From IMG/VR virus record IMGVR_UViG_3300030047_000019, positions 1 to 61,401 of that record: DNA of 61,401 nucleotides; one strand, given 5' to 3'. The stretch is from a virus. Below are positions 1-61,401 of this stretch, piece after piece (position 1 is the first letter of the stretch; each line of letters begins with the position of its first letter). The position numbers and the translations under genes are program-made. The notes under the pieces are model-generated. The model was not told the DNA's origin, ran no database searches, and worked only from the letters and a program-made list of their open reading frames with translations.

Positions 1-55
1 GCCCTACCGAAAGACGCAGAAAAGGGGGCAGATTCGAAGGAAATATGAGGGGCTG

Positions 56-119
56 GGTGGTGCATACCAGTACGCTTGGTGGTGTGTGCTAATACGCACT
101 GTGGTGTATGTCAGAATCA
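56..119. repeat. three imperfect 22-bp tandem repeats beside terL
   Basis: Three copies with a 22-bp period begin near 56, 78 and 100. Each has a GGTGGTG-like start followed by an ATACGC or similar tail. A second short direct repeat, AGTCCTATAC, occurs twice at about 116-126 and 148-158. No gene is visible in 1-217. The position just past the 3' end of the large terminase gene allows a packaging-site or terminator role, but this is inference. Confidence 0.5.
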
Positions 120-217
120 GTCCTATACTTGGGCATACAAGCATAAGCAGTCCTATACGGATCGCCTTAGCATGATGAAAGTATGATGGGGTAGGGTAGG
201 GAACTGAACTGAAGCAA

Positions 218-1936
218 TTATAGTCTTGGGCTTACGAATGTAGAGTTGCCTGATTGATATAGGATGTCACCATACTTAGTCCACATGCGTTTATCGACAG
301 CATCGCCAAAGTGGGTGGCTTCTTCAGGCAGAATTTTATCCTTACGCTCGGATGATTTGTCCTTATCAAATTTGCCATCCCGTTCAATGACTCTGGTATT
401 GTTCATTGATATGATGGTGTACTTACAATTGCGACCATTGATGATCCACTTGGGATATCGGGGATCATTCCCTTTTAGGATGTTTGCCCACATCAGATAC
501 TTATCATGTTGTGGTGGCTCCATGCCTCGGTGTACACGTGCTGTCACTCTCCATCCGCGTTTCATTAGACGCTCAATGGCTTGCTCGTTGTATGGCTTTG
601 AATTTTTCACATTGGGCTGGCGATGATCGCCGTATCTATCCCTGAAGTAAAACAGATCCCTGCATGGATGTTCCTTGTAGTAATCACAAAACATATCAAC
701 CAGATCATCAACGGGTACGCTCTTGGCATCCTGTGGCTTGATGTGAAATTCATTGATCGTACAATCAACCGGCTCTACCATCTTGGTTGCAAAATTGTAG
801 TTTCGTTCCTGCCCAATACTAAACAGGTTGATCTTTGCTCCCCAGTCGGGAACTATCTCCAACGGACGATTAGGATCACAATCCAGATCGAAACGACAAT
901 CAGGCGTGGAAAGCTGATCAGCATCCCAGTTACTGTTTTCAGCAACTCCCCTGATAAAATCATCATTGTAAGCATCGTAATAGATATGCTTTTGCGAATC
1001 GAGCGGGTAATAACAGTCCTCTACTTTATCGATGATCCAATTCAGGATCTCGATCATGAAAGTAAGCAGTGTTTGCTTTTTATACTCCCTGGTAATATAC
1101 GACATGCCAAGATTCTGCACATTATCGAATGCATTGGCCAGGGTGAAGAGCAATCCATCTTTCGAAACAAAAGGAGCAATCTGTTTTTTCATCCTGACTG
1201 TTTCGTTCCAGATGTCTTTAAAAAGTCTTTTATCTCCTGAAATTGCAGCATCAATCACCTGCAGTTGCAGTTTTACGATTCTATTCCAGATATCGAATAT
1301 TTGGATTCCGGCTTCTTCCTTATAATAATCACCATATCGGAGCAACCACATCTGATCCCGGGTATAAGGCATCGAAGAAACATACCTGAAACCATGATGT
1401 TGTTTAATGCGTTTAGGAGCTTTGAATCCAAAGTATTCCTCATTTCCACGATTGGCTGGAGAAACTTCTTCGTCGTAGCGTTCTTTATTCAGGGTAAGCG
1501 CTTCGTCCACAATCTCACGGTCAAGATTGGGCCCGCGGCTGGATCCGGCTCGCTCCTGGGATAACATCATGAAGCCGGTACCGTTGGCGAAGGATATAAA
1601 ATTATCGAATCCTTGCTTGGTAATTTTTTCATAAGGCTCGGCAAAACCCAGCTTTTTATCTGGCCGGCCACCTATCTTGAAATCTTTATCTTTCTCATAT
1701 CCTAACTTTTCAAGAAATTTCAGGGTGGATGGTAATGTACGGGTATAAATCTGGCCGTATGTTCTGCCGGTAATGGAAGTAATCGATCTGGGCATTTTTC
1801 GCACGATCTGGTTGATCTCCCATCCAATTTTGTACGATTTACCCGTTCCACGGCCTTCAATGTCTACCTCGTTTTTGGCATCATTAATTACCGACAGCTG
1901 CTGCGGACCATTCAGTTCAATTAGTTCGGTTATCAT
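218..1936 (-). CDS. terL: phage terminase large subunit
   Basis: ATP-driven DNA packaging motor with a headful or cos nuclease. The N-terminal ATPase shows a Walker A motif GRGTGKS at residues 28-34 and a Walker B-like IVDEA at 142-146. The C-terminal half carries acidic residues typical of the RNase H-like nuclease, for example VPDWG and DRYGD. The length of 572 residues is normal. The start overlaps the stop of the preceding putative small subunit by four bases (ATGA), which suggests translational coupling. Confidence 0.9.
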   Translation of the reverse strand: MITELIELNGPQQLSVINDAKNEVDIEGRGTGKSYKIGWEINQIVRKMPRSITSITGRTYGQIYTRTLPSTLKFLEKLGYEKDKDFKIGGRPDKKLGFAEPYEKITKQGFDNFISFANGTGFMMLSQERAGSSRGPNLDREIVDEALTLNKERYDEEVSPANRGNEEYFGFKAPKRIKQHHGFRYVSSMPYTRDQMWLLRYGDYYKEEAGIQIFDIWNRIVKLQLQVIDAAISGDKRLFKDIWNETVRMKKQIAPFVSKDGLLFTLANAFDNVQNLGMSYITREYKKQTLLTFMIEILNWIIDKVEDCYYPLDSQKHIYYDAYNDDFIRGVAENSNWDADQLSTPDCRFDLDCDPNRPLEIVPDWGAKINLFSIGQERNYNFATKMVEPVDCTINEFHIKPQDAKSVPVDDLVDMFCDYYKEHPCRDLFYFRDRYGDHRQPNVKNSKPYNEQAIERLMKRGWRVTARVHRGMEPPQHDKYLMWANILKGNDPRYPKWIINGRNCKYTIISMNNTRVIERDGKFDKDKSSERKDKILPEEATHFGDAVDKRMWTKYGDILYQSGNSTFVSPRL

Positions 1937-2526
1937 GTGCCCATTATTTCTTCGGCATCGGCTTCGGTAATTTCATTACCTCCATAAATGGCCCTGTTTA
2001 ATTCACGAAGTGCAGCTTCGGGAATATCTTTCAAATTATTCAGATTAACTTTTACCGACCTGTTATCATTCTGTATCAGGATATAGAACTGGTGTTTTTC
2101 ATTGCGTTCCGGATCCGGCGGATCTGTTGGTTTTTCACCAATGAGTTTTATTAGGTTGGCATGTTCCATGGCAATCACCCGACGGTCCTTTTCTGATTCG
2201 GCATTGCGACATTTTTGAATATTTTTCACAATATCATTCAAAACCCAGGTATGCCAGAAGTCAAAATCAAACGTATGTAGCGAGTTAAATATCCTCACAG
2301 CAAAGCGAAGATCTTCATAAGCCTGAACCCTGGTTATGTGGGGATATTTCTGGTGATGGATAGCAACCGCCTGGCGTTGCAAAGGATTTTTATCCAGTAT
2401 CTTGGCAGCCGACACAATACGGTCAAGCATTTCCTGGTGATCTTCCGGAAGCGGCGAATTATCCGGATCCAGCACATGCGCCTTGATCAGTTCAAATTTG
2501 GTATCTTCCAATGCTCTTCGACTCAT
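1933..2526 (-). CDS. putative terminase small subunit
   Basis: A 197-residue soluble protein directly upstream of the large terminase and overlapping it by four bases. Residues around 75-90 (ITRVQAYEDL) resemble the DNA-recognition helix region of small terminases, and the C-terminus is acidic. The small-subunit role is inferred mainly from position. It would recognise the packaging site and load the motor. Another head-assembly role cannot be excluded. Confidence 0.55.
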   Translation of the reverse strand: MSRRALEDTKFELIKAHVLDPDNSPLPEDHQEMLDRIVSAAKILDKNPLQRQAVAIHHQKYPHITRVQAYEDLRFAVRIFNSLHTFDFDFWHTWVLNDIVKNIQKCRNAESEKDRRVIAMEHANLIKLIGEKPTDPPDPERNEKHQFYILIQNDNRSVKVNLNNLKDIPEAALRELNRAIYGGNEITEADAEEIMGT

Positions 2527-2705
2527 AAGTTTTTAATTTTGTTGAAAGTATAATTTATCAATCGAACAAACTGAACAGCCAAAAATGACGTAATCAAATT
2601 TTCTATAATGAGCATATATAAATTCTCATCACCTTTGATCAGATGTTCCAGTATTGAAATTGCATATATGATTAACCAATACATCAAAAATTTCTTTTTG
2701 CTCAT
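2523..2705 (-). CDS. small membrane protein
   Basis: Sixty residues with two likely hydrophobic segments (FLMYWLIIYAISIL and LIIENLITSFLAVQFV). It overlaps both neighbours by four bases, so it sits within a tightly coupled operon. No family was recognised and the function is unknown. Confidence 0.6.
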   Translation of the reverse strand: MSKKKFLMYWLIIYAISILEHLIKGDENLYMLIIENLITSFLAVQFVRLINYTFNKIKNL

Positions 2706-3019
2706 ACTCTTGCCTCCTTTTGAAAATTCAGCATCATTTGCTGGCTCGGACTGGATCCATTCATAGCCGATTGCTTTATGGCTGTTCTTAGACTAACTTC
2801 AGCTTCCAGCCAACCTTTATAATATGCAGCTGTACGAAAATGAAAGGTGTTCCTGGCTTCAATCTGGGCAAGAAACTCTTCTGTTTCATCTTCTGTTAAT
2901 TCAATATTGACTGCGATCAATTCAGGAGAAAAAAACAGTCCTGCCATTTCCTCAATCATCTTGAGTCTTTCAATTTCTTCGCTAGGTAGTGCCTCGTACA
3001 AATTCATTTTCAAGTACAT
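2702..3019 (-). CDS. conserved small phage protein near terminase
   Basis: A 105-residue mostly helical protein. An internal ATG at 3007 (MNLYEALP) is an alternative start. The C-terminal part (TAAYYKGWLEAE, then SGSSPSQQ-like residues) resembles small proteins found next to terminases in Bacteroidota prophages. A packaging role is inferred from location only. Confidence 0.6.
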   Translation of the reverse strand: MYLKMNLYEALPSEEIERLKMIEEMAGLFFSPELIAVNIELTEDETEEFLAQIEARNTFHFRTAAYYKGWLEAEVSLRTAIKQSAMNGSSPSQQMMLNFQKEARV

Positions 3020-3590
3020 TTAAATCAAATTCAAAAACTTCCGGATCAGTAAAAATTGTTCCCCGCTCCAGTTTGGGATTATCGGTTGCATTTTGGCTGG
3101 TAGTGATACAAATCTTCCAGTTTTCGTTCCAAATCAGTGCAACTTTGGCATGAACCGACGTACATCTGTAATCAAAACTCTGGATGAGCATCTGGAAGGG
3201 TTTCGGGCTCATGCTCCGTACCCGGTTATCGATGATCACCCTGAACGATAACAATTCTTTTTGCTCAATCCGGTTCTGCAGCTGCTCAATGCTTTTTTGG
3301 CTGAACGAATAGGAAGTCATAAAGCAATGCGCCGGACCGGTCTGTTTCAGAATATAAACGATCAGCCTCACCAGGTTAAAGTTTCCCCAGCTGTAAAAAT
3401 GGGTGGTTTTACCGTTTTGAAGCTCACCGATGGCTTTACTCAGGTTCTGTCCATCATCCGCTACAAAAACCGAAGCTCCTTCCATACAAACTAACCCAAC
3501 CGGATCCGGTTTTAACTTCTTGGGTGGACAGGGTGGTGGATTTTCAAACCTCGGCAGACCAGGACCTGATTTAAATAGATTAGTGAGCAT
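2982..3590 (-). CDS. phospholipase D-like (HKD) domain protein
   Basis: A single HKD-type motif is visible: SVHAKVALIW followed by an N-rich stretch and an acidic residue (SQNATDNPKLERG). This matches PLD-superfamily phosphodiesterase or nuclease folds, which need two motifs and therefore dimerise when only one is present. The frame stays open to an ATG at 3617, but ATG 3590 (MLTNLF) overlaps the upstream membrane gene by only 11 bases and is preferred. It lies in the terminase operon. A nuclease role in DNA processing is plausible but unproven. Confidence 0.65.
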   Translation of the reverse strand: MLTNLFKSGPGLPRFENPPPCPPKKLKPDPVGLVCMEGASVFVADDGQNLSKAIGELQNGKTTHFYSWGNFNLVRLIVYILKQTGPAHCFMTSYSFSQKSIEQLQNRIEQKELLSFRVIIDNRVRSMSPKPFQMLIQSFDYRCTSVHAKVALIWNENWKICITTSQNATDNPKLERGTIFTDPEVFEFDLNVLENEFVRGTT

Positions 3591-3759
3591 GGAAGAAGCA
3601 ATCAAAGAATCCACCACAGTACAAAACGAAAAGTGATAATGCTAAACCTATAATGCAATTCATTGCATCAAAATACCTGTTTGTCGGTTCACCATCTCTA
3701 ACAATGTTCACAATCAACCTTATCAGATAAATTACCAGTAGTGTAATTTGCGGCCACAT
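3580..3759 (-). CDS. 59-residue membrane protein
   Basis: The ORF reads MWPQITLLVIYLIRLIVNI and ends CFFHAH. It has two hydrophobic segments around a polar GEPTNRYF loop. Small two-helix proteins of this shape are common in Bacteroidota phages. The start at 3759 follows the 264-residue gene by three bases. The function is unknown; a holin-like role is possible but not supported. Confidence 0.65.
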   Translation of the reverse strand: MWPQITLLVIYLIRLIVNIVRDGEPTNRYFDAMNCIIGLALSLFVLYCGGFFDCFFHAH

Positions 3760-3762
3760 AGC

Positions 3763-4557
3763 TTAAATTTTTAAAAGTTTATAATCAATTTCTTCAATCA
3801 GTTTCAACCTGGCTTTAATCCGGTTTTCAAGTTTCATCCGTTTAGGTCCGTTGGGCATCGGCTTCTTAACCGTACCCTGTTTTTCGCTCTGGTAATCCAG
3901 CAGACTCTGGTCCTTCGTATTGGCCGACTGTTGATTCTTCTTCATCTTTCGAAGCTGCTCTCCATCGTCGGGTAATTCGGTGACTACCTTTTCTTTAGGT
4001 TTTGGCCAAATTTCTTCTTCTTCCGGTACATGGCCCGACTTTTTATATTCCTCCTGAACTTCATAAAGAATTCCAAGCCGTTCACTTAATGCTTTAACCA
4101 TATCAAAAAGCTGAACCCGTTTACTTTTCAGCGCCTGGCTGTTACCTTCCGGCATTTCGCTCATGATGCGATGCAGCTTGCTCCGCTCCTGGAACGATTC
4201 ACCATATTCAGCAATCACCCTTCTCATCACCGACGGATATTCCGTTGGATCACTTGTCTGTAGTAATTCCGGCAATTCTTCATCCCAAACTTGTTTCGGG
4301 ATCCCATACTTAAGCTCCTTAATCTCTTTAATCTCCTTTTTTCTGCTCATTTCAATCAGAAATTCTCCGTAATCAAGTCCAACCGATTTACACATTTCAA
4401 CCACTATTTTAGTGGCATATCTATTTTGATGATTTGGAAAATCACGCTTCAGCATCATATTCTTGCCATATTTCCGATAAAGTTCTACGCCCTGGGTATA
4501 ATCGCAGCCTTCAGCAATCCAGTTCAATACTTCCTGTTTAATTTCCATTGATATCAT
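3763..4557 (-). CDS. conserved phage protein with KKN/PMP C-terminal module
   Basis: 264 residues. The C-terminal ~65 residues (EQLRKMKKN ... KKPMPNGPKR ... LKLIEEIDYKL) align with the C-terminus of the antirepressor-like gene at 49021-49791. A Lys/Glu stretch KKEIKEIKELK near residues 70-80 is encoded by a dispersed CTTAAT-type repeat. An ATG at 4548 is an alternative start. It is widespread-looking in Bacteroidota phages, but the function is unknown. Confidence 0.65.
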   Translation of the reverse strand: MISMEIKQEVLNWIAEGCDYTQGVELYRKYGKNMMLKRDFPNHQNRYATKIVVEMCKSVGLDYGEFLIEMSRKKEIKEIKELKYGIPKQVWDEELPELLQTSDPTEYPSVMRRVIAEYGESFQERSKLHRIMSEMPEGNSQALKSKRVQLFDMVKALSERLGILYEVQEEYKKSGHVPEEEEIWPKPKEKVVTELPDDGEQLRKMKKNQQSANTKDQSLLDYQSEKQGTVKKPMPNGPKRMKLENRIKARLKLIEEIDYKLLKI

Positions 4558-6151
4558 CTACATTCCTTTCTAATTTATATTCCAGTTTTTTGCGTAAGCT
4601 GGGAGTTTCTCCCGACTCAAACATTTTCAGAAGATTTACTCCATGAAGGTATTTTTTGAATATTCTTATGCCTTCATTGAAATCACGATCACTTTCCAGC
4701 CATCTGCAGATATCAATCAGATTGACACTAATATCATTCGTTTCAAATTGTGATTTATCAGGGAACATCTTCCATAACCAATACATCAGTGGCCTATTCA
4801 AGCCCATATCATTGAATGACATAAACTGACAACTTGCTAATCGTTCATTCAACTCCTGAAGCGTATAGTTTTTAAAAATGGTTTTCTTCTGATCAGTCAA
4901 CAGGATGCCACTTTCAGCATATACTGAATTCCCATACAGGCTTTTCATGGTCAGGCCAATTCCTTCGGCATAATCGAAGCCGGACATGATTTCGATAAAT
5001 CGGGTTTTATTGAATAGGATAGGAGTATGGCAGTCGTAATGAAATGCCGGAAGTCCTTTGATAAAAAGGGTTTCCATCGTTCGTAGCAGACGTTTGCGCC
5101 AATAGTTAAGTTCCCAGTACATGGGTCTGAAATCGAGCATATTTCCCTTATGAAATGCCGGTATTTCGCCAACCTCCATAGGCTGCAATACCAGGTGATC
5201 ATCATTGATGAAGAGAAAATCATCGGCCAGACGTTCATCGGCACAGGCGGCCAATACTTTGTGGATTATATTTCCATCTGCATTCACAGCCGGATCAAAT
5301 ATATCTTCAGCCTCGAGGTGAATTACATTCTGTAAAAATTCGGGGTTTGCTCCAACTACAAATACTTGGCGAAATCCCTTCAGGTTTTTTTCCAGACTCC
5401 TTAAGCTGAAGCGGATCTCGTTGTCATTCCACTTCGATCCGGTACCAAGCACATATACCACATCAATATCTCCGGTTCTTTCAACCGTTTGGGCTGGACT
5501 GACGTTTACTTTATGGTTTGATTTTTCAGTCTTGCCATGGTTTCCGGGCGTATCAGTATGAACCAGTGCAAGATCAATCCATTCTGTTTTTTTTACAAAT
5601 TCCACCAGCTTGCTGATAAAATGAAAATCTGCATTGTAAAGGGGCAGCGTTTTGCTCGTGTTTTTAAACCGGGCATGAAACACGCACGATGCCCAGTCAA
5701 TTCCGCCGTTTTTAATTCTTTTGGACTGAAATTGCTGATCATTCGGGAATAGCCGTCCGTCAGGATAACGATATCTGATAATGTAAATGCAATATTCCTG
5801 GGTGATGCGCAATAATAACTTTTCTACCCCTTTGGGATCTGCCAGATAATTATCATCATCCAGCACCAGTATATATCCATCGGTAATGGGTTCAAATAAT
5901 TTTGAAATGTATTCATCTGCCGGAAAATCGTTATGCGATTTTCGTTCACGGCTCTCACACTTGATTATTTTGGTAGGATGGTAGGTTTCGGCATATTCCA
6001 TGCTTCCCGGAGTATCCACACCAACAATGATATCAATGTTTTTATGCGTTTGCATCCTGACCGATTCAATGCAGCGTTTAAAAGCTGCAGGTCGGTCATG
6101 CGTTCGGATCACCACAGTAAGCTTATCTGATGAAATGTGTTTTTCAATCAT
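4538..6151 (-). CDS. GT2 glycosyltransferase fused to Stealth-like phosphotransferase domain
   Basis: Residues ~8-210 are a GT2 fold: VVIRTHDRP near the start and an acidic LVLDDDNYL metal-binding motif. Residues ~225-470 resemble Stealth capsule sugar-phosphotransferases: DIDVVYVLGTGSKW (region 1), FLFINDDHLVL (region 2) and a downstream HYDCHTPILF (region 3). The enzyme would transfer a sugar or sugar phosphate to a glycan. In a phage this could modify virion proteins or the host surface. It overlaps the next glycosyltransferase by four bases, so both probably act together. Confidence 0.75.
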   Translation of the reverse strand: MIEKHISSDKLTVVIRTHDRPAAFKRCIESVRMQTHKNIDIIVGVDTPGSMEYAETYHPTKIIKCESRERKSHNDFPADEYISKLFEPITDGYILVLDDDNYLADPKGVEKLLLRITQEYCIYIIRYRYPDGRLFPNDQQFQSKRIKNGGIDWASCVFHARFKNTSKTLPLYNADFHFISKLVEFVKKTEWIDLALVHTDTPGNHGKTEKSNHKVNVSPAQTVERTGDIDVVYVLGTGSKWNDNEIRFSLRSLEKNLKGFRQVFVVGANPEFLQNVIHLEAEDIFDPAVNADGNIIHKVLAACADERLADDFLFINDDHLVLQPMEVGEIPAFHKGNMLDFRPMYWELNYWRKRLLRTMETLFIKGLPAFHYDCHTPILFNKTRFIEIMSGFDYAEGIGLTMKSLYGNSVYAESGILLTDQKKTIFKNYTLQELNERLASCQFMSFNDMGLNRPLMYWLWKMFPDKSQFETNDISVNLIDICRWLESDRDFNEGIRIFKKYLHGVNLLKMFESGETPSLRKKLEYKLERNVDDINGN

Positions 6152-6702
6152 GGTTTTAAATGTTTGTCGTTGTCGAATCCTTCGGCCAGCCTCAGGTAAT
6201 GTAAAATATACAACTCCCTGATCAGCCTTATTTTCAGTCCTGATGCCAGTATAGCCTTACTTATTTTGGTATCTACCCCTAAAATATGCTTCGAAGCTGC
6301 AGTGCGGATAACTTCACTCCTGATCCTAGTCCAGGTATTTTTTCGGATCACCATCAGGTGTCCTGCAATCTTCCGGTCAAGGATTTCTGTTTGGTTATAT
6401 TCTAACGAGGATAGCAAATCAGCCATAGTTTTATGGTACCGAATCGAATCATTCTCCATATCCGCTCCGGTTGGCACCTGGCAGGCGTAATGACATCGGC
6501 TGGCATAACAGGTAAATAATCCGGTTTCGGGAAATAATTCGGTATATCGCTTAATCACCTCTCCAAAATTTGGCTTTAAAAATGCTGTATCGCCGTCCAT
6601 GATCACCACCCAGTCGTTGGGATTAGTGACTAATTTGAAATACAGGTCAATGGCTGCCAAAAATTTCTTGTCATGAGCGTATGGAGTGAAAAACCAGATC
6701 AT
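6148..6702 (-). CDS. GT-A type glycosyltransferase
   Basis: A 184-residue domain with the metal-binding DxD motif in VVIMDGDTAFL (about residues 33-43) and a late His in ILHYLR. It lacks extra domains. It is operonic with the GT2-Stealth fusion downstream and a small basic protein upstream, each overlapping by four bases. Substrate unknown. Confidence 0.7.
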   Translation of the reverse strand: MIWFFTPYAHDKKFLAAIDLYFKLVTNPNDWVVIMDGDTAFLKPNFGEVIKRYTELFPETGLFTCYASRCHYACQVPTGADMENDSIRYHKTMADLLSSLEYNQTEILDRKIAGHLMVIRKNTWTRIRSEVIRTAASKHILGVDTKISKAILASGLKIRLIRELYILHYLRLAEGFDNDKHLKP

Positions 6703-6956
6703 GCAGCCTTTTTATTATATCGACGTGCTTCTCGTTGATAACCTTTAAACTTCCTGCGTTTAGTGGTTTCTGCTAAAAACTGGTTCGAAACTATGTTTCT
6801 GGTGCCAAAAGAGAAATAATTATTTACAAACTTCCATTTTCCATCCGGACGTTTCTTTGGACCTCGTAGGTAAGCAGGTAAATGAGCATTCGAATTTCTT
6901 CTGAAAATTTTTGGAACAATCAATTGATCTTTCTTTTCACTTCTGGTCTTTTCCAT
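6699..6956 (-). CDS. small basic hypothetical protein
   Basis: 85 residues, strongly basic (Lys/Arg-rich with an RRYNKKAA tail). It is the first gene of the glycosyltransferase operon and is coupled to the next gene by a four-base overlap. No family was recognised. Confidence 0.55.
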   Translation of the reverse strand: MEKTRSEKKDQLIVPKIFRRNSNAHLPAYLRGPKKRPDGKWKFVNNYFSFGTRNIVSNQFLAETTKRRKFKGYQREARRYNKKAA

Positions 6957-7082
6957 AATTAGTTTATTGGTTTTAATTATGAATCAAAAATAAAGAGCAG
7001 AAAAACCCGCAGAAAGGACAAAATCAATCCTCATTATAGTCCTTAATCACCTTAACCTCCTTAAAGTCCTTTTTTCTTTCCT

Positions 7083-7112
7083 AAAAACAAAAAGCCCCGA
7101 TCATCCGGGGCT
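7083..7112 (-). terminator. intrinsic terminator
   Basis: On the minus strand a 7-bp stem AGCCCCG/CGGGGCT with a 6-nt loop is followed by a T-rich run. It lies between the capsid cluster and the glycosyltransferase operon. A weaker hairpin with a T tail lies just before it at about 7194-7224. Confidence 0.7.
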
Positions 7113-7209
7113 CCTCATTAAAACATACTTCTCCGATTTGGAAGTGAAACCCTCTGTTTCAACCATTTCGATATGTTTAATCCTTAAAAAGCAAAAAAGC
7201 CCCGATCTC

Positions 7210-7551
7210 TCAGAGCTTTTTCTTATTACTTTTCTTTTTTGAAGTTACAATAGGTTCCGAAACCTTCATTTCTTCAGGATTATCTTCTGCAGGTGGCAGC
7301 GGTTCAAATACCGGGTCCTCTCCCTTAAACTCCTCCGTCATTGCGAGCGGAGCGAAGCAATCCTCCCCTTCTTCCCCATAAAGCTCCCTTTTCCCTGCCT
7401 CCGTGATCTCCAGGTATGGAAAATCAGCTTCAAACAGTTCCTTGCAGATTTCAACCGGGATGTTAGGTCGGCTAAAGTCAAGTTCGCCATGGGAAGGAGT
7501 GATTATCCTTCCAGGGCGAACTTTAACTACTTTAAAATATTTGGTCCACAT
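7210..7551 (-). CDS. hypothetical protein with in-frame host repeat
   Basis: 113 residues beginning MWTKYFKVVKVRPGR, with a Pro/Glu-rich middle and a Lys-rich tail. The phrase EDCFAPLAMTE in the middle is the translation of the dispersed CATTGCGAGC/GAAGCAATC repeat (7336-7368), so the gene has absorbed a host-type palindromic repeat in frame. It follows the 186-residue structural gene within a few bases. It may be a head-tail accessory protein; no family was recognised. Confidence 0.6.
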   Translation of the reverse strand: MWTKYFKVVKVRPGRIITPSHGELDFSRPNIPVEICKELFEADFPYLEITEAGKRELYGEEGEDCFAPLAMTEEFKGEDPVFEPLPPAEDNPEEMKVSEPIVTSKKKSNKKKL

Positions 7552-7556
7552 GGCGC

Positions 7557-8117
7557 TTAAATGCTGCCGCTTGTGGCTTCAGTCAGAGGCACACTTCCCG
7601 TATACACGTATGCGTTCGGTGTTTTATAGACAAACTCGGCGCTCATTCCCTTACGGTCGGCAGTTGCCTTGCCGGTTCCGCTGGCGTCAGGAGCTCCCAC
7701 GTACACAGCGGCACGCATCGGGTCGCCCATCAGGTAACGTTGACCTTCAGCATCCTGAACGATAAACACAAGGTTGTCGTTCTTGGCTGCATTGATGAAT
7801 CCGAGGATCTTCTTCTGCAGTCCTGGTTGAAAGATGGTCAGGTGTTCTACAAACGATTTACCGTCAATTTCACCAACCGATTCAATTTTGAATTCGCCGG
7901 TGTCGTCGGTAATATACATTTCGAACAGGCGTTTGCCGGCTTTCATCACCAGGTCACCCGTTAAGCTTGCATTGGCTTCCAGTGTTAGTGGGTTGGTAGG
8001 CTTGGTTGGCCAGATGGCCACATCAGCATGAAACCCGAAATACACCTTTTGCCCGATACCCCCCATGTTTTCACCATTGGGCAGGTTCTTATTGATATCT
8101 GTAAATTCAATTGACAT
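7557..8117 (-). CDS. phage structural protein, tail tube- or decoration-like
   Basis: 186 residues immediately downstream of the capsid gene. The C-terminal pattern GKATADRKGMSAEFVYK ... YVYTG resembles the end of tube-type beta-barrel structural proteins. The 150-residue gene at 10782-11234 ends with a comparable DRNGHSVSFYGK pattern, so the two may share a fold. Which one forms the tube and which decorates the head cannot be decided here. Confidence 0.55.
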   Translation of the reverse strand: MSIEFTDINKNLPNGENMGGIGQKVYFGFHADVAIWPTKPTNPLTLEANASLTGDLVMKAGKRLFEMYITDDTGEFKIESVGEIDGKSFVEHLTIFQPGLQKKILGFINAAKNDNLVFIVQDAEGQRYLMGDPMRAAVYVGAPDASGTGKATADRKGMSAEFVYKTPNAYVYTGSVPLTEATSGSI

Positions 8118-8185
8118 GATATTTCCTTTTTATGGAGATGATAAATGAGCTCTCCTGAAAGCGAACAATCAGGAGAGCCAGTATC

Positions 8186-9151
8186 TTAGATCGAACCCGA
8201 TCCGCTTGGTAAGATGTTGGTCCAAACAGCCTGGTTGATTCCAAAACCCAATCCCTCGCTCCAGTCAGCCATAACAGCTACCGAACGTTTAACTTCTTCA
8301 AGTTTGAAATTGTTCTTGGTTAAAGTGGCAGGAGTTACCCAGATGAAGTTTGCCTGTGGTGTAACGAAAATATCGTTTGTACCAACCATCGACGACATTG
8401 GTTTCACATTCAATGGGGTGAAATCAATTCCACCGTCGATCTGTGCGTCAGAAGTTTTGAAATAAAATCCCTGTGCACGTTTATCCTGCATGTACTTTTT
8501 GTACCAGGCGCGGCTCATAAACACATTCATCTGAATGCCTTGATAAACTTCAGTGATTTTATCAGTGAAGGCTTCAACCTGATCAAAGATGGTGTCTTTG
8601 TGCAATTCACCAATATTAATCGAATTGATGGTACCGGCATTTACTCCGTTACGCAATTGCTTTTGCAATCCGTCCATTCCCGTTCCGTCCAATCCGGCAA
8701 CACCGGCTGCAGGAGCTGAATAAACGCCCTTGTAGTACTCGTTAAGTTCCATGTCCTGATCGATCTGACCGTTGTAATACACTTCGATCAGCCACTGTAC
8801 GAATGGCCAGGTCTTGCGATCGACATTCTTTGCAGTGAGGAATCCCAGCCAACTGGCATACAATTCATCAGGCATAAATTCGTCGTCAATCTTGAAACGA
8901 TACTGACGGATTTCGTTTGGAACGATTTCAACGCCACCTTTTTGAGTGAAAGTCTTCTGGAAAGGTTGAACCAGAGAACGGAAGGTAGCATTTGCCAAAC
9001 GGAAAATGGTATCATCCGATTTAAACGGAGTGGCATACCCTGTGATTTCACGAGGGGTGGTGAGCATCTTCAGAATCCGTTGTTTATTCTGACCGGCGTC
9101 GATGTAATACGCCCCATACTCCCGAATAACATCTGTGGTTGTAATTGACAT
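8186..9151 (-). CDS. major capsid protein
   Basis: 321 residues, expressed downstream of the protease-scaffold gene with a ~12-base gap. The sequence has the character of HK97-type capsid proteins of Bacteroidota phages: early MLTTPREITGY, a long helix region with FDQVEAFTDKITEVYQ, and a late beta-rich end (KRSVAVMADWSEGL). The call rests on gene order (protease-scaffold then capsid), size and composition. Confidence 0.75.
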   Translation of the reverse strand: MSITTTDVIREYGAYYIDAGQNKQRILKMLTTPREITGYATPFKSDDTIFRLANATFRSLVQPFQKTFTQKGGVEIVPNEIRQYRFKIDDEFMPDELYASWLGFLTAKNVDRKTWPFVQWLIEVYYNGQIDQDMELNEYYKGVYSAPAAGVAGLDGTGMDGLQKQLRNGVNAGTINSINIGELHKDTIFDQVEAFTDKITEVYQGIQMNVFMSRAWYKKYMQDKRAQGFYFKTSDAQIDGGIDFTPLNVKPMSSMVGTNDIFVTPQANFIWVTPATLTKNNFKLEEVKRSVAVMADWSEGLGFGINQAVWTNILPSGSGSI

Positions 9152-9163
9152 GATTATAAAGAT

Positions 9164-10570
9164 TTAAATGTTAGCATCAACTTGTTTGTTGTGTGGAAGT
9201 GAATTGATCATATCCCAGTCAGCTCCATCCAAAACAGGATCTTCTTCTCCTAAATTTTGTGCAGGGGCAACTCCTGGTTTGGCAGCAAGCAGTGTGCGGA
9301 TGGCCTGAACTTTTTCTTCAGGAGTAGCAGCGATGGCAATGGTAGGGTCAATGGCATTGAACGGATCAATAACACCGGCAAGTTCTGTGCGGGCAGTGTC
9401 GCGTTCGGCGGTGATTTCGGTAACTGTTTGGGTAGCGGCGGCCACCTGTGCAGTTAATCCTTCAACGACCGAAGCATGTTCTTGTGTTAAAGTGTCAATT
9501 TGAGCGATTTGGCTGTCAATCGATTCGAGTTGTTCCTCATTGAGGAAAACTCCTTCTTCGGTCGATTCCAATACTTCCAGATTCAACACCTTATTCACGT
9601 TAAGAAATGTTTTCTTCATTTGTTGTGAATTATTTAAAGGTGAATTTTCATTCTCAGGATCCAAAGCCGGTTTAGGCTTAAAATTGGCAAGGGTCAGCAA
9701 ACGATCAACGGCGCAATTAAAATCGCCTACCGAGTCAACCAGGGTTCCAATCACATCCGAAGCAAAATAAGTCCTGCCTTTCAGCTGGTCAGCGGATACC
9801 GTTGGCCGGTTGTCTTTAACGTCAGACTTGAATTTTTCATTGATCGGATTTAGGATTCGATTCTTAACCGGTGCAAAATCAAAATCATTGATGGCCCGGT
9901 CATATTCTTCATTCTTCTCGTCCGATCCGTCGGCATAAATGGTTACCTGGACGTCTCCATCGTCATTCGCTTCCGATTTCGACTTACGGCCTTCATAAAC
10001 GACCATGGTACCAATGCATCCTACCATATCCGTTTCACGGCTGGCAATGATCTCTTTGGTATAGCTGGCAATATAATAGGCTGCTGAGCAGCAGCAACCA
10101 TCAATCCAGGTAAGTACAGGCTTTTGACATTTCAATATGGCTTCCGACAGTTCAGCAACGGCAGAGCTTTGACCGCCTCCCGATTCTATGACAAAGATGT
10201 GACCAACAACATTTGGCTCTTCATCGGCTTCAAGCAATCGGCTGGCTTGGGTTCGGGTTCCGCGTGGTCCGCAATCCTGGTCATGCTTGGTCAGGATCGA
10301 ACGCAGGGAAATGACATTGATTACTGAAAGTGCTGTCTCTTCCGGCTCTTCAGCCTCTACCAATTCTGGTTGATCATCGGCATAATAGCCTTGAATAATC
10401 CGCTTGGTAGCAGCTTCAACTGCGAACCTGCGGTAATTTTCAGGCTCTGGTGCCTTCTCTATGTTTAATCCCGTCGACAATCCTTTTAATACAGGCAACC
10501 AGGTATTACGGGTCACTGAGTCGACCTGCCAAGGGCTGCTAATAATATCTTTTAAAAACAAAAAGTTCAT
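9164..10570 (-). CDS. S49-type prohead protease fused to scaffold
   Basis: Residues ~80-280 are an SppA/ClpP-like serine protease: the oxyanion-site GHIFVIESGGG, the nucleophile region CCCSAAYYIAS and the late ASDVIGTLVD. Residues ~320-430 are Gln/Thr/Glu-rich coiled coil (LTQEHASVVEGLTAQ), typical of a scaffold. Such fusions assemble the procapsid and then cleave themselves and the capsid protein. It is placed directly upstream of the capsid gene. An internal start giving a separate scaffold is possible, e.g. at MKKTFLNVNK (~residue 317). Confidence 0.8.
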   Translation of the reverse strand: MNFLFLKDIISSPWQVDSVTRNTWLPVLKGLSTGLNIEKAPEPENYRRFAVEAATKRIIQGYYADDQPELVEAEEPEETALSVINVISLRSILTKHDQDCGPRGTRTQASRLLEADEEPNVVGHIFVIESGGGQSSAVAELSEAILKCQKPVLTWIDGCCCSAAYYIASYTKEIIASRETDMVGCIGTMVVYEGRKSKSEANDDGDVQVTIYADGSDEKNEEYDRAINDFDFAPVKNRILNPINEKFKSDVKDNRPTVSADQLKGRTYFASDVIGTLVDSVGDFNCAVDRLLTLANFKPKPALDPENENSPLNNSQQMKKTFLNVNKVLNLEVLESTEEGVFLNEEQLESIDSQIAQIDTLTQEHASVVEGLTAQVAAATQTVTEITAERDTARTELAGVIDPFNAIDPTIAIAATPEEKVQAIRTLLAAKPGVAPAQNLGEEDPVLDGADWDMINSLPHNKQVDANI

Positions 10571-10601
10571 AACTTGCTGTATTTTCAGCGAGTTTACCGC
10601 A

Positions 10602-10634
10602 TAAAAAAGGCGGTCGAAAGGACATCGACCGCCT
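10602..10634 (-). terminator. strong intrinsic terminator
   Basis: A 9-bp stem AGGCGGTCG/CGACCGCCT with a 9-nt loop is followed on the minus strand by TTTTTT. It ends the 11.8-10.8 kb transcription unit before the protease gene. Confidence 0.8.
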
Positions 10635-10747
10635 GTAATAGCAGAAAATACAGTAAAAATAACCTACAGCCCCCTTCTTATTCCCCCTGAGGGGGAAAGC
10701 TAAAAACGCTCCGAATAACATTAACAGTTAATTGGAGCGTTCTTTAA

Positions 10748-10779
10748 GCCCTCCCTTTCGGGGAGGGTTTGGGAGGGGC
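10748..10779 (-). repeat. dispersed G/C palindromic repeat
   Basis: A CCCTCCC...GGGAGGG hairpin directly after the stop of the 150-residue structural gene on the minus strand. A smaller inverted repeat (AACGCTCC/GGAGCGTT) precedes it. Confidence 0.7.
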
Positions 10780-10781
10780 AG

Positions 10782-11234
10782 TTAAAACGGATCCCCAACA
10801 AACTTCCCCTTCTCCACCTGTTTCCCGTAAAACGATACGCTGTGCCCATTCCGGTCCGGCGTATCCGCCCCTGTATCCAGGTCAAACGAAACCCGAAGCG
10901 GTACCTGTACCGTGCCCGAAACTTTAAACTGTTCATTCTGATCCTGGTAAATCACTATCCAGTGGCGGCCGGTCATACCCGCAATGATTTGCCGTGCAGC
11001 ATCCGTATCTTTAGGTACGAAGGCCTTCAGTTCAGTCTGGTAGGCTGTGCCCGCTTTTTCTAACGATTCCTTTTCAGTCATACTCATGCTACCTGGAGAG
11101 CAATACATCTCTACAATATTCTCGGTAGTCGTAAAACTTACCGTGTTCGATCCGATCGTGATATCCGATGGAGGTACGGCCCAAATTTTCAGGACTCCTC
11201 CCAGGTTGTCAGAGGGTTTGTTCAGCTGTTTCAT
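10782..11234 (-). CDS. phage structural protein, tube-like beta fold
   Basis: 150 residues. The C-terminus GADTPDRNGHSVSFYGKQ parallels the 7557-8117 protein. The middle part (MTGRHWIVIYQDQNEQFKVSG) looks beta-rich. It overlaps the next upstream gene by 26 bases. It may be a tail-tube or head-decoration homologue. Family membership is inferred. Confidence 0.5.
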   Translation of the reverse strand: MKQLNKPSDNLGGVLKIWAVPPSDITIGSNTVSFTTTENIVEMYCSPGSMSMTEKESLEKAGTAYQTELKAFVPKDTDAARQIIAGMTGRHWIVIYQDQNEQFKVSGTVQVPLRVSFDLDTGADTPDRNGHSVSFYGKQVEKGKFVGDPF

Positions 11235-11784
11235 GTTGCGCTTTTTTGGGTGTAATATTGTCCTTTTTGCGGGACAATATTTCCATAAATAAACTGTCTA
11301 CTTTACCAATAATTTCAACAAAAAAATCAATCTCATTTTCAGGCCGACGGCGGTAATATTCTTTCTTGATAGACTCATACGACCAATATTCCTCCTCCAT
11401 CTTATAATGCTCCTGAAATTTCTGTATACTTTCCTTAATGCTCAATCCAACGCCCCGGTAAATGCTCACCACGTTATGCATTTTGCACTTCACAGTCGAT
11501 TCAAACATCTTTCCAAACGTCACAGTATCCGTCTTCGAGAACTCCCAGCCGTAACGGTAGAAATAGTCCTGCGATATTACTATTTCCATCGTTTCCGTGT
11601 AAGTACACAATTGCTGGCGGTCAAACTGCAGATCAAAACGGGTCCGGGGTTTCTTCAGGCAGCGAAGTACCTCCTTTTGTATGTCAGGATACCGGCTGAA
11701 ATCGGCTGGTAAACCATAGTTCAATTCAACGAAACGCTTTACGTAAGGCTTAACAGGAATGGTAACTACAAATTTTTCCGACAT
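11209..11784 (-). CDS. conserved Bacteroidota phage protein (IPVKPYV family)
   Basis: 191 residues from the ATG at 11784 (MSEKFVVTIPVKPYVKRF). The frame is open to 11847, but the extra 21 residues do not look like the conserved start. The characteristic pieces are the KPYVKRF start and YYRYGWEFSKTDTVTFGK-like middle. Similar proteins recur in Bacteroidota prophages; the function is unknown. Confidence 0.65.
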   Translation of the reverse strand: MSEKFVVTIPVKPYVKRFVELNYGLPADFSRYPDIQKEVLRCLKKPRTRFDLQFDRQQLCTYTETMEIVISQDYFYRYGWEFSKTDTVTFGKMFESTVKCKMHNVVSIYRGVGLSIKESIQKFQEHYKMEEEYWSYESIKKEYYRRRPENEIDFFVEIIGKVDSLFMEILSRKKDNITPKKAQHETAEQTL

Positions 11785-11872
11785 AACGGTATATTCACGG
11801 TTTAAAACTAGTTCAGTTAAAAAAACCGGTGAATGAAGCGTTTCCAATATACAAACTCATTTCAGCTTTACA

Positions 11873-11903
11873 AAACAAAAGCCTGTTCAAATACGAACAG
11901 GCT
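11873..11903 (-). terminator. intrinsic terminator
   Basis: A 9-bp stem AGCCTGTTC/GAACAGGCT with a 6-nt loop is followed by a TTTTGTTTTG tract on the minus strand, downstream of the 12043 gene. Confidence 0.75.
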
Positions 11904-12042
11904 CTTGTTAATAGCGTCATCCCGACGCATGTCGGGACCATCCTTAAACTCCTTAATGACCTTAAGGTCCTTCTAAATGCTCGACAACGTATAAGTTGAA
12001 ATAGTAGGCAATGCACAGAACTACCCATACATTGCCTGTTTA

Positions 12043-12270
12043 CTACTGTGCAGCTTCAAAAGTCAGGTAGTATTCTTTACCCGGGATGAAGTAATTACTT
12101 GCAGGAAGCTCGGCATCAATATTGATATCCAAATTACCGCATGGAGTTGCTTTTGCAAAGTCTGCATTTTCACCAGTCTGGCTATAAACTGCCGACATCT
12201 TTGCTTGTTTTTGGCCTCCGAAATCTGTTATGGTCCCCAGCTCATGAATTCTCTGACGTTCTCGATCCAC
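12043..12270 (-). CDS. truncated conserved phage protein at a deletion junction
   Basis: 75 residues. From ITDFGGQKQAKMSAVYS onward this looks like a full conserved small phage protein ending in GKEYYLTFEAAQ. The first ~13 residues (MDRERQRIHELGT) are instead the upstream methyltransferase sequence read in another frame. Its natural N-terminus is therefore missing and replaced across a junction near 12225-12235. It may still be translated from the chimeric start. Confidence 0.5.
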   Translation of the reverse strand: MDRERQRIHELGTITDFGGQKQAKMSAVYSQTGENADFAKATPCGNLDINIDAELPASNYFIPGKEYYLTFEAAQ

Positions 12271-12728
12271 ACGTAATCAGGCTGAAGTTCATCTATATAC
12301 ATAAACAGAGCATGTGCCAGGGTTCGGCTGTCTGCATCGCGGGGTAACCCTCCTTTAGCTTTCGAGTAATTCGTACACTCCAGGCTGGCCCACAGGTTAA
12401 TCTTACACCCGGGAAATTCCGATCGCAATTTATTGACCAGCTCCCTCAATGCTTCAACAACCTTGAAATCCCTTACATCTTCTACAAAATGCATGCAGTT
12501 CGGGTGATTAAGCCAGTGACTCATCAGGGCATTGTAATCATGATTGATACAAGCCACCACCTTTACATTTTCCAATCCTGCCAGGTGGATCCCCGTGGTA
12601 GTTCCTCCAGCTCCTGCAAACAAATCGATCCAGAAGATCATGCAGCCTTTAGTTTCATCATAACCCGTCCTAAGATGCAGCATCAACGGACCAATCTGTA
12701 TTTTTTCGAGTAAGTATTGTGGTTTCAT
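12228..12728 (-). pseudogene. truncated DNA cytosine-5 methyltransferase
   Basis: Only the N-terminal half of a C5-MTase is present. Motif I is DLFAGAGGTTTG, the catalytic Cys region is ASLECTNYSKAKGG, and the ENVREF motif VI lies just before the end at SWGP. The target-recognition domain and motifs VIII-X are missing. The ORF ends within 10 codons of a junction with the next small gene. An ATG at 12641 (MIFWIDLFAG) may be the true start. Intact relatives would be roughly twice as long, so it is probably inactive. Confidence 0.75.
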
Positions 12729-12994
12729 GGCTTCCTTAGTTTATATACAATCATTTTTTTATAGCAGTTAATTCCGAAATGTACATCAATATCAACCATC
12801 AGATCCATCAGATCCAGATCCCTGGTAACCTTGCATATACGGTCAGGTTCTTTAATCAGAAATATGCATCCTTCACAAACCGATTTTACCTTCACAATCT
12901 TAAATGCATCAGGCTTTAAACTTATTATATCTGCAAATGTCATAGTTCCCTCCTTAATCACCTTAAAGTCCTTAAACTCCTTAATCTGTGCCAT
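12725..12994 (-). CDS. small hypothetical protein with two CxxC-like cysteines
   Basis: 89 residues. The first ~15 (QIKEFKDFKVIKE) are encoded by the dispersed CTTAAA-type repeat. An ATG at 12943 (MTFADIISLKP) may be the older start. A VCEGCIF motif and one later Cys are visible. It overlaps the methyltransferase fragment by four bases. Confidence 0.5.
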   Translation of the reverse strand: MAQIKEFKDFKVIKEGTMTFADIISLKPDAFKIVKVKSVCEGCIFLIKEPDRICKVTRDLDLMDLMVDIDVHFGINCYKKMIVYKLRKP

Positions 12995-13035
12995 AATTTC
13001 TAAATTTTAGGTTAAACTTAATTTCGCAATCTCAC

Positions 13036-13150
13036 CCATTGAGCCGTGGCGGATTCTGTCAAGGGTGGCCGTTTCAATTACCCCATTTGTCCCTTGACTT
13101 TTCCGGCAGGCGATCAATAACTTTATTGCGTAATTGAGTTTTTAACTTTC
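13036..13150 (-). ncRNA. structured leader element, copy A
   Basis: On the minus strand: ATTGATCGCC, then CGGAAAAGTCAAGGG, a ~30-nt variable loop, CCCTTGAC, TCCG and CTCAAT. The 8-bp GTCAAGGG/CCCTTGAC stem and an outer ATTGA/TCAAT pairing match copies B, C and D at the right end of the window. It sits upstream of the 12725-12994 gene. This copy lacks the CCGCAGGGCAGCGG segment near the start codon. Confidence 0.55.
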
Positions 13151-13177
13151 TCATATTCAAATTCTGTCAATCAATTG

Positions 13178-13483
13178 TCAGGTAAACAAATACCGTTCAT
13201 TCTCTTCAATTATAATTGTTGTAAAAGGAAACCCAGTTTCAGGCACTTGCTGTATCGTTTCCATCAACCAGCTCGATCCTGTAAAAACAATATGCTTTTT
13301 GCTATCGATCGATATCTGCAGATGTATACACTTACCAGATCCCTTCTCTTTGAAAACTTTAGAGTCCTCAATTTTAAAGTGATGGACCACAATTTCACGA
13401 TTAAGTATTTTAGACATCTTTATTTTCTCACCTTCAAATGCCTGACTTTTGATTTTGATATTAAACTGACTGAAGCTATTCAT
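13178..13483 (-). CDS. small protein downstream of the DGR reverse transcriptase
   Basis: 101 residues, beta-rich in appearance (IKIKSQAFEGEKIKMSKIL ... KHIVFTGSSWLMETI). Its start overlaps the last eight bases of the reverse transcriptase gene (ATGAATAG), so it is translationally coupled to it. It is not a recognisable Avd four-helix bundle. A role as a DGR accessory factor is inferred only from position. Confidence 0.65.
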   Translation of the reverse strand: MNSFSQFNIKIKSQAFEGEKIKMSKILNREIVVHHFKIEDSKVFKEKGSGKCIHLQISIDSKKHIVFTGSSWLMETIQQVPETGFPFTTIIIEENERYLFT

Positions 13484-14429
13484 GGAGTAATTTTTTAATT
13501 AGATTTTTACTATTACAGTGCGATGCCCATCCTTTATAAGAGGCAATTGACTTTGCATTTCTTTTTCTTTTTAGCATTCGGGCAAAATTCTGCTTGATAC
13601 TCTTACGGAGTAAGGTATGCGTGTGGCGAAATACATAGCCTACAAAATCAATTCCCCGGACATCAACAGGGAATACCTGATAGTTTCCTTTCACGGTTAG
13701 TTTCAGCCTGTCATTCATATAGGTTCTGATTTCAGCAAGCAATTGGTGTAAATAAGGTTTACTGCTGGAAAGGATTACAAGGTCATCGGCATACCGGAAG
13801 TAATATTTTACGCCTTTAACCTCCTTCATCCAGTGGTCGAAATAACTCAGGTAAAAATTGGCGAAATATTGGGAAAGATAGTTTCCGATCGGAAGGCCAT
13901 CCGTGCTGTCAATCACTTCATCGAGCAACCAAAGCAGGTCATTATCCTTGATTTTTCGACGAAGCAGCTGCTTGAGTATTTCATGATCAACATTCGGATA
14001 AAACTTCTTAATGTTTAGCTTCAGGCAGTACCCGGTATTTTCAACATTCTTTAAGGCATATTTTACTGCATTTGCCGCAGCATGAATGCCTTTCCCTTTG
14101 ATGCAGGAATAAGTATCTGCCGTAAATGTTGACACAAATATTGGCTCCAGCACGTTCATTACAGCGTGATGGGTGATCCTGTCAGGATAATAAGGCAACC
14201 GGAATATCAGACGCTCTTTGGGCTCAAAGATGGTGAACGTTGTATATTCAGATGTTTGATAGGTTTTGTCCTTCAGCATTTCATGCAGTTTTTGAATATT
14301 TTCTTCCCGGTTCTGATCGTGCCCGATTACTCCAGGCTGTTTCGTTTTGCCTTTTCGGGCAATTTCATCAGCCAATTGGAGGTTTTCGATGCTGTATATT
14401 TTCTCGTATAAATTGTTGATCCGTTTCAT
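13476..14429 (-). CDS. diversity-generating retroelement reverse transcriptase, motif A Asp replaced by Asn
   Basis: 317 residues, the usual DGR RT size. The family signature GLPIGNYLSQ lies at 178-187, where group II intron RTs have a different consensus. Motif C is YADD at 213-216. Motif A reads LKLNIKKFYPN at 136-146, and the expected metal-binding Asp is Asn139 (AAC, bases 14013-14015). The finger region FRLPYYPDRITHHAVMNVLEP is typical. The enzyme copies the template RNA with adenine-specific errors for homing into variable repeats. The Asp-to-Asn change predicts loss of catalysis in this copy. Confidence 0.9.
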   Translation of the reverse strand: MKRINNLYEKIYSIENLQLADEIARKGKTKQPGVIGHDQNREENIQKLHEMLKDKTYQTSEYTTFTIFEPKERLIFRLPYYPDRITHHAVMNVLEPIFVSTFTADTYSCIKGKGIHAAANAVKYALKNVENTGYCLKLNIKKFYPNVDHEILKQLLRRKIKDNDLLWLLDEVIDSTDGLPIGNYLSQYFANFYLSYFDHWMKEVKGVKYYFRYADDLVILSSSKPYLHQLLAEIRTYMNDRLKLTVKGNYQVFPVDVRGIDFVGYVFRHTHTLLRKSIKQNFARMLKRKRNAKSIASYKGWASHCNSKNLIKKLLHE

Positions 14430-14535
14430 GCCTTTGCTTTTTTATGGTCGCTTTCTCCCGATTACTCGGAATACCAACACCCATTGAAAATGATTTATTT
14501 TTTGCACTGTTGGCAAGGTCTACGCTGCCAGTATC

Positions 14536-14617
14536 GCATAGGTGAGAGCTGACATTCGTATTCGTGTTATCGTAGTTGTAATTCGAATTCGAAAAACTGA
14601 ACCTGGAAGACAGAACT
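14536..14617 (-). repeat. DGR template repeat (TR)
   Basis: Lies between the RT gene and the nearest target gene. Its 78-nt core matches four variable repeats, with every difference at one of its 22 adenines. On the minus strand it is rich in AAT/AAC codons (reading SNSNYNYDN if translated), the usual adenine-rich design that maximises amino-acid choice at selected sites. It extends ~4 nt beyond the core for three of the four copies. Confidence 0.92.
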
Positions 14618-14648
14618 AGCAGCAACGCAGCGTACAACCTTTTTTATT

Positions 14649-15056
14649 TTATTCCGGATAGAGGAAGTATTCCTGGTATTCCGCTTGGAACTTTTCGGCT
14701 ATATACATGGCCTTTTCACTTGTATCAGTGCAAAGGCGAGAGCCGACAGTCGTATGCGTGTCAGCGTAGTAGCAAATCGAATCCGAAAAACCGAACCCGG
14801 AAGACAGAACCCTATACCAGGGATAGTATTTCCATTGCGAAGGTTTGCTCCAATCTGGACGCCATCCGTTGTTAATTGCCTTGAAAATAATCAAGAGCTT
14901 ATAGGCGTTGATGATTGGTTTTCTGAACTCTTCCGGGAGCATCGATACATCGGGCAATGCAGTTGTATCAATGTTTTCCTTCGTGCAGGCATCTTCAAAC
15001 GATTTGATTGTTCTGAAATCAAATACAGGTTGGTTTTTTACTGATTTTTTGGCCAT
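14649..15056 (-). CDS. DGR target protein 1 (single variable domain)
   Basis: 135 residues. The N-terminal helical part (FDFRTIKSFEDACTKENI) is followed by NNGWRPDWSKPSQWKYYPW, the variable stretch from LSSGFGFSDS to GSRLC (14730-14811), and a C-terminal helix (EKAMYIAEKFQAEYQEYF). The variable repeat is internal, not terminal. It has no signal peptide or lipobox. The same domain occurs once in the neighbour upstream and twice at 55320-56276. A binding role is expected from the DGR logic; the ligand is unknown. Confidence 0.88.
   Translation of the reverse strand: MAKKSVKNQPVFDFRTIKSFEDACTKENIDTTALPDVSMLPEEFRKPIINAYKLLIIFKAINNGWRPDWSKPSQWKYYPWYRVLSSGFGFSDSICYYADTHTTVGSRLCTDTSEKAMYIAEKFQAEYQEYFLYPE
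14730..14811 (-). repeat. DGR variable repeat VR1
   Basis: 78-nt core (14730-14807) plus ~4 nt identical or A-substituted relative to TR. Thirteen of the 22 TR adenines are changed; no other position differs. Changed codons include AAT to GAT and ATT, TAC to TGC, AAC to TAC, and GAT to GCT. Confidence 0.92.
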
Positions 15057-15061
15057 GATTT

Positions 15062-15541
15062 TTATTGTTTAATGGTTAGAAATTGTTCGTATATATCAAT
15101 GAATTGCTTGGCAGCATAAGTGCATTTTTCCTTAGTTTCAAAGCAAAGGCGAGAGCCGACAGTCGTACTCGCGTTACCGAAGTCGTAAACCGAATCCGAA
15201 AAACCGAACCCGGAAGACAGATTGAAATATGGCCAGTATTTGTATTGATTGGAATTACTCCAATCTGGAGTCCAGCCCTGGTTAATTGCTTTTACAACAA
15301 TTTTTGCCTTTTCATAATTGATGGTATCAGCATCAAGTCCGAGGCTGGCGAAGCGTTCATTGAACTCTTCTTCAGTAGTTCCGCATTCTTCGCAGGCATC
15401 TGCAAAAGTTTTGATGTCTGTGTAGTCTCTTTTTTTGAAGTAATTTTCTCCAAAGGTTTCGATCAATACTTTCTGAAACCACACTGGTGATTCCGGAAAA
15501 AGCTTTTTTGCTGTTGTTTTTTTAAGAGTTAATTCCATCAT
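15062..15541 (-). CDS. DGR target protein 2 (single variable domain)
   Basis: Start chosen at the ATGATG pair (15541/15538), giving MMELTLKKTTAKK; the frame is open to 15571. About 159 residues: a distinct N-terminal half (LFPESPVWFQKVLIETFG, CEECGTTEEEFNERF), then NQGWTPDWSNSNQYKYWPYF, the variable stretch (15143-15220), and a helical tail EKCTYAAKQFIDIYEQF. It ends five bases upstream of the target 1 start, so the two targets, TR and RT form one transcription unit. Confidence 0.86.
   Translation of the reverse strand: MMELTLKKTTAKKLFPESPVWFQKVLIETFGENYFKKRDYTDIKTFADACEECGTTEEEFNERFASLGLDADTINYEKAKIVVKAINQGWTPDWSNSNQYKYWPYFNLSSGFGFSDSVYDFGNASTTVGSRLCFETKEKCTYAAKQFIDIYEQFLTIKQ
15143..15220 (-). 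repeat. DGR variable repeat VR2
   Basis: 78-nt core; every difference from TR is at a TR adenine. It is the only copy with ACG changed to GCG and TAC changed to TTC. Similarity to TR stops at the CTG codon, without the 4-nt extension seen in the other copies. Confidence 0.92.
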
Positions 15542-15623
15542 TTTTAAATGTGTTAAACTGTTAATATTCAATTATTTATTTTCAAAATATATACTTTTAA
15601 GTAAAAAAATAACTTGATAGTTT

Positions 15624-15790
15624 ACTTACCACACACCACACTTTAAAACATTGATAATCAATTATGTTTTTTTTATGCATACCGTGTGGTAGGTTAGTGG
15701 TACGTTGTGGTAAGTAGGCAAAAAACGGCTACTTACCACATTTTTTCCTTTGGTGGCGCATGTTCTGGCGGTGTGGTAAGTGTGGTAAGT
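15624..15790. repeat. TGTGGTAAGT iteron-like cluster, candidate origin
   Basis: Copies of TGTGGTAAGT or its complement occur at 15624-15633, 15685-15694 (one mismatch), 15706-15715, 15731-15740, 15772-15781 and 15781-15790. The last two are in tandem with a 9-bp period. The surrounding DNA is A/T-rich and lies between the VapE-like ATPase gene and the DGR, next to the replication genes. Initiator-binding iterons or operators are both possible. Confidence 0.55.
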
Positions 15791-15851
15791 GAATTTTTAT
15801 TTTTCATTTTTTCTTTGAGTTTTTTATATATTAGTGAATTAATAGATATGT

Positions 15852-17093
15852 TTATAAAGAATCTAAATGACAGACATGGTAGGCATAAATCGAATCAATA
15901 CCACGTCTTACTTTCTTCCGGTCAAAACCCAGTTGAGTCAGGGCACGGCCAATTGCTTCATTACTCATCGATCCTCGGTCCTCCGACCGTATAAGCTTCT
16001 TTTCAATCATGCAGTTTAAAACCTCGTTGGCTTGCATCCATTCACCCTCGCCATTGATGGGTTTGCGGAAATACATGCGGATATACTTTGTACACGATGT
16101 TTCCACCCGGTACCGCTCGTTTATCATCCTGAATTCTTCCCAGTCCGACTGGTGCCAGGTATAATCAAAATCCTGTTCCATCAGCGTGACGGCTTCTGCC
16201 CACAGCTGGTCCACGTCAACCTTCATACTATACTCCTGGTTAATCGATTCGAGTTCTATCACCAGCCATCGGCGATATCCCATTCCTGAAGTAATGAAAC
16301 CACCCATTTCAGGTGTTTTATTCGAGGTAAAACATCCAGATCCCAGGCGGGGCATTTCTTTGGGAAAAGGATCCCGGGGCAAAAGCACTTGTATTGTACT
16401 TTGCGACGATACTTTCTTCAAAATCTCATTCGATCGCTTGGTTACTCCAACCAGTTCGTCAAACAGAATCATCATATTTTGAGCAAAAGCGGTCTCCACA
16501 TCAAACTTATTGATATCATCCTTCGATATGGCCAGGTATGGACGAAGTACCGGTGGCATCAAAAATTCAAAAAAGAAAGTTTTGCCTATTCCTTCATCCT
16601 GATGGACCAGTCCTAAAAACACTGAATTTGCAATGCTTTTCATAGCGCAGGCCACGGTGGCCACCAACCACTTTTTTAAGTAACTGTAAAACCTGATCTT
16701 ATAATAATCCCTGCCCTGATCGCCATATTCCCTGATGCTCAGGTGAGCGGCCAACAGGTCGATATGACTGACCCCTTTCCATTTTTCCCGAAGGCTTTCA
16801 AAATATTCGGTCACCGGGTTATAAGTAGTCATGTAGTTGGGCGATCTGAGCAGCTTTCTGAGTACCGTATCCGAGCACTGAACGCCTTCTTCAATCATGT
16901 GGATAGATATTTCCTCCCAGGTCACTCCGTACTCAAATCGCTTGCTTTTGGGCTTAATTACCGCCCTGTTTGGGTTCGGATCGAAACGGTTAACCCGTAT
17001 TTCGTAATTTTCTGAAAGAAATGCTCTGACCTCGTCAATCTTATTTTGCGAGCTTACTCTTGATTCAGTCTTTAGAGAGGATATTTTAGCCAT
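15852..17093 (-). CDS. VapE-like / SF3-type P-loop ATPase
   Basis: 413 residues. Walker A lies in GLVHQDEGIGKTFFFE, and a Walker B-like run is MMILFDEL. It resembles virulence-associated protein E and primase C-terminal helicase families, which act in phage replication initiation. It is followed (5' side) by DnaB and adjoins an iteron-like repeat cluster downstream. An N-terminal primase domain is not evident at this length. Confidence 0.75.
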   Translation of the reverse strand: MAKISSLKTESRVSSQNKIDEVRAFLSENYEIRVNRFDPNPNRAVIKPKSKRFEYGVTWEEISIHMIEEGVQCSDTVLRKLLRSPNYMTTYNPVTEYFESLREKWKGVSHIDLLAAHLSIREYGDQGRDYYKIRFYSYLKKWLVATVACAMKSIANSVFLGLVHQDEGIGKTFFFEFLMPPVLRPYLAISKDDINKFDVETAFAQNMMILFDELVGVTKRSNEILKKVSSQSTIQVLLPRDPFPKEMPRLGSGCFTSNKTPEMGGFITSGMGYRRWLVIELESINQEYSMKVDVDQLWAEAVTLMEQDFDYTWHQSDWEEFRMINERYRVETSCTKYIRMYFRKPINGEGEWMQANEVLNCMIEKKLIRSEDRGSMSNEAIGRALTQLGFDRKKVRRGIDSIYAYHVCHLDSL

Positions 17094-17151
17094 GGTATAG
17101 TATAAGTTTCAAATTTTAAGTTCAAGGGTTCATGTTGTGGGTGCGATAATG

Positions 17152-17487
17152 CTAATCGTTGTCATCATCCTCCCAAAGTTTCCTTGAATATTGTACTACT
17201 GGTTCTTTCAATGCCAGAAGTTTCTTTTGCATCTCCTTAATATCCCACGAATCAATAGGCTTTGAGGTAATCATTTCAGCCATTTGGAACATCACTTCTT
17301 CAGTTACCGGATTGATAGCGTAAATTGCTGAAGGATTGAGAAGTCGTGTAAACTTCGGTTGTTGTGTCGTTTCAGGAACATCGACCCTTACAAATGTTGC
17401 AACTCCAATATTTTGTTCTGTAACCTTTCCGGCCATTTTAGTATGACCAAATAATTCAACTACTGCATTTAATTCAAATTTTTCCAT
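17152..17487 (-). CDS. small replication-region protein
   Basis: 111 residues from the ATG at 17487 (MEKFELNAVVELFGHTKMAGKVTEQNIGV begins this frame). The longer frame adds only repeat-derived Leu/Arg residues. The C-terminus is acidic (WEDDDND), and a beta-rich GKVTEQ-type N-terminus is visible. Related small proteins are common beside phage DnaB genes; function unknown. Confidence 0.65.
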   Translation of the reverse strand: MEKFELNAVVELFGHTKMAGKVTEQNIGVATFVRVDVPETTQQPKFTRLLNPSAIYAINPVTEEVMFQMAEMITSKPIDSWDIKEMQKKLLALKEPVVQYSRKLWEDDDND

Positions 17488-17534
17488 GATTATTAATTTT
17501 ATGTTTTTTAAACTCCTTAAACTCCTTAACCTCC

Positions 17535-18971
17535 TTAATTCCCTATCCACTCATCAGGATCTACACTCCCTTTAGCGCTGTCAAAAATCTGCGAGAAGTC
17601 CGTGCTCTTCTTACACGTAATAGTCCTCAGATCTCCCTCCCTGTTCTTGGCAATTACCAGCTGAATAATGTTCTTGATTGAATTTCCGGCTTCATCCACC
17701 CCGTCCTTGTCGTAATATTCCGGTCTCCACGGGAAAATCACCATATCGGCATCCTGCTCGATAGCACCCGATTCGCGTAAATCAGATAACATAGGGGTTT
17801 TATCCTGGCGGCTTTCAACGCCTCGATTCAACTGGCACAGCAATATCACCGGCACATTGGTCTCTTTGGCCAGCTTCTTCAGCGATCGGCTGATCTCGGC
17901 CACTTCCCGTTCCCTATTCTTCTGTCCATAGCCATTCTCCTGGGGCGACTCCACCAGCTGCAGGTAATCAATCACAATCAGCTGACATTCTCCCCTTCTG
18001 GCTTTGTTGCGTGCCACTGCCGAAATATACCTGACATTAGCCGAGGCAGTATCGTCGATGTAAATGGGTAGATTTTCCAGTTCTGTTATAGATTTATGAT
18101 AGGCATCCCAGTCAATTCCGGTCATCTTTCCCGATTTCATATTATCCTGATCGATGCCACCATTACCTAAAATTAACCTCTGGCTTAATCGGGTATCCTT
18201 CATCTCAAGCGAGAAAATACACACCGATGCACGACTTTTAGCCGCGAATTTCGAAAAGTGAAGTGCAAAAGCCGTCTTACCCATACCCGGCCTGGCTGCT
18301 ATCACGATTAAATCCGATGGCTGCCATCCATAAATGGCCCGGTTCAGATCGGCCAACCCGGTGGGTATTCCTGCCATTTCACCCCGCTGGGCTTTCTCGG
18401 CCCGTTCCACTACCTCCCGGGTAGTTTCCTTCATCACCTCGCGGATATGGCGCATGCCGGTCTTACCTGCCATCAGGTCATCGATCGCCTGCGTATTCAT
18501 CGAATAACACATCTCTGCTTCGTCAAAATTATCCTGGTAGCTCAGCGAGATGATTTCCGAACATCGGCGGATCATTTCCCTTAAAACATATTTTTCATAA
18601 ATGATCCGTGCGTGTTGTTCGATGTGTGCTGCGCTGGCAATGCGCGAAGTAAGCTGTGTGATGGCCAGTGGACCGCCAACTTCTTCGAGTAAATTCAGCT
18701 GGCGTAATTCCTGGGTAATGGTTAGTAAGTCGGTCGTTTTTCCGGTCGAAACCATCTTATCAATGACTTCGAAAATCACCTGGTGTGTATTTTTGTAAAA
18801 CATTTCGCCTGTCAGCAGGTTCGAAATCTTGTGATAGGCATCCCGCTCCAGAAGCATGGCGCCAAGCACCACCTCTTCAAGTTCAATAACCTGTGGCGGT
18901 ACCTTGCCAAAAGCGGCATCTATCTGATTAGGCAAGTTTGAATACGGTTGGTTTTTTTTCTTCTGGTCCAT
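17535..18971 (-). CDS. dnaB: replicative DNA helicase, DnaB family
   Basis: 478 residues with the full DnaB architecture. The N-terminal domain begins ELEEVVLGAMLLERDAYHK. The RecA-like domain has Walker A AARPGMGKTAF, Walker B QLIVIDYLQLV and the motif SDLRESGAIEQDADMVI. It drives fork unwinding in phage replication. It overlaps the next upstream gene by 44 bases, and the two are probably co-translated. Confidence 0.93.
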   Translation of the reverse strand: MDQKKKNQPYSNLPNQIDAAFGKVPPQVIELEEVVLGAMLLERDAYHKISNLLTGEMFYKNTHQVIFEVIDKMVSTGKTTDLLTITQELRQLNLLEEVGGPLAITQLTSRIASAAHIEQHARIIYEKYVLREMIRRCSEIISLSYQDNFDEAEMCYSMNTQAIDDLMAGKTGMRHIREVMKETTREVVERAEKAQRGEMAGIPTGLADLNRAIYGWQPSDLIVIAARPGMGKTAFALHFSKFAAKSRASVCIFSLEMKDTRLSQRLILGNGGIDQDNMKSGKMTGIDWDAYHKSITELENLPIYIDDTASANVRYISAVARNKARRGECQLIVIDYLQLVESPQENGYGQKNREREVAEISRSLKKLAKETNVPVILLCQLNRGVESRQDKTPMLSDLRESGAIEQDADMVIFPWRPEYYDKDGVDEAGNSIKNIIQLVIAKNREGDLRTITCKKSTDFSQIFDSAKGSVDPDEWIGN

Positions 18972-19410
18972 TATTGAGTAAATTATTGGTTATTAATTCT
19001 TCTTCCTTTACCACGTAAAAGTTAGGATTACGTTTATACATGGCATATTCCAGGTACTTCACTGCCGTTTTTGGATTGTTATCCGTAATCTCTTTCAGCC
19101 TTTTCAGCGCCATCACCTCCGATCGGCTCTTGATCCACTGTCCGTGCTGCTCCTGAAGATATTCCTTCCAGAATTTCCAGGTCGATAAAAACTCCGGATC
19201 ATTCCATGGCTCTTTCACTTCCACTGCCTTCATGGGTGAAATAAACCCATCGAAATTATTCCACGACTTCTTAAATTTATCCCAGGATTTCTTCATTTTA
19301 TTCTCGGCCTTAAAGAAGCTTACCGATTGAGGAAGCATTACAAGAAGCTCCTCCATAGCCTCCTGTAAATTGCGGACATCAGTGCCCATTTGGTCCCATT
19401 CTTCTTGCAT
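18928..19410 (-). CDS. DnaB-associated hypothetical protein
   Basis: 160 residues, helical and Trp-rich (KKSWDKFKKSWNNF). The end overlaps the DnaB start by 44 bases. The location suggests a helicase loader or modulator, but no loader motif (no P-loop) is visible. Confidence 0.6.
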   Translation of the reverse strand: MQEEWDQMGTDVRNLQEAMEELLVMLPQSVSFFKAENKMKKSWDKFKKSWNNFDGFISPMKAVEVKEPWNDPEFLSTWKFWKEYLQEQHGQWIKSRSEVMALKRLKEITDNNPKTAVKYLEYAMYKRNPNFYVVKEEELITNNLLNNGPEEKKPTVFKLA

Positions 19411-19480
19411 AGTGTTTCTGTTTTAATCAGATTAATCATTTAATCAGGTTAATCATAACTTGTCCCGATCCCTCGGGAGT

Positions 19481-20398
19481 TCAGACTATTTTCGGCCACT
19501 CCTTAAACTCCTCCCCATCCAGTATATCACCGGCAGTTTTGCGACCAACACGAAACATTGTGTTAGTGGAGTAAGAATACCCAACCTCAATAGATCTCTT
19601 TGATTTAAAATATTGATCTTCATTAGTATGATCCATTGGCAACCATTCCCCCCATTGCTTAAAAAAGAATGCTGTCCCTGCCTTCTTACACTGATTCCTG
19701 ATCGATCTCACCCAATCCGGGTGCAACGGCCTTGCCTTCGATCCTGATTCACCTCCGCAGATAATCCAGTTAATCCCTTCATTATACCAAGCGATAAAAC
19801 TCTTTTTACCATTAACATCTACAATCATATTAAACTCATCAAAATCTATTGGCCCCAGCATTGGCTCAATACTCACAAACCTTTTGGCTGCTTTTATCTG
19901 AAGAAGTATTGGAATCCGTTTATTCGCCATCTCCTGGTTCTCAGCTGTTACTCCCAGCCATACATTTTCAGGAAAATCACCGGTCATTTTATCTTTAATA
20001 TTCTCCGGCCGTTTGGTCAGAATAATAAAAAGGTGTTGCGGACATTGCCTGATTACCTGCATTACCTGGTTAATCCAGTTGCAAGGCACATTTTTATGAA
20101 ACAAATCACTCATCGAGCAAACGAATATCATCCGTGGCGATTTCCATTGAAGCGGATTGTCAATGTGGTCGGTATTCAGGCAGGTATGTCCATTCCAACC
20201 TTGTTTATTGACAACATTACTATAAGCATAGTAAGTTTCACTTTTGCTCTTCTCAAGCATATATGGGATCCGCATGGCCATCTTCTCAGCATAACAATTA
20301 TCACAACCCGGGCTTACCTTCGAACATCCCACAATCGGGTTCCATGTTTCCGGCCGGTATCCCGGCATATTCAACCATGATATTTTATGTTCTTTCAT
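19481..20398 (-). CDS. DUF5131 / phage Gp37-Gp68-like protein
   Basis: 305 residues with the hallmark start WNPIVGCSKVSPGCDNCYA (a Cys cluster like radical-SAM folds), the central FIILTKRPENI, and late ICGGESGSKARPLHPDW. Members are widespread in phages and mobile elements. Their reaction is not established. It overlaps the UDG-like gene by four bases. Confidence 0.85.
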   Translation of the reverse strand: MKEHKISWLNMPGYRPETWNPIVGCSKVSPGCDNCYAEKMAMRIPYMLEKSKSETYYAYSNVVNKQGWNGHTCLNTDHIDNPLQWKSPRMIFVCSMSDLFHKNVPCNWINQVMQVIRQCPQHLFIILTKRPENIKDKMTGDFPENVWLGVTAENQEMANKRIPILLQIKAAKRFVSIEPMLGPIDFDEFNMIVDVNGKKSFIAWYNEGINWIICGGESGSKARPLHPDWVRSIRNQCKKAGTAFFFKQWGEWLPMDHTNEDQYFKSKRSIEVGYSYSTNTMFRVGRKTAGDILDGEEFKEWPKIV

Positions 20399-20787
20399 TT
20401 TAAGAGTTTAAGTATGTTTGCCGTAGTTTTAGATACATAATCATCTATTTCAATGTGACTTCTTTTACTTGCTGGATGTGCTATTTTTAAAGTTCTTGGA
20501 ATATCAGATAAAAAGTTTCTATGAATCCAGGCACCAAGGAGAATAATTATATCCCAGTCTTCCGGGTGATTCTTATCGTGCCAATCTATTCTTAATTTAC
20601 ATATTTCAATTAAGTCAGTTGGCAAGTATTCTACATCACACAGGTTCGTTTTTAGGCATTCGTATGGCCGCAACTGTTTGATAATACGATCTATTAACTT
20701 TCCCGACTTAGTGCTACTGCACAATGGCATCTTACCAGGCTTATTGTGCATTCCTACAAAAATGATTCTTGGTCCCATCTGATTCAA
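20395..20787 (-). CDS. uracil-DNA glycosylase-like protein
   Basis: 130 residues. The N-terminal FVGMHNKPGKMPLCSSTKSG resembles the GxxPG motif of small UDG-superfamily proteins, and IAHPAS resembles the HPS motif. The short size suggests a minimal or atypical member. The possible base-excision activity is inferred and substrate specificity is unknown. Confidence 0.6.
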   Translation of the reverse strand: MNQMGPRIIFVGMHNKPGKMPLCSSTKSGKLIDRIIKQLRPYECLKTNLCDVEYLPTDLIEICKLRIDWHDKNHPEDWDIIILLGAWIHRNFLSDIPRTLKIAHPASKRSHIEIDDYVSKTTANILKLLK

Positions 20788-20843
20788 TTTGGTTCATCTT
20801 AATCTCCTTAAACTCCTTAATGACCTTAATCTCCTTACCCTCT

Positions 20844-21428
20844 TTACAATTTACCTTCGTTATATTCAGCTATTACCGTTCTCAATTCAAATGAGTAATT
20901 GCTGTATGCCGTCTCCGGATCATGATACTGAAGCGGATAATCGCTTCCCTTGAAAAAGCAGTTAAATTCAATCTCCTGGGCTTTCAGATCGTACTTCTTC
21001 ACCAATTTCAGCAAGCTTACACGCAGTCCGTACACTTCGAAAATAACCTTAATGATCCGGTCTTCCACCTCGCAATAAAAAGGCAGGTGCACCTTAAGCG
21101 GTTTAATCATATCACCCACATACGCCTCTGCAGCATCATGCAATAGCGCGGCCAGTTCAATGCCTGGAGACACGTACACATTATTCTTTTTCATCAGGTA
21201 ACGTACCAGCATACTGTGTTCAGCCACCGAGAAAAACCGTGGCGACATGCCCGAAAAATGAGGCTTATACGCCAATCCTTTGGCGATATCCATCAGATCC
21301 ACCATATCTGCAGTTGGCTCCAGCAGATTAAACTTCTTACCCGAAATAGTATTGATACAGCCATCCAGCTGCCTTAGCGGAATCAACTCTTCCTTAATTG
21401 CGATTTCTTTTTCCATTAAACTTTTCAT
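20844..21428 (-). CDS. HD-domain phosphohydrolase (YfbR-like)
   Basis: 194 residues. The metal-binding HD pattern is visible: FFSVAEHSMLVRYL, then LAALLHDAAEAYVGDM. Such enzymes dephosphorylate 5'-nucleotides or dNTP derivatives and could adjust nucleotide pools during replication. The start ATG overlaps the TAA of the frameshifted gene upstream (TAATG), supporting 21428 and former coupling. Confidence 0.8.
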   Translation of the reverse strand: MKSLMEKEIAIKEELIPLRQLDGCINTISGKKFNLLEPTADMVDLMDIAKGLAYKPHFSGMSPRFFSVAEHSMLVRYLMKKNNVYVSPGIELAALLHDAAEAYVGDMIKPLKVHLPFYCEVEDRIIKVIFEVYGLRVSLLKLVKKYDLKAQEIEFNCFFKGSDYPLQYHDPETAYSNYSFELRTVIAEYNEGKL

Positions 21429-21693
21429 TAATTGTTGGTTATTTTAAAGTCCTTATTGTCCTTATCATCCTTATGGTCATTACGGTCAATATATTCCGGC
21501 CTTCCACAGTTGCTTCTCACTTCAAATTCAATCACCCATACCCATGGATTTTTATCCCAGCTTTTTCTACCATTCAGTCACTGGGATTTTCATTCATTCG
21601 TTCAAGGCCTCTGGTTCTTCTGGTCATTCCTTTTAATAGGGCAAGAATAGCCTGCACCATTGGAGTGCTGAATAAAATTGGTAATTCTTTCAT
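21428..21693 (-). pseudogene. frameshifted ASCH-like phage gene
   Basis: Frame 1 starts at 21693 with MKELPILFSTPMVQAILA, reads on to TRRTRGLERMNENPSD and then hits TGA after 39 codons. A second frame immediately continues with NGRKSWDKNPWVWVIEFEV and ends in TAA overlapping the next start. The total of 266 nt is one short of a multiple of three, so one lost base near codon 40 explains the break. Related ASCH-type proteins begin IPILFSTPMVQAIL and are common in Bacteroidota phages. Confidence 0.75.
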
Positions 21694-21696
21694 GGC

Positions 21697-21939
21697 TTAT
21701 AATATTAATCGCATGGAAATAGCTTCTATTGCTGGAGATGGAGGATTAACCTCTTGTAATTCACTGTGAAACTCTTCCGTCCTGATCTCATTGATATCAC
21801 AGGCTATCCGGCTCATAAAACAGACTACAGCAATACCGCTTTCCGTTATACCTTCCCATACTCTGGCCGGTACTCCCGTCTCCAAAGCGCTGGGTTTTAA
21901 AGTCACAATCTTTGAGGTTGGTGAAATAATGATTTTCAT
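21697..21939 (-). CDS. conserved small phage protein
   Basis: 80 residues with a conserved-looking core VWEGITESGIAVVCFMSRIA, common in early regions of Bacteroidota phages. It ends four bases before the ASCH-like gene. Function unknown. Confidence 0.65.
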   Translation of the reverse strand: MKIIISPTSKIVTLKPSALETGVPARVWEGITESGIAVVCFMSRIACDINEIRTEEFHSELQEVNPPSPAIEAISMRLIL

Positions 21940-21991
21940 TTGGTTATTTTTTTATTGATTATTGGATATTCATTATTGGTTATTTTCCAAA

Positions 21992-22022
21992 TCCTCCCCC
22001 TTGTGGGGGAGTTAGAGGGGGC
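21992..22022 (-). repeat. dispersed G/C palindromic repeat
   Basis: Hairpin CTCCCCC...GGGGGAG overlapping the 3' end of the 22012 gene, whose last residues (RENRSPL) read into the repeat. Confidence 0.65.
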
Positions 22023-22287
22023 TTCTGTTTTCTCTTCCACCCTTTTTCAGCGGCTCATGATTAGGCTGTTGTGCTAGCCGTTCCAGGAACCGGTTCTTTC
22101 GTTCCAGCGATGTAAAATATTTAATGTACTTCTGCCGTGGATCATGATAAGAGAATGGATATTTAGAAACATCCGGGCTCTTGCAATGCCTCTGTTTCAG
22201 CATTTCCCGATCATGATTCGGTTTTAGTTTATTCATACCTGGCATAAGTTCCACCGGCAATGCTTTCGTTGGGTTCTTACTGATCAT
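22012..22287 (-). CDS. hypothetical basic protein
   Basis: 91 residues with many His, Lys and Arg (YFTSLERKNRFLERLA). The C-terminus runs into a dispersed repeat. No family was recognised. Confidence 0.5.
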   Translation of the reverse strand: MISKNPTKALPVELMPGMNKLKPNHDREMLKQRHCKSPDVSKYPFSYHDPRQKYIKYFTSLERKNRFLERLAQQPNHEPLKKGGRENRSPL

Positions 22288-22297
22288 AATTTGGTTT

Positions 22298-22546
22298 TTA
22301 GTTAAGATCTCTTCTAAGCACTACATCACAATATGAATCTGCATTGATTTTTATAGACGTTATCGTCTCGATTTTAAAGCCACTTTCTAACATGTCTTTA
22401 AGTGTTTTATCTGAGATCCAAGAGCTTCTTAATTCGATATACTCACCAGGGAATGACAGTCCTGACATTTCTGTGGTTTTCCAATATCTTACCCAATTTT
22501 GGGCATTGTCTTTAATAATTCCGAAAATAATTTGTTCAATATTCAT
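22298..22546 (-). CDS. hypothetical protein
   Basis: 82 residues, MNIEQIIFGIIKDNAQNW to DVVLRRDLN. Ordinary composition with no motif seen. It lies 11 bases upstream of the next gene on the minus strand. Confidence 0.5.
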   Translation of the reverse strand: MNIEQIIFGIIKDNAQNWVRYWKTTEMSGLSFPGEYIELRSSWISDKTLKDMLESGFKIETITSIKINADSYCDVVLRRDLN

Positions 22547-22619
22547 TGCTTAAATTTTAATTTATAAATAGTTTAAATTGGTGTAAATCTGTAGTAATCT
22601 ATATCAGCGCATTCTTTAA

Positions 22620-22651
22620 GACTCCCCTTGTGGGGGAGGTTTGGTGGGGGC
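22620..22651 (-). repeat. dispersed G/C palindromic repeat
   Basis: CTCCCC...GGGGGAGG hairpin immediately past the stop of the 22656 gene on the minus strand. Confidence 0.65.
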
Positions 22652-22655
22652 TTTT

Positions 22656-22994
22656 TTATTGCAGCCATTCAAATGGCCAGCTGCCCCTGGGTCTCATACT
22701 CCAATAGAATTCAATCCTGCTAGAGGCGCTTCCTTTAGCGGGTCCCATCCTTTGCTCCTTCTGTATCAGCTTGCATTTATGCTGTCTTGAGGCATATTTA
22801 CAACCCGAACATGAGGACAGCAATAGGTAAATAATAAGGATACCTACCGGGTATGTTATTTTTGAGAAAAACTTCGACCAGGTGAATGCGCATTCCGGGC
22901 AATTATTTCCATGCAGGTGAGCGTCAAATATGGCTCCGCATAAGGTACACTCGGTCCATATCTCATGGTTAAGAAGCCTGTTACTTGTTTTCAT
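22656..22994 (-). CDS. zinc-ribbon membrane protein, putative
   Basis: 112 residues. A four-Cys knuckle pair (CTLCGAIF ... NNCPECAF) near residues 16-36 is followed by one hydrophobic segment (YPVGILIIYLLLSS) and a basic tail. It overlaps the DGQHR-type gene by one base. Function unknown. Confidence 0.5.
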   Translation of the reverse strand: MKTSNRLLNHEIWTECTLCGAIFDAHLHGNNCPECAFTWSKFFSKITYPVGILIIYLLLSSCSGCKYASRQHKCKLIQKEQRMGPAKGSASSRIEFYWSMRPRGSWPFEWLQ

Positions 22995-23725
22995 TAGAAA
23001 AGAATTTGTCGGATTGAATTTTTGTAGTTATAAAGCTCCTCGATGTGATGGAGATACTCCTTGCACGAAGTCTGAGGCTCAATAGTGAGGCTGTGTTTCT
23101 CAAGCTTTTTGAATACCTGGCTTTGATCGTACTTTTCGCTGGCGTTCAGCTTCTCCATGGCCTGCAGAAATGCCCGCGATTTCCAGTCTGCATCAAACTT
23201 ATCATACTCCTTCGCCAGATTTAGAATCCTCATTGTAAATGGCTCATAATTTGCCTTAAACTGCCCAGACCTGAATGCTTCACTGCTTCCTCCGCTTCCA
23301 ACCTTGCCGTACATTAACAGATTAATGCAGACCGAAATATTAATTTTATATTTCTCTGCCGTAGATTCAAGAATTTTGTAATCGGCTTTGTTGATATCGG
23401 CATCGATATAGCAGTTCATGTAATCCTTGATCTTCCATTTGCTTTGATTATTGTTGATCTCTGCAATCTGCCGCAATGTAAAGTTGGGTACCACAACAAA
23501 AAATACTGGGAGAGCCAGTTTTTTACAGACATAAAACCGGTGTTGGCCATCGATGATGAAGTATTCTTCATTAACCATTACCGGGCAATATTTAAAGAAG
23601 TTTAGTCCTGACTTAACACTCTTGATAATTTTCTCAATTTTAGCCTCGTTCAGGTCACGGTTACCGTGCAGAAACCTGAACATACCATAATCACTGGTAT
23701 ATTGAATTTTGGTATTACTATCCAT
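22994..23725 (-). CDS. ParB/DGQHR-type nuclease-like protein
   Basis: 243 residues from ATG 23725 (MDSNTKIQYTSDYGMF). The frame is open to 23800, but that would overlap the neighbour by 70 bases. The motif IIDGQHRFYVCKKL is the hallmark of ParB/sulfiredoxin-fold (DGQHR) domains. Homologues occur in plasmids, phages and DNA-modification systems; the exact role here is unknown. Confidence 0.75.
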   Translation of the reverse strand: MDSNTKIQYTSDYGMFRFLHGNRDLNEAKIEKIIKSVKSGLNFFKYCPVMVNEEYFIIDGQHRFYVCKKLALPVFFVVVPNFTLRQIAEINNNQSKWKIKDYMNCYIDADINKADYKILESTAEKYKINISVCINLLMYGKVGSGGSSEAFRSGQFKANYEPFTMRILNLAKEYDKFDADWKSRAFLQAMEKLNASEKYDQSQVFKKLEKHSLTIEPQTSCKEYLHHIEELYNYKNSIRQILF

Positions 23726-23729
23726 GGGT

Positions 23730-24227
23730 TTATTTATTTGGAATTTTTGCGCTTTCTTGAGCTTCTTTAAGTGCGAAGTATTCAGAATTGAGTATCTCAA
23801 TCAGATCTGTATTGGTAAGGCTATTGGCATATTTATCAGGAATATTTAGGATAAAACAATTTTCAGCATTTTGAATTGCTGGACACCAAAAAGGTGATTT
23901 TGGTCCAAATAGACCATTTAATTCAGTATATCTGACTTCAGGCAGAGCAGCTATCTGGGCTGAAATTTCCTTTCCTAATTTTGAATTTAACCGTGGCATA
24001 TATTCCAACGGTCCGTATCCTGTTTTTTTCCAGATTTTCAAATCCTGTTCAACTGGAAAACAAATACTCGAAATACCGCCTCCAATACTCCATCCTGATG
24101 GGCGGAAGGTAATGCCACCCAATTTTTTGCATAAATCCATAGAGGCATTTATTGCTGCTACTTTTTCATTCAGAATATTGTAAATATTATTGTATAGTTC
24201 TGTATTTTTTAAAACTTTAAATTTCAT
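23730..24227 (-). CDS. conserved phage hypothetical protein
   Basis: 165 residues. Conserved-looking blocks are GGITFRPSGWSIGGGISS and FGPKSPFWCPAIQNAE. It lies four bases from its downstream neighbour in the early operon. Function unknown. Confidence 0.6.
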   Translation of the reverse strand: MKFKVLKNTELYNNIYNILNEKVAAINASMDLCKKLGGITFRPSGWSIGGGISSICFPVEQDLKIWKKTGYGPLEYMPRLNSKLGKEISAQIAALPEVRYTELNGLFGPKSPFWCPAIQNAENCFILNIPDKYANSLTNTDLIEILNSEYFALKEAQESAKIPNK

Positions 24228-24230
24228 GGT

Positions 24231-24506
24231 TTATTGGTTTTGAAGTGTTATAAATTCATGCATAAGCTTTTTAAAGCACCGGTGTGATTCGCTCGGGATC
24301 AATACACGGATCTCGTCCCGGTGATGATCCCAGAATCCTTTCATTTTATCGTCAGTGGCATAGGGGTAGGCTTCAAGCTGACTTTTTAAGTGTTGCCTGG
24401 CTTGAATAACTGTTACCTGGTCAATGCGTCGATAACCTTTCTCTTCAATTTTCTTCTGAAGTCGAATGAGTTTCTCGATATATTGGCGGGCTTCCTTTGC
24501 GAACAT
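24231..24506 (-). CDS. helical hypothetical protein
   Basis: 91 residues, strongly helical and charged (QYIEKLIRLQKKIEEKGYRR). Three bases separate it from the next gene. No family was recognised. Confidence 0.55.
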   Translation of the reverse strand: MFAKEARQYIEKLIRLQKKIEEKGYRRIDQVTVIQARQHLKSQLEAYPYATDDKMKGFWDHHRDEIRVLIPSESHRCFKKLMHEFITLQNQ

Positions 24507-24509
24507 GGC

Positions 24510-24653
24510 TTAATGCTTATTTTGGTTATGTCTTGCCCGTACGATGCGTACATGTTGGATGGCGTCATAAATCGACCATACAATAATTACAACTACTATT
24601 GCCCAAAACAGTGGCACCACCATGTAGTGATAAATAAAAATTAATGCTTTCAT
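24510..24653 (-). CDS. 47-residue single-pass membrane protein
   Basis: Reads MKALIFIYHYMVVPLFWAIV, continues with a hydrophobic stretch to IVWSIYDAIQH and ends RHNQNKH. One transmembrane helix with a basic tail. The spacing to both neighbours is 3-5 bases, consistent with the operon. Function unknown. Confidence 0.6.
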   Translation of the reverse strand: MKALIFIYHYMVVPLFWAIVVVIIVWSIYDAIQHVRIVRARHNQNKH

Positions 24654-24658
24654 GTCGG

Positions 24659-24877
24659 TTAGTTTAGGCAACAACTATACAATTGATTGACCCATAATTG
24701 CTGAAGCCATTCGGCGGTATCCATATCCAGCACGTATGTTTCTGCCAGTGGCACTCTGAAACCGTAAATAATCTGAACTTTTCGCACCAATAAACGGGTT
24801 CCTTCCAGGTGAATTCCGATCGTAAAAACCTTTTCACCTACAATTCTTTGTTCAATACTTATAGTGGATGTCATCAT
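24659..24877 (-). CDS. small hypothetical protein
   Basis: 72 residues, beta-rich N-terminal half (EKVFTIGIHLEGTRLLVRKV). It overlaps the next upstream gene by four bases. Confidence 0.55.
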   Translation of the reverse strand: MMTSTISIEQRIVGEKVFTIGIHLEGTRLLVRKVQIIYGFRVPLAETYVLDMDTAEWLQQLWVNQLYSCCLN

Positions 24878-25077
24878 CGGGAGTATAAGAGTTCCTGATC
24901 AATCTTCTTATACATATCCACACAGCTTTCACGCTGAGTGCTAAACTCATTCGACTTTGGCAGTCCATTTTGTTCGTAATTGATTAATCCTCCCTGGAGC
25001 AATTCAAGATCTTCAGCAGTCAGTTCGTGTATCGCGAACTTTTTCGGCTTTTCATTGTTTGTGACTTCAACATACAT
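24874..25077 (-). CDS. small hypothetical protein
   Basis: 67 residues with an acidic helical middle (AIHELTAEDLELLQGGL). It is the first gene of this early block after the tRNA region. Confidence 0.55.
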   Translation of the reverse strand: MYVEVTNNEKPKKFAIHELTAEDLELLQGGLINYEQNGLPKSNEFSTQRESCVDMYKKIDQELLYSR

Positions 25078-25098
25078 AGCTGTTTGGTTTTAGTTAAT

Positions 25099-25110
25099 GC
25101 GTGGGGACGC
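25099..25110. repeat. GCGTGGGGACGC, first of two copies
   Basis: A 12-bp sequence with GCGT/ACGC arms, also at 27722-27733 just upstream of the integrase start. It is followed here by a short ATTCGTGTAATTCGT tandem stretch. Confidence 0.4.
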
Positions 25111-25222
25111 CTTAGTTAATTCGTGTAATTCGTGTAATTCGTCTTAATTCGTGTAATTAGTAAATTAGTGAAAATTCAGGGGCACCACTTTAGGATCTAC
25201 CCCCGAAATGCTTCATCCACCG

Positions 25223-25295
25223 TAGCGAGGATGGGATTCGAACCCATGGCCTCAGGGTTATGAACCCTGCGAGCTGCCAACTGCTCTACCTCGCA
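25223..25295 (-). tRNA. tRNA-Met (CAU anticodon)
   Basis: 73 nt folding as a cloverleaf: 7-nt acceptor strands TGCGAGG and CCTCGCT with a first-position T-T mismatch, D stem GAGC/GCTC, anticodon stem CAGGG/CCCTG with loop TTCATAA, and T arm ATGGG-TTCGAAT-CCCAT. No CCA is encoded. The unpaired first position and three consecutive G-C pairs in the anticodon stem recall initiator tRNAs; the GG/CC pattern alone does not prove it. A lysidine-modified Ile tRNA is a further option. Confidence 0.9.
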
Positions 25296-25408
25296 AAATT
25301 TTGTACCGGCGATTAACCTTTACCGATACAGTGCATTCAGATTTGCAATTAAAGAACGACGGCCCTTTCAATTCAGCAGCGGCCCGACTGCCCAATCAAT
25401 ATTTTGGG

Positions 25409-25963
25409 TTAAAGTATTCCTTGTTTATGCATCCAGAGTGCAATTTCAATCCGATTATTAATGCCCAGTTTTTCGTGGATCCGGTTAATATGAGTTCTTA
25501 CTGTCGGAAGCTTAATGCCAAGTTCATCAGCAATCTCCTTATCCAGTTTTCCTCCCGAAATCAAAACAGCTATCTGGAATTCACGCCTGGCCAGTGATCC
25601 TCCCGGACCAACAGGCGCCTTACAAATAATATCGAATCCTGGGCAGGTCTCCGTTTCATCACAAACCGGCATGTCAGCAGTTGTTTTCCCGTCCATCAAG
25701 TCAGGGATATGATTACAGGCTCCATATCGGCAGGAGACAAACGTCTCTTCCATTTCATCAGCCCCGGTAATGCCTAATTTCATGCGAAGACAGTTACACG
25801 CCTTGCGATCGGCAATCAGATCAGCCTGGAAAGGTTCTCTCATTTCATCTGGCAAGGTGAGGTAATCAACCGTTGTCCCGTTTAAAATGGCTCTGGCCTT
25901 ATTTTTAAATCGGTAGATTTCCAGCGTATGATCTTCCAATCCTGCGGGGATATTCATATTCAT
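25409..25963 (-). CDS. Cys-rich LuxR-type HTH regulator
   Basis: 184 residues. Residues ~115-180 form a LuxR/GerE helix-turn-helix (LDKEIADELGIKLPTVRTHINRI reads across the recognition helix). Before it lies a Cys cluster (CNCLRMKLG, CRYGACN, CDETETCPG) suggesting a metal-bound sensor. It overlaps the small HTH gene by four bases. Likely an early-gene regulator; the signal is unknown. Confidence 0.75.
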   Translation of the reverse strand: MNMNIPAGLEDHTLEIYRFKNKARAILNGTTVDYLTLPDEMREPFQADLIADRKACNCLRMKLGITGADEMEETFVSCRYGACNHIPDLMDGKTTADMPVCDETETCPGFDIICKAPVGPGGSLARREFQIAVLISGGKLDKEIADELGIKLPTVRTHINRIHEKLGINNRIEIALWMHKQGIL

Positions 25964-26172
25964 AGCTTCTTGATTTGCGCCGTCAGGCCGTTTAAATGTT
26001 CCTGATGAAGTTTTGCTATTTTAATGGCGTATTCAATCACATCTGTTCTATCCTTATCGCCGCGTAAAATCTGGTCAATATATCCTGCAGAGATTTTAAA
26101 CTCATCTGCAAGGGTTTGGCGATACCCCTTTGGCATCATCCGCCTCAATTTCTGTAACTCTTTTTTAGTCAT
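25960..26172 (-). CDS. small HTH DNA-binding protein (Cro-like position)
   Basis: 70 residues with an apparent HTH: TLADEFKISAGYIDQILRG. It diverges from the plus-strand repressor across the operator-rich gap, the classic place for a Cro-type regulator of the early operon. Confidence 0.65.
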   Translation of the reverse strand: MTKKELQKLRRMMPKGYRQTLADEFKISAGYIDQILRGDKDRTDVIEYAIKIAKLHQEHLNGLTAQIKKL

Positions 26173-26196
26173 TATAATCCTGTATTTAAAAAGTGT

Positions 26197-26283
26197 TGTA
26201 ATTGTGTTATATTCGTGCTGTAATAGTGCTGTAAACCTACAGAAGAAATATGTAATTACAAAATAAATCTGTAATTATTTACA
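26197..26283. promoter_or_regulatory. operator cluster between divergent regulators
   Basis: Repeated TGTAA half-sites. TGTAATTACA is a perfect 10-bp palindrome at 26251-26260, and TGTAA-TTAT-TTACA lies at 26270-26283, with further TGTAA copies near 26198, 26219 and 26230. The gap separates the minus-strand HTH gene from the plus-strand repressor, so repressor binding here would set the lysogeny decision. Confidence 0.7.
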
Positions 26284-26295
26284 AATATTTTTTGT

Positions 26296-26760
26296 ATGAA
26301 TTATATATCATTGAATATTAAATACTTGTTTGATAGCCAGGATTTATCAGAAGAAAATTATGGTAAGCTTTTTGATTTGAATAGAGGTGCTATACAATCT
26401 TACACAACTGGGAAAGCATCACCCAAAATAGAAGCATTACAAAAAATAGCTGTAAAATACAATTTGCTTATTGATGATTTAGTGAACAGGGATATCAGTA
26501 AAATAATTAATACAGAGTCTGAATTACACTCATATCCTGTTAAAGAAGTCGCAAACCCCTCGAATGAATCAATTACTCTCTATTCCTGTCCTGAATGCAT
26601 TGTAAAGCAAAAGGATATTGAATCACTTGAAAAGGATAAGCGTTATTTAGAAAAAGAGAATGCGCTGCTAACAGAATTACTTGAAAATTATCGTGAGAAT
26701 GCAAAAAAAGAGACCGAACCTCCGGATAGTACACAAGAAAGGCAAGGTACAAAACTATAA
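26296..26760 (+). CDS. XRE-type CI-like repressor
   Basis: 154 residues. The N-terminal HTH includes SEENYGKLFDLNRGAIQSYT and a following KIEALQKIAVKYN helix. The C-terminal half has a Cys pair (SCPECIVK) and a Glu/Lys coiled coil (KDIESLEKDKRYLEKEN), probably for oligomerisation. No protease-sensitive LexA-type domain is visible. Confidence 0.75.
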   Translation: MNYISLNIKYLFDSQDLSEENYGKLFDLNRGAIQSYTTGKASPKIEALQKIAVKYNLLIDDLVNRDISKIINTESELHSYPVKEVANPSNESITLYSCPECIVKQKDIESLEKDKRYLEKENALLTELLENYRENAKKETEPPDSTQERQGTKL

Positions 26761-26851
26761 TAATATTATTAAACTGGTTTGGTGGGGTGGGAGAGAAATT
26801 AAGATTGTGAAAGTGATATAAGATGAAGATTGCATTTGAAAATTAAGTGAT

Positions 26852-27172
26852 ATGTATATAGAAGATTTAAAAGAGAACCTGAAACTTGTAAACGAATTAC
26901 GGGATGAACTAAAAGTATTGAAAAAGGAAGCCAGGCGTGGTTATACCTTACACGAATATATTGATCTAATACAAGAACGTTTATGGAACGATCATGGCGA
27001 AAGAGATCGGTTTGCGGAACCAAAACGACTTGCTAATTTCAAGTTAGATGAACTCAGAGACATTAATAAGGAACAGTTTAATTCTGCATTTTCAAAGAAT
27101 AAAACTAAGCTTCTCTCAATTCTGAATCGTTACATAAAGGATTTGCAAATCGGATTTCAGGAATCCGATTAA
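26852..27172 (+). CDS. hypothetical protein next to repressor
   Basis: 106 residues, charged and helical (LKENLKLVNELRDELKVLKK). Transcribed with the repressor. Possibly an immunity or superinfection function, by position only. Confidence 0.55.
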   Translation: MYIEDLKENLKLVNELRDELKVLKKEARRGYTLHEYIDLIQERLWNDHGERDRFAEPKRLANFKLDELRDINKEQFNSAFSKNKTKLLSILNRYIKDLQIGFQESD

Positions 27173-27419
27173 GTATCAACGAAAGTTCATCAATATTACG
27201 CCAATATATACAAGTAATGTCCCTGTGTCCATTTGTATAAACCGTAAGGCCTTTAATTCCATTGATAATAAAGAATTTTAGTTCAATAGTTCGGCATCCT
27301 GATTTAAAGTTATAGTAAATCATTAAATGATGACACTCCTTTATTGGCCACAATACTTTCACTTCGAATCTGCGCCAGAAGTCGCTTGATGAGAAGAAAA
27401 TTTGAAGTTCATTTTTCAT
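27105..27419 (-). CDS. possible small gene convergent to the repressor unit
   Basis: 104 residues beginning MKNELQIFFSSSDFWRRFEV and ending in the 3' end of the plus-strand gene (68-base overlap). Composition is protein-like (FIINGIKGLTVYTNGHRDI), so it is kept with modest confidence. Confidence 0.4.
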   Translation of the reverse strand: MKNELQIFFSSSDFWRRFEVKVLWPIKECHHLMIYYNFKSGCRTIELKFFIINGIKGLTVYTNGHRDITCIYWRNIDELSLILNRIPEIRFANPLCNDSELREA

Positions 27420-27595
27420 TGATTAAAATGTATATAAACGATTTAATTTATACCAAAGCTAATGATTTAGGTAAATGCGTTAAAGGACAAAGTTGACATA
27501 CACATTATATACTATCAACATTCCCAAATACAATACAAAACGAACAGATACACAAAACACGTTTTTTGAAATAGTAAGGATTAAGTGGTTGCAAG

Positions 27596-27632
27596 GGTTT
27601 TGAATCTCCCGCCAGCTCCACGAAGTTCTATA
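27596..27632. other. candidate attP core resembling the tmRNA 3' end
   Basis: GAATCTCCCGCCAGCTCCAC matches the 3' end of bacterial ssrA (the CTCCCGCCAGCTCCACCA end of the mature tmRNA). No complete ssrA gene is visible around it. It lies ~120 bp upstream of the integrase, where an attachment site is expected. The remainder of 27420-27748 is A/T-rich and holds no convincing gene. Confidence 0.65.
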
Positions 27633-27721
27633 ACATCACTGATATTCACGTATTTACATTAAAAATGTGTATGTCAGTTTAAAAAAAGTGTATGTCGTTG
27701 TGTATTTTTAGGTTTTAGTGT

Positions 27722-27733
27722 GCGTGGGGACGC
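27722..27733. repeat. GCGTGGGGACGC, second copy
   Basis: Same 12-bp element as at 25099-25110, here 15 bases upstream of the integrase ATG; possible integrase arm site or regulator site. Confidence 0.4.
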
Positions 27734-27748
27734 TGCTTTACTGACTAT

Positions 27749-29008
27749 ATGAAACGACAGAAATTGTTCAGGGCGCCGCGCCTGTTTGATCAGGGCGGTG
27801 ACCTTACAAAACCCTGGTGGATCGAACTGGGGTATCGGGATCCTCGCGACGGCATGATGAAGCGTAAGCGATATCAGGATGGTTTTGCCCAGTTGCGGAC
27901 AAAAAAAGACCGGTATAAGTTTGCAGAAGAATTGATCAACAACCTCACTGCAAAACTTCTTAAAGGTTGGAACCCTACCGACGATTCATCGGTACAGGTA
28001 GTATATGTCGATGATCTGGAGTATCACCAGGCAGCTCAGGTATACGGCCGCAAACGGAAAGCAAATAAAAACGTCCGGTTCTACGCATCAGAATATGTCA
28101 CTCTTCAGAAAAGCATCAAAGCAAAAAAGACTTATGAGAGTTACCGCGGAAAGCTGCGCGAATTCGTCTCCTGGCTTGAACGGGAAAAATTAATCGATAA
28201 TGATCTTACCACCTACAACCATGATTTAATACTGCGATTTTTCGATTACCTGATCATTGATCGAAAATTAGCTGGACCAACGATTGAAAAATACAAATTA
28301 ACGCTCGATGGATTCTGGGCTTACCTCATTGATCGCAAAGCAATAAACGAAAGTCCGGTTGGTAAAATTCAATTGCCCGAAACAGGCGAAGACTTTTCAG
28401 CTATTCCTTTTCTCGACGAAGATCTTCAGCAAATACTTCCCATCATCAGATCCGAAGATCCCCAGCTATTCATGGGAGCGATGATTCAGTACTTTTGTTT
28501 TGTTCGCCCTGGTGACGAGCTACTCAAGTTAAAACTAAACCAGGTAAACTTATCGGCTCGAACAATCCATATCCCAAAAAATGTAGCAAAAAAGAGGAAA
28601 GAACGGACCGTTGATATCCCCGAACAGATGTATAAGATTTTGGTCGATCAGGGAATACAATGCTATGGCAAGGATATGTACCTGATAGGTCCGTTTGGCC
28701 GACCTGGTAACCGACCAATAGGTTATAACACTTTGCGGGGCCGCTTCAATAAATACCGTGACCGGTTGGGATTAACTGATCTTTATAAATGGTATTCATT
28801 CAAGCATACTGGCGCCGGAAAATTACTGGAGAGCGGTGCGACAATTATCGAGATCATGAACCAGCTGGGACATACTGATATCGCCTCCACCTATCGATAC
28901 ATCCGCCGTCACTTTGGCGATCGTTCGGAGCATGTCCGTACTAAGTTCCCCGATCCTCCTGGTTTCGGTTTTAATGAGGTACCGGAGTCAATTGAATTCT
29001 TTATTTAA
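27749..29008 (+). CDS. int: tyrosine site-specific integrase
   Basis: 419 residues. The N-terminal SAM-like core-binding domain (KKTYESYRGKLREFVSWLER) is followed by a catalytic domain with the Arg of FCFVRPGDELLKL, the HTGAGKLLESG box, GHTDIASTYRY, and a final Tyr. It mediates phage integration, probably at the tmRNA gene. The size and domain order fit Bacteroidota integrases. It is on the plus strand, opposite to the late genes downstream of it. Confidence 0.92.
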   Translation: MKRQKLFRAPRLFDQGGDLTKPWWIELGYRDPRDGMMKRKRYQDGFAQLRTKKDRYKFAEELINNLTAKLLKGWNPTDDSSVQVVYVDDLEYHQAAQVYGRKRKANKNVRFYASEYVTLQKSIKAKKTYESYRGKLREFVSWLEREKLIDNDLTTYNHDLILRFFDYLIIDRKLAGPTIEKYKLTLDGFWAYLIDRKAINESPVGKIQLPETGEDFSAIPFLDEDLQQILPIIRSEDPQLFMGAMIQYFCFVRPGDELLKLKLNQVNLSARTIHIPKNVAKKRKERTVDIPEQMYKILVDQGIQCYGKDMYLIGPFGRPGNRPIGYNTLRGRFNKYRDRLGLTDLYKWYSFKHTGAGKLLESGATIIEIMNQLGHTDIASTYRYIRRHFGDRSEHVRTKFPDPPGFGFNEVPESIEFFI

Positions 29009-29023
29009 ATCGAAGCTTTTTTA

Positions 29024-29058
29024 AGCCTCCCCTTGAGGGGGAGGTTTGGTGGGGGCTA
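29024..29058. repeat. dispersed G/C palindromic repeat
   Basis: CCTCCCCTTGAGGGGGAGG hairpin directly after the integrase stop. Confidence 0.65.
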
Positions 29059-29059
29059 A

Positions 29060-29089
29060 AAAAACCCCCGGACAACGCGTGACCGGGGG
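29060..29089 (-). terminator. terminator of the minus-strand late operon
   Basis: Stem CCCCCGG/CCGGGGG (7 bp) with an ~11-nt loop, followed on the minus strand by seven T residues. It would stop late transcripts running toward the integrase. Confidence 0.75.
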
Positions 29090-29201
29090 AAACCAATAAT
29101 CTATAAAAAAAAGAGAAAATCCTAACCTTCAGTATCAACCCTGATATTAACCGGATTATGGCTGATTTCATTAAATATTGAATTGCCTTAAAGTCCTTAT
29201 T

Positions 29202-29885
29202 CTACTTTGCAATAAAAATCCCTCCAACCAACCCAACTGCTCCATACACATACCAATGATCCCACCATCTGCTTACAGGTTTTACGATCAAGGCATTTCC
29301 AACAGTAATTTTGCCATATGGGTTTTTAATCTTCGGATCGAACGGATCTGTTAGTCTTGCCTGTACCAGGTTATCCTTGCCGTTCTGAGTTGTATAGAGT
29401 TCGATTCCGGTTTGATAAAAATAACTTAAATCTGAACTGCCTGGTTGTATTGTCTGGTTCAAAAATAAATACCGGTCATTCCATTTCCCAATTTGTCCAT
29501 GTATGGTATCCGTTTTAGTTTTCCAAAGGGTATCATGCAGAGCCATGGTTGAGTGGTTAGAGGCTTCATATTTTAGTCTCAGCGCCTCCGTAAGATCTCT
29601 CCATTTAATATCATTTTTTCGCAGTTCCGACGCGCTACTTAGTCCGGCATCCAATAGGGCCTGCTTCAGGTTGTCTTTTTCAACCACATCAGCTCGGATG
29701 ATCGAGATAAGATCACCGTTTTTACCCTTATGAAAGGTAACCGAATCATTCATCGCACTTAGTTGCACACTCTTCAGTTGTAGTTCGTCCTTGAGTTTGT
29801 TATTCGAACATCGCTGAACGCCAAACACGCAGACAGCCAGTACTACTAGCGCCACCCACCAATACTTTAAAACAATTGCTTTCAT
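29202..29885 (-). CDS. membrane-anchored coiled-coil protein (Rz/spanin-like position)
   Basis: 227 residues with an N-terminal helix (YWWVALVVLAVCVFGV), a coiled-coil periplasmic-like middle and a C-terminal hydrophobic segment (YVYGAVGLVGGIFIAK). Similar two-anchor proteins are standard at the lysis end of Bacteroidota phages. A spanin role is inferred from topology and location. Confidence 0.6.
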   Translation of the reverse strand: MKAIVLKYWWVALVVLAVCVFGVQRCSNNKLKDELQLKSVQLSAMNDSVTFHKGKNGDLISIIRADVVEKDNLKQALLDAGLSSASELRKNDIKWRDLTEALRLKYEASNHSTMALHDTLWKTKTDTIHGQIGKWNDRYLFLNQTIQPGSSDLSYFYQTGIELYTTQNGKDNLVQARLTDPFDPKIKNPYGKITVGNALIVKPVSRWWDHWYVYGAVGLVGGIFIAK

Positions 29886-29889
29886 ACTC

Positions 29890-30075
29890 TCAGTTTAAAT
29901 ATTTGTTCTCAATTTCGCAGCCAGCAGCGCCCTGTTGGATCAGGTCAATAGCGCTTACCATATCAACCCGGTTATTATACTTCTCCGAATGTGCCAGTGT
30001 TTTACCGTTTTTAGAAACAATCTTGAAACTCCACTTCTGTTTGAAAAGTCCGTTTCTGGTGATTACTATTTTCAT
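29890..30075 (-). CDS. DUF1508/YegP-like small protein
   Basis: 61 residues. The WSFKIVSKNGKTLAHSEKYNN core followed by an AIDLIQQGA helix matches the DUF1508 repeat. It overlaps the membrane protein upstream by four bases. Function unclear. Confidence 0.7.
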   Translation of the reverse strand: MKIVITRNGLFKQKWSFKIVSKNGKTLAHSEKYNNRVDMVSAIDLIQQGAAGCEIENKYLN

Positions 30076-30446
30076 GGGTTTGATATTGTTTGTGATGATG
30101 AAGCAGTTATTGTTGATGTTTCGCTCGTATCCTTCACTCCTGTTCGCATCTCTGCAAACTTCTGGATTGCTTTTGGTACCACCGTGGCCACCACCAGGAT
30201 CGTGAATATATCCCAGTCGATTCGTTTAAGCTGGGTCATCAGCATATTAAACGACTGTTCGCTGATGCTCTTATCCCTAAGCAACTGAACATACTGGGCA
30301 AAATGCGATTCATACGACTCATTCGAGAAAAACATATAAATGATCAAAAGCACAAAAAACAGCGCCTCAAGCAACCGCATAAACGATCTGGAAACACTTC
30401 CATCCTTCTGTACCTCCTCCAAAAAACCTGTCTTCCCTTTCATCAT
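30072..30446 (-). CDS. two-helix membrane protein, possible lysis accessory
   Basis: 124 residues with two hydrophobic stretches (LLEALFFVLLIIYMFF and WDIFTILVVATVVPKAI) separated by ~40 polar residues. A Ser/Thr-rich tail follows. It lies between fibre/peptidase genes and the Rz-like gene. A holin is called elsewhere (33142), so this may be an accessory or second holin. Confidence 0.5.
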   Translation of the reverse strand: MMKGKTGFLEEVQKDGSVSRSFMRLLEALFFVLLIIYMFFSNESYESHFAQYVQLLRDKSISEQSFNMLMTQLKRIDWDIFTILVVATVVPKAIQKFAEMRTGVKDTSETSTITASSSQTISNP

Positions 30447-30510
30447 TTTAATTTTTTAATCAGTACAATCCTCAAATCAGCTTAATCATAGTTCAGACTC
30501 CTTTTTTTTA

Positions 30511-30600
30511 AGCCCTCCCTTGTGGGGAGGGTTTGTTTGGGGCTTTAAGTCTCCCCTTGTGGGGGAGATTTAGAGGGGGCTGGAGGGTTTGGGTGGGGCT
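30511..30600 (-). repeat. two adjacent dispersed G/C palindromic repeats
   Basis: Copies at ~30511-30543 and ~30546-30600. The last bases form the stop codon TAG of the M15-type peptidase gene. Confidence 0.7.
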
Positions 30601-31033
30601 ATCCTTTCACTCTCAACAGTTCCCCGCCCGTCCAGTACCTCACATCGCTGTGCACCCAGCTTACTCTATCCTCAATACAAGTGATCCCCAGCTCCTGCCA
30701 ATGCTCCTGGATATATTGCCTCACTTCTTCAGCCGGTACCGCGAAAAGCTTATCCGAAGCCCGCCCAAACGAATGCTGTGAAGTTGGCGAGTAAAAGCTG
30801 CTATCCGGCGTCCTCAATCCCGACCAGTTTCGGTCCCCGCCGTTCCACCAGCTGTTGATCGTCACGCTCCCAAACACATCCCTTAGTTTTTGATCAGCCT
30901 CAATCAACCGTGCATCGAGCAACCCGATTAAAATATGAGGTACCGACGAATATTTTAGATATAAATCCTTCGGAATATACTCGTCAAGAAATAAGTTGTC
31001 AGTCAGTTTAATTCGTTCCATTTTGTATGACAT
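30599..31033 (-). CDS. peptidase M15-type endolysin-like protein
   Basis: 144 residues. The metal-site pattern SQHSFGRASD ... VSWVHSDVR (His, Asp, His) is that of M15A D-Ala-D-Ala carboxypeptidase-like enzymes used as phage endolysins. An ATG at 31021 is an alternative start. It would cut peptidoglycan peptides at lysis; no signal peptide, so export needs a holin. Confidence 0.75.
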   Translation of the reverse strand: MSYKMERIKLTDNLFLDEYIPKDLYLKYSSVPHILIGLLDARLIEADQKLRDVFGSVTINSWWNGGDRNWSGLRTPDSSFYSPTSQHSFGRASDKLFAVPAEEVRQYIQEHWQELGITCIEDRVSWVHSDVRYWTGGELLRVKG

Positions 31034-31036
31034 TAT

Positions 31037-31696
31037 TTAAGCTTCTTCTAATAATTTCATCCGCCACACTGCGCTCGTTTCATCTCCGGTCAGCACGCAG
31101 AGATATTCAGCGTCGATTGTATACGAGCGGTCACCCAGATTACCGGCATCCACTCCTGAGTGTTTTTCGCCAGTGGTAATCGTTGGCACTGAATAAAGAT
31201 TATACCATTCTTCATCATTTAAAAAATGCCATTGAATCATCCCCTGCATTACCCTGAATTCAAACCGTGGACCATACACGAAATTTATCCAATCCTCCTC
31301 CGATCCTGGGAATCCATTGTCAACTGCAATTTCATAGTTCGATTTTCCATCTTCACCTTTTAAAAATGCAATCTGCTCTTCGGTCAAATCCTGCCACCGC
31401 AGCGGGTCGCCCTTCAGTTCAGCCTTCTGTGCGTCAGTCATATCCTCCCAGTAAAGCCCTTTAAGCATCTGAAGTTGTTCAGGAGTGAAATCCTCAAACA
31501 CAAACGGATTTCCCTTTATCGAGGCAAACCACTCTTCCTTGGTACCCGTAAAAATGCCCGACAAAACAGCATCCAGGTAAGCAGATATTCCGGCCACCGC
31601 ATTACTCACTGTGATGTTTACCTCTTCAATAGGCTCTTCAACAGTTAAATTTACCTGCTCAATGGTCTCGTTTACTATGATTTGGAAAATTTCCAT
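31037..31696 (-). CDS. tail fibre-like protein with EEW repeats
   Basis: 219 residues. Repeated motifs (GTKEEWFASIKGNPF, WQDLTEEQIAFLKGE, GSEEDWINFVYG) are of the kind that link collagen-like shafts in Bacteroidota phage fibres. The start repeats (EEPIEEVNITV) suggest a beta-helical or trimeric region. It is upstream of the peptidase gene. Confidence 0.6.
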   Translation of the reverse strand: MEIFQIIVNETIEQVNLTVEEPIEEVNITVSNAVAGISAYLDAVLSGIFTGTKEEWFASIKGNPFVFEDFTPEQLQMLKGLYWEDMTDAQKAELKGDPLRWQDLTEEQIAFLKGEDGKSNYEIAVDNGFPGSEEDWINFVYGPRFEFRVMQGMIQWHFLNDEEWYNLYSVPTITTGEKHSGVDAGNLGDRSYTIDAEYLCVLTGDETSAVWRMKLLEEA

Positions 31697-31829
31697 TATA
31701 ACAGCCCCCCTGCCCCCCGTTGGGGGGTTCCTTTGCGATCTGTTGTTTTATCAATATATCTTCTCATAGCAATCATCTCGTTTCTTCGTTCTTTAAGCCC
31801 CCTCTTTTGGAGGGGGTTTGGGGGAGGCT
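31697..31829 (-). repeat. dispersed G/C palindromic repeats (two)
   Basis: Copies at ~31697-31735 and ~31796-31829, separated by A/T-rich DNA. They fill the gap between two fibre genes. Confidence 0.6.
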
Positions 31830-31835
31830 TGTCCA

Positions 31836-32177
31836 TTACAGCGCCGAAATATAGCTTTGTATTACCCATTTCCCTTCAACGTAAATTTTTTCGCGCTGGT
31901 CCTGAAACCTGATCCGCAGATCCCACATATATGTCCCTGCTGCTAATTTGATTATCTGCGGAGGAATAGTGATTGTACGTTGCTCAACATTTATAACCAT
32001 AGTCCCATCCCCTGGCCTGAATTGCTGCATCACCGGTGTGCCTGACGATTTCCTCACCTGCATGATGGCTGCTGCATACTGAAGATTATACAAATCACCT
32101 TCGGGCAGTGTAAACTTGATGCCCTCAAAAGTAGTGTGGCTCTTGTATTCCTTTAGATTATGAGTTTGTGTCCCCAT
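31836..32177 (-). CDS. small structural protein, baseplate/fibre accessory
   Basis: 113 residues from ATG 32177 (MGTQTHNLKEYKSHTTF); an ATG at 32183 is in the same frame. A beta-rich domain (MVINVEQRTITIPPQII, MWDLRIRFQ) resembles upper-baseplate proteins with Ig-like folds. It sits in the fibre cluster. Confidence 0.55.
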   Translation of the reverse strand: MGTQTHNLKEYKSHTTFEGIKFTLPEGDLYNLQYAAAIMQVRKSSGTPVMQQFRPGDGTMVINVEQRTITIPPQIIKLAAGTYMWDLRIRFQDQREKIYVEGKWVIQSYISAL

Positions 32178-32205
32178 TTTCATAATATGAGTGATAAATT
32201 TAACT

Positions 32206-32460
32206 TCACATTCCTAATAAAAAATAATCGGGACAATCACCCTCCTCCATCTCTTCCGGTCCCGATATATTTTTAATAAAACTACCTTTGTGCGCCCGTT
32301 GACGAAAGGACAAATCAACAGGCATGTCCCGGGACGATAGACTCCGCCCGATCAGCTTTTTTATATCCCCTTCATCCAACGGAATGAAAACAAATCGATT
32401 CAGCCCATCATCCCAATGAAATATCACTTCTTTACCCTTCTCTAATCCAACGTATGCCAT
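32206..32460 (-). CDS. small hypothetical protein
   Basis: 84 residues from ATG 32460 (MAYVGLEKGKEVIFHW). The frame is open to 32502, but that extension (QKAPPCGGVGEAL) is encoded by a dispersed repeat. No family was recognised. Confidence 0.55.
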   Translation of the reverse strand: MAYVGLEKGKEVIFHWDDGLNRFVFIPLDEGDIKKLIGRSLSSRDMPVDLSFRQRAHKGSFIKNISGPEEMEEGDCPDYFLLGM

Positions 32461-32463
32461 CAA

Positions 32464-32611
32464 AGCCTCCCCAACCCCTCCACAGGGAGGGGCTTTTTGC
32501 AATTCGTTATTTCAAAATTGTTTCTTTTCATATCATAAATCTAATTTCTTCGTTCTTCAAGTCCCCTCCCTTTGGAGGGGATTTAGGGGAGGCTGTAGGT
32601 TTGGAGGGGGC
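32464..32611. repeat. dispersed G/C palindromic repeats, opposite orientations
   Basis: A copy at ~32464-32493 in reverse orientation relative to most, then a double copy at ~32555-32611 in the usual orientation ending at the stop of the 32613 gene. Confidence 0.6.
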
Positions 32612-32612
32612 T

Positions 32613-33044
32613 CTATTTCTTCATCCACCACTCGTAAAAATCCTTCACCGTCGCCCGTCGCTGCCTGATCCTGCAAACCTTATTTCGGTGTATGCATAGT
32701 TGTTTTGGTTCGTAATAATAACTCCTGGGCTTTGGCGACGTCGATATCGATCCCGCCTTATAATCACGGCAAACCACCGCGAACCACACCGTATCCGGCG
32801 TATTCCCGAAAAAATAATCAGGTTCCCCGGCCTTCAGCACCTTCCCGTTTCCCAACCTGATATCAGCTTTCGGATACACCACAAACTTGTAAGTTATTCG
32901 ACCCAGCTGCTCAACTGTATCTGCAACCAACTTATTACAATAAGCCAGGTACTTCGTATACTCCCCTTGATCTGCCTTTTTAACAACCGTCGGCGTTGCT
33001 GCCATCAGCAGCGGAAACAAAAGCAATAAGTAAAGTTTTTTCAT
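32613..33044 (-). CDS. secreted hypothetical protein
   Basis: 143 residues with an N-terminal signal peptide (MKKLYLLLLFPLLMAATP). The mature part is Lys/Tyr/Arg-rich with Cys residues. It is positioned between the fibre genes and the holin. It could act at the cell envelope during lysis. Confidence 0.6.
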   Translation of the reverse strand: MKKLYLLLLFPLLMAATPTVVKKADQGEYTKYLAYCNKLVADTVEQLGRITYKFVVYPKADIRLGNGKVLKAGEPDYFFGNTPDTVWFAVVCRDYKAGSISTSPKPRSYYYEPKQLCIHRNKVCRIRQRRATVKDFYEWWMKK

Positions 33045-33141
33045 TTTTTTTGATTCTTTATTGGATATTCAATATTCGATATTGGTTATTTTCCTTACTG
33101 ACCTTAACCTCCTTACTTCCCTTATTTTTATTCCAGTCTTA

Positions 33142-33582
33142 TTAATCCGTACCTAATTCATCTTTAATCTTTTTCTTAAAAAGTCCTTCCAGATTATAAA
33201 ACCCTTGCCATTGTGTAATTTTAAAGCCGTTTTTTGCAATCGAGAATATAAGTACTCCCGAAATAAACCATCCGATTAGATTGTAAGTGGGTAACCATTG
33301 CTGTTTGCAGGTAGTATCCCACAGATACGCCATAATAATTAAAACGATGGAAATTAACATCCTTGGAAATGTTGTGCACCAAACAATTTTTGTTGAAAAT
33401 CTTTCGCCTCTCAATCGTCTGGCTGCCCAATATCCAAAAAGCATGTCCAGAATAAAAAATAGTATTACCAGGTGAACCAGATCCTTAATCGGAAGAAAAT
33501 AACCAATGATAGCACTGATCGTTCCGCAGAGTGTTTTCCAAACCCAATCAGCCATCGAATCTAAAGAGAGTAAAGTGTTCAT
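33142..33582 (-). CDS. phage holin
   Basis: 146 residues with three hydrophobic segments (TISAIIGYFLPI, LVILFFILDMLFGYWAA, ISIVLIIMAYLW, plus WFISGVLIFSIAKNG). The DMLFGYWAA-like turn and size match the phage holin family of Bacteroidota phages. It forms inner-membrane holes for the M15-type enzyme. Confidence 0.75.
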   Translation of the reverse strand: MNTLLSLDSMADWVWKTLCGTISAIIGYFLPIKDLVHLVILFFILDMLFGYWAARRLRGERFSTKIVWCTTFPRMLISIVLIIMAYLWDTTCKQQWLPTYNLIGWFISGVLIFSIAKNGFKITQWQGFYNLEGLFKKKIKDELGTD

Positions 33583-33663
33583 GACGTTTTGATTTCAAAT
33601 ATGGTGTGAAATGCTACTTAACGAAAGGACAAAAAAAAAGCGACCTCCGCCGCTCTCTTTCTT

Positions 33664-33742
33664 TAAGCCCTCCCTTGTGCGGAGGGTTTGGGTGGGGCTT
33701 CTTTTTTTAAGCCTCCCCCCACGGGGGAGATTTAGAGGGGGC
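33664..33742 (-). repeat. two dispersed G/C palindromic repeats
   Basis: Adjacent copies at ~33664-33700 and ~33709-33742. They precede the stop of the GT2-methyltransferase gene. Confidence 0.65.
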
Positions 33743-33753
33743 TGTTGGGCTGT

Positions 33754-34941
33754 TTACATTTCCACCAATCCCGCCGGCCTATACCCTTCTTTCAAATTAA
33801 TCAGATGGGCCTTGACCCAGCAAACTTGTTGTAAGTTTTTTTCGGTGGTGTACAACCTCGATGCCTGGAAACGTACAGGTGTATCAATATATTTGGCCCA
33901 ATACTCGTTGGTGTAATATAAAAACGAATTCTCATTCCAATATGAGACATGCGTCGGGTCCTGGAACGCACCCCGGCCATCAGTCGAAGGAACCTGGCAA
34001 ATAAGGTAACCGCCCGGAGCCAATACCCTCGAAACTTCCTGCATGGTATGTATTGAATCTCTTAAATGTTCAAATACATCCATCGCCCTGATTATCCCTA
34101 CCGAACTGTCATCAAATGGCCACCGTCCGTTCAGATCGCAACAAAAATCAGCATCCTTTAAATCAACCGTCTCATATCCCGGCTTTGACGCCATCCGGCC
34201 ACCCAATTCAACCTGGCGCAATCCGTTCAGATCCGCCCAACGTTCAACCAGCGTTTCAATATACTGATCATGTATCCTATGTACATTTTGCTGAATCTCC
34301 GTATGATACCTCCGGTAGGTTTGACCGGCGTGGTTCCGGTAAAAATATAATCCCCGGTCAATATGCCTGAATTGGGTAACAGCATACAACCGGCACATCA
34401 GATCCAGGTCATCCAATATCCGCATTTCAATGTTAAAACCACCAATAGCCTCATAAATCGTCCTCCGGAATGCACGTAAATGATTGGGCGCATACCATAT
34501 TTTCGAAATCGAATCAGGTGTTGGCGCAAACGAAATATGCTCCTCCCACAGCTCGTCATATTCCCTGTACCTCCAGCCATAAACCTCCGGAAAATGATCG
34601 CCTTTGTCATGTATCGTATTGCTGTATGCAAATCCCACCTCCGGATCTTCAAACGCTTTCTTCACTTCCTCAATGGCATCCGGGTGTAACCAGTCATCAT
34701 GATCCATCTCCAGTAAAACATCACCGGTACATTGCTTGCAAGCCAGCGCTTTTAACGGTCCAACCCATTCCGGAGCCGTCTCAATCACATAGTTCTTAAC
34801 TCTTTTGTCATCGAAGTCTAACACTTTTGCCCCATTATTGTACACAATCACCCATTCAAAAAAATCCTGGTCTTTAATCGATTCATACAATTCGGGTAAA
34901 TACTTGCTGTCATGGGTCGGGGTAAAAAGTGAAACTTTCAT
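33754..34941 (-). CDS. GT2 glycosyltransferase fused to SAM methyltransferase
   Basis: 395 residues. Residues ~1-235 are a GT2 domain (VSLFTPTHDSKYL, the metal motif LEMDHDDWL, and DDLDLMCRL). Residues ~240-370 resemble a class I methyltransferase with VFEHLRDSIHTMQEVSRVLAPGGYLI, the post-motif region of ubiE-like enzymes. It would build a methylated glycan, perhaps on fibre or host surface. It lies between the holin and the fibre-tip genes. Confidence 0.75.
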   Translation of the reverse strand: MKVSLFTPTHDSKYLPELYESIKDQDFFEWVIVYNNGAKVLDFDDKRVKNYVIETAPEWVGPLKALACKQCTGDVLLEMDHDDWLHPDAIEEVKKAFEDPEVGFAYSNTIHDKGDHFPEVYGWRYREYDELWEEHISFAPTPDSISKIWYAPNHLRAFRRTIYEAIGGFNIEMRILDDLDLMCRLYAVTQFRHIDRGLYFYRNHAGQTYRRYHTEIQQNVHRIHDQYIETLVERWADLNGLRQVELGGRMASKPGYETVDLKDADFCCDLNGRWPFDDSSVGIIRAMDVFEHLRDSIHTMQEVSRVLAPGGYLICQVPSTDGRGAFQDPTHVSYWNENSFLYYTNEYWAKYIDTPVRFQASRLYTTEKNLQQVCWVKAHLINLKEGYRPAGLVEM

Positions 34942-35014
34942 AGATTAATTAAATATTGTTGTTAAAAAAAATCAGATTAATCAGCGTAATTAGCTTAATC
35001 ATAGTTCAGACTAT

Positions 35015-35701
35015 TTAAACGTTTGTCCAATCATTATTGTATGCACATAATCCAGGTGTGGTTAATGATGCCCATGCTGAGTTCCCTGTTACTTCTGGTA
35101 TTGGTGATCCATCTGCATAATGCTGTGCTTTCAGGTTTTCTGCCAACCAAACTTGTGTTCCAATTTTTACTGTATTATATCGGTAGCCGTCAATATCTAC
35201 AAAGCCGGGGTCTGTGGATGAATCACAAAGAAGGCGAATAGGGTGACCACAAGCTAAAAATTCATCTGAAACATTAAAATCATCATTGTTATAAGAAGTC
35301 AAAACATTATAGTGCATTCCATAATAGACATTTGACGTCCAGAACCCACCATAAGTCATCAGGTATCTATACACCCCATCATATCCTCTTGCACCTGTCC
35401 CCCTAAGATTAAAACCGCTTGAATTATCTGCACCCGTATTTGGACTATTCCAATGTAAGTATCCTGTTTCCTTTAAATGCCCTCCTCCAGTAGGCTGTCC
35501 TCCAACATTTGATTGTAACGTAAATACTTCTTGTGCTGTGGGTACATGCCATCCACTAACAAATGTTCCTCCTGTTGCGGCATACCAATTATAAAGCGGT
35601 CCAAATTTGGAGTTGGCGGGAACAATGATCGGTCTCGCTCTCAACAGTTTTCCAGTCGATCCAATCAGTAACCTCGTATTATTTAATATCAGGTCGCTCA
35701 T
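35015..35701 (-). CDS. FISUMP-type (C-type lectin-like) adhesin paralogue B
   Basis: 228 residues from ATG 35701, which overlaps the stop of paralogue A (ATGA). It contains the Fib_succ_major-type sequence GPLYNWYAATGG, GWHVPTAQEV, PNTGADNSSGFNLRGTG and IGTQVWLAENLKA. It follows a collagen-like fibre gene and probably sits at the fibre tip as a receptor binder. Confidence 0.75.
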   Translation of the reverse strand: MSDLILNNTRLLIGSTGKLLRARPIIVPANSKFGPLYNWYAATGGTFVSGWHVPTAQEVFTLQSNVGGQPTGGGHLKETGYLHWNSPNTGADNSSGFNLRGTGARGYDGVYRYLMTYGGFWTSNVYYGMHYNVLTSYNNDDFNVSDEFLACGHPIRLLCDSSTDPGFVDIDGYRYNTVKIGTQVWLAENLKAQHYADGSPIPEVTGNSAWASLTTPGLCAYNNDWTNV

Positions 35702-36387
35702 ACGTTTGCCCAATTGTTATTATATGCACAAAGTCCGGGAGTTGTAAGCGCTACCCAAGCTGTATTGTCGGTCACTTCGGGTATTGGATCTCCATCGTAA
35801 TAATGGGTGGCTTTTAAATTAGAAGATAAACAAACTATATCTCCTATCTTTATGGTTGCATATGTGGTACCATCAATTATAACGGTATCTCCTGGGCTCC
35901 AGGTAGAATCATCTTTGAATAAACGAATAATATTACCATACATAAATTCCTGCAAATATGCATCGGATAATTCAGCAGATGTGTTTGTAATGTAAGCTAT
36001 ATAAGCATGAGTTCCCCATAAGGAATCTGAAGTCCAAAAATTCCCATGTACATTAAATACAGAAAAATTTCCTGCTGCCCCACGAGTGCCTGTCCCCTTT
36101 GCATTAAATCCAAAACTATTATCTGCTCCTGTGTTTGGTGTTGCCCAATAAGTTGTTCCAGCCGCTTTTAAGTGTCCTCCCGCAACAGAAGTACCTCCGC
36201 AAGCGGAAATTAACGCTGTTAACTCTAACCTGGTCGGCACATGCCAACCACTTCTAAATATTCCACCATTTACTACATTCCAGTTATATAATAAACCATA
36301 ATTTGATCCTATAATTTGCCTTGTTCTCAGAAGCTTTCCCCCTGTTCCCATAAACCCAGCGCTATGTTTGAATATCACATCAGCCAT
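35698..36387 (-). CDS. FISUMP-type (C-type lectin-like) adhesin paralogue A
   Basis: 229 residues from ATG 36387 (MADVIFKHSAGF). It shares the NTGADNS core, the LYNW start and the APIPEV-like C-terminus with paralogue B, but the central residues diverge strongly. Two bases separate it from the TAG stop of the fibre gene. These folds are used as variable binding surfaces elsewhere, but no template repeat for them is seen here. Confidence 0.75.
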   Translation of the reverse strand: MADVIFKHSAGFMGTGGKLLRTRQIIGSNYGLLYNWNVVNGGIFRSGWHVPTRLELTALISACGGTSVAGGHLKAAGTTYWATPNTGADNSFGFNAKGTGTRGAAGNFSVFNVHGNFWTSDSLWGTHAYIAYITNTSAELSDAYLQEFMYGNIIRLFKDDSTWSPGDTVIIDGTTYATIKIGDIVCLSSNLKATHYYDGDPIPEVTDNTAWVALTTPGLCAYNNNWANV

Positions 36388-36389
36388 TA

Positions 36390-38801
36390 CTAAGTCGTTT
36401 TGGTAAGCTTTAAATAACAATTAGGCTTGGCATACCACGCCTGTGAAACCTGTACACCTTTTACCTGTACCCCGATAGTGGGCGAACCTGCCGGAGTTAT
36501 GATGATCCCGCTTAAACGAACAGATTGTGCGCCTGCAACATTCTGGATCGGAATTATTCCTGACCCCTGGCCTGTTTGTCGATATGATTTATCTGCGGCT
36601 CCTGCCGTTTGCGGACCCATTACAACCCCTTCAACGGTGGCTCCGACAACACTACATTGAATACCAACCTGGCACCCCTGGGTTCCGGCAGCCGGTTGAA
36701 GCCCTATTACCGCTTCGTACTGATAGGTAGTTGAAGGTAAAACAGAAATTGGAGTAAAAATATTGGTAACGGTTTGTGCCGTACAGGCAACCTGGTTGCC
36801 TTGCACGCCAAAATCAACATGAAAACCTTCTCCCTGGTTGCCTTGCGGCCCGGTAACTGATGCCCCTTGATTGCCTTGATTTCCCTGGTTACCTGATCCG
36901 GTAGCACCTTGATTTCCTTGGTTGCCCTGCGGTCCGGTTCCGGCTGAAACAAATTCCAATCCATCTTGAGTTCCTTTTACAGCTAAAAACTTCCCTTGCT
37001 GACCGGTATAACTCGATGGACAATCGAACAACAAAATGAATTTCCCATCTTCCGTGGCAAATTGATTCCCTTCATTTCCCTGGTTTCCTTGGTTACCTTG
37101 ATTTCCAGCTCCCTGACTTCCCTGATTTCCCTGGTTACCTTGATTTCCAGCTCCCTGACTTCCCTGATTTCCTTGGTTCCCTTGATTTCCGGCTCCCTGG
37201 TTGCCCTGATTCCCCTGGTTCCCTTGTGGTCCGGTTCCGGCTGAAACAAATTCAAGCCCGTCTTGAGTTCCTTTAACAGCTACAACTTTACCTTGTTGAC
37301 CGGTATAACTCGATGGACAATCAAACAACAACGTAAACTTGGCATCAATCACCTCTACCTGGTTCCCGGCATTCCCTTGATTTCCCTGGTTCCCCTGATT
37401 CCCGGCTCCCTGATTTCCTTGGTTCCCTTGATTTCCTGCTCCCTGATTCCCTTGATTTCCCTGATTCCCCTGGTTGCCTTGGTTTCCCTGGTTACCAGCA
37501 CCTTGATTTCCTTGATTTCCTTGCGGTCCATCTTCCGGTGGTACATAACTGGCCAGCCATTCCATAAATACCGGGTCGGTCTCGGTTGTAACCGAAGCAA
37601 TTCCCTTCTGTATCTTGATCAGGTCAAAATCTATTATCGTATCCGTCTCAATAGTCGTTGATGTTCCGGTAAAACTGATCCGCACCCGGTTAATCAGGTT
37701 ACTGGTCGCCTTGAAGTCCGTAAACGGTATAGTAATGGGCTGGTAAGTGGTCAAAGAAGAATCAAATCCATATTTTCCATCCTTGATATATACAGGCTGA
37801 CTGCATACATTAAAGCCGTTCATCAGCTTAATGTAAATGCTTTCCGAAGTGCCAAACATCCGATTGGTCCGCACACTTAAAACCAGGGTCGATTGACTAA
37901 TGTCAACCGTTGTGCTTTTGATAAACGAAAACAAGATCCGGCCAAAAGTTTCCGGGTCAAACGTTACCCTTGTTTGCTTCGTACCATGCGAAGGACTTAC
38001 CGTACTTTCATAATCAATCGAAGCCGTGGCTTCGGTATGATCGGTAAACGAATCCCATTCCACATTCTCATCATAAATCATTTCATCGGTTATCGATGCT
38101 GGCGAAGTCTCCCCGGTTGCTACCAGTATATTTTCAAGTAAAAGCTGTGTGAGCGGGTCAAGCTCCGGGGCCAGCGGCGGATCGGCAGGCGTACCGGTTG
38201 CAACTCCTGAAACTGACGAAGTATTAACGTAAAACGAATCAATCCGGTCAAGCGTTCCATCGGCAGGGTCAAGGGTAATCTCATGTGCAGGCGAAGTGTA
38301 ATACTCGCCCTGTATGTAATAACCACATTCCGAAACCAAAAACACCAAATCATGCAGCCAGGTAACTGTTCCATATACCCTGTAATCCGGATCTTTCGAT
38401 TGTTTCAGGTGCAAAATCTGATCCGGGCCAATCTTTGCCTGGTCTTTCGATTCTGCTCCGATGGTTACGGGTGCATGCCCTCCAGAGAAAATCTCCACAA
38501 AGTTTTCTCTTTCTAACCCATCTACGAAAGTATAAGTATGAGTAGTGAAATTATCCTGAACCGTATCCCATTCATTAATCGTGTAATGAATAGGGACTTC
38601 ATACCCTTCTTTTGGTAGTCTTATAGTTACCGGTGCGCCTATGCTTCGGGTCCCGGGCAGAACTCTATCCAGGTATTGATCGATGGTTTCAACAACCACA
38701 TACGCAGGATCAGGCAAATTGGCAACATAGTAGTAATTGCATGATTTTGCATCATAAGGTGTCGGAATACGAACTTGTCTCGATGCGTTTATATCAATCA
38801 T
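36390..38801 (-). CDS. collagen-like tail fibre protein
   Basis: 803 residues. The N-terminal ~420 residues are attachment domains. Then come Gly-X-Gln triplets (GNQGNQGAG units) in three blocks separated by two related units (FDCPSSYTGQQGK and a VKGTQDGLEF spacer). The C-terminal ~150 residues form a globular head (TYQYEAVIGLQPAAGTQ). It makes a trimeric shaft. The two FISUMP genes follow directly. Confidence 0.85.
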   Translation of the reverse strand: MIDINASRQVRIPTPYDAKSCNYYYVANLPDPAYVVVETIDQYLDRVLPGTRSIGAPVTIRLPKEGYEVPIHYTINEWDTVQDNFTTHTYTFVDGLERENFVEIFSGGHAPVTIGAESKDQAKIGPDQILHLKQSKDPDYRVYGTVTWLHDLVFLVSECGYYIQGEYYTSPAHEITLDPADGTLDRIDSFYVNTSSVSGVATGTPADPPLAPELDPLTQLLLENILVATGETSPASITDEMIYDENVEWDSFTDHTEATASIDYESTVSPSHGTKQTRVTFDPETFGRILFSFIKSTTVDISQSTLVLSVRTNRMFGTSESIYIKLMNGFNVCSQPVYIKDGKYGFDSSLTTYQPITIPFTDFKATSNLINRVRISFTGTSTTIETDTIIDFDLIKIQKGIASVTTETDPVFMEWLASYVPPEDGPQGNQGNQGAGNQGNQGNQGNQGNQGNQGAGNQGNQGNQGAGNQGNQGNQGNAGNQVEVIDAKFTLLFDCPSSYTGQQGKVVAVKGTQDGLEFVSAGTGPQGNQGNQGNQGAGNQGNQGNQGSQGAGNQGNQGNQGSQGAGNQGNQGNQGNEGNQFATEDGKFILLFDCPSSYTGQQGKFLAVKGTQDGLEFVSAGTGPQGNQGNQGATGSGNQGNQGNQGASVTGPQGNQGEGFHVDFGVQGNQVACTAQTVTNIFTPISVLPSTTYQYEAVIGLQPAAGTQGCQVGIQCSVVGATVEGVVMGPQTAGAADKSYRQTGQGSGIIPIQNVAGAQSVRLSGIIITPAGSPTIGVQVKGVQVSQAWYAKPNCYLKLTKTT
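36830..37530 (-). repeat. collagen-like GNQ coding repeats
   Basis: Three blocks of 9-bp units encoding Gly-Asn-Gln and Gly-Ala-Gly triplets lie at about 36830-36955, 37070-37235 and 37365-37530. Between the first two and between the last two lie near-duplicate spacers (the FDCPSSYTG and VKGTQDGLEFVSAGTG segments). The repetition allows length change by recombination. Confidence 0.8.
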
Positions 38802-39826
38802 GTGAGTATAATTTTAAAGGTAACGGGAATGGTTGTTTCAAAAGGAGCATCCAGCCGGTAAATGGTATTCGCATGATACCCGCCTCTCGACTGCGAACTG
38901 ATAATTCCGAAATGTTCGGTAATATCCTTATCATCTGCATCAAAAACCTTCAATGTCTTATGTTCGGGGATGGAATAAAACAAGTAATTCGTGCCTGTTT
39001 GCATCAGGCTGTTGGCTCGTATCTTTACATTATCCTGTGTCCCGTCGTAAATTAACTTTTCTTCATTCGAAGTATTATAAATGTTATAGATAGGTCCAAC
39101 TGACACCCATACGCCAAATAATAGCGTCGGACAAAACCCCTCGCTGTCAACCAAATATTGATTAAGCTTTTCCGGTACAGTATCCTGCCAATTATCTGCA
39201 CCCGTCCTGAACTGTTCTTTGGTAATCACAACCAACATTCCCGTACTGTAGCCGCCAATCGATTCACAATAAGTATCTCCCCGTTCAATCCACCGGGTAA
39301 CCCGCGGAGGTAATGCACGGGGAATATAAATGATGCCGTTCCACAGATTCGAAAATATACGGTCAGGACATGGCTCACTGATAACCCCCATCAGGATATT
39401 GATGTAGCCGGGATAAAACTCCTCATAATGATACACAGCATCAAAAACAAGAGTTGCAGTCGTTACTTCTTCATCAATAGGAACCTTGGCAAAAATGTAA
39501 TAGATCGCATCTGAAGGGAGTGTTATCGTATCCATTTCAACGGTCCACCAGCGTTCAGGGTGATAATTTTCAGGCCCTATAGCAACTATTTGAGCCGGCG
39601 ACAACTTATTCCACAGATGAATGCATATTTTCCCGGCAGTGTAACTGATAATATTTGGATTCACTTCATCCTCCGAAAACAGTATCCCATCCGGGTGCCA
39701 CTTCACATTGATGCCCTCCTTATCGCGCCATAACTTACGGATCATCTCCGAAAGCTGCATATAAGTCACCGGGTTCGGTTTACTTACCCCCCGTATAGTC
39801 TTCAACAAACTTTGTAACTCATCCAT
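38798..39826 (-). CDS. tail/baseplate protein
   Basis: 342 residues from ATG 39826 (MDELQSLLKTIRG). The frame runs upstream through repeat-derived sequence to 39994, which is not chosen. It looks beta-rich with a C-terminal domain (YRLDAPFETTIPVTFKII). It sits between the tail-tip gene and the fibre gene; probably fibre attachment. Confidence 0.6.
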   Translation of the reverse strand: MDELQSLLKTIRGVSKPNPVTYMQLSEMIRKLWRDKEGINVKWHPDGILFSEDEVNPNIISYTAGKICIHLWNKLSPAQIVAIGPENYHPERWWTVEMDTITLPSDAIYYIFAKVPIDEEVTTATLVFDAVYHYEEFYPGYINILMGVISEPCPDRIFSNLWNGIIYIPRALPPRVTRWIERGDTYCESIGGYSTGMLVVITKEQFRTGADNWQDTVPEKLNQYLVDSEGFCPTLLFGVWVSVGPIYNIYNTSNEEKLIYDGTQDNVKIRANSLMQTGTNYLFYSIPEHKTLKVFDADDKDITEHFGIISSQSRGGYHANTIYRLDAPFETTIPVTFKIILT

Positions 39827-39840
39827 CTCTTTTCTTCTTT

Positions 39841-39938
39841 TTAAGCCCTCCCTTGTGGGGAGGGTTTGGGTGGGGCTTTCGTTCTTCAAGTCTCCCCCTT
39901 GGGGGAGATTTAGAGGGGGCTGTAGGGTTTGGGTGGGG
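39841..39938 (-). repeat. dispersed G/C palindromic repeats (two or three)
   Basis: Units at ~39841-39877 and ~39888-39938. They have been read into the N-terminal extension of the 38798 frame and border the 3' end of the 39942 gene. Confidence 0.65.
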
Positions 39939-39941
39939 CTT

Positions 39942-41141
39942 TTAGAAATGATTATTCTTATGCGCCTCCGTAAACACCAGTTCCAGCTCGTCATTAATCA
40001 CCATATCCCTGAAAGTATCTGTCAGATCAAAATCTCCGTCTTCCAGATTCACTGGCACAATCTTTCCTTTCCATACCAGCCAGATGAATTTCGAATAAAT
40101 CAGATCCTGCAGGGCTTCAATTTCTGCCACACTGATCCGGTTGCCCGGTATGATCGTCCATTTCCTCGAAGCGCTCTTCGAAGTCACAACAACCGACCGG
40201 TCCCTGGTCTTAGCAGTTCTGTCCAGCGTTTGCATTCCCGTTTCTCCTTCCGATCCTATACTCAGTTTTACGGCACCCGTAAACCAGGCATCATCTATCC
40301 CTGCCAGCGAATTAGCATAAAACAGAAAAGTGTTATTTTCATAGTGATCCTGATCAATGATGAAGGTACGCATCTCCCCTATAGTGGTAAGTCCCTCCAT
40401 CTGGAACACGGTAAATTGAGTGGTGTTGGCAGGTAAATTCCAGTGCGCAGGGTCAAGTATAAACTCATAAAGCCCATCAGGATCAAGTGTAACCATTCGC
40501 ATCGTCGAGCCTGCCGTCCCGTCAGCCATAGTGTATATAATATACAGCGCTCTTTCTACCGGTTCCGTTCCCGGAAGCAGGTACCATAACCTCACAGGTT
40601 GATTGTAACATATCCGCTGATTATTTGGCCGGCGGGTCAGATACTTATTTCCCTGGATAAAATCCGTGTAAAAATTGGTTACCGCCTCGTTATATTGCGC
40701 CTGCCGGTCCTGGCTCATGCCACCTTTCAGTATGCGCATTGCAATGCCTGTACCTGTCTGCCAGGCTTCAATTTTTTGCCCGAAGGTTGCCGATGCATCA
40801 TCATCATCGATGTAGCTGGCCCCTGCTAAAATGTTAATATTAAACGAGCGTAGCGGATGCTTCACCGCTGTCTGATCTCCGTACGGAAAAGTAAAATTAT
40901 AATCAGTCGGAGCATCCAGGTATTCCGAAAAGTCAAAAATAGCCTTTCCCGAATCATCATCCTGCAAAATCCACGGTCTCGAGTCGATAAACGGACCGCC
41001 GGCCACTGCTCCATCCACACTGGTAGCCTTCAGCAATGCCCTGGGCGATTCCCCCTGTAAATCATCATTCGTCACCTCAATTTCAACCCTATTGCCCGAT
41101 AACTGAACAACCCCGCCATATATACTGTGATTTACTGCCAT
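39942..41141 (-). CDS. distal tail structural protein
   Basis: 399 residues. The pattern of beta-rich segments (IYGGVVQLSGNRVEIEV at the start, NNTFLFYANSLAG in the middle) and position after the tail-tip gene indicate a tail-tip structural component. Exact identity unknown. Confidence 0.55.
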   Translation of the reverse strand: MAVNHSIYGGVVQLSGNRVEIEVTNDDLQGESPRALLKATSVDGAVAGGPFIDSRPWILQDDDSGKAIFDFSEYLDAPTDYNFTFPYGDQTAVKHPLRSFNINILAGASYIDDDDASATFGQKIEAWQTGTGIAMRILKGGMSQDRQAQYNEAVTNFYTDFIQGNKYLTRRPNNQRICYNQPVRLWYLLPGTEPVERALYIIYTMADGTAGSTMRMVTLDPDGLYEFILDPAHWNLPANTTQFTVFQMEGLTTIGEMRTFIIDQDHYENNTFLFYANSLAGIDDAWFTGAVKLSIGSEGETGMQTLDRTAKTRDRSVVVTSKSASRKWTIIPGNRISVAEIEALQDLIYSKFIWLVWKGKIVPVNLEDGDFDLTDTFRDMVINDELELVFTEAHKNNHF

Positions 41142-41347
41142 CTGATTTACTGTTTTGAATATTGGTTATTGATTATTTTTTACTATCCTCAAATTTACCT
41201 CCAAAACCCATCATCCCAAAGGACAACGTCATCCCGAATTTATTTCGGGATCCCCTGATCAAAGCACCCCCTTCTTAATGACCTTACTGACCTTAAAGTC
41301 CTTTTTTAATCCTGCCAATCCCTTAATCAGCTTAATCCTGTTCAAGA

Positions 41348-44185
41348 CTAATAAAGCCACAGCTTCCCAAAAAATGCCCCCACATTCATTAAACTCCATG
41401 GAGTTCCAGGTATCGTCGGAATATCATAAGGCGTATAGGTTCCTATCTTCGCATAACCCGCCGAATCCTTTACCGATACATAAACATTCGTTGTCCCATC
41501 GAAGCAAGCGCCTCCTGCATTCTTGATCCCTGCCGGAGTAATGTTTGCACTGCTTATTCCCCCGTTGACAGTCGAAACTTCCATCCTCCAGATTCCTTCA
41601 TTATCATCTTCACACATCCATAGCGATTGATCTCCCGTTAACGGTTCGATTGCCCGCACCTGCTGCTGCTTGGTACCTGCTAATCCGCTGAAAATGTAAA
41701 AATTCCATGCAGCGCTTAAAGATGAATACTGCGACCGGTCGCTCCGCTCGGCTGCCCACATCCGTGTTGCCGTCTTTCGCAGTTGAATAAGTTCCCCCGG
41801 GTGAATATACGATACCCTGTTCCACGCATCATAAATACCCTCATGTCCCCTGAATATTTCTCCATCCCGGCTGCATGCATAGATGTAAGTATCGTAAAAA
41901 ATGAAGCTGCGCAAATGTCCTGTGCCCCCTCCGGGTGCCTGCATCGCCTGTGCCTGTCCCGAGGCGTAATTGTCAAACGCTGCAAGTATGGGCAATTTAT
42001 AAGCCTGGCATCCGTGTGCCCTGCCAATCATCAGCTGTTTGCCTTCATAAACAGTATCAACGATGCTTATCCCGGAAACGCTGTACGTATCGAAAATTTG
42101 TATCGTTTTATACCGGATATTATCCATGTCGCTCAAATCACAAACATGGACCTGTCCAGCTTTCCCACCAACAAACAGAAGTTTATGCTCCGCCGAATAA
42201 TCCACGCAGGTATAAGGAGCATAATCAGCGTCCGATATTTCACCAAACACAGGCATTGGGCGTGTCAATCCGGCTTCATCAACCAACATAGGCTGTCCGT
42301 TTAGTGTTACACCTATAAATTTCGGCACGAACACAACTCCTCCGGCATGTTCCCCGGTCCCGTCAACTGTTTCGCTGTTGTAAACAAACACATTATCTTC
42401 ATTCTTGAATACAGTTAGCCTGGCGTTAACATACTCCGAATGATTCGCCTGAATTTCCATCTCCTTAATAAAGAACGATCCGTCCCGGTCCAGGTATGGC
42501 TTGTAAATCTCATTCAGCACCTTGTAAAAAATGTTCCCCGGAAATCTGAAATCTGCCAGTACCGGCAGCGCATTGGCATAAAATGGCGCCGTCCGTCGGT
42601 ATCTTTTCTCCACCAGGCTTTTCCAGTCAATGGCCAGTCCGCTCGTAGCCGTCGATCCTCCCGTATTATTGCCGGTATAAAACAGCAGCCGTGGAGTGAA
42701 ATTCTCCGAAAATTGCGAAAACTGGCTGTTATTCCCTTTCTGGTACACGATCGGGTACCCATTCTTATGCATCCGCAGCGTCGAGAACTTCGTCTGAATA
42801 TCTTCCGAATCGTCTCCCGTTTTATTATACTTGTAATCCTGTATGTCTACCGTGATTGGCGCCCATATCAGCACATCCTTCTCATTAACCGTCTCCTGCC
42901 GGTACTCATAATACATTTTTTCGACCTCTACCAGCCTGATATCACCTATCGTGGGGCTTACTATCGCTGCCAGATCCGCGTAATAGGTTACCGGGTCCTT
43001 AATGTCATCTTCCCTCGAGCTGATATCCGTATAATTTTCATTAAACTCCTGATCATCCGCATCATGCTCAAACTTAAATCTAAGCAGCAGGTTCTGACGT
43101 TGCCCCGGAAGCCACCGGCTGACCCGGTATTTCGATAAATCAAACGGCTCCATATCGAACAGGCTCTCCCGGTCAATATTGTCCACATCATCAATGCCCG
43201 TGAAATGGAAAAACGTGTTGGTCAGGTTTTGAACCGACAACAACAACTCGTTCATCGCGAGTTTTGGCAAAAGCTTTTTAAGTTGAAAAGTATTAGTTGC
43301 CCAGGTTTGCGTATTGATCTTTTCAGTGCCAACCAATGAATACTCCAAATGATAGGTATTTATATAAGTTACTTCCACCTCCTCCACAGTATTAACAACC
43401 TTGCAAATCGACCGGTTATTATACAGGCACAAAGTTTTCAGCGTATCATCTGTCAAAAGGAAACTGTCCCGCACGAAAAACTTATTCTCACGCAGCAACA
43501 ATTCAATCAGCCTCGAAATAAACGGATATGGACTCACTACCACAACTTCATCATCTGCGCCACTTGTCTTTACTCCGCCGGTCGCCGGGTAGTTCACCAT
43601 GAACTCAAAATTGGTGGCGTGTTCAAATTTTCGGGTCAGTATCTCGCGCGTGGTATCTTCCGGAGTATCAGGTGAGCCATCGTCTTTAAATTTCGGCTTC
43701 TTCCACGGTTCGGTATCACCTTTATCCACCCAAAATCCCGGGTTCGCCAGCCTGATGGTGCAATACAAATCCGTATCCGGGTCGTAATCTGGTTTATTCT
43801 CAAAAGTCAGATCGCCTCCCAGTTCCGAATCACTAATCAGCTTCTCCCGCTGCGCATCGCTCAGGCTTCGCAACTCACTCTGAATATAACCCGAGTAACC
43901 ATCCTCACTCGCTTCAGTGATAACCAGGGTCCCGAAAATATACAGATACCCTCTCCAGCGCAGTTCAGCCCTGGGGAACTTCCGGTCGTTCGATCTGGCC
44001 TTCTTGGCAAACCGTCCCGGAAAACCCAGGTAATTCCGGTTCACATCATTATCCGGGATGGTCACATCCAGACACAATGGCGCCGGTATCTCATCAAAAC
44101 ACCAGCACGGATTCTTGTAAATCAATGGCACCCCAAAATCAGTACCCAATATCAGCTGCTTATTGTCAATTGTTAATGTAAACAT
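41348..44185 (-). CDS. large tail tip protein (Dit/Tal-like)
   Basis: 945 residues from ATG 44185 (MFTLTIDNKQLILGTDFG). The N-terminal ~200 residues resemble a distal tail protein. The C-terminal ~350 residues show beta-propeller-like repeats (FVGGKAGQVHVCDLSDM, IYACSRDGEIFRG). It follows the tape measure gene, so it probably forms the tail tip or baseplate hub. Confidence 0.65.
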   Translation of the reverse strand: MFTLTIDNKQLILGTDFGVPLIYKNPCWCFDEIPAPLCLDVTIPDNDVNRNYLGFPGRFAKKARSNDRKFPRAELRWRGYLYIFGTLVITEASEDGYSGYIQSELRSLSDAQREKLISDSELGGDLTFENKPDYDPDTDLYCTIRLANPGFWVDKGDTEPWKKPKFKDDGSPDTPEDTTREILTRKFEHATNFEFMVNYPATGGVKTSGADDEVVVVSPYPFISRLIELLLRENKFFVRDSFLLTDDTLKTLCLYNNRSICKVVNTVEEVEVTYINTYHLEYSLVGTEKINTQTWATNTFQLKKLLPKLAMNELLLSVQNLTNTFFHFTGIDDVDNIDRESLFDMEPFDLSKYRVSRWLPGQRQNLLLRFKFEHDADDQEFNENYTDISSREDDIKDPVTYYADLAAIVSPTIGDIRLVEVEKMYYEYRQETVNEKDVLIWAPITVDIQDYKYNKTGDDSEDIQTKFSTLRMHKNGYPIVYQKGNNSQFSQFSENFTPRLLFYTGNNTGGSTATSGLAIDWKSLVEKRYRRTAPFYANALPVLADFRFPGNIFYKVLNEIYKPYLDRDGSFFIKEMEIQANHSEYVNARLTVFKNEDNVFVYNSETVDGTGEHAGGVVFVPKFIGVTLNGQPMLVDEAGLTRPMPVFGEISDADYAPYTCVDYSAEHKLLFVGGKAGQVHVCDLSDMDNIRYKTIQIFDTYSVSGISIVDTVYEGKQLMIGRAHGCQAYKLPILAAFDNYASGQAQAMQAPGGGTGHLRSFIFYDTYIYACSRDGEIFRGHEGIYDAWNRVSYIHPGELIQLRKTATRMWAAERSDRSQYSSLSAAWNFYIFSGLAGTKQQQVRAIEPLTGDQSLWMCEDDNEGIWRMEVSTVNGGISSANITPAGIKNAGGACFDGTTNVYVSVKDSAGYAKIGTYTPYDIPTIPGTPWSLMNVGAFFGKLWLY

Positions 44186-44188
44186 ATC

Positions 44189-44372
44189 AAGCCTCCCCAA
44201 CCCCTCCTCAAGAGGGGCTTTTTGTGATCCGTTATAATAAAATTGTTCCTATTCATATCATTTTGTTATTAAAAGCGTTCTTTGTCCCCCTCTTGTGGAG
44301 GGGGTCGGGGGAGGCTTTAAGTGGGGCTTCCGTTCTTTAAGCCTCCCCCTGTGGGGAGGGTTTGGGTGGGGC
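44189..44372. repeat. dispersed G/C palindromic repeats
   Basis: Copies at ~44189-44220 (reverse), ~44285-44330 and ~44339-44372 fill the gap between the tail-tip and tape measure genes. Confidence 0.65.
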
Positions 44373-44377
44373 TGTCT

Positions 44378-47300
44378 TTATTTTTTAAATCCTCCCATCC
44401 CCGTCTGATTAATCAAATCACTCACCTCGTCCAGCTGCTTCTTAAACGGCACAATCGGAAACTGTACTCCATTCTTCATGAGCAATGCAGCTACATGCGA
44501 CATGGTATTTATCGCTGCCGTCAGCTCCGGATCCCTTATCATCCCATTATCCCCCATCGAAGGGTTCTTAAAGTCCCCTCCCTGTGGAGGGGATTTAGGG
44601 GAGGCTATATATTCATTTTCCCCGCTTGCCGCCACAGCTCCCTGTGTAGGTATATATCCTGTCCGTTGGAAACTCTCCAATCTTGCAATAATTGGCCCTG
44701 TAAGTGGATTATTTAACAATTTGGCATTGGCAACCCATTCCCCCTTATGTACCATCCCTGCCGGTTGATTTTTATCACCCGATCCGGTATATCCGCCTTC
44801 CGAAAACCCTGCAATCGTTTGAGCCACAACGCTGGCAATACTACCAACTCCAATAGCTGTATTGATGGCTACCCACGGCATACCCGCTGTAAGAGGAGAG
44901 GCAGCAATCGCTTTCATATTAGCAATGCTCATATCAAAAATTATCTGCCCGATTGCAGCAGCCTGTTGAAACAGAAATAAAGCCTTTCCCAGGGCTGTTT
45001 CTTTACCAACCAATTCACTCAAACCGCCAAACAGCGAATTTGCAGCCCCAAACACTGCATCACCAATCTCTTTCCGTTTATCCAGTTCATCCTGTTTTAT
45101 CTGTACAAGTTTATCCGATAAAGTTCGTTCAGCTGTAGCAATTTTGGCATGATCTCCTTTGGCATCAATTAATTCTTGTTTATAACTGGCCCTGGCCATG
45201 TCTCGCTCAGCCAGGAATTTATCGGCGTCAGTTTGTGACTTGGCCTGTTCTATAATGGCTGCATCCATTATTTTCTTCTGAGCCGTTGCCTGATCCAGAT
45301 CCGCCATCTTCTTCAGATGTGCCTTCTGTTTCTCCTCGATGATCAGGTTAATCGAATCATTCAACGCTGCTTCCTCTGCTGACAAATCCTTTTTATCATT
45401 CAACTGCTTCTTTAGTCCGGCCAGTTCGTCTGCCCAACGGTTTTCTTCCAGTGCTTTCTCCTTCGCGATACCATCCTCCAGATTCTCAATACCGGCATCA
45501 GCCAACTCCTTTTGTGCTTTTAGAAGTAATTCATGGACGGTTTTTTCGGCTTCCACTTGCTTCGTCAGCGATTCGTTCTTTGCAGCTTCGTATTCCTTGC
45601 TCCCTTTCTTATAAATCGTCATCTTTTTAGCAAGGAATTTCAGATCCTCACTCAATAAATCCGCCTTATACTGATCATCCGATGATTTTCCCTCCAGGTG
45701 TTCCCGGTTAATTCGGGCCATCTCGTCATTATGTGCCGCTTCAGCCTGTGTAATGCGCTTCTTAATGGCCGCTTCATCTGCTTTTTCTCCGGTTTCACCC
45801 TCCTTGGTCGTTCCCAGCTCATTTAATTTGTTTATTTTATTCTGAATGGCTTCCGCTTCCTGATTTCTGGCCGCTACTTCCTTTGGGGTAGCAGCTATGC
45901 GTTCTTTTACTACTTTTAATTCAGCTTCGTATCCCGCAATTAAGTCTGGCTCGTGTTTATTATCAACTGGAGGTTTTGGAGGCCCTCCGGGAATTATATA
46001 TTTAATTGGGTTATTTTTTACGAAATCGCCAACAGACTTAAGTGCAGTCATAAATTTATACATCGCCCCGGTTTCTTTTTCTGAATAATCGGTTGATGCC
46101 TCTGATTGATTTGTTACGAGAGCATATACCTTTTTCCGCTGAGCATAAAGCTCATCCTCTTGTATTTTAGTATTGTCTGAAATAATTTTTTGGCGTTCAG
46201 CGGTTGTTTTTTCACCCAGAATAAATGCATGCCAAAACGCCTGCCAAGTAGTTATATCGGCACCATTAGTTTGTAATTCTATTAATTGTTTATCTATTTC
46301 TTTAATTTTTTCTATGGCTGATTGAGTTTGTGCCATTTTGAAAAGCGAATCAGTGTAATCCTTTATGGAATCTGTAGCTTTTTGAGTATGAATCGATTCG
46401 AGCGTAAGATTTCCTAAATATGTTGGCGACAATTCATTTAACTGTTTAATAGCCTTAAGTCGTTCTTCCTTTGATAGCCTGTCGTTTTTTGCAGTATTAA
46501 GAAGCATTTCGAGCTTCAACTTTTCGTCCACAATATTTTTTTGCGCCTCTAAATTAACATCGTTCATTACTTTTTGCGCTTTTTGCGCCGCGGTCAATTG
46601 ACCTGACATCATATAAAGAGCTGCTCCTAAGCCTGCAATAGCAGCGGTGATCAATGCTACTGCACCCAGTCCCGAAAAAGCCCAGAACAATTGCATAGCC
46701 CGGGTGGCACGGGCCAGATTACCCGTCAACAAGGCAACTGCAGCTTGGTACAGCAACATGGCGCTGCTGGCAGCTCTGTTCCATACAATTGATAGTTTGG
46801 TAATGGCTAGTCCGATTCCTCTTTCCCTGTTTAAACCGTTTTCGAGTATATAAACCACCTTAGCAGCCACTGAATAAGCAACAAGAGAAATAATCAATGT
46901 AGTGAGCATTGCTTTATTCCGTGCCACAAAGTCAATCGTAACGCTCATCGCTTTGATAAAGTACGACAATCCGCTGGTACTTACAGTAAGTGCCGGAGTT
47001 AGTTTCTCGCCTAATTCAATGCTCATAAGGTTCAGCCTGTTCGATGCCTGTGCCAGTTTGGCGGCATGGGTATCGGTATTTATGGCGGCCTGTTCAAAGG
47101 CCACATTAGTGCCGGTTACTGCCTTCGTAAAATGATCGAACCGTTCAATACTGGTTGATAGTATTGTTCCAACAGTGATATTCCTTTTTCCAAAAACATC
47201 AATTAATACAGTATCCTTTTCAAGGGCTGTACTCTTAGCATCAATTTTGGCTTTTAACTCAACCAGCGCATCACGCATGTTGAAAATACCGCTGGTATAA

Positions 47301-48193
47301 CCCAATCCGGCAGCTTTTAAACTGATCAGCGTAGTTTTCAATTGGGTACCGGCCTCTTCACCTTTCAATTGTCGTTCGGCCAATGTCTCCAGGGTACCGA
47401 CAGTATCCTCTAGTGTCATGTTCGAATTAGCGGCCACCGTACCAACCGTTGACAACGATTTGGTAAGGTCGTCCACTTCCGAGCTACCTGCGAGCGATCC
47501 TGCACCCATGGTATTAATGATTCGGGTGGCCTCTGAAGCTCCTAATCCGAATTGGTTCATTGCAGCTGCAACGGCCTCGATGGCCGGTAAAGTTTCCAGT
47601 TTCGAACCTTCAGCCAGTATCAGTGCAGCCTTGGTCACTTCCACCAGGTCTTCCTTATTCTTCAGCAGGTCAGGCCGTGCCGATCCCATTTTTTCAAACG
47701 CATCCACAATGTCGGTGGCGCTCTTGGTAATCCGGATCCCGCCTTCAAGCGTAGTAGTCGAAAGTTCTTTAGCCTTTGCACCCAGCCACGTCAGATCATC
47801 TCCGGCCAATCCTGTTATGGCCGATAGATTGGCCATGCGTGCCTCAAAATCTTCAAACGATTTAATAACCGTGCGTACCGAGAAAACCAATCCGGCAAGC
47901 GAAGCCATTCCAGCCATGATCATCGAAGTATACCGGTTAAACGAATCGCCCATCTTGGCAAACGACCACGATTTATCCACACTGGCTATATCAGCCCGGT
48001 GCTGATCCAGTATCCCCTTAAGTTGCTTGATTTTTTGTGCCGCCAGTACATATTCCTGCGAACCGATTGTCATGCGAGCCTGTGCGTTCACTATCTTATT
48101 CATCTCGGCCCGTATGCTCGCTGCATTATTAACTACCTGCTTACCGTCAATATTGACGTAAAGATTTATCTGCCGGTTGTACGATTGTGCCAT
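44378..48193 (-). CDS. tail tape measure protein
   Basis: 1271 residues. An N-terminal viral-type tape measure domain (RMANLSAITGLAGDDL, then ELSTTTLEGGIRITKSA) is followed by hydrophobic segments (TLIISLVAYSVAAK, LGAVALITAAIAGLG) and a long Glu/Lys helical shaft. It fixes tail length (~190 nm if one residue gives ~0.15 nm). Near the C-terminus SPKSPPQGGDFKN is encoded by a dispersed repeat (44567-44607). Confidence 0.9.
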   Translation of the reverse strand: MAQSYNRQINLYVNIDGKQVVNNAASIRAEMNKIVNAQARMTIGSQEYVLAAQKIKQLKGILDQHRADIASVDKSWSFAKMGDSFNRYTSMIMAGMASLAGLVFSVRTVIKSFEDFEARMANLSAITGLAGDDLTWLGAKAKELSTTTLEGGIRITKSATDIVDAFEKMGSARPDLLKNKEDLVEVTKAALILAEGSKLETLPAIEAVAAAMNQFGLGASEATRIINTMGAGSLAGSSEVDDLTKSLSTVGTVAANSNMTLEDTVGTLETLAERQLKGEEAGTQLKTTLISLKAAGLGYTSGIFNMRDALVELKAKIDAKSTALEKDTVLIDVFGKRNITVGTILSTSIERFDHFTKAVTGTNVAFEQAAINTDTHAAKLAQASNRLNLMSIELGEKLTPALTVSTSGLSYFIKAMSVTIDFVARNKAMLTTLIISLVAYSVAAKVVYILENGLNRERGIGLAITKLSIVWNRAASSAMLLYQAAVALLTGNLARATRAMQLFWAFSGLGAVALITAAIAGLGAALYMMSGQLTAAQKAQKVMNDVNLEAQKNIVDEKLKLEMLLNTAKNDRLSKEERLKAIKQLNELSPTYLGNLTLESIHTQKATDSIKDYTDSLFKMAQTQSAIEKIKEIDKQLIELQTNGADITTWQAFWHAFILGEKTTAERQKIISDNTKIQEDELYAQRKKVYALVTNQSEASTDYSEKETGAMYKFMTALKSVGDFVKNNPIKYIIPGGPPKPPVDNKHEPDLIAGYEAELKVVKERIAATPKEVAARNQEAEAIQNKINKLNELGTTKEGETGEKADEAAIKKRITQAEAAHNDEMARINREHLEGKSSDDQYKADLLSEDLKFLAKKMTIYKKGSKEYEAAKNESLTKQVEAEKTVHELLLKAQKELADAGIENLEDGIAKEKALEENRWADELAGLKKQLNDKKDLSAEEAALNDSINLIIEEKQKAHLKKMADLDQATAQKKIMDAAIIEQAKSQTDADKFLAERDMARASYKQELIDAKGDHAKIATAERTLSDKLVQIKQDELDKRKEIGDAVFGAANSLFGGLSELVGKETALGKALFLFQQAAAIGQIIFDMSIANMKAIAASPLTAGMPWVAINTAIGVGSIASVVAQTIAGFSEGGYTGSGDKNQPAGMVHKGEWVANAKLLNNPLTGPIIARLESFQRTGYIPTQGAVAASGENEYIASPKSPPQGGDFKNPSMGDNGMIRDPELTAAINTMSHVAALLMKNGVQFPIVPFKKQLDEVSDLINQTGMGGFKK

Positions 48194-48215
48194 CTCGAAG
48201 AGTATTACTATTATT

Positions 48216-48243
48216 CGTCATTGCGAACATAGTGAAGCAATCC
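48216..48243. repeat. CATTGCGAGC-type dispersed repeat
   Basis: Reads CGTCATTGCGAACATAGTG then AAGCAATC, in the 3' to 5' gap between the tape measure start and the next upstream genes. Confidence 0.6.
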
Positions 48244-48258
48244 CCCTCCCGAAAGGAC

Positions 48259-48289
48259 AACAAAAAAGCCACTGGGAACAGCGGCTTTC
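48259..48289 (-). terminator. terminator upstream of the tape measure gene
   Basis: Imperfect stem AGCCACTG/CAGCGGCT with a 4-nt loop, followed on the minus strand by a T run. It lies downstream of the 48313 gene. Confidence 0.6.
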
Positions 48290-48312
48290 ATATTCTATTA
48301 AGTGCATTCTTA

Positions 48313-48678
48313 TCACCCCTCCTTTGGAGGGGCAGGGGGGAGGCTGTCTAACCTTTCTTTCAACATCCACACATATTCCCCGCCCGTATAATGCAGTTTA
48401 AACCCACATTCTTTCAATGCCATCACCACCTTATTCTTCGAAACCTCCGAGCTCGATTCCATCTCGTCCACCAGATCCATCGTAGTTTTCTGCTCCGTAC
48501 TTTCAGGAAGACTATCAACTGGGGCATACCGGTCAAAAATCAGTGCGACCAGTTCTTCTTCCATGCTCGGAGTTTTTTCTTCGTCATCCCCGTCATTGCG
48601 AGCTTGCGAAGCAATCCCGTCCACTTCATCATCGATGTAAGCGTGCCGAAATCCTGTAATGTTGACTTTTTTACTCAT
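48313..48678 (-). CDS. hypothetical tail-region protein with in-frame repeats
   Basis: 121 residues. The segment GIASQARNDGDDEE is encoded by the CATTGCGAGC-type repeat (48590-48619), and the C-terminal SLPPAPPKEG reads into a G/C palindromic repeat. The middle helical part (KTTMDLVDEMESSSEVSKNKV) looks protein-like. It may be a tail assembly chaperone position. Confidence 0.5.
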   Translation of the reverse strand: MSKKVNITGFRHAYIDDEVDGIASQARNDGDDEEKTPSMEEELVALIFDRYAPVDSLPESTEQKTTMDLVDEMESSSEVSKNKVVMALKECGFKLHYTGGEYVWMLKERLDSLPPAPPKEG

Positions 48679-48938
48679 GGCTTTTGTAATGCTTTTAGTT
48701 CGTCGCGTAATTGTCCGAGCAAGCTCATTAGGATTACCGCTTCTTCCTGCCCTTTAGTATAATCATCCATTTTTTTAGCAAGAAAGCATACTGTATTCGA
48801 TATTTCTTCTAAAAGATACTTTAACCAGTAATTATCAGTTTCCTGAAATTGTTTCAGTATTTCAATCGCTTTTTCAGTCAACACTACCCCGTTCACAATC
48901 GTGCAATTTTCGGTTTTGTTTTCTTCCGCTTTTTTCAT
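48675..48938 (-). CDS. small helical protein upstream of tape measure
   Basis: 87 residues, helical (EKAIEILKQFQETDNYWLKYLLEE). It overlaps the 48313 gene by four bases. Two genes in this position are often tail assembly chaperones; this is inference. Confidence 0.5.
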   Translation of the reverse strand: MKKAEENKTENCTIVNGVVLTEKAIEILKQFQETDNYWLKYLLEEISNTVCFLAKKMDDYTKGQEEAVILMSLLGQLRDELKALQKP

Positions 48939-49020
48939 TTTCTTTGTTGTGTTAATGTCACATTAATAAATATCCCCAGGCAGGCTGCTTCAATCACCTG
49001 AGTCCCGGGGGATTGTTTTT

Positions 49021-49791
49021 CTATCCATTTGTAATTTCAATAAGCTTTTGGTTTACTTCTTCAAGTTGTTGCTCAAACTTTTTAATTCGCAGTTTTGCCA
49101 TCTCTTTTTTATAACCTTCTGGCATCGGATTTTCAATTTCCTTTTTGTATTTACTATTATACAGCATTCTGTTTTTGTTTTTAATCAGGTTTGTCTGTAT
49201 ATTTTTCTTCATGTTTCTCAATTGCTCAATGTCATTTGGCAATTCTACTCCAATTGCTTTCAGTTGCACTGGTGCTTCAGGCAATTGTTTTTCCTGAAAA
49301 AGATTTGCTTTAATCTCTATCCAGTCACTTGGCGAAGACGAAAGACATAAATCACGATGTTGTTTCTGTTCTGCTATGTATTCCATCAACTGCCTATTTA
49401 TTCTGACTGCCTTATTAATGTTCAACGCAAAGGTTCTGATATCTTCAAGCTGGGCCGTTTTCTGTTCGTTACCGTTATAGAGGTAATCGAATACTGCTAC
49501 CTGGTATTGAACAAATAATATTTGTAACTGGGGGTGCACAATCTCCGCATTTATAAGCTGAATCCACCGAATAAAACCCCTCTTACGGAGGCATAACCTT
49601 GATCTTTTGTCGCCAAAATACAACTCGTGGTACTTTTTTGTACCCTCAGTTTGCAAAATTGGATCATCATTAATGGTTCTTTTTTGATTTTTGAAGTTAA
49701 TTCCGAAGAATTTGCAAACAGGTTCAACGAAAATATTTCCTTCATCATCAATAAAGACCGCTTTCAGCGCTAATTCTAAATTCTGTTCCAT
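49021..49791 (-). CDS. P22_AR_N-type antirepressor-like protein
   Basis: 256 residues. The N-terminal ~110 residues resemble phage antirepressor N-terminal domains (FIDDEGNIFVEPVCKFFGI, YHELYFGDKRSRLCLRKRG, YQVAVFDYLYNG). The C-terminal ~65 residues are shared with the 3763-4557 gene. It could inactivate a repressor. It lies within the structural region, next to a divergent RHH gene. Confidence 0.7.
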   Translation of the reverse strand: MEQNLELALKAVFIDDEGNIFVEPVCKFFGINFKNQKRTINDDPILQTEGTKKYHELYFGDKRSRLCLRKRGFIRWIQLINAEIVHPQLQILFVQYQVAVFDYLYNGNEQKTAQLEDIRTFALNINKAVRINRQLMEYIAEQKQHRDLCLSSSPSDWIEIKANLFQEKQLPEAPVQLKAIGVELPNDIEQLRNMKKNIQTNLIKNKNRMLYNSKYKKEIENPMPEGYKKEMAKLRIKKFEQQLEEVNQKLIEITNG

Positions 49792-49834
49792 TTTTAACTG
49801 TATTAATGATTTGATGTGACAAATATATGTATTC

Positions 49835-49931
49835 TATTGTAATACTCAAACATTATATAAGAATATTTTAATAATATTTTAGAATATTTTTTTAATCATT
49901 CAAAATTATTACATTTGCATTACTATGTAAT
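49835..49931. promoter_or_regulatory. divergent promoter/operator region
   Basis: A Bacteroidota-type -7 box TACATTTG lies at 49910-49917 ahead of the RHH gene. A palindrome ATTAC-TAT-GTAAT lies at 49919-49931, and a similar CTATTGTAATAC occurs at about 49835-49847 nearer the antirepressor gene. The RHH protein could bind both. Confidence 0.55.
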
Positions 49932-49948
49932 ACCTTAAAATACTATTT

Positions 49949-50107
49949 ATGGTAAAAGAAGCTACAAGCTTAAAGATTGATAAGGCAGTTTTGGAAAGAG
50001 TTAGAAGTCAGGCTAAAAAGGAAAATAGGCCAATAAGTAATTTCATTGAAACTGTTTTAATCAAGTACTTAGATGAGCAAGAAGAAAAAGAAAAACCCGC
50101 TGAATGA
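49949..50107 (+). CDS. ribbon-helix-helix regulator
   Basis: 52 residues starting MVKEATSLKIDKAVLERVRS. Strand region SLKI, then two helices (AVLERVRSQAKKE, PISNFIETVLIKYLDEQ), is the RHH (MetJ/Arc) pattern. The stop codon lies within the terminator hairpin. Confidence 0.75.
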   Translation: MVKEATSLKIDKAVLERVRSQAKKENRPISNFIETVLIKYLDEQEEKEKPAE

Positions 50108-50118
50108 GCGGGTTTTTT
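50095..50118 (+). terminator. terminator of the RHH gene
   Basis: Stem CCCGCT/AGCGGG with a 5-nt loop and TTTTTT tail, overlapping the last codons. Confidence 0.8.
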
Positions 50119-50141
50119 GTTAGCGTATTCTGATTAAATTT

Positions 50142-50534
50142 CTATTTTGTTACAGCCTTTGTTGCTGAAGGCGTTGGTTTTTTATCATCCCTTTTTTCGA
50201 ATATATAGGTAAGCTGATCATTTGCTGTTATATTTAATGATATTGGATCTACATATTTCCAACCTGTTTTATCCATAAAATTAAATATCTCAGTAAGACT
50301 TAAAAAAGCAACATCCTTACCTGTAGTTTTATCCAGAAAGACCAATTTGTCACGGTCGGCATAGATTGTTGCATGCCATTCTGTTGTGAGGTGATAAACT
50401 CCAATAATACAATACTTCGAAACCAATTCTTTTAAATCACCGGTTTCTGATCCTTCCTTATATGACTTTGTCGGTTGGGCATAACAGGAAATCGACACTA
50501 CTAAAATAATTAATGCAAGCAATAGTTTTTTCAT
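50142..50534 (-). CDS. secreted hypothetical protein
   Basis: 130 residues with a signal peptide (MKKLLLALIILVVSISCYAQ; a Cys at 17 suggests a possible lipoprotein site). The mature part is beta-rich (LVFLDKTTGKDVAFL). A lysogenic conversion (moron) role is plausible. Confidence 0.6.
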   Translation of the reverse strand: MKKLLLALIILVVSISCYAQPTKSYKEGSETGDLKELVSKYCIIGVYHLTTEWHATIYADRDKLVFLDKTTGKDVAFLSLTEIFNFMDKTGWKYVDPISLNITANDQLTYIFEKRDDKKPTPSATKAVTK

Positions 50535-50605
50535 TTGGTTTTGATTTTTGGTTTACCCCACTAAGTTAAACCAATTTAACCAAATAAAAAAATCTTTGTT
50601 TTTTA

Positions 50606-50640
50606 ACCCTTCCCTTGTGGGGGAGGTTTGGAGGGGGCTT
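50606..50640 (-). repeat. dispersed G/C palindromic repeat
   Basis: CCCTTGTGGGGGAGG hairpin immediately after the stop of the 50640 gene on the minus strand. Confidence 0.65.
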
Positions 50641-51212
50641 CAAAGTATCTTCATCGCCACCGAATTAACCACCGCATCCGCGTTAATCCGTGCAATTTTC
50701 TCAACCAACTCAGGCAAATACTGGTCCAGCACCGGGTTAAACCATTCAACGGCCACCCTCGGGTGCACCTGCGGACCTTTAGCCGTCCGGTTCACAAATC
50801 CGGTACCCGTCGCATGATAACCCCTTCCCACACCTTTATGAACAAACACCCCATGCCGCTCAAACTTAAAGGCTATTTTAGTGATCGTTTCATAATCTTT
50901 CTTGGTATAACTACCTATACTATCGGCCAGTTTCTTTTCTGTTTGTTTCCCATGGTCCCGGATCACAAACGACTCTGTCTTCCCATCCGAGAACCAACGA
51001 GCTGAGCTTATCAAGGCTCTTCTCACCTTGGGAACCCACATCTCAATCAGTTCATTCTGCCTCACTCCCGCAAGCATATCCTGAAGCGTTTCCTGCTCGC
51101 TGCGATTCACCAGGATAACCGGCTTCGAATTCCCATATCCTCTGCCTCCGCCAACCCTGTTGCCCGTCAGCTGATTAATCCCTGAGTTCGATGAATTCGG
51201 ATCGTATCCCAT
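50640..51212 (-). CDS. head-tail connector / HK97 gp10-like protein
   Basis: 190 residues. The mid-region has a helical part (LIEMWVPKVRRALIS) and a conserved FERHGVFVHKGVGRGY segment. Its place in the portal-to-tape-measure block suggests neck or tail completion. HK97-gp10 identity is tentative. Confidence 0.55.
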   Translation of the reverse strand: MGYDPNSSNSGINQLTGNRVGGGRGYGNSKPVILVNRSEQETLQDMLAGVRQNELIEMWVPKVRRALISSARWFSDGKTESFVIRDHGKQTEKKLADSIGSYTKKDYETITKIAFKFERHGVFVHKGVGRGYHATGTGFVNRTAKGPQVHPRVAVEWFNPVLDQYLPELVEKIARINADAVVNSVAMKIL

Positions 51213-51240
51213 TTCAGTTTATTGATTATTGTTTATTCCC

Positions 51241-51267
51241 CGTCATTGCGAGCGTAGCGAAGCAATC
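51241..51267. repeat. CATTGCGAGC-type dispersed repeat
   Basis: CGTCATTGCGAGCGTAGCGA and the AAGCAATC end, with a G/C palindromic repeat at 51286-51320 just after. Confidence 0.65.
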
Positions 51268-51326
51268 TGTTATTAGAAGCTTTTTAAGCCCTCCCTTGTG
51301 GGGAGGGTTTGGGTGGGGCTTCCTTT

Positions 51327-51830
51327 TTATTCCTCCCATTTCGCTGGATTCACTTCATTACTCCTTGGAGAAGTCAGCACATATGTATACCTTATCCCGT
51401 AATTACCATCCAGTTCATTCGCTATCAGCGTCGCTTCCGAAGTCGAAAACTCAAAATTGCGGATCACTGGCGCTAATGGATTATATTTATCAGCCTTCAT
51501 CTTTATCAACAGCTCGTCCCCAATCTCCTCCATGTGGTCCCACACATCATGAATAGCGTCAAAGTTGGTCGGATCAGCCACATGATCGAGCAAAACAAAC
51601 GCTCCCCGTCGGTTTTTCAGCAGGTTATCCGACTTATTATCCATAAAATCATAACTATATCCTTCCAGAATCAAAAAAGGATGTTTAACATCCGTTCGGT
51701 TAATACCGGCCAGCACTTCATCAATCTCCATCCTGAAAAAATGCTTCTCTGTATCCGTATGCCCGATCTCCTTATGCTTCCGTGCCAGGTTCTCAAAATA
51801 ACTAACCAACTGTGAAAATTTCGCTGCCAT
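51327..51830 (-). CDS. structural protein, tail terminator-like position
   Basis: 167 residues with a beta/alpha core (DVKHPFLILEGYSYDFMD, YGIRYTYVLTSPRS). Similar proteins follow the gp10-like gene in Bacteroidota phages. Role inferred from position. Confidence 0.5.
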   Translation of the reverse strand: MAAKFSQLVSYFENLARKHKEIGHTDTEKHFFRMEIDEVLAGINRTDVKHPFLILEGYSYDFMDNKSDNLLKNRRGAFVLLDHVADPTNFDAIHDVWDHMEEIGDELLIKMKADKYNPLAPVIRNFEFSTSEATLIANELDGNYGIRYTYVLTSPRSNEVNPAKWEE

Positions 51831-51834
51831 AAAA

Positions 51835-51955
51835 GCCTCCCCAACCCCTCCACAGGGAGGGGCTTTTTAATTAATGGTTAATAATATCGATTACTTTCAT
51901 TGTATGTAGCGCCTTTTTTAAGCCCTCCCTTGTGGGGAGGGTTTGGGTGGGGCTT
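51835..51955. repeat. dispersed G/C palindromic repeats, opposite orientations
   Basis: A reverse copy at ~51835-51867 and a forward copy at ~51919-51955, flanking the A/T-rich gap between two structural genes. Confidence 0.65.
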
Positions 51956-52762
51956 CTATTTCCTTTGCGCATTCTCCTTATACTTCCTGGTCATATACTG
52001 AAATATCGTATTAACCGGCATCTCTGCCCATTTATCGTTATTCAACACATCATCCCCCACAAAATTCTGAAATATCTTAATCCATGCGGTTCCGTCATCC
52101 CGAACTTTTATTGGTTCGTCCTCCTGAACTTGTTTCAGGACCTCCTCCCTCTTCTGAAAAATCAGCGGATAAGCCAGCGACAGCCATTCATGGATCAACT
52201 GGTAATTAATCACAATGGCTTCCCGGGTATTTCGGTCAAGTTTTCCGACATACCTGTAATTGCGTTGAATAAATATCTCATCAAATTTTTCATTGCGTCT
52301 CAAATAGAGTGAGGCGATGAATTTATTTAAATCGTCTTCCTTTTGGCTTTCCTGGTAATTGCTGAAGTAAGTATCGGCAAAAATAAACTGTCCAAAACTT
52401 ACGCCTTTCAGCTTAGGTTCTGGAGAATATAGGTTTGTTTCCCTGAAAAAGTTTGCAGCATAACGGTCAAAGGTTATTTTTCGAACTATGAATTCATGAA
52501 ATGGCTTGCGGCCGCCAATAAACTCAATACATTCAATCAATTTATAGCGTTCATAATCCGAGCAGTGCTTGAATAAACGATGACTTATACCCGACATTCT
52601 CGACAGAAATACCGTATCACTTATCCTGTTTTTATACAGGCAGGCTATTGAAGTCAGCTGTTTGGCTGTTATTTCCCCCCAATTCTGCGGAAATTGACCC
52701 TTTTTGGTCCGGTAAAGTGGCAAAAATCCTATTGGCCTGTATGTAATCGTAACACTCTTCAT
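51956..52762 (-). CDS. conserved phage protein with in-frame repeat
   Basis: 268 residues. The part RREEVLKQVQEDEPIKVRDD is encoded by the ATCCCGAAC/CCTGAACTTGTTTCAGG host-type repeat (52095-52145), so the gene tolerates it. Flanking parts (FLPLYRTKKGQFP, IFQNFVGDDVLNN) look conserved. Position between connector genes suggests head-tail assembly. Confidence 0.55.
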   Translation of the reverse strand: MKSVTITYRPIGFLPLYRTKKGQFPQNWGEITAKQLTSIACLYKNRISDTVFLSRMSGISHRLFKHCSDYERYKLIECIEFIGGRKPFHEFIVRKITFDRYAANFFRETNLYSPEPKLKGVSFGQFIFADTYFSNYQESQKEDDLNKFIASLYLRRNEKFDEIFIQRNYRYVGKLDRNTREAIVINYQLIHEWLSLAYPLIFQKREEVLKQVQEDEPIKVRDDGTAWIKIFQNFVGDDVLNNDKWAEMPVNTIFQYMTRKYKENAQRK

Positions 52763-52843
52763 ATCTGCCCTTTTAATGTCCTTAAACTCATTATTGTCCT
52801 TATCCTCATTATTTCCCGAAGGAACTTGAAACTTAAAACTTCT

Positions 52844-53827
52844 TTATCCCCAAAACGTCTTCTTCATCGCATTATCACGGTTGTAAACGCTACCTATTTG
52901 CAGCGAATACACGGGCCAGTCACTGATATGAGCAACCAGGTAACTCTTCAGCTGATCCAGGTAGGAGTTTCCATGCATCCGGTGGCGCGAATACAGCGTG
53001 GCGATGCTATCTCCACTGCTCGGTTTTTTAGTAATGATCGAATCCTTGTTTGCCGTCAAACTGTCGAAATACAAACCTTTCTCAGTCAGGTCCGCGCCCG
53101 ATTCTTCAATCAGCATAGCGGTTGACAGATAGGCAATAGGTTTTCTGATATAGGGAAGTATCGCAACAACTTTCGCTGCCGGAACATCCTTGACCATTTC
53201 TGCCTTTATTTCTTCAAAAATCGATGTTCCCAGGATCGTACGAATCTCCGTATCTTCCACCAATCCCGAATAAGATCTCAACCGAAGGAAAGTCAGTCGG
53301 CTGTTATTGATAAAAATGATCTGATCAAAGGTTTTGGTATCGGGGATGAATGCCGATTTCAGGATGGTCCAGTTGGGAGCCAGTTTAAATTCATTGAAAC
53401 TGTCAATATTGATTTCGATATACTCCAAAATTTCGTCCATGGCGTTAAACCCTGCCGTTTTAAAATACTCCTTCAGCTCGTCCTCCTGGTAATGAAATAG
53501 GCTTTTTACGGTTGTACTTTCCGTACGTTTAAAGCCCATCGATGAGATTGTTGCATTCAACACCTGGAATCCCATCCAGTATGCCAGATGGATCAGCGAT
53601 TTTTGGACCTTGCTTAGCAGTTCTTTCATGGCTTGCTGCACATCGGTAAGTTCACCATCAGGAAATTCATCGTAAAACTCCTGAAGTTCATCAAACAGCG
53701 CCGCACCAAGCAACGGCCGCATATATGCAGTCTCTGCATTCCCAATATGTGGCTTCAACTGACCCATATCCGAACCTGCTCCAATAGCAATAAACTCCTG
53801 AATCTCAACAATCGTTTTAAACAGCAT
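52844..53827 (-). CDS. DUF6712-like head-tail connector protein
   Basis: 327 residues from ATG 53827 (MLFKTIVEIQEFIAIGAG); the longer frame adds repeat-derived Leu/Arg. It is helical, with the MRPLLGAALFDELQEF region typical of connector proteins near the portal. Called from resemblance and position. Confidence 0.65.
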   Translation of the reverse strand: MLFKTIVEIQEFIAIGAGSDMGQLKPHIGNAETAYMRPLLGAALFDELQEFYDEFPDGELTDVQQAMKELLSKVQKSLIHLAYWMGFQVLNATISSMGFKRTESTTVKSLFHYQEDELKEYFKTAGFNAMDEILEYIEINIDSFNEFKLAPNWTILKSAFIPDTKTFDQIIFINNSRLTFLRLRSYSGLVEDTEIRTILGTSIFEEIKAEMVKDVPAAKVVAILPYIRKPIAYLSTAMLIEESGADLTEKGLYFDSLTANKDSIITKKPSSGDSIATLYSRHRMHGNSYLDQLKSYLVAHISDWPVYSLQIGSVYNRDNAMKKTFWG

Positions 53828-53881
53828 GGCAAAATATTTTAAGTTTATCCTTAAACTCCTTAATGTCCTTAATGTCTTTTT

Positions 53882-53920
53882 AAAGCCCTCCACCTGTGGG
53901 GAGGCTTTGGGTGGGGCTTT
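53882..53920 (-). repeat. dispersed G/C palindromic repeat
   Basis: Hairpin in the gap between portal and connector genes; followed by T-rich DNA on the minus strand. Confidence 0.65.
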
Positions 53921-53924
53921 TTTT

Positions 53925-55292
53925 TTAACTCAGTACCTTCGTCGTTCCAGCTCCCGTATCCAGCGTTGTCAATACCGTATTTCTGAATCTCCATTCAACC
54001 GTTTCGTCACCTCCGTTATACCGGTGCACGATTTCAATCGGGTCAAGTATTCCCTGCCTGTCCAGCCAGGCATTGGCCACATTCACCAGGTAAGCCTCCC
54101 TGATGTTCGATCCTCCCTGGTTTCCTGCATATGTACCACCGGGCATTCCGGCGCCCATCACGTTTGGATTCACCATGATGGCAAACATGATCTCCGAGTT
54201 GGCAGCTCCAGAAGTGATTAGGTTTTGCTGATTATCCAGTTTATTATCGAGGGGAGCAATGATCCACTGCTCTTCAGCCTTCCCGTTTTGTGGATTGATC
54301 TCGAAAAAAGTAAATATCGGCTTGTCTGCATTGTCGGTGCCGCAAAGATTATCTTCGATAGAGTCCATGTAATCTTCAATGGCTCTCTGTCGTAACGACA
54401 GGTTTTCGAAATCATTTTTGGGAAACTTACGGTCCCAGAACGAATAGGGAATTTGGATGTGCCATTTCCAGGTAATCTGGTTGGAATAAGCCTTTTTAAG
54501 AAAAGCAGGGACCATCCCGGCAATATCCACCCATCCGGCCAGATAAGCGGCATACCAAAGCGGTGACGAATAATATTCATTGTTGCTCCATGAATCACGG
54601 ATGCACATAATGAATGTTTTGCCCTTGGTCTGATTTCCAAATTTCCGGCGCTGCAGGTCTGCCATCGGATCATATTCATCGAGCACATCAATCGTTTGAT
54701 AAATTCCCGAAACGGGAATATTTGGCCATCTGCCCGAAACAACGCACTTTTCAATAACTCCCTGGTCATTGGCAGCGGTCAACCGGCAATATTTGGCATT
54801 AATCGTATTCATTCCCACAATCTGCGAACCATCGGCGTTCATCATAAATTGAACGAAAGCAATGCCATACTTCAGGTAATCGCGCATGGCTTTCTCCATA
54901 TAGCGGCGAACCATGCGACTATTGGCAAAAACAGGAAGGTTTTTATCATTCGGAGCGGCAAGTGTTTCATTGCCATTGGGGTCATAACCGGTCACAATGC
55001 AAGGATAAATACCCTGTCCAAGCGTAAAATTGCGGGTAAAACGCAACCCCGTATTCAGCACTCCCACCTTGCTGATGATGGCATCCGCGGTAGTCGGCCA
55101 TAAATTATCAGATCCCCAGCTGGCTAACGTGACACCATCAAGCCAGGTTCGGTCCAGATCCACCCCTGCCGGTTTTGGCGATGCAGTAGTTTTAGGCCTG
55201 ATTGGATCCGGAGCTCCTTTTGTAACACCCATATACGACTTACCTGAAATCATCAACGGGTCACCTGCCTTATTCCAAAGTATATCTGCCAT
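53925..55292 (-). CDS. putative portal protein
   Basis: 455 residues. A long helical stem region (SLRQRAIEDYMDSIEDNL) and the surrounding alpha/beta parts (YLKYGIAFVQFMMN, SNIREAYLVNVANAWLDRQ) fit a portal. It is upstream of connector genes on the minus strand. The DGR target locus is directly before it. Confidence 0.65.
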   Translation of the reverse strand: MADILWNKAGDPLMISGKSYMGVTKGAPDPIRPKTTASPKPAGVDLDRTWLDGVTLASWGSDNLWPTTADAIISKVGVLNTGLRFTRNFTLGQGIYPCIVTGYDPNGNETLAAPNDKNLPVFANSRMVRRYMEKAMRDYLKYGIAFVQFMMNADGSQIVGMNTINAKYCRLTAANDQGVIEKCVVSGRWPNIPVSGIYQTIDVLDEYDPMADLQRRKFGNQTKGKTFIMCIRDSWSNNEYYSSPLWYAAYLAGWVDIAGMVPAFLKKAYSNQITWKWHIQIPYSFWDRKFPKNDFENLSLRQRAIEDYMDSIEDNLCGTDNADKPIFTFFEINPQNGKAEEQWIIAPLDNKLDNQQNLITSGAANSEIMFAIMVNPNVMGAGMPGGTYAGNQGGSNIREAYLVNVANAWLDRQGILDPIEIVHRYNGGDETVEWRFRNTVLTTLDTGAGTTKVLS

Positions 55293-55319
55293 CTCTTATA
55301 TTGTTTATTGAAAATTCAT

Positions 55320-56276
55320 TTACCGTCTTTGCGAAATACTGCCTGTCCCGATCCCTCTGGAAAATAATCTATTATTCATAACGTCTTCCCGAACTTGTTT
55401 CGGAACCACTTCTTCAACGTTTTTTTCTTGAAAACTCTTTGATTCCATAATCCTATCCAGACTATTTTTATTATATTCAGAATAAAGGAATAATTTCTGG
55501 TATTCAACTTTAAACTGTTCTGCTATATATGCAATCTTCTCTTCAGAATCAGTGCAAAGGCGAGAGCCGACAGCCGTAAGCGTGCCATCGTAGTCGTAAT
55601 CCGAAGCCGAAAAACCGAACCCGGAAGACAGAACCTCAAACCAGGGATAGTACTTATTTTGTTCAGAATTACTCCAATCCGGTCGCCATCCATTGTTGAT
55701 GGCCTTATAGATAATCAGCAGTTTGTAATATGCAATGATTGGCTTTCTGAATTGTGTAGGGATCAACCTGACATGATGCAAAAAAGTTGGAAAAATATTT
55801 TCCTTAATACGGGCATCCTCGAAGGTTTTGATTGTCCTGAAATCAAATGCAGGATTGGTTTCTGTTGATTCTGTACTTATCTCTTCCGAATATAGGAGAA
55901 AATCCTGGTATTCAATTTGGAACTGTTCGGCTATATATATGGCCTTTTCGCCTGTATCAGTGCAAAGGCGAGAGCCGACAAACGTAGACGTGAAATCGTA
56001 GTAGTAATGCGAATACGAAAAACCGAACCCGGAAGACAGAACCTCAAACCAGGGATAGTACTTATTTTGTTCATAATTACTCCAATCCGGTCGCCATCCA
56101 TTGTTGATGGCCTTATAGATGACCAGTAGTTTGTAATAAGCAAAGATTGGCTTTCTGAATTCCGCCGGGATCCACCTAAGGTAATGCAGAAAAGTCGGAA
56201 AAATATTTTCCTTACTACAGGCATCATCAAAGGTTTTGATTGTCCTGAAATCAAATGTAGGGTTGATTGTGGTCAT
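55320..56276 (-). CDS. DGR target protein 3 with two variable domains in tandem
   Basis: 318 residues made of two near-complete copies of the target domain. Module 1 (~1-130) runs from FDFRTIKTFDDACSKENIF to the helix EKAIYIAEQFQIEYQDF; module 2 (~140-270) repeats it (IKTFEDARIKENIF ... KIAYIAEQFKVEYQKLF). Each module has NNGWRPDWS and its own variable repeat. The C-terminal ~45 residues are unrelated. It is far from the RT, next to the portal gene, so homing must act in trans. Confidence 0.9.
   Translation of the reverse strand: MTTINPTFDFRTIKTFDDACSKENIFPTFLHYLRWIPAEFRKPIFAYYKLLVIYKAINNGWRPDWSNYEQNKYYPWFEVLSSGFGFSYSHYYYDFTSTFVGSRLCTDTGEKAIYIAEQFQIEYQDFLLYSEEISTESTETNPAFDFRTIKTFEDARIKENIFPTFLHHVRLIPTQFRKPIIAYYKLLIIYKAINNGWRPDWSNSEQNKYYPWFEVLSSGFGFSASDYDYDGTLTAVGSRLCTDSEEKIAYIAEQFKVEYQKLFLYSEYNKNSLDRIMESKSFQEKNVEEVVPKQVREDVMNNRLFSRGIGTGSISQRR
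55554..55635 (-). repeat. DGR variable repeat VR3 (module 2)
   Basis: 78-nt core 55554-55631, all differences at TR adenines. Examples: AAT to GCT, AAT to GAT, AAC to GGC, AAT to CTT. Confidence 0.92.
55962..56043 (-). repeat. DGR variable repeat VR4 (module 1)
   Basis: 78-nt core 55962-56039, all differences at TR adenines. Examples: AAT to TAT, AAT to CAT, AAC to TTC, AAT to TTT. Confidence 0.92.
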
Positions 56277-56328
56277 GATTTTATTTTTAATGGTTAAAAA
56301 TTATTTTATTTATTGAATATTCATTTTT

Positions 56329-56408
56329 CGTCATTGCGAGGTACGAAGCAATCTGTTACTCTATGCTTCTTTAAGTCTCCCCCTTCCGGGGGAGATTTAG
56401 AGGGGGCT
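56329..56408. repeat. CATTGCGAGC-type and G/C palindromic repeats
   Basis: A CATTGCGAGG ... GAAGCAATC copy at 56329-56353 and a G/C hairpin at ~56374-56408 lie between target gene 3 and the 56416 gene. Confidence 0.65.
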
Positions 56409-56415
56409 TTGGCTT

Positions 56416-56703
56416 TCACATCCTCACCTTCATCCCGTTCCACTCCACCAACCCGTCAATATGCACCGGGGTAACATGTCCGCAGCCTTCGCCCATCGCA
56501 TCAACCGGCAATACCCCTCTCATCCGGTTCTCCTTCATATTCATCTTCAATCCTGCAGCCACTGCCCGGTGCATAAACACCAGTTCGCCGTCCTTCTTCA
56601 CAAACTTCAGTGAGAAAGTAACCTGCTTCCCGTTCGGAGTTTCCTTTACCTCATATTCTTTCAGCGCCAGGTTCCGGCGTATGGTGATCGGTTTTACAGC
56701 CAT
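56416..56703 (-). CDS. conserved phage hypothetical protein
   Basis: 95 residues, beta-rich (GKQVTFSLKFVKKDGELVFM) with a conserved-looking C-terminus VDGLVEWNGMKV-like. Its role is unknown; it follows the DNA methylase gene on the minus strand. Confidence 0.6.
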   Translation of the reverse strand: MAVKPITIRRNLALKEYEVKETPNGKQVTFSLKFVKKDGELVFMHRAVAAGLKMNMKENRMRGVLPVDAMGEGCGHVTPVHIDGLVEWNGMKVRM

Positions 56704-56841
56704 TCTGCTTAATATTTTTAATTTATGCTTACGAATGTAAGCAGCCCGTTATCTCATGGAAAGGACAAAAAAAATCCTTGCACTTTCCTTTTCCTTAAAG
56801 TTCCTAAACTGCATATGATCCTTAATATCCTTACTCCACAA

Positions 56842-56866
56842 AAAAAGCCCCGTAGGGCTTAAAACA
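56842..56866 (-). terminator. terminator after the DNA methylase gene
   Basis: AAGCCC-TAC-GGGGCTT hairpin with a seven-T tail on the minus strand, at the end of the methylase ORF. Confidence 0.7.
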
Positions 56867-57623
56867 AGGTAAGCTGCTTTACTCCCGTCAACAATTCATC
56901 CAGCAAATCCTCCTTAAACTCCTTAATGACCTTAAAGTCCTTTTCCTCCTTTAAACTTTCAACTTCCTTCAGCACAATCTCACTTTCCTCTTCCCCAATC
57001 GCCACAATGTATGGTCCCAATCCGCTTGGATGAATCTGTACCCTCCATGCCCCGTAAAATTGGTTAGAAAGAGAGTTCATCCATGCCACTTCTCCCAACA
57101 TTCCATTAAGACACATATTAATCACGCACATCATAGCACAATTCCTGTCCACATCCGCTCCATAAAACAATGCATTCCTGTTCACCCTGGCCGCTGCCAT
57201 CAATATCCGTCCCGATCCGCATGCACAATCCATCACCCTCGGTGCGCAGCCAACTTGAAACTTTGAACTTTGAACTTGAAACTCTTCTTGTGTCATCCTT
57301 GCCATCAGATCGCAAATCGGTTCCGGTGTAAAAAACTGCCCGTTATGTCCAAAACTGACAAACTCCATGAAGAATTCTCCAAACACATCATGTAAACCTT
57401 CGCCGTGGTCATCCATCTCCATCACCAGGGCGCCAAACGCTTCAGCTATCAGGTAAGCTTCCGGTTTATCGTATCGCCTCACTATTTCAAGATACCGGTC
57501 TTCCATCGCTCCCAGGCTAAGGGCGCACACTGTCATTTCTAAAAAATCACTGAATACATTCGAAATGCTGTTCCTACGCGCCAACTGCTGCATGTACTGG
57601 GCAAAGCTTTTCTGTTTTTCCAT
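56859..57623 (-). CDS. N6-adenine-type DNA methylase-like protein
   Basis: 254 residues from ATG 57623 (MEKQKSFAQYMQQL). FFTPEPICDLMARM is the N6_Mtase lead-in and PRVMDCACGSGRILMAAAR is motif I. The expected NPPY/F catalytic motif is not evident (MNSLSNQFYG region), so activity is uncertain. The stretch EEFQVQSSKFQVGCAP is encoded by a dispersed repeat, as is DFKVIKEFKED near the C-terminus. Confidence 0.7.
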   Translation of the reverse strand: MEKQKSFAQYMQQLARRNSISNVFSDFLEMTVCALSLGAMEDRYLEIVRRYDKPEAYLIAEAFGALVMEMDDHGEGLHDVFGEFFMEFVSFGHNGQFFTPEPICDLMARMTQEEFQVQSSKFQVGCAPRVMDCACGSGRILMAAARVNRNALFYGADVDRNCAMMCVINMCLNGMLGEVAWMNSLSNQFYGAWRVQIHPSGLGPYIVAIGEEESEIVLKEVESLKEEKDFKVIKEFKEDLLDELLTGVKQLTLF

Positions 57624-57676
57624 AGTCGTAATGATTAAAAAAAAAGGCCCCGCATCCCTGCAAAGCCTTTCTTTTT

Positions 57677-57712
57677 TAAGCCTCCCCTCTCGGGGGAGGT
57701 TTGGAGGGGGCT
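57677..57712 (-). repeat. dispersed G/C palindromic repeat
   Basis: CCTCCCC...GGGGGAGG hairpin directly after the RadC-like stop on the minus strand. Confidence 0.65.
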
Positions 57713-57714
57713 GT

Positions 57715-58188
57715 TTACATTTTCCCTTCATCCGCAAACGAATAATAACTCTCCGAAGTCAGAATCAAATGATCCAGTACCGGTATATCCAGAACCTTAC
57801 CCGCTTCCTGAATCTTCTTTGTCAAATCTTTATCCGCTTCACTGGGTTCCAGGTTTCCCGATGGGTGGCAGTGACTTAGAATTATACTTGCTGAATTTGA
57901 TTTTAAAGCCGTTTGCATAATCATTCGCACATCAGCAATCGTTCCAGTGAGCCCTCCAACCGAAATCTGGCAGTAACCCAGCACTCTGTTATTTCGGTTC
58001 AGACAAAGAATGTAGAAGAATTCCCGGTAATCCAAACTGGGAAAAACACCCTTCAGGCAATCGTAAGCTTCCCATGATGTAACCACCTTTGGCAGTTCCG
58101 AAGCTTTTAACTTTGGTTTATAACTGATTTCGATTTCTGCCAAAGTAGAATTAAACATTGGCACCGGAGTAAATAAATTAGTTTGCAT
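57715..58188 (-). CDS. RadC-like JAB/MPN domain protein
   Basis: 157 residues. The JAMM motif SHCHPSGNLEPSEADKDLT and a core LCLNRNNRVLGYCQISVGG are clear. RadC-like proteins are frequent in conjugative elements and phages; their molecular role is not settled. A structured leader lies directly upstream. Confidence 0.85.
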   Translation of the reverse strand: MQTNLFTPVPMFNSTLAEIEISYKPKLKASELPKVVTSWEAYDCLKGVFPSLDYREFFYILCLNRNNRVLGYCQISVGGLTGTIADVRMIMQTALKSNSASIILSHCHPSGNLEPSEADKDLTKKIQEAGKVLDIPVLDHLILTSESYYSFADEGKM

Positions 58189-58189
58189 T

Positions 58190-58405
58190 CTATGTCACCA
58201 CTGCCCTGTGGATTTATGTAGGCTGGCTCTCCTGTTAATTTTGAGCCATCACCAATTGAGCAGACCGGATTCTAGTCAAGGGCGAATGTCAGTTTCGAAG
58301 AAAGTGACCAAGCGCGAAGCGTGGCTTCCATAAGGGACCAGGAAAGAAGCCACCCTTTACTTTTCCGGCCGGCGATCAATAACTTTGCTCCAAAATTGAG
58401 TGAGA
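58190..58405 (-). ncRNA. structured leader element, copy B
   Basis: Minus strand: ATTGATCGCC, CCGGAAAAG then an imperfect GTAAAGGG, a ~108-nt loop, CCCTTGAC, TCCGG, TCAAT, a GGCTC...GAGCC hairpin, then CCACAGGGCAGTGG just before the RadC ATG. The loop shares its first ~40 nt with copy C. The first arm has GTAAAGGG where A and D have GTCAAGGG, and copy C has the same change. Confidence 0.6.
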
Positions 58406-58445
58406 GTAATCCCCTTCCACCATAAGTCAAGCCCGATTCAAGGCA

Positions 58446-58469
58446 TAAAAAAAGAGGCCTTAGCCTCTT
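58446..58469 (-). terminator. intrinsic terminator
   Basis: AAGAGGC/GCCTCTT 7-bp stem with a 4-nt loop and TTTTTTT tail on the minus strand, ending the small gene at 58491-58661. Confidence 0.8.
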
Positions 58470-58490
58470 GGAGTTAAAATATCAGCAGCA

Positions 58491-58661
58491 TCAACTTGCG
58501 ATGCTGCTTACAAACTGGTTATATTCAAAGCTGATCAGTTCCTGATCGAGTAATTCAGATGCTCCTTCGAAGTAAATGGAGTCGAGGTACTGGGTGAAGG
58601 CTTCCCAAAGGTTTTGGCGGGTTTCCTGATCTTCTTTTTTGGTCAATCTGTAAGTTTTCAT
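58491..58661 (-). CDS. 56-residue conserved small protein
   Basis: MKTYRLTKKEDQETRQNLWE, then LDSIYFEGASELLDQELI and ending NQFVSSIAS. Helical; the type recurs in Bacteroidota mobile elements. It lies between two terminator hairpins. Confidence 0.7.
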   Translation of the reverse strand: MKTYRLTKKEDQETRQNLWEAFTQYLDSIYFEGASELLDQELISFEYNQFVSSIAS

Positions 58662-58680
58662 ACGATAGTTTTTAAAGGTT

Positions 58681-58706
58681 TTTAAAGCCCCCGGTTTCCC
58701 GGGGGC
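58681..58706 (-). terminator. intrinsic terminator
   Basis: GCCCCCGG/CCGGGGGC stem with a short loop and T-rich end on the minus strand, just after the 58715 stop. Confidence 0.75.
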
Positions 58707-58714
58707 AATTTCTT

Positions 58715-59020
58715 TTAGAAAGGAAGATCATCTTCAGCAGGCTCTTTCTTCGATTTCTTTTTTGAAGATTTTTGAGCTTTCTTCTGTTCTTCAGGGCCAT
58801 AAGGCTGTTCGCTCTGTTCTTTGGTCTGGTAGTAACAAGTGTGGGTACGGTTGAATTTGTCGGGGCTTTTCATTTTAGCCACTTCAAACGAGAGGTAGGT
58901 GATTCCGTTCTTTTCGAACGTTGCCTTTAGGGCGTCTTCCATTGGGATTACTACTTTCACGATGTCGAGATCGTTTACCTGAGTTCCTTTACCGATGTAA
59001 TGTTTTTCAAAAGTTGTCAT
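58715..59020 (-). CDS. small conserved protein with SSB-type DDLPF tail
   Basis: 101 residues. The core MTTFEKHYIGKGTQV ... DIVKVVIPMEDALK resembles proteins of Bacteroidota conjugative elements. The Lys-rich linker is followed by an acidic tip EDDLPF, like single-strand binding protein tails that recruit partners. ssDNA or partner binding is inferred. Confidence 0.65.
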   Translation of the reverse strand: MTTFEKHYIGKGTQVNDLDIVKVVIPMEDALKATFEKNGITYLSFEVAKMKSPDKFNRTHTCYYQTKEQSEQPYGPEEQKKAQKSSKKKSKKEPAEDDLPF

Positions 59021-59527
59021 AACTGAAAAGTTTAAGTTAAAAAATGATATGCAGGTAATCGGCTACTTGAACCGGAGCCGGCAAAGAGGAACTGGAATAC
59101 CGGTAAGCAGCGCTTGTCCTGAACTTGTTTCAGGAAGGATATGCCGGGAAAATCCTTGACGGGTTCCACTTCTCCGAGGGCAAGGAAGCCACCTTAGCAG
59201 ATTATTTGGCAAACTAAACCAGGCATGATCCACTTGAACATTACACCGATATGGGATAGGAAGGTGATATCGACAGCCGGGAGTAATCGCCGGATGACAG
59301 CCTGGCATATTCGAAACTGGAATAAACCTATAGGTTGATCGGGACTGAAAAACATGACGAACGTACTCATGCCATTCACCAGACCAAAGATCGAATTGCC
59401 ACCATGAGCCCAAAGAAAGTTGACGGCAAAAAGGAAGAAAGGCCGGAAGGTGATCTATCAAAAATAATTGCTCCGGAAATTGGGGGATAAAGAAAAAACG
59501 GGGAGTATGGAGCTTCTGAGTCAACGA
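59021..59527. other. gap without a convincing gene
   Basis: About 500 bases. The open minus frame 59063-59524 is Trp/Pro/Arg/His-rich and unlike the neighbours. A plus-strand stretch near 59340-59490 (ending KIIAPEIGG) is open, but upstream stops and no clear start make it look like a relic or chance. A CCTGAACTTGTTTCAGG host-type repeat lies at ~59118-59135. Confidence 0.5.
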
Positions 59528-59553
59528 ACAAAAAAAGGGGCGTTAGCCCCTCT
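59528..59553 (-). terminator. intrinsic terminator
   Basis: GGGGC-GTTA-GCCCC stem with a run of eight T on the minus strand, after the 59559 stop. Confidence 0.8.
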
Positions 59554-59558
59554 CTTTG

Positions 59559-59933
59559 TCAAAGATTGATCAGTTCTTCAACATCTCTTACCTTGCCATC
59601 CAGTGTCCTCTTCATTTCGTCGATCACTGAGGTAATCACTGCCGAGTTTGAAGTTTTGAATTCATTCCCGTTGGCATCCCTCAGACTGATCACTGAACTC
59701 AGCGAATCGGCCCCGATCTGGAAGGTCTGCAACTTCCTTCTCGAATCGTTCAGTGTCTTCCACCGGTCAATCAGCATCGACAAATCTTCCACCCGCTGGA
59801 TCCGTTCCTCCAGACTCAGCTTGCGAGGTTCTTCAACTACGTCCTTAACCACCGTTAGAACTGGAGCAACTTCAACAACTTCAACAACTTCAGCAACTAC
59901 TGCTGTTTTTTCGGCAACATTTGTTTTACCCAT
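59559..59933 (-). CDS. conserved hypothetical protein
   Basis: 124 residues. A Val/Ala/Glu-rich N-terminus (VVAEVVEVVEVAPVLTVV) precedes a helical region (LSLEERIQRVEDLSMLIDRW) and a beta part (ISLRDANGNEFKTSN). It is known from Bacteroidota mobile DNA in general appearance; function unknown. Preceded by leader copy C. Confidence 0.65.
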   Translation of the reverse strand: MGKTNVAEKTAVVAEVVEVVEVAPVLTVVKDVVEEPRKLSLEERIQRVEDLSMLIDRWKTLNDSRRKLQTFQIGADSLSSVISLRDANGNEFKTSNSAVITSVIDEMKRTLDGKVRDVEELINL

Positions 59934-59935
59934 AA

Positions 59936-60160
59936 CATTATGCCGCTGCCCTGCGGACTTATTTTGGCATCTGGCTCAGCCGGTTAAATTTAAATTACGG
60001 GAAATCACCATTGAGCCGGACGGATTCTAGTCAAGGGCGAATGTCAGTTTCGAAGAAAGTGACCAAGTGCGAAGCATGGAATGGAATAGGTTATTCTGTA
60101 TTTCAATCCCCATTCCACCCTTTACTTTTCCGGACGGCGATCAATACCTTTGCCCGGAAT
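59936..60160 (-). ncRNA. structured leader element, copy C
   Basis: Same architecture as B: ATTGATCGCC, CCGGAAAAG, GTAAAGGG-type arm, a ~105-nt loop (first ~40 nt like B), CCCTTGAC, TCCG, CTCAAT and a terminal TGCC...CCGCAGGGCAGCGG-CA hairpin ending six bases before the 59933 ATG. Confidence 0.6.
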
Positions 60161-60216
60161 TTGAGTGTAACAAGCAATTCTCTGTCAACTTCGTAAAGCC
60201 TTACCATTTGTAGCGA

Positions 60217-60243
60217 CCAAAAAAAGGGGCGCAAGCCCCTCAC
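60217..60243 (-). terminator. intrinsic terminator
   Basis: GGGGC/GCCCC stem with a short loop and a run of eight T on the minus strand, directly after the amber-split ORF. Confidence 0.8.
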
Positions 60244-60244
60244 A

Positions 60245-60388
60245 TTACAATCCCGGATCAGCATCTGAATACGATTCATCACCATGTCCGGTACCACCGA
60301 AATCTTCATCCTATCCACATACGTCAAAATGCTCATTGTAGGAGTCACACATCGAGCAATCACCATCTGGTCTGATACAATATGCCAT
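60245..60388 (-). pseudogene. small ORF interrupted by in-frame TAG
   Basis: Frame MAYCIRPDGDCSMCDSYNEH then FDVCG, TAG at 60311-60313, then DEDFGGTGHGDESYSDADPGL and TAA, with no base missing. The start follows the same CCGCAGGGCAGCGG leader. The sequence between TAG and TAA is also protein-like (acidic/Gly-rich). Either a 25-residue Cys protein, a nonsense-mutated gene, or readthrough. The same codon is used as a stop elsewhere (e.g. RT gene, fibre gene). Confidence 0.5.
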
Positions 60389-60389
60389 A

Positions 60390-60440
60390 GTTACTTTGCC
60401 GCTGCCCTGCGGGCTTATTTTGGCATCTGGCACGCCCGGT
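60390..60440 (-). promoter_or_regulatory. partial leader, CCGCAGGGCAGCGG hairpin
   Basis: TGCC ... CCGCAGGGCAGCGG-CA segment ahead of the amber-split ORF, matching the translation-start end of copy C but without the upstream stem. Confidence 0.55.
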
Positions 60441-60443
60441 TAA

Positions 60444-60938
60444 TTACTGAATAAAATTTCCCTGATTTGCATACTTCGATTCAACCTTCTCTGATCCCCA
60501 GGTATCCCGCATTTCATCCATCGATTGAATCTTGCCGTTTTTCTTCTTGTATTCACCTTTGTGCCAGTACCAGGCAGCTTTAGGATGTGAGAACCAGAAT
60601 CCTTCAGACTTCAATGTTTCACGGACCGCAAACGTGTTACCGGTGATCCATATCCATGAACCAATCATCTCAATTTCGATTCCGGGAATGAAGATTATGC
60701 GGTCAAGCCTTTGTTTGATTTCTTCTGAAACCTGTTGCTCATATTCCTTCCTTGCTTCCGTAAAATCAGTATTCGAGTTGATAAGCCTTTTCGAAAGCCT
60801 TTCATACTGATCATTAATAACCTGCATTGTTGCAGTGTCGCCGCCTTTATCCGGATGATACAGAAATGCAAGGCGTCGGTACTCCTTGCGTAACTCATCC
60901 AATGTCTTAACACCTTCGAAAAATTTCATTGAGTTCAC
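60444..60938 (-). CDS. J-domain (DnaJ-like) protein
   Basis: 164 residues. The N-terminal ~65 residues are a J domain with the HPD signature (FLYHPDKGGDTATMQ). The C-terminal part (IGSWIWITGNTFAVRETL, FWFSHPKAAWYWHKGEY) is typical of J-domain proteins from Bacteroidota conjugative elements. It may recruit host Hsp70; start near leader copy D. Confidence 0.85.
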   Translation of the reverse strand: MNSMKFFEGVKTLDELRKEYRRLAFLYHPDKGGDTATMQVINDQYERLSKRLINSNTDFTEARKEYEQQVSEEIKQRLDRIIFIPGIEIEMIGSWIWITGNTFAVRETLKSEGFWFSHPKAAWYWHKGEYKKKNGKIQSMDEMRDTWGSEKVESKYANQGNFIQ

Positions 60939-60940
60939 CG

Positions 60941-61090
60941 CTGCCCTGCGGATTTATGTAGGCTGGCTCTCCTGTTAATTTTGAGCCAACCACCCATTGA
61001 ACAGACCGGATTCTAGTCAAGGGTAGTTCCGGTAATCAAGGTCAAAACCCCTTGACTTTTCCGGGATGCGATCAATAACTTCGCGGCAAA
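60941..61090 (-). ncRNA. structured leader element, copy D
   Basis: ATTGATCGCATC, CCGGAAAAGTCAAGGG, a ~25-nt loop, CCCTTGAC, TCCGG, TTCAAT, GGCTC...GAGCC and CCGCAGGGCAGCGG before the J-domain ATG. The shortest loop of the complete copies at this end. Confidence 0.6.
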
Positions 61091-61099
61091 ATTGTAGGA

Positions 61100-61401
61100 G
61101 AGATAATACCACTCTGTCCTCTGGGCGATCCATCGGCAGTCTCTTTTGGTTCTTTTCTCTGATGCCTTGCCTGCAAATTCAGAGAAAAGAACTGCGCAAA
61201 ATTTTTAGGAGCATAGCTGGTCCCTGAAAATTCATGAGTTTGCAAAACGAATGGCGCAAGGTTCTTTTTGGTCGCTTTTTCTTACAAGAAAAAGCGTAGA
61301 GGACAATTCGCCCTTATAAAGTTCATTTTCTCATAAATTGCTGTAATTTATGCCATTCCGACAATAAAAACGCTCAAACGTTTTTATTTAACAAGGGACT
61401 G
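61100..61401. other. gap with two inverted repeats, no gene
   Basis: A 13-bp perfect inverted repeat, TTCTTTTCTCTGA and its complement (61150-61162 / 61179-61191, 16-nt loop), and an 11-bp one, CGCTTTTTCTT and its complement (61273-61283 / 61286-61296). The rest is A/T-rich with no ORF of note. Confidence 0.6.

Follow-up and report, generated by a model that had tools for sequence, protein, structure and literature searches.

A diversity-generating retroelement with four variable repeats and a substituted motif-A aspartate in a Bacteroidota phage

The diversity-generating retroelement (DGR) of Bordetella phage BPP-1 (mtd-avd-TR-brt) has a template repeat (TR) upstream of its reverse transcriptase (RT) with a spacer RNA between the two, an SQ-type RT motif, adenine-only mutagenesis and a fixed IMH/IMH* difference at the 3′ end of the variable repeat (VR). 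The element described here shares these properties and belongs to the same RT clade, but it lacks Avd, its target is not detectably a C-lectin, its VR is internal, it has four VRs, its RT has lost a catalytic aspartate and no hairpin enrichment follows its IMH. The nearest annotated phage RTs, at 60% and 50% identity, are those of crAss-like DGRs (cr55_1; crAssphage LMMB, PMC7290462). In cr55_1 the target carries GSRLV, a peptide similar to that of our IMH, but at the C-terminus of a protein of 572 aa, and the gene after the cr55_1 RT is unrelated to the accessory protein found here.

The archaeal virus ANMV-1 (PMC4372165) and Methanosarcinales virus vir525 both encode, after the RT, a homologue of the small coupled gene of our locus, although the ANMV-1 target, AdtA, is an Mtd-like C-lectin and an Avd ORF is also marked there (PMC4372165). 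Bacuni phages of Bacteroides uniformis (PMC8143477) provide another case of a Bacteroidota phage in which one DGR has a nearby and a distant target, but their VRs are C-terminal, Avd is present and the targets are of the adhesion type. The DiGReF survey (PMC3521204) records up to four VRs as well as DGRs with a broken RT beside clean, undecayed VR and TR; the RTs there were disrupted by nonsense, frameshift or insertion, whereas the present one has a full-length ORF in which a catalytic residue is substituted. This kind of element is already known, and what sets the clade apart is the scaffold of its targets, its accessory protein and its RNA.

Layout of the cassette and its target proteins

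The window (the whole stretch of DNA analysed) is a contig of 61,401 bases from IMG/VR that represents a tailed Bacteroidota phage with an integrase gene. All parts of the cassette lie on the minus strand and read, 5′ to 3′, as two target genes (VP1 and VP2), TR, spacer RNA, RT and a small ORF. Together with a distal target gene, the features are:

15062-15541, minus strand: target gene VP1, an ORF of 159 aa whose VR shows A-only differences
15143-15221, minus strand: VR1, 79 nt, 14 A-mismatches and 0 non-A mismatches to the TR (wildcard scan)
14649-15056, minus strand: target gene VP2, an ORF of 135 aa that starts 5 nt past the VP1 stop
14730-14810, minus strand: VR2, 81 nt, 13 A-mismatches, 0 non-A (wildcard scan)
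14730-14744, minus strand: IMH GGCTCTCGCCTTTGC (G-S-R-L-C), the last 15 nt (3′) of VR2
14536-14616, minus strand: TR, 81 nt, 22 A, non-coding, with IMH* AGCTCTCACCTATGC at its 3′ end
14433-14520, minus strand: spacer RNA between TR and RT, with two hairpins and a relation to Rfam RF03020 RT-17
13476-14429, minus strand: DGR-type RT, 317 aa, full-length ORF with SQ motif and YADD
14013-14015, minus strand: RT codon 139, AAC (Asn)
13178-13483, minus strand: RT-coupled accessory ORF, 101 aa, predicted OB-like topology, not Avd, with an 8-nt overlap with the RT stop
55320-56276, minus strand: distal target gene, 318 aa, two tandem target domains
55962-56042, minus strand: VR3, in the first tandem domain of the distal gene, 14 A-mismatches, 0 non-A
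55554-55634, minus strand: VR4, in the second tandem domain, 15 A-mismatches, 0 non-A

A first-pass annotation had described a target-target-TR-RT order on one strand followed by a small coupled gene, and the ORFs and the position of the TR confirm it. The interval it gave, 13476-15541, holds that order, but neither the coupled gene nor any distal target is included in it. Both of its target genes (15062-15541 and 14649-15056) stand, but the full count is three genes with four VRs. As in the DGR class, the VRs lie inside ORFs, and the TR sits close to the RT and apart from the target genes.

The clade is widespread in Bacteroidota phages and prophages. Approximately 150 related loci (L numbers below), in viral contigs and bacterial genomes, nearly always show the order VP1-VP2-TR-RT-small gene, and the closest matches in bacterial genomes are Prolixibacteraceae MAGs with RTs 87-91% identical to that of the window. 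Distal targets recur among these relatives, with extra copies at least 3 kb from the cassette in L041, L043, L060, L079, L110, L124, L125, L147 and L156.

Several other features of the window were recorded along the way. A C-5 cytosine methyltransferase gene (12043-12728; 166 aa) matches PF00145 over no more than the N-terminal third of the family, is followed by another short ORF and looks truncated or frameshifted. A minus-strand tRNA gene (25223-25295; Rfam 66.5 bits), with the integrase gene (27749) some 2.5 kb away, is a possible attachment site. Tandem repeats of 9 nt (CTCCTTAAA-like) occupy several intergenic places (11944-11975, 12945-12994 and 17490-17539).

The AF2 model of VP2 (pLDDT 85) is good outside the VR and consists of helices, a hairpin that the variable residues form and, at the C-terminus, a pair of helices; within the VR its confidence is low (64-73). 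The internal placement of the VR ahead of a C-terminal helix, proposed in the first-pass annotation, holds, with about 26 residues after the VR that are predicted to be helical. No Pfam family matches the target, and a profile comparison with Mtd found no similarity. Significant hits in BFVD belong to uncharacterised proteins of phages, and among solved structures a fold search of the PDB gave a single match (E 8), to a protein that is no lectin. A C-type lectin fold is not detectable in the targets, but model confidence in the VR is low and a minimal C-lectin may be present.

The targets may serve as binding proteins on the virion or may act inside the cell. That they are receptor binders, as many known DGR targets are said to be in the first-pass annotation, is unproven: they are small, have no tail domain, sit beside replication genes and match neither C-type lectins nor a solved fold. 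We give a real, if minority, chance to the alternative that they act inside the cell, for instance by binding host defence or replication factors. The small size, the lack of a tail domain and the absence of fold or Pfam matches agree with it, as do the helicase/primase gene that adjoins the cassette in the window and the methyltransferase, primase and terminase families that flanking genes match in relatives. It is opposed by the published record, in which most phage DGR targets are tail proteins (PMC8144416), and by the position of the distal target, which may be expressed with virion genes because a portal-like gene follows 27 bp downstream. Elsewhere in the window (35015-36420), two consecutive FISUMP (Fib_succ_major) genes follow a collagen-like tail fibre gene (36390-38801); the FISUMP-domain proteins are plausible receptor-binding proteins of this phage and are not targets of the window TR.

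Adenine-confined differences between template and variable repeats

A scan of the whole window with adenine treated as a wildcard matched the TR to the four VRs over 79-81 nt, with 0 non-A mismatches and 13-15 of the 22 adenines changed, and only these TR-to-VR matches came out as perfect pairs. With C or T as the wildcard base there were no matches, and on the RT strand the whole-window scan found neither a second TR nor any additional VR, whether in the FISUMP genes or elsewhere. TR-VR matches with A-only differences are far beyond chance. The TR had been called adenine-rich, which is true of its central core, but across the whole TR adenine makes up 27% (22/81).

This confinement of TR/VR mismatches to TR adenines, which marks the DGR class, extends across the clade. 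In 173 TR-VR pairs from about 150 related loci, mismatches affect 17 of 10,321 non-A positions (0.16%) versus 2,614 of 3,808 adenines (69%). Outside the VRs, the relatives L010/L012 and L008/L011 share about 99% identity, yet their VR1 sequences differ at nine positions, all of them TR adenines, while VR2 is identical; A-only changes in VR1 between such near-identical relatives are direct evidence of recent homing in the clade. Population differences outside TR adenines had been named beforehand as grounds for rejecting the DGR reading, and those between these relatives are confined to them.

Homing was thus seen in close relatives, and none was seen among the four copies of the window lineage: the window shows no VR difference from the near-identical contigs L002-L004. 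Since other identical contig pairs are also without VR change, the VR identity of the window, L002 and L004 is no proof of inactivity. L002-L004 and the window may share one source population.

A further trace of homing lies at positions 15 and 30 of the window TR, where its bases, both non-A, differ from those in the TRs of relatives. The window's own bases at both positions are present in all four window VRs, and since the distal VRs share them, the distal gene was probably overwritten from the window TR.

The 3′ end of the repeats behaves differently from the core. It reads GGYTCNCGCCTTTGC in VRs and AGYTCNCACCTATGC in TRs, so that the IMH/IMH* difference typical of the DGR class is kept. 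The third IMH/IMH* difference is synonymous (Leu CTA/CTT), with T in 158/158 VRs and A in the TR, and two further IMH sites carry G in 162/162 and 161/163 VRs; core adenines, unlike this edge, change to any base in VRs. Judged from the alignments, the fixed VR 3′ edge is IMH/IMH* behaviour, in which the edge is not rewritten. Translated in frame, the IMH gives GSRLC, a peptide that the first-pass annotation listed as a motif of the target family; it is fixed in every VR and appears to be imposed by the diversification machinery. The crAss-like (cr55_1) target with the same RT type ends CGSRLVYR. Our search for a BPP-1-like hairpin after the IMH found stems no longer than those of control stretches or codon shuffles.

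A second form of the element was observed in L133, L140, L143, L144, L146, L148, L152, L154 and L158-L160, which have a longer TR/VR (~112-125 nt) and a single detected target. These members are mostly gut-type, unlike the environmental two-target form.

The spacer RNA and the RT-coupled protein

The spacer between TR and RT contains two hairpins with compensatory changes, counted as 38 double-change cells versus 7.0 +/- 3.9 in shuffles and 3-5 in slid controls. The window spacer aligns along all 95 positions of the Rfam model RF03020 RT-17, but its score (31.6 bits, E=8.6e-4) falls under the gathering score of 40.4, while in the relative L080 the same place scores above this cut-off. The BPP-1 spacer recruits RT-Avd and primes cDNA (PMC12875486), and by analogy the spacer described here probably serves as the handle by which the RT binds the template RNA.

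The 101-aa ORF coupled to the RT is present in 76/80 viral loci, two of the four misses being loci that end at the RT, and its alignment has seven invariant columns. An AlphaFold2 model (pLDDT 88.6) places its elements in the beta-beta-beta-alpha-beta-beta order of an OB fold. Weak PDB fold matches include OB proteins (HIN-200, RPA), with a best overall E of 0.08, and we describe the protein as predicted OB-like at that level of similarity. Avd is common but not universal in DGRs; here a different RT-coupled protein is present, and the genome contains no PF22296, PF05635 or HRDC match. Identification of the protein as Avd or HRDC was rejected on these profile results, and no relation was found to the post-RT gene of BPP-1 or cr55_1. 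Its homologues stand after the DGR RT in ANMV-1 (hhalign E 8e-18) and vir525.

In its working form, the element would produce a transcript with the TR and the two-hairpin spacer, which the RT, probably assisted by the OB-like protein, would copy into cDNA. Template adenines would be misread during cDNA synthesis, and the cDNA would replace VRs by homing with the conserved 3′ IMH as guide. Some 11 codons would be rewritten, forming the predicted hairpin near the C-terminus of the small target proteins. In this genome a single TR has supplied four VRs spread over three genes, with two of these VRs ~40 kb away. We infer the roles given here to the accessory protein and the spacer RNA, as well as any function of the targets.

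The reverse transcriptase and the state of the window copy

The first-pass annotation had assigned the RT to the DGR type by its GLPIGNYLSQ signature, and the assignment was confirmed in the full-length ORF at 13476-14429, where IGNYLSQ fits the (I/V/L)GxxxSQ pattern of the DGR RT clade. By sequence, the best solved relative is 8ub7 (E 4e-40, versus 2e-16 for the best group II RT), which is also well ahead of retron-type RTs. A maximum-likelihood tree groups the RT with the DGR RTs of BPP-1, ANMV-1, vir525 and cr55_1, apart from six non-DGR RTs (99/99 support), and so settles the proposed test against group II and retron RTs in favour of a DGR RT. A group II intron or retron RT (QGxxxSP motif) was rejected on this placement and on scores under the NCBIfam cut-offs.

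In the polymerase active site, the Asp of motif A serves as a metal ligand. RT residue 139 aligns with this Asp in 8ub7 and in retron-type and group II RTs, and it is Asp in 142/145 distinct relatives, the exceptions being the window phage (Asn), L034 (Tyr) and L083 (Tyr). The codon is AAC in the window versus GAC/GAT in relatives. The YADD motif of the window RT is intact, so that the set of catalytic aspartates expected of an active element is broken at residue 139. D139N also occurs in three further contigs, L002-L004, and because these share AAC, a sequencing error is unlikely, although they may represent one population with the window. Losses of a catalytic Asp from otherwise full-length RTs were seen in L034 (D139Y), L083 (D139Y) and L080 (D216N), where D216 is lost instead. 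None of the 145 relatives has a truncated RT, in a retrieval that favours full-length hits.

We infer that D139N abolishes polymerase activity, though some residual activity may persist. Because the catalytic aspartate is lost from the RT, the window DGR is probably switched off, and the description of the cassette as complete holds for its list of parts but is unsupported for its function. The loss appears recent, since dN/dS relative to relatives is 0.04-0.07, a sign of strong purifying selection on the RT, and the VRs are undecayed. We consider it very likely that this is a bona fide DGR of which the Asn139 copy most likely stopped diversifying recently, its VRs now being fixed unless an RT acts on them in trans. 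DGR identity, the four VRs, the IMH and D139N are facts of sequence and the strongest of our claims; conservation across the clade, activity in relatives and covariation in the spacer likewise show in the sequences.

Supply in trans is an unlikely way for diversification to have continued. A co-infecting phage or a resident prophage with an intact relative could keep rewriting the window VRs: TRs in L005-L016, L082 and L084 are 79/81 identical to that of the window and all accompany an RT with Asp, the IMH is common to the window and its relatives, and the contigs L082 and L084 belong to Prolixibacteraceae MAGs. We found no evidence of co-residence, however, and the four copies compared show no VR variation. 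That the cassette is fully active, with Asn139 tolerated or with the sequenced genomes a minority in a mostly-Asp population, strikes us as very improbable. An RT otherwise intact under purifying selection and VRs without decay would fit such activity, but the substituted residue is a metal ligand in all polymerases of this kind, Asp prevails in relatives and Asn is shared by all four contigs of the lineage. Finally, mere paralogy through gene duplication without mutagenic homing is refuted, near enough to certainty: the targets are paralogues, but four copies with zero non-A differences and more than half of the adenines changed, the same A bias in 173 pairs and the VR-specific A changes between near-identical relatives contradict it.

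With the preferred reading of a recently silenced DGR, we can suggest, tentatively and with considerable doubt, that the clade is distinguished by a non-C-lectin single-domain scaffold, an internal VR, an OB-fold replacement of Avd, an RT-17-type guide RNA and repeated RT silencing through one lost catalytic Asp in an otherwise intact enzyme. If right, the targets would represent a DGR scaffold without detectable relation to the C-lectin fold that a DGR survey ties to annotated VR regions, and their GSRLC motif would be explained as machinery-imposed, a homing signal read in frame. The orphan Rfam RNA RT-17 would gain a probable job as the 3′ handle of DGR template RNA, and a conserved RT-coupled protein of Bacteroidota phages and two archaeal viruses would become a candidate Avd stand-in. 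Nature would, moreover, have supplied a mutant of the catalytic site along with close relatives that seem active, a ready-made control for studying when phages stop diversifying.
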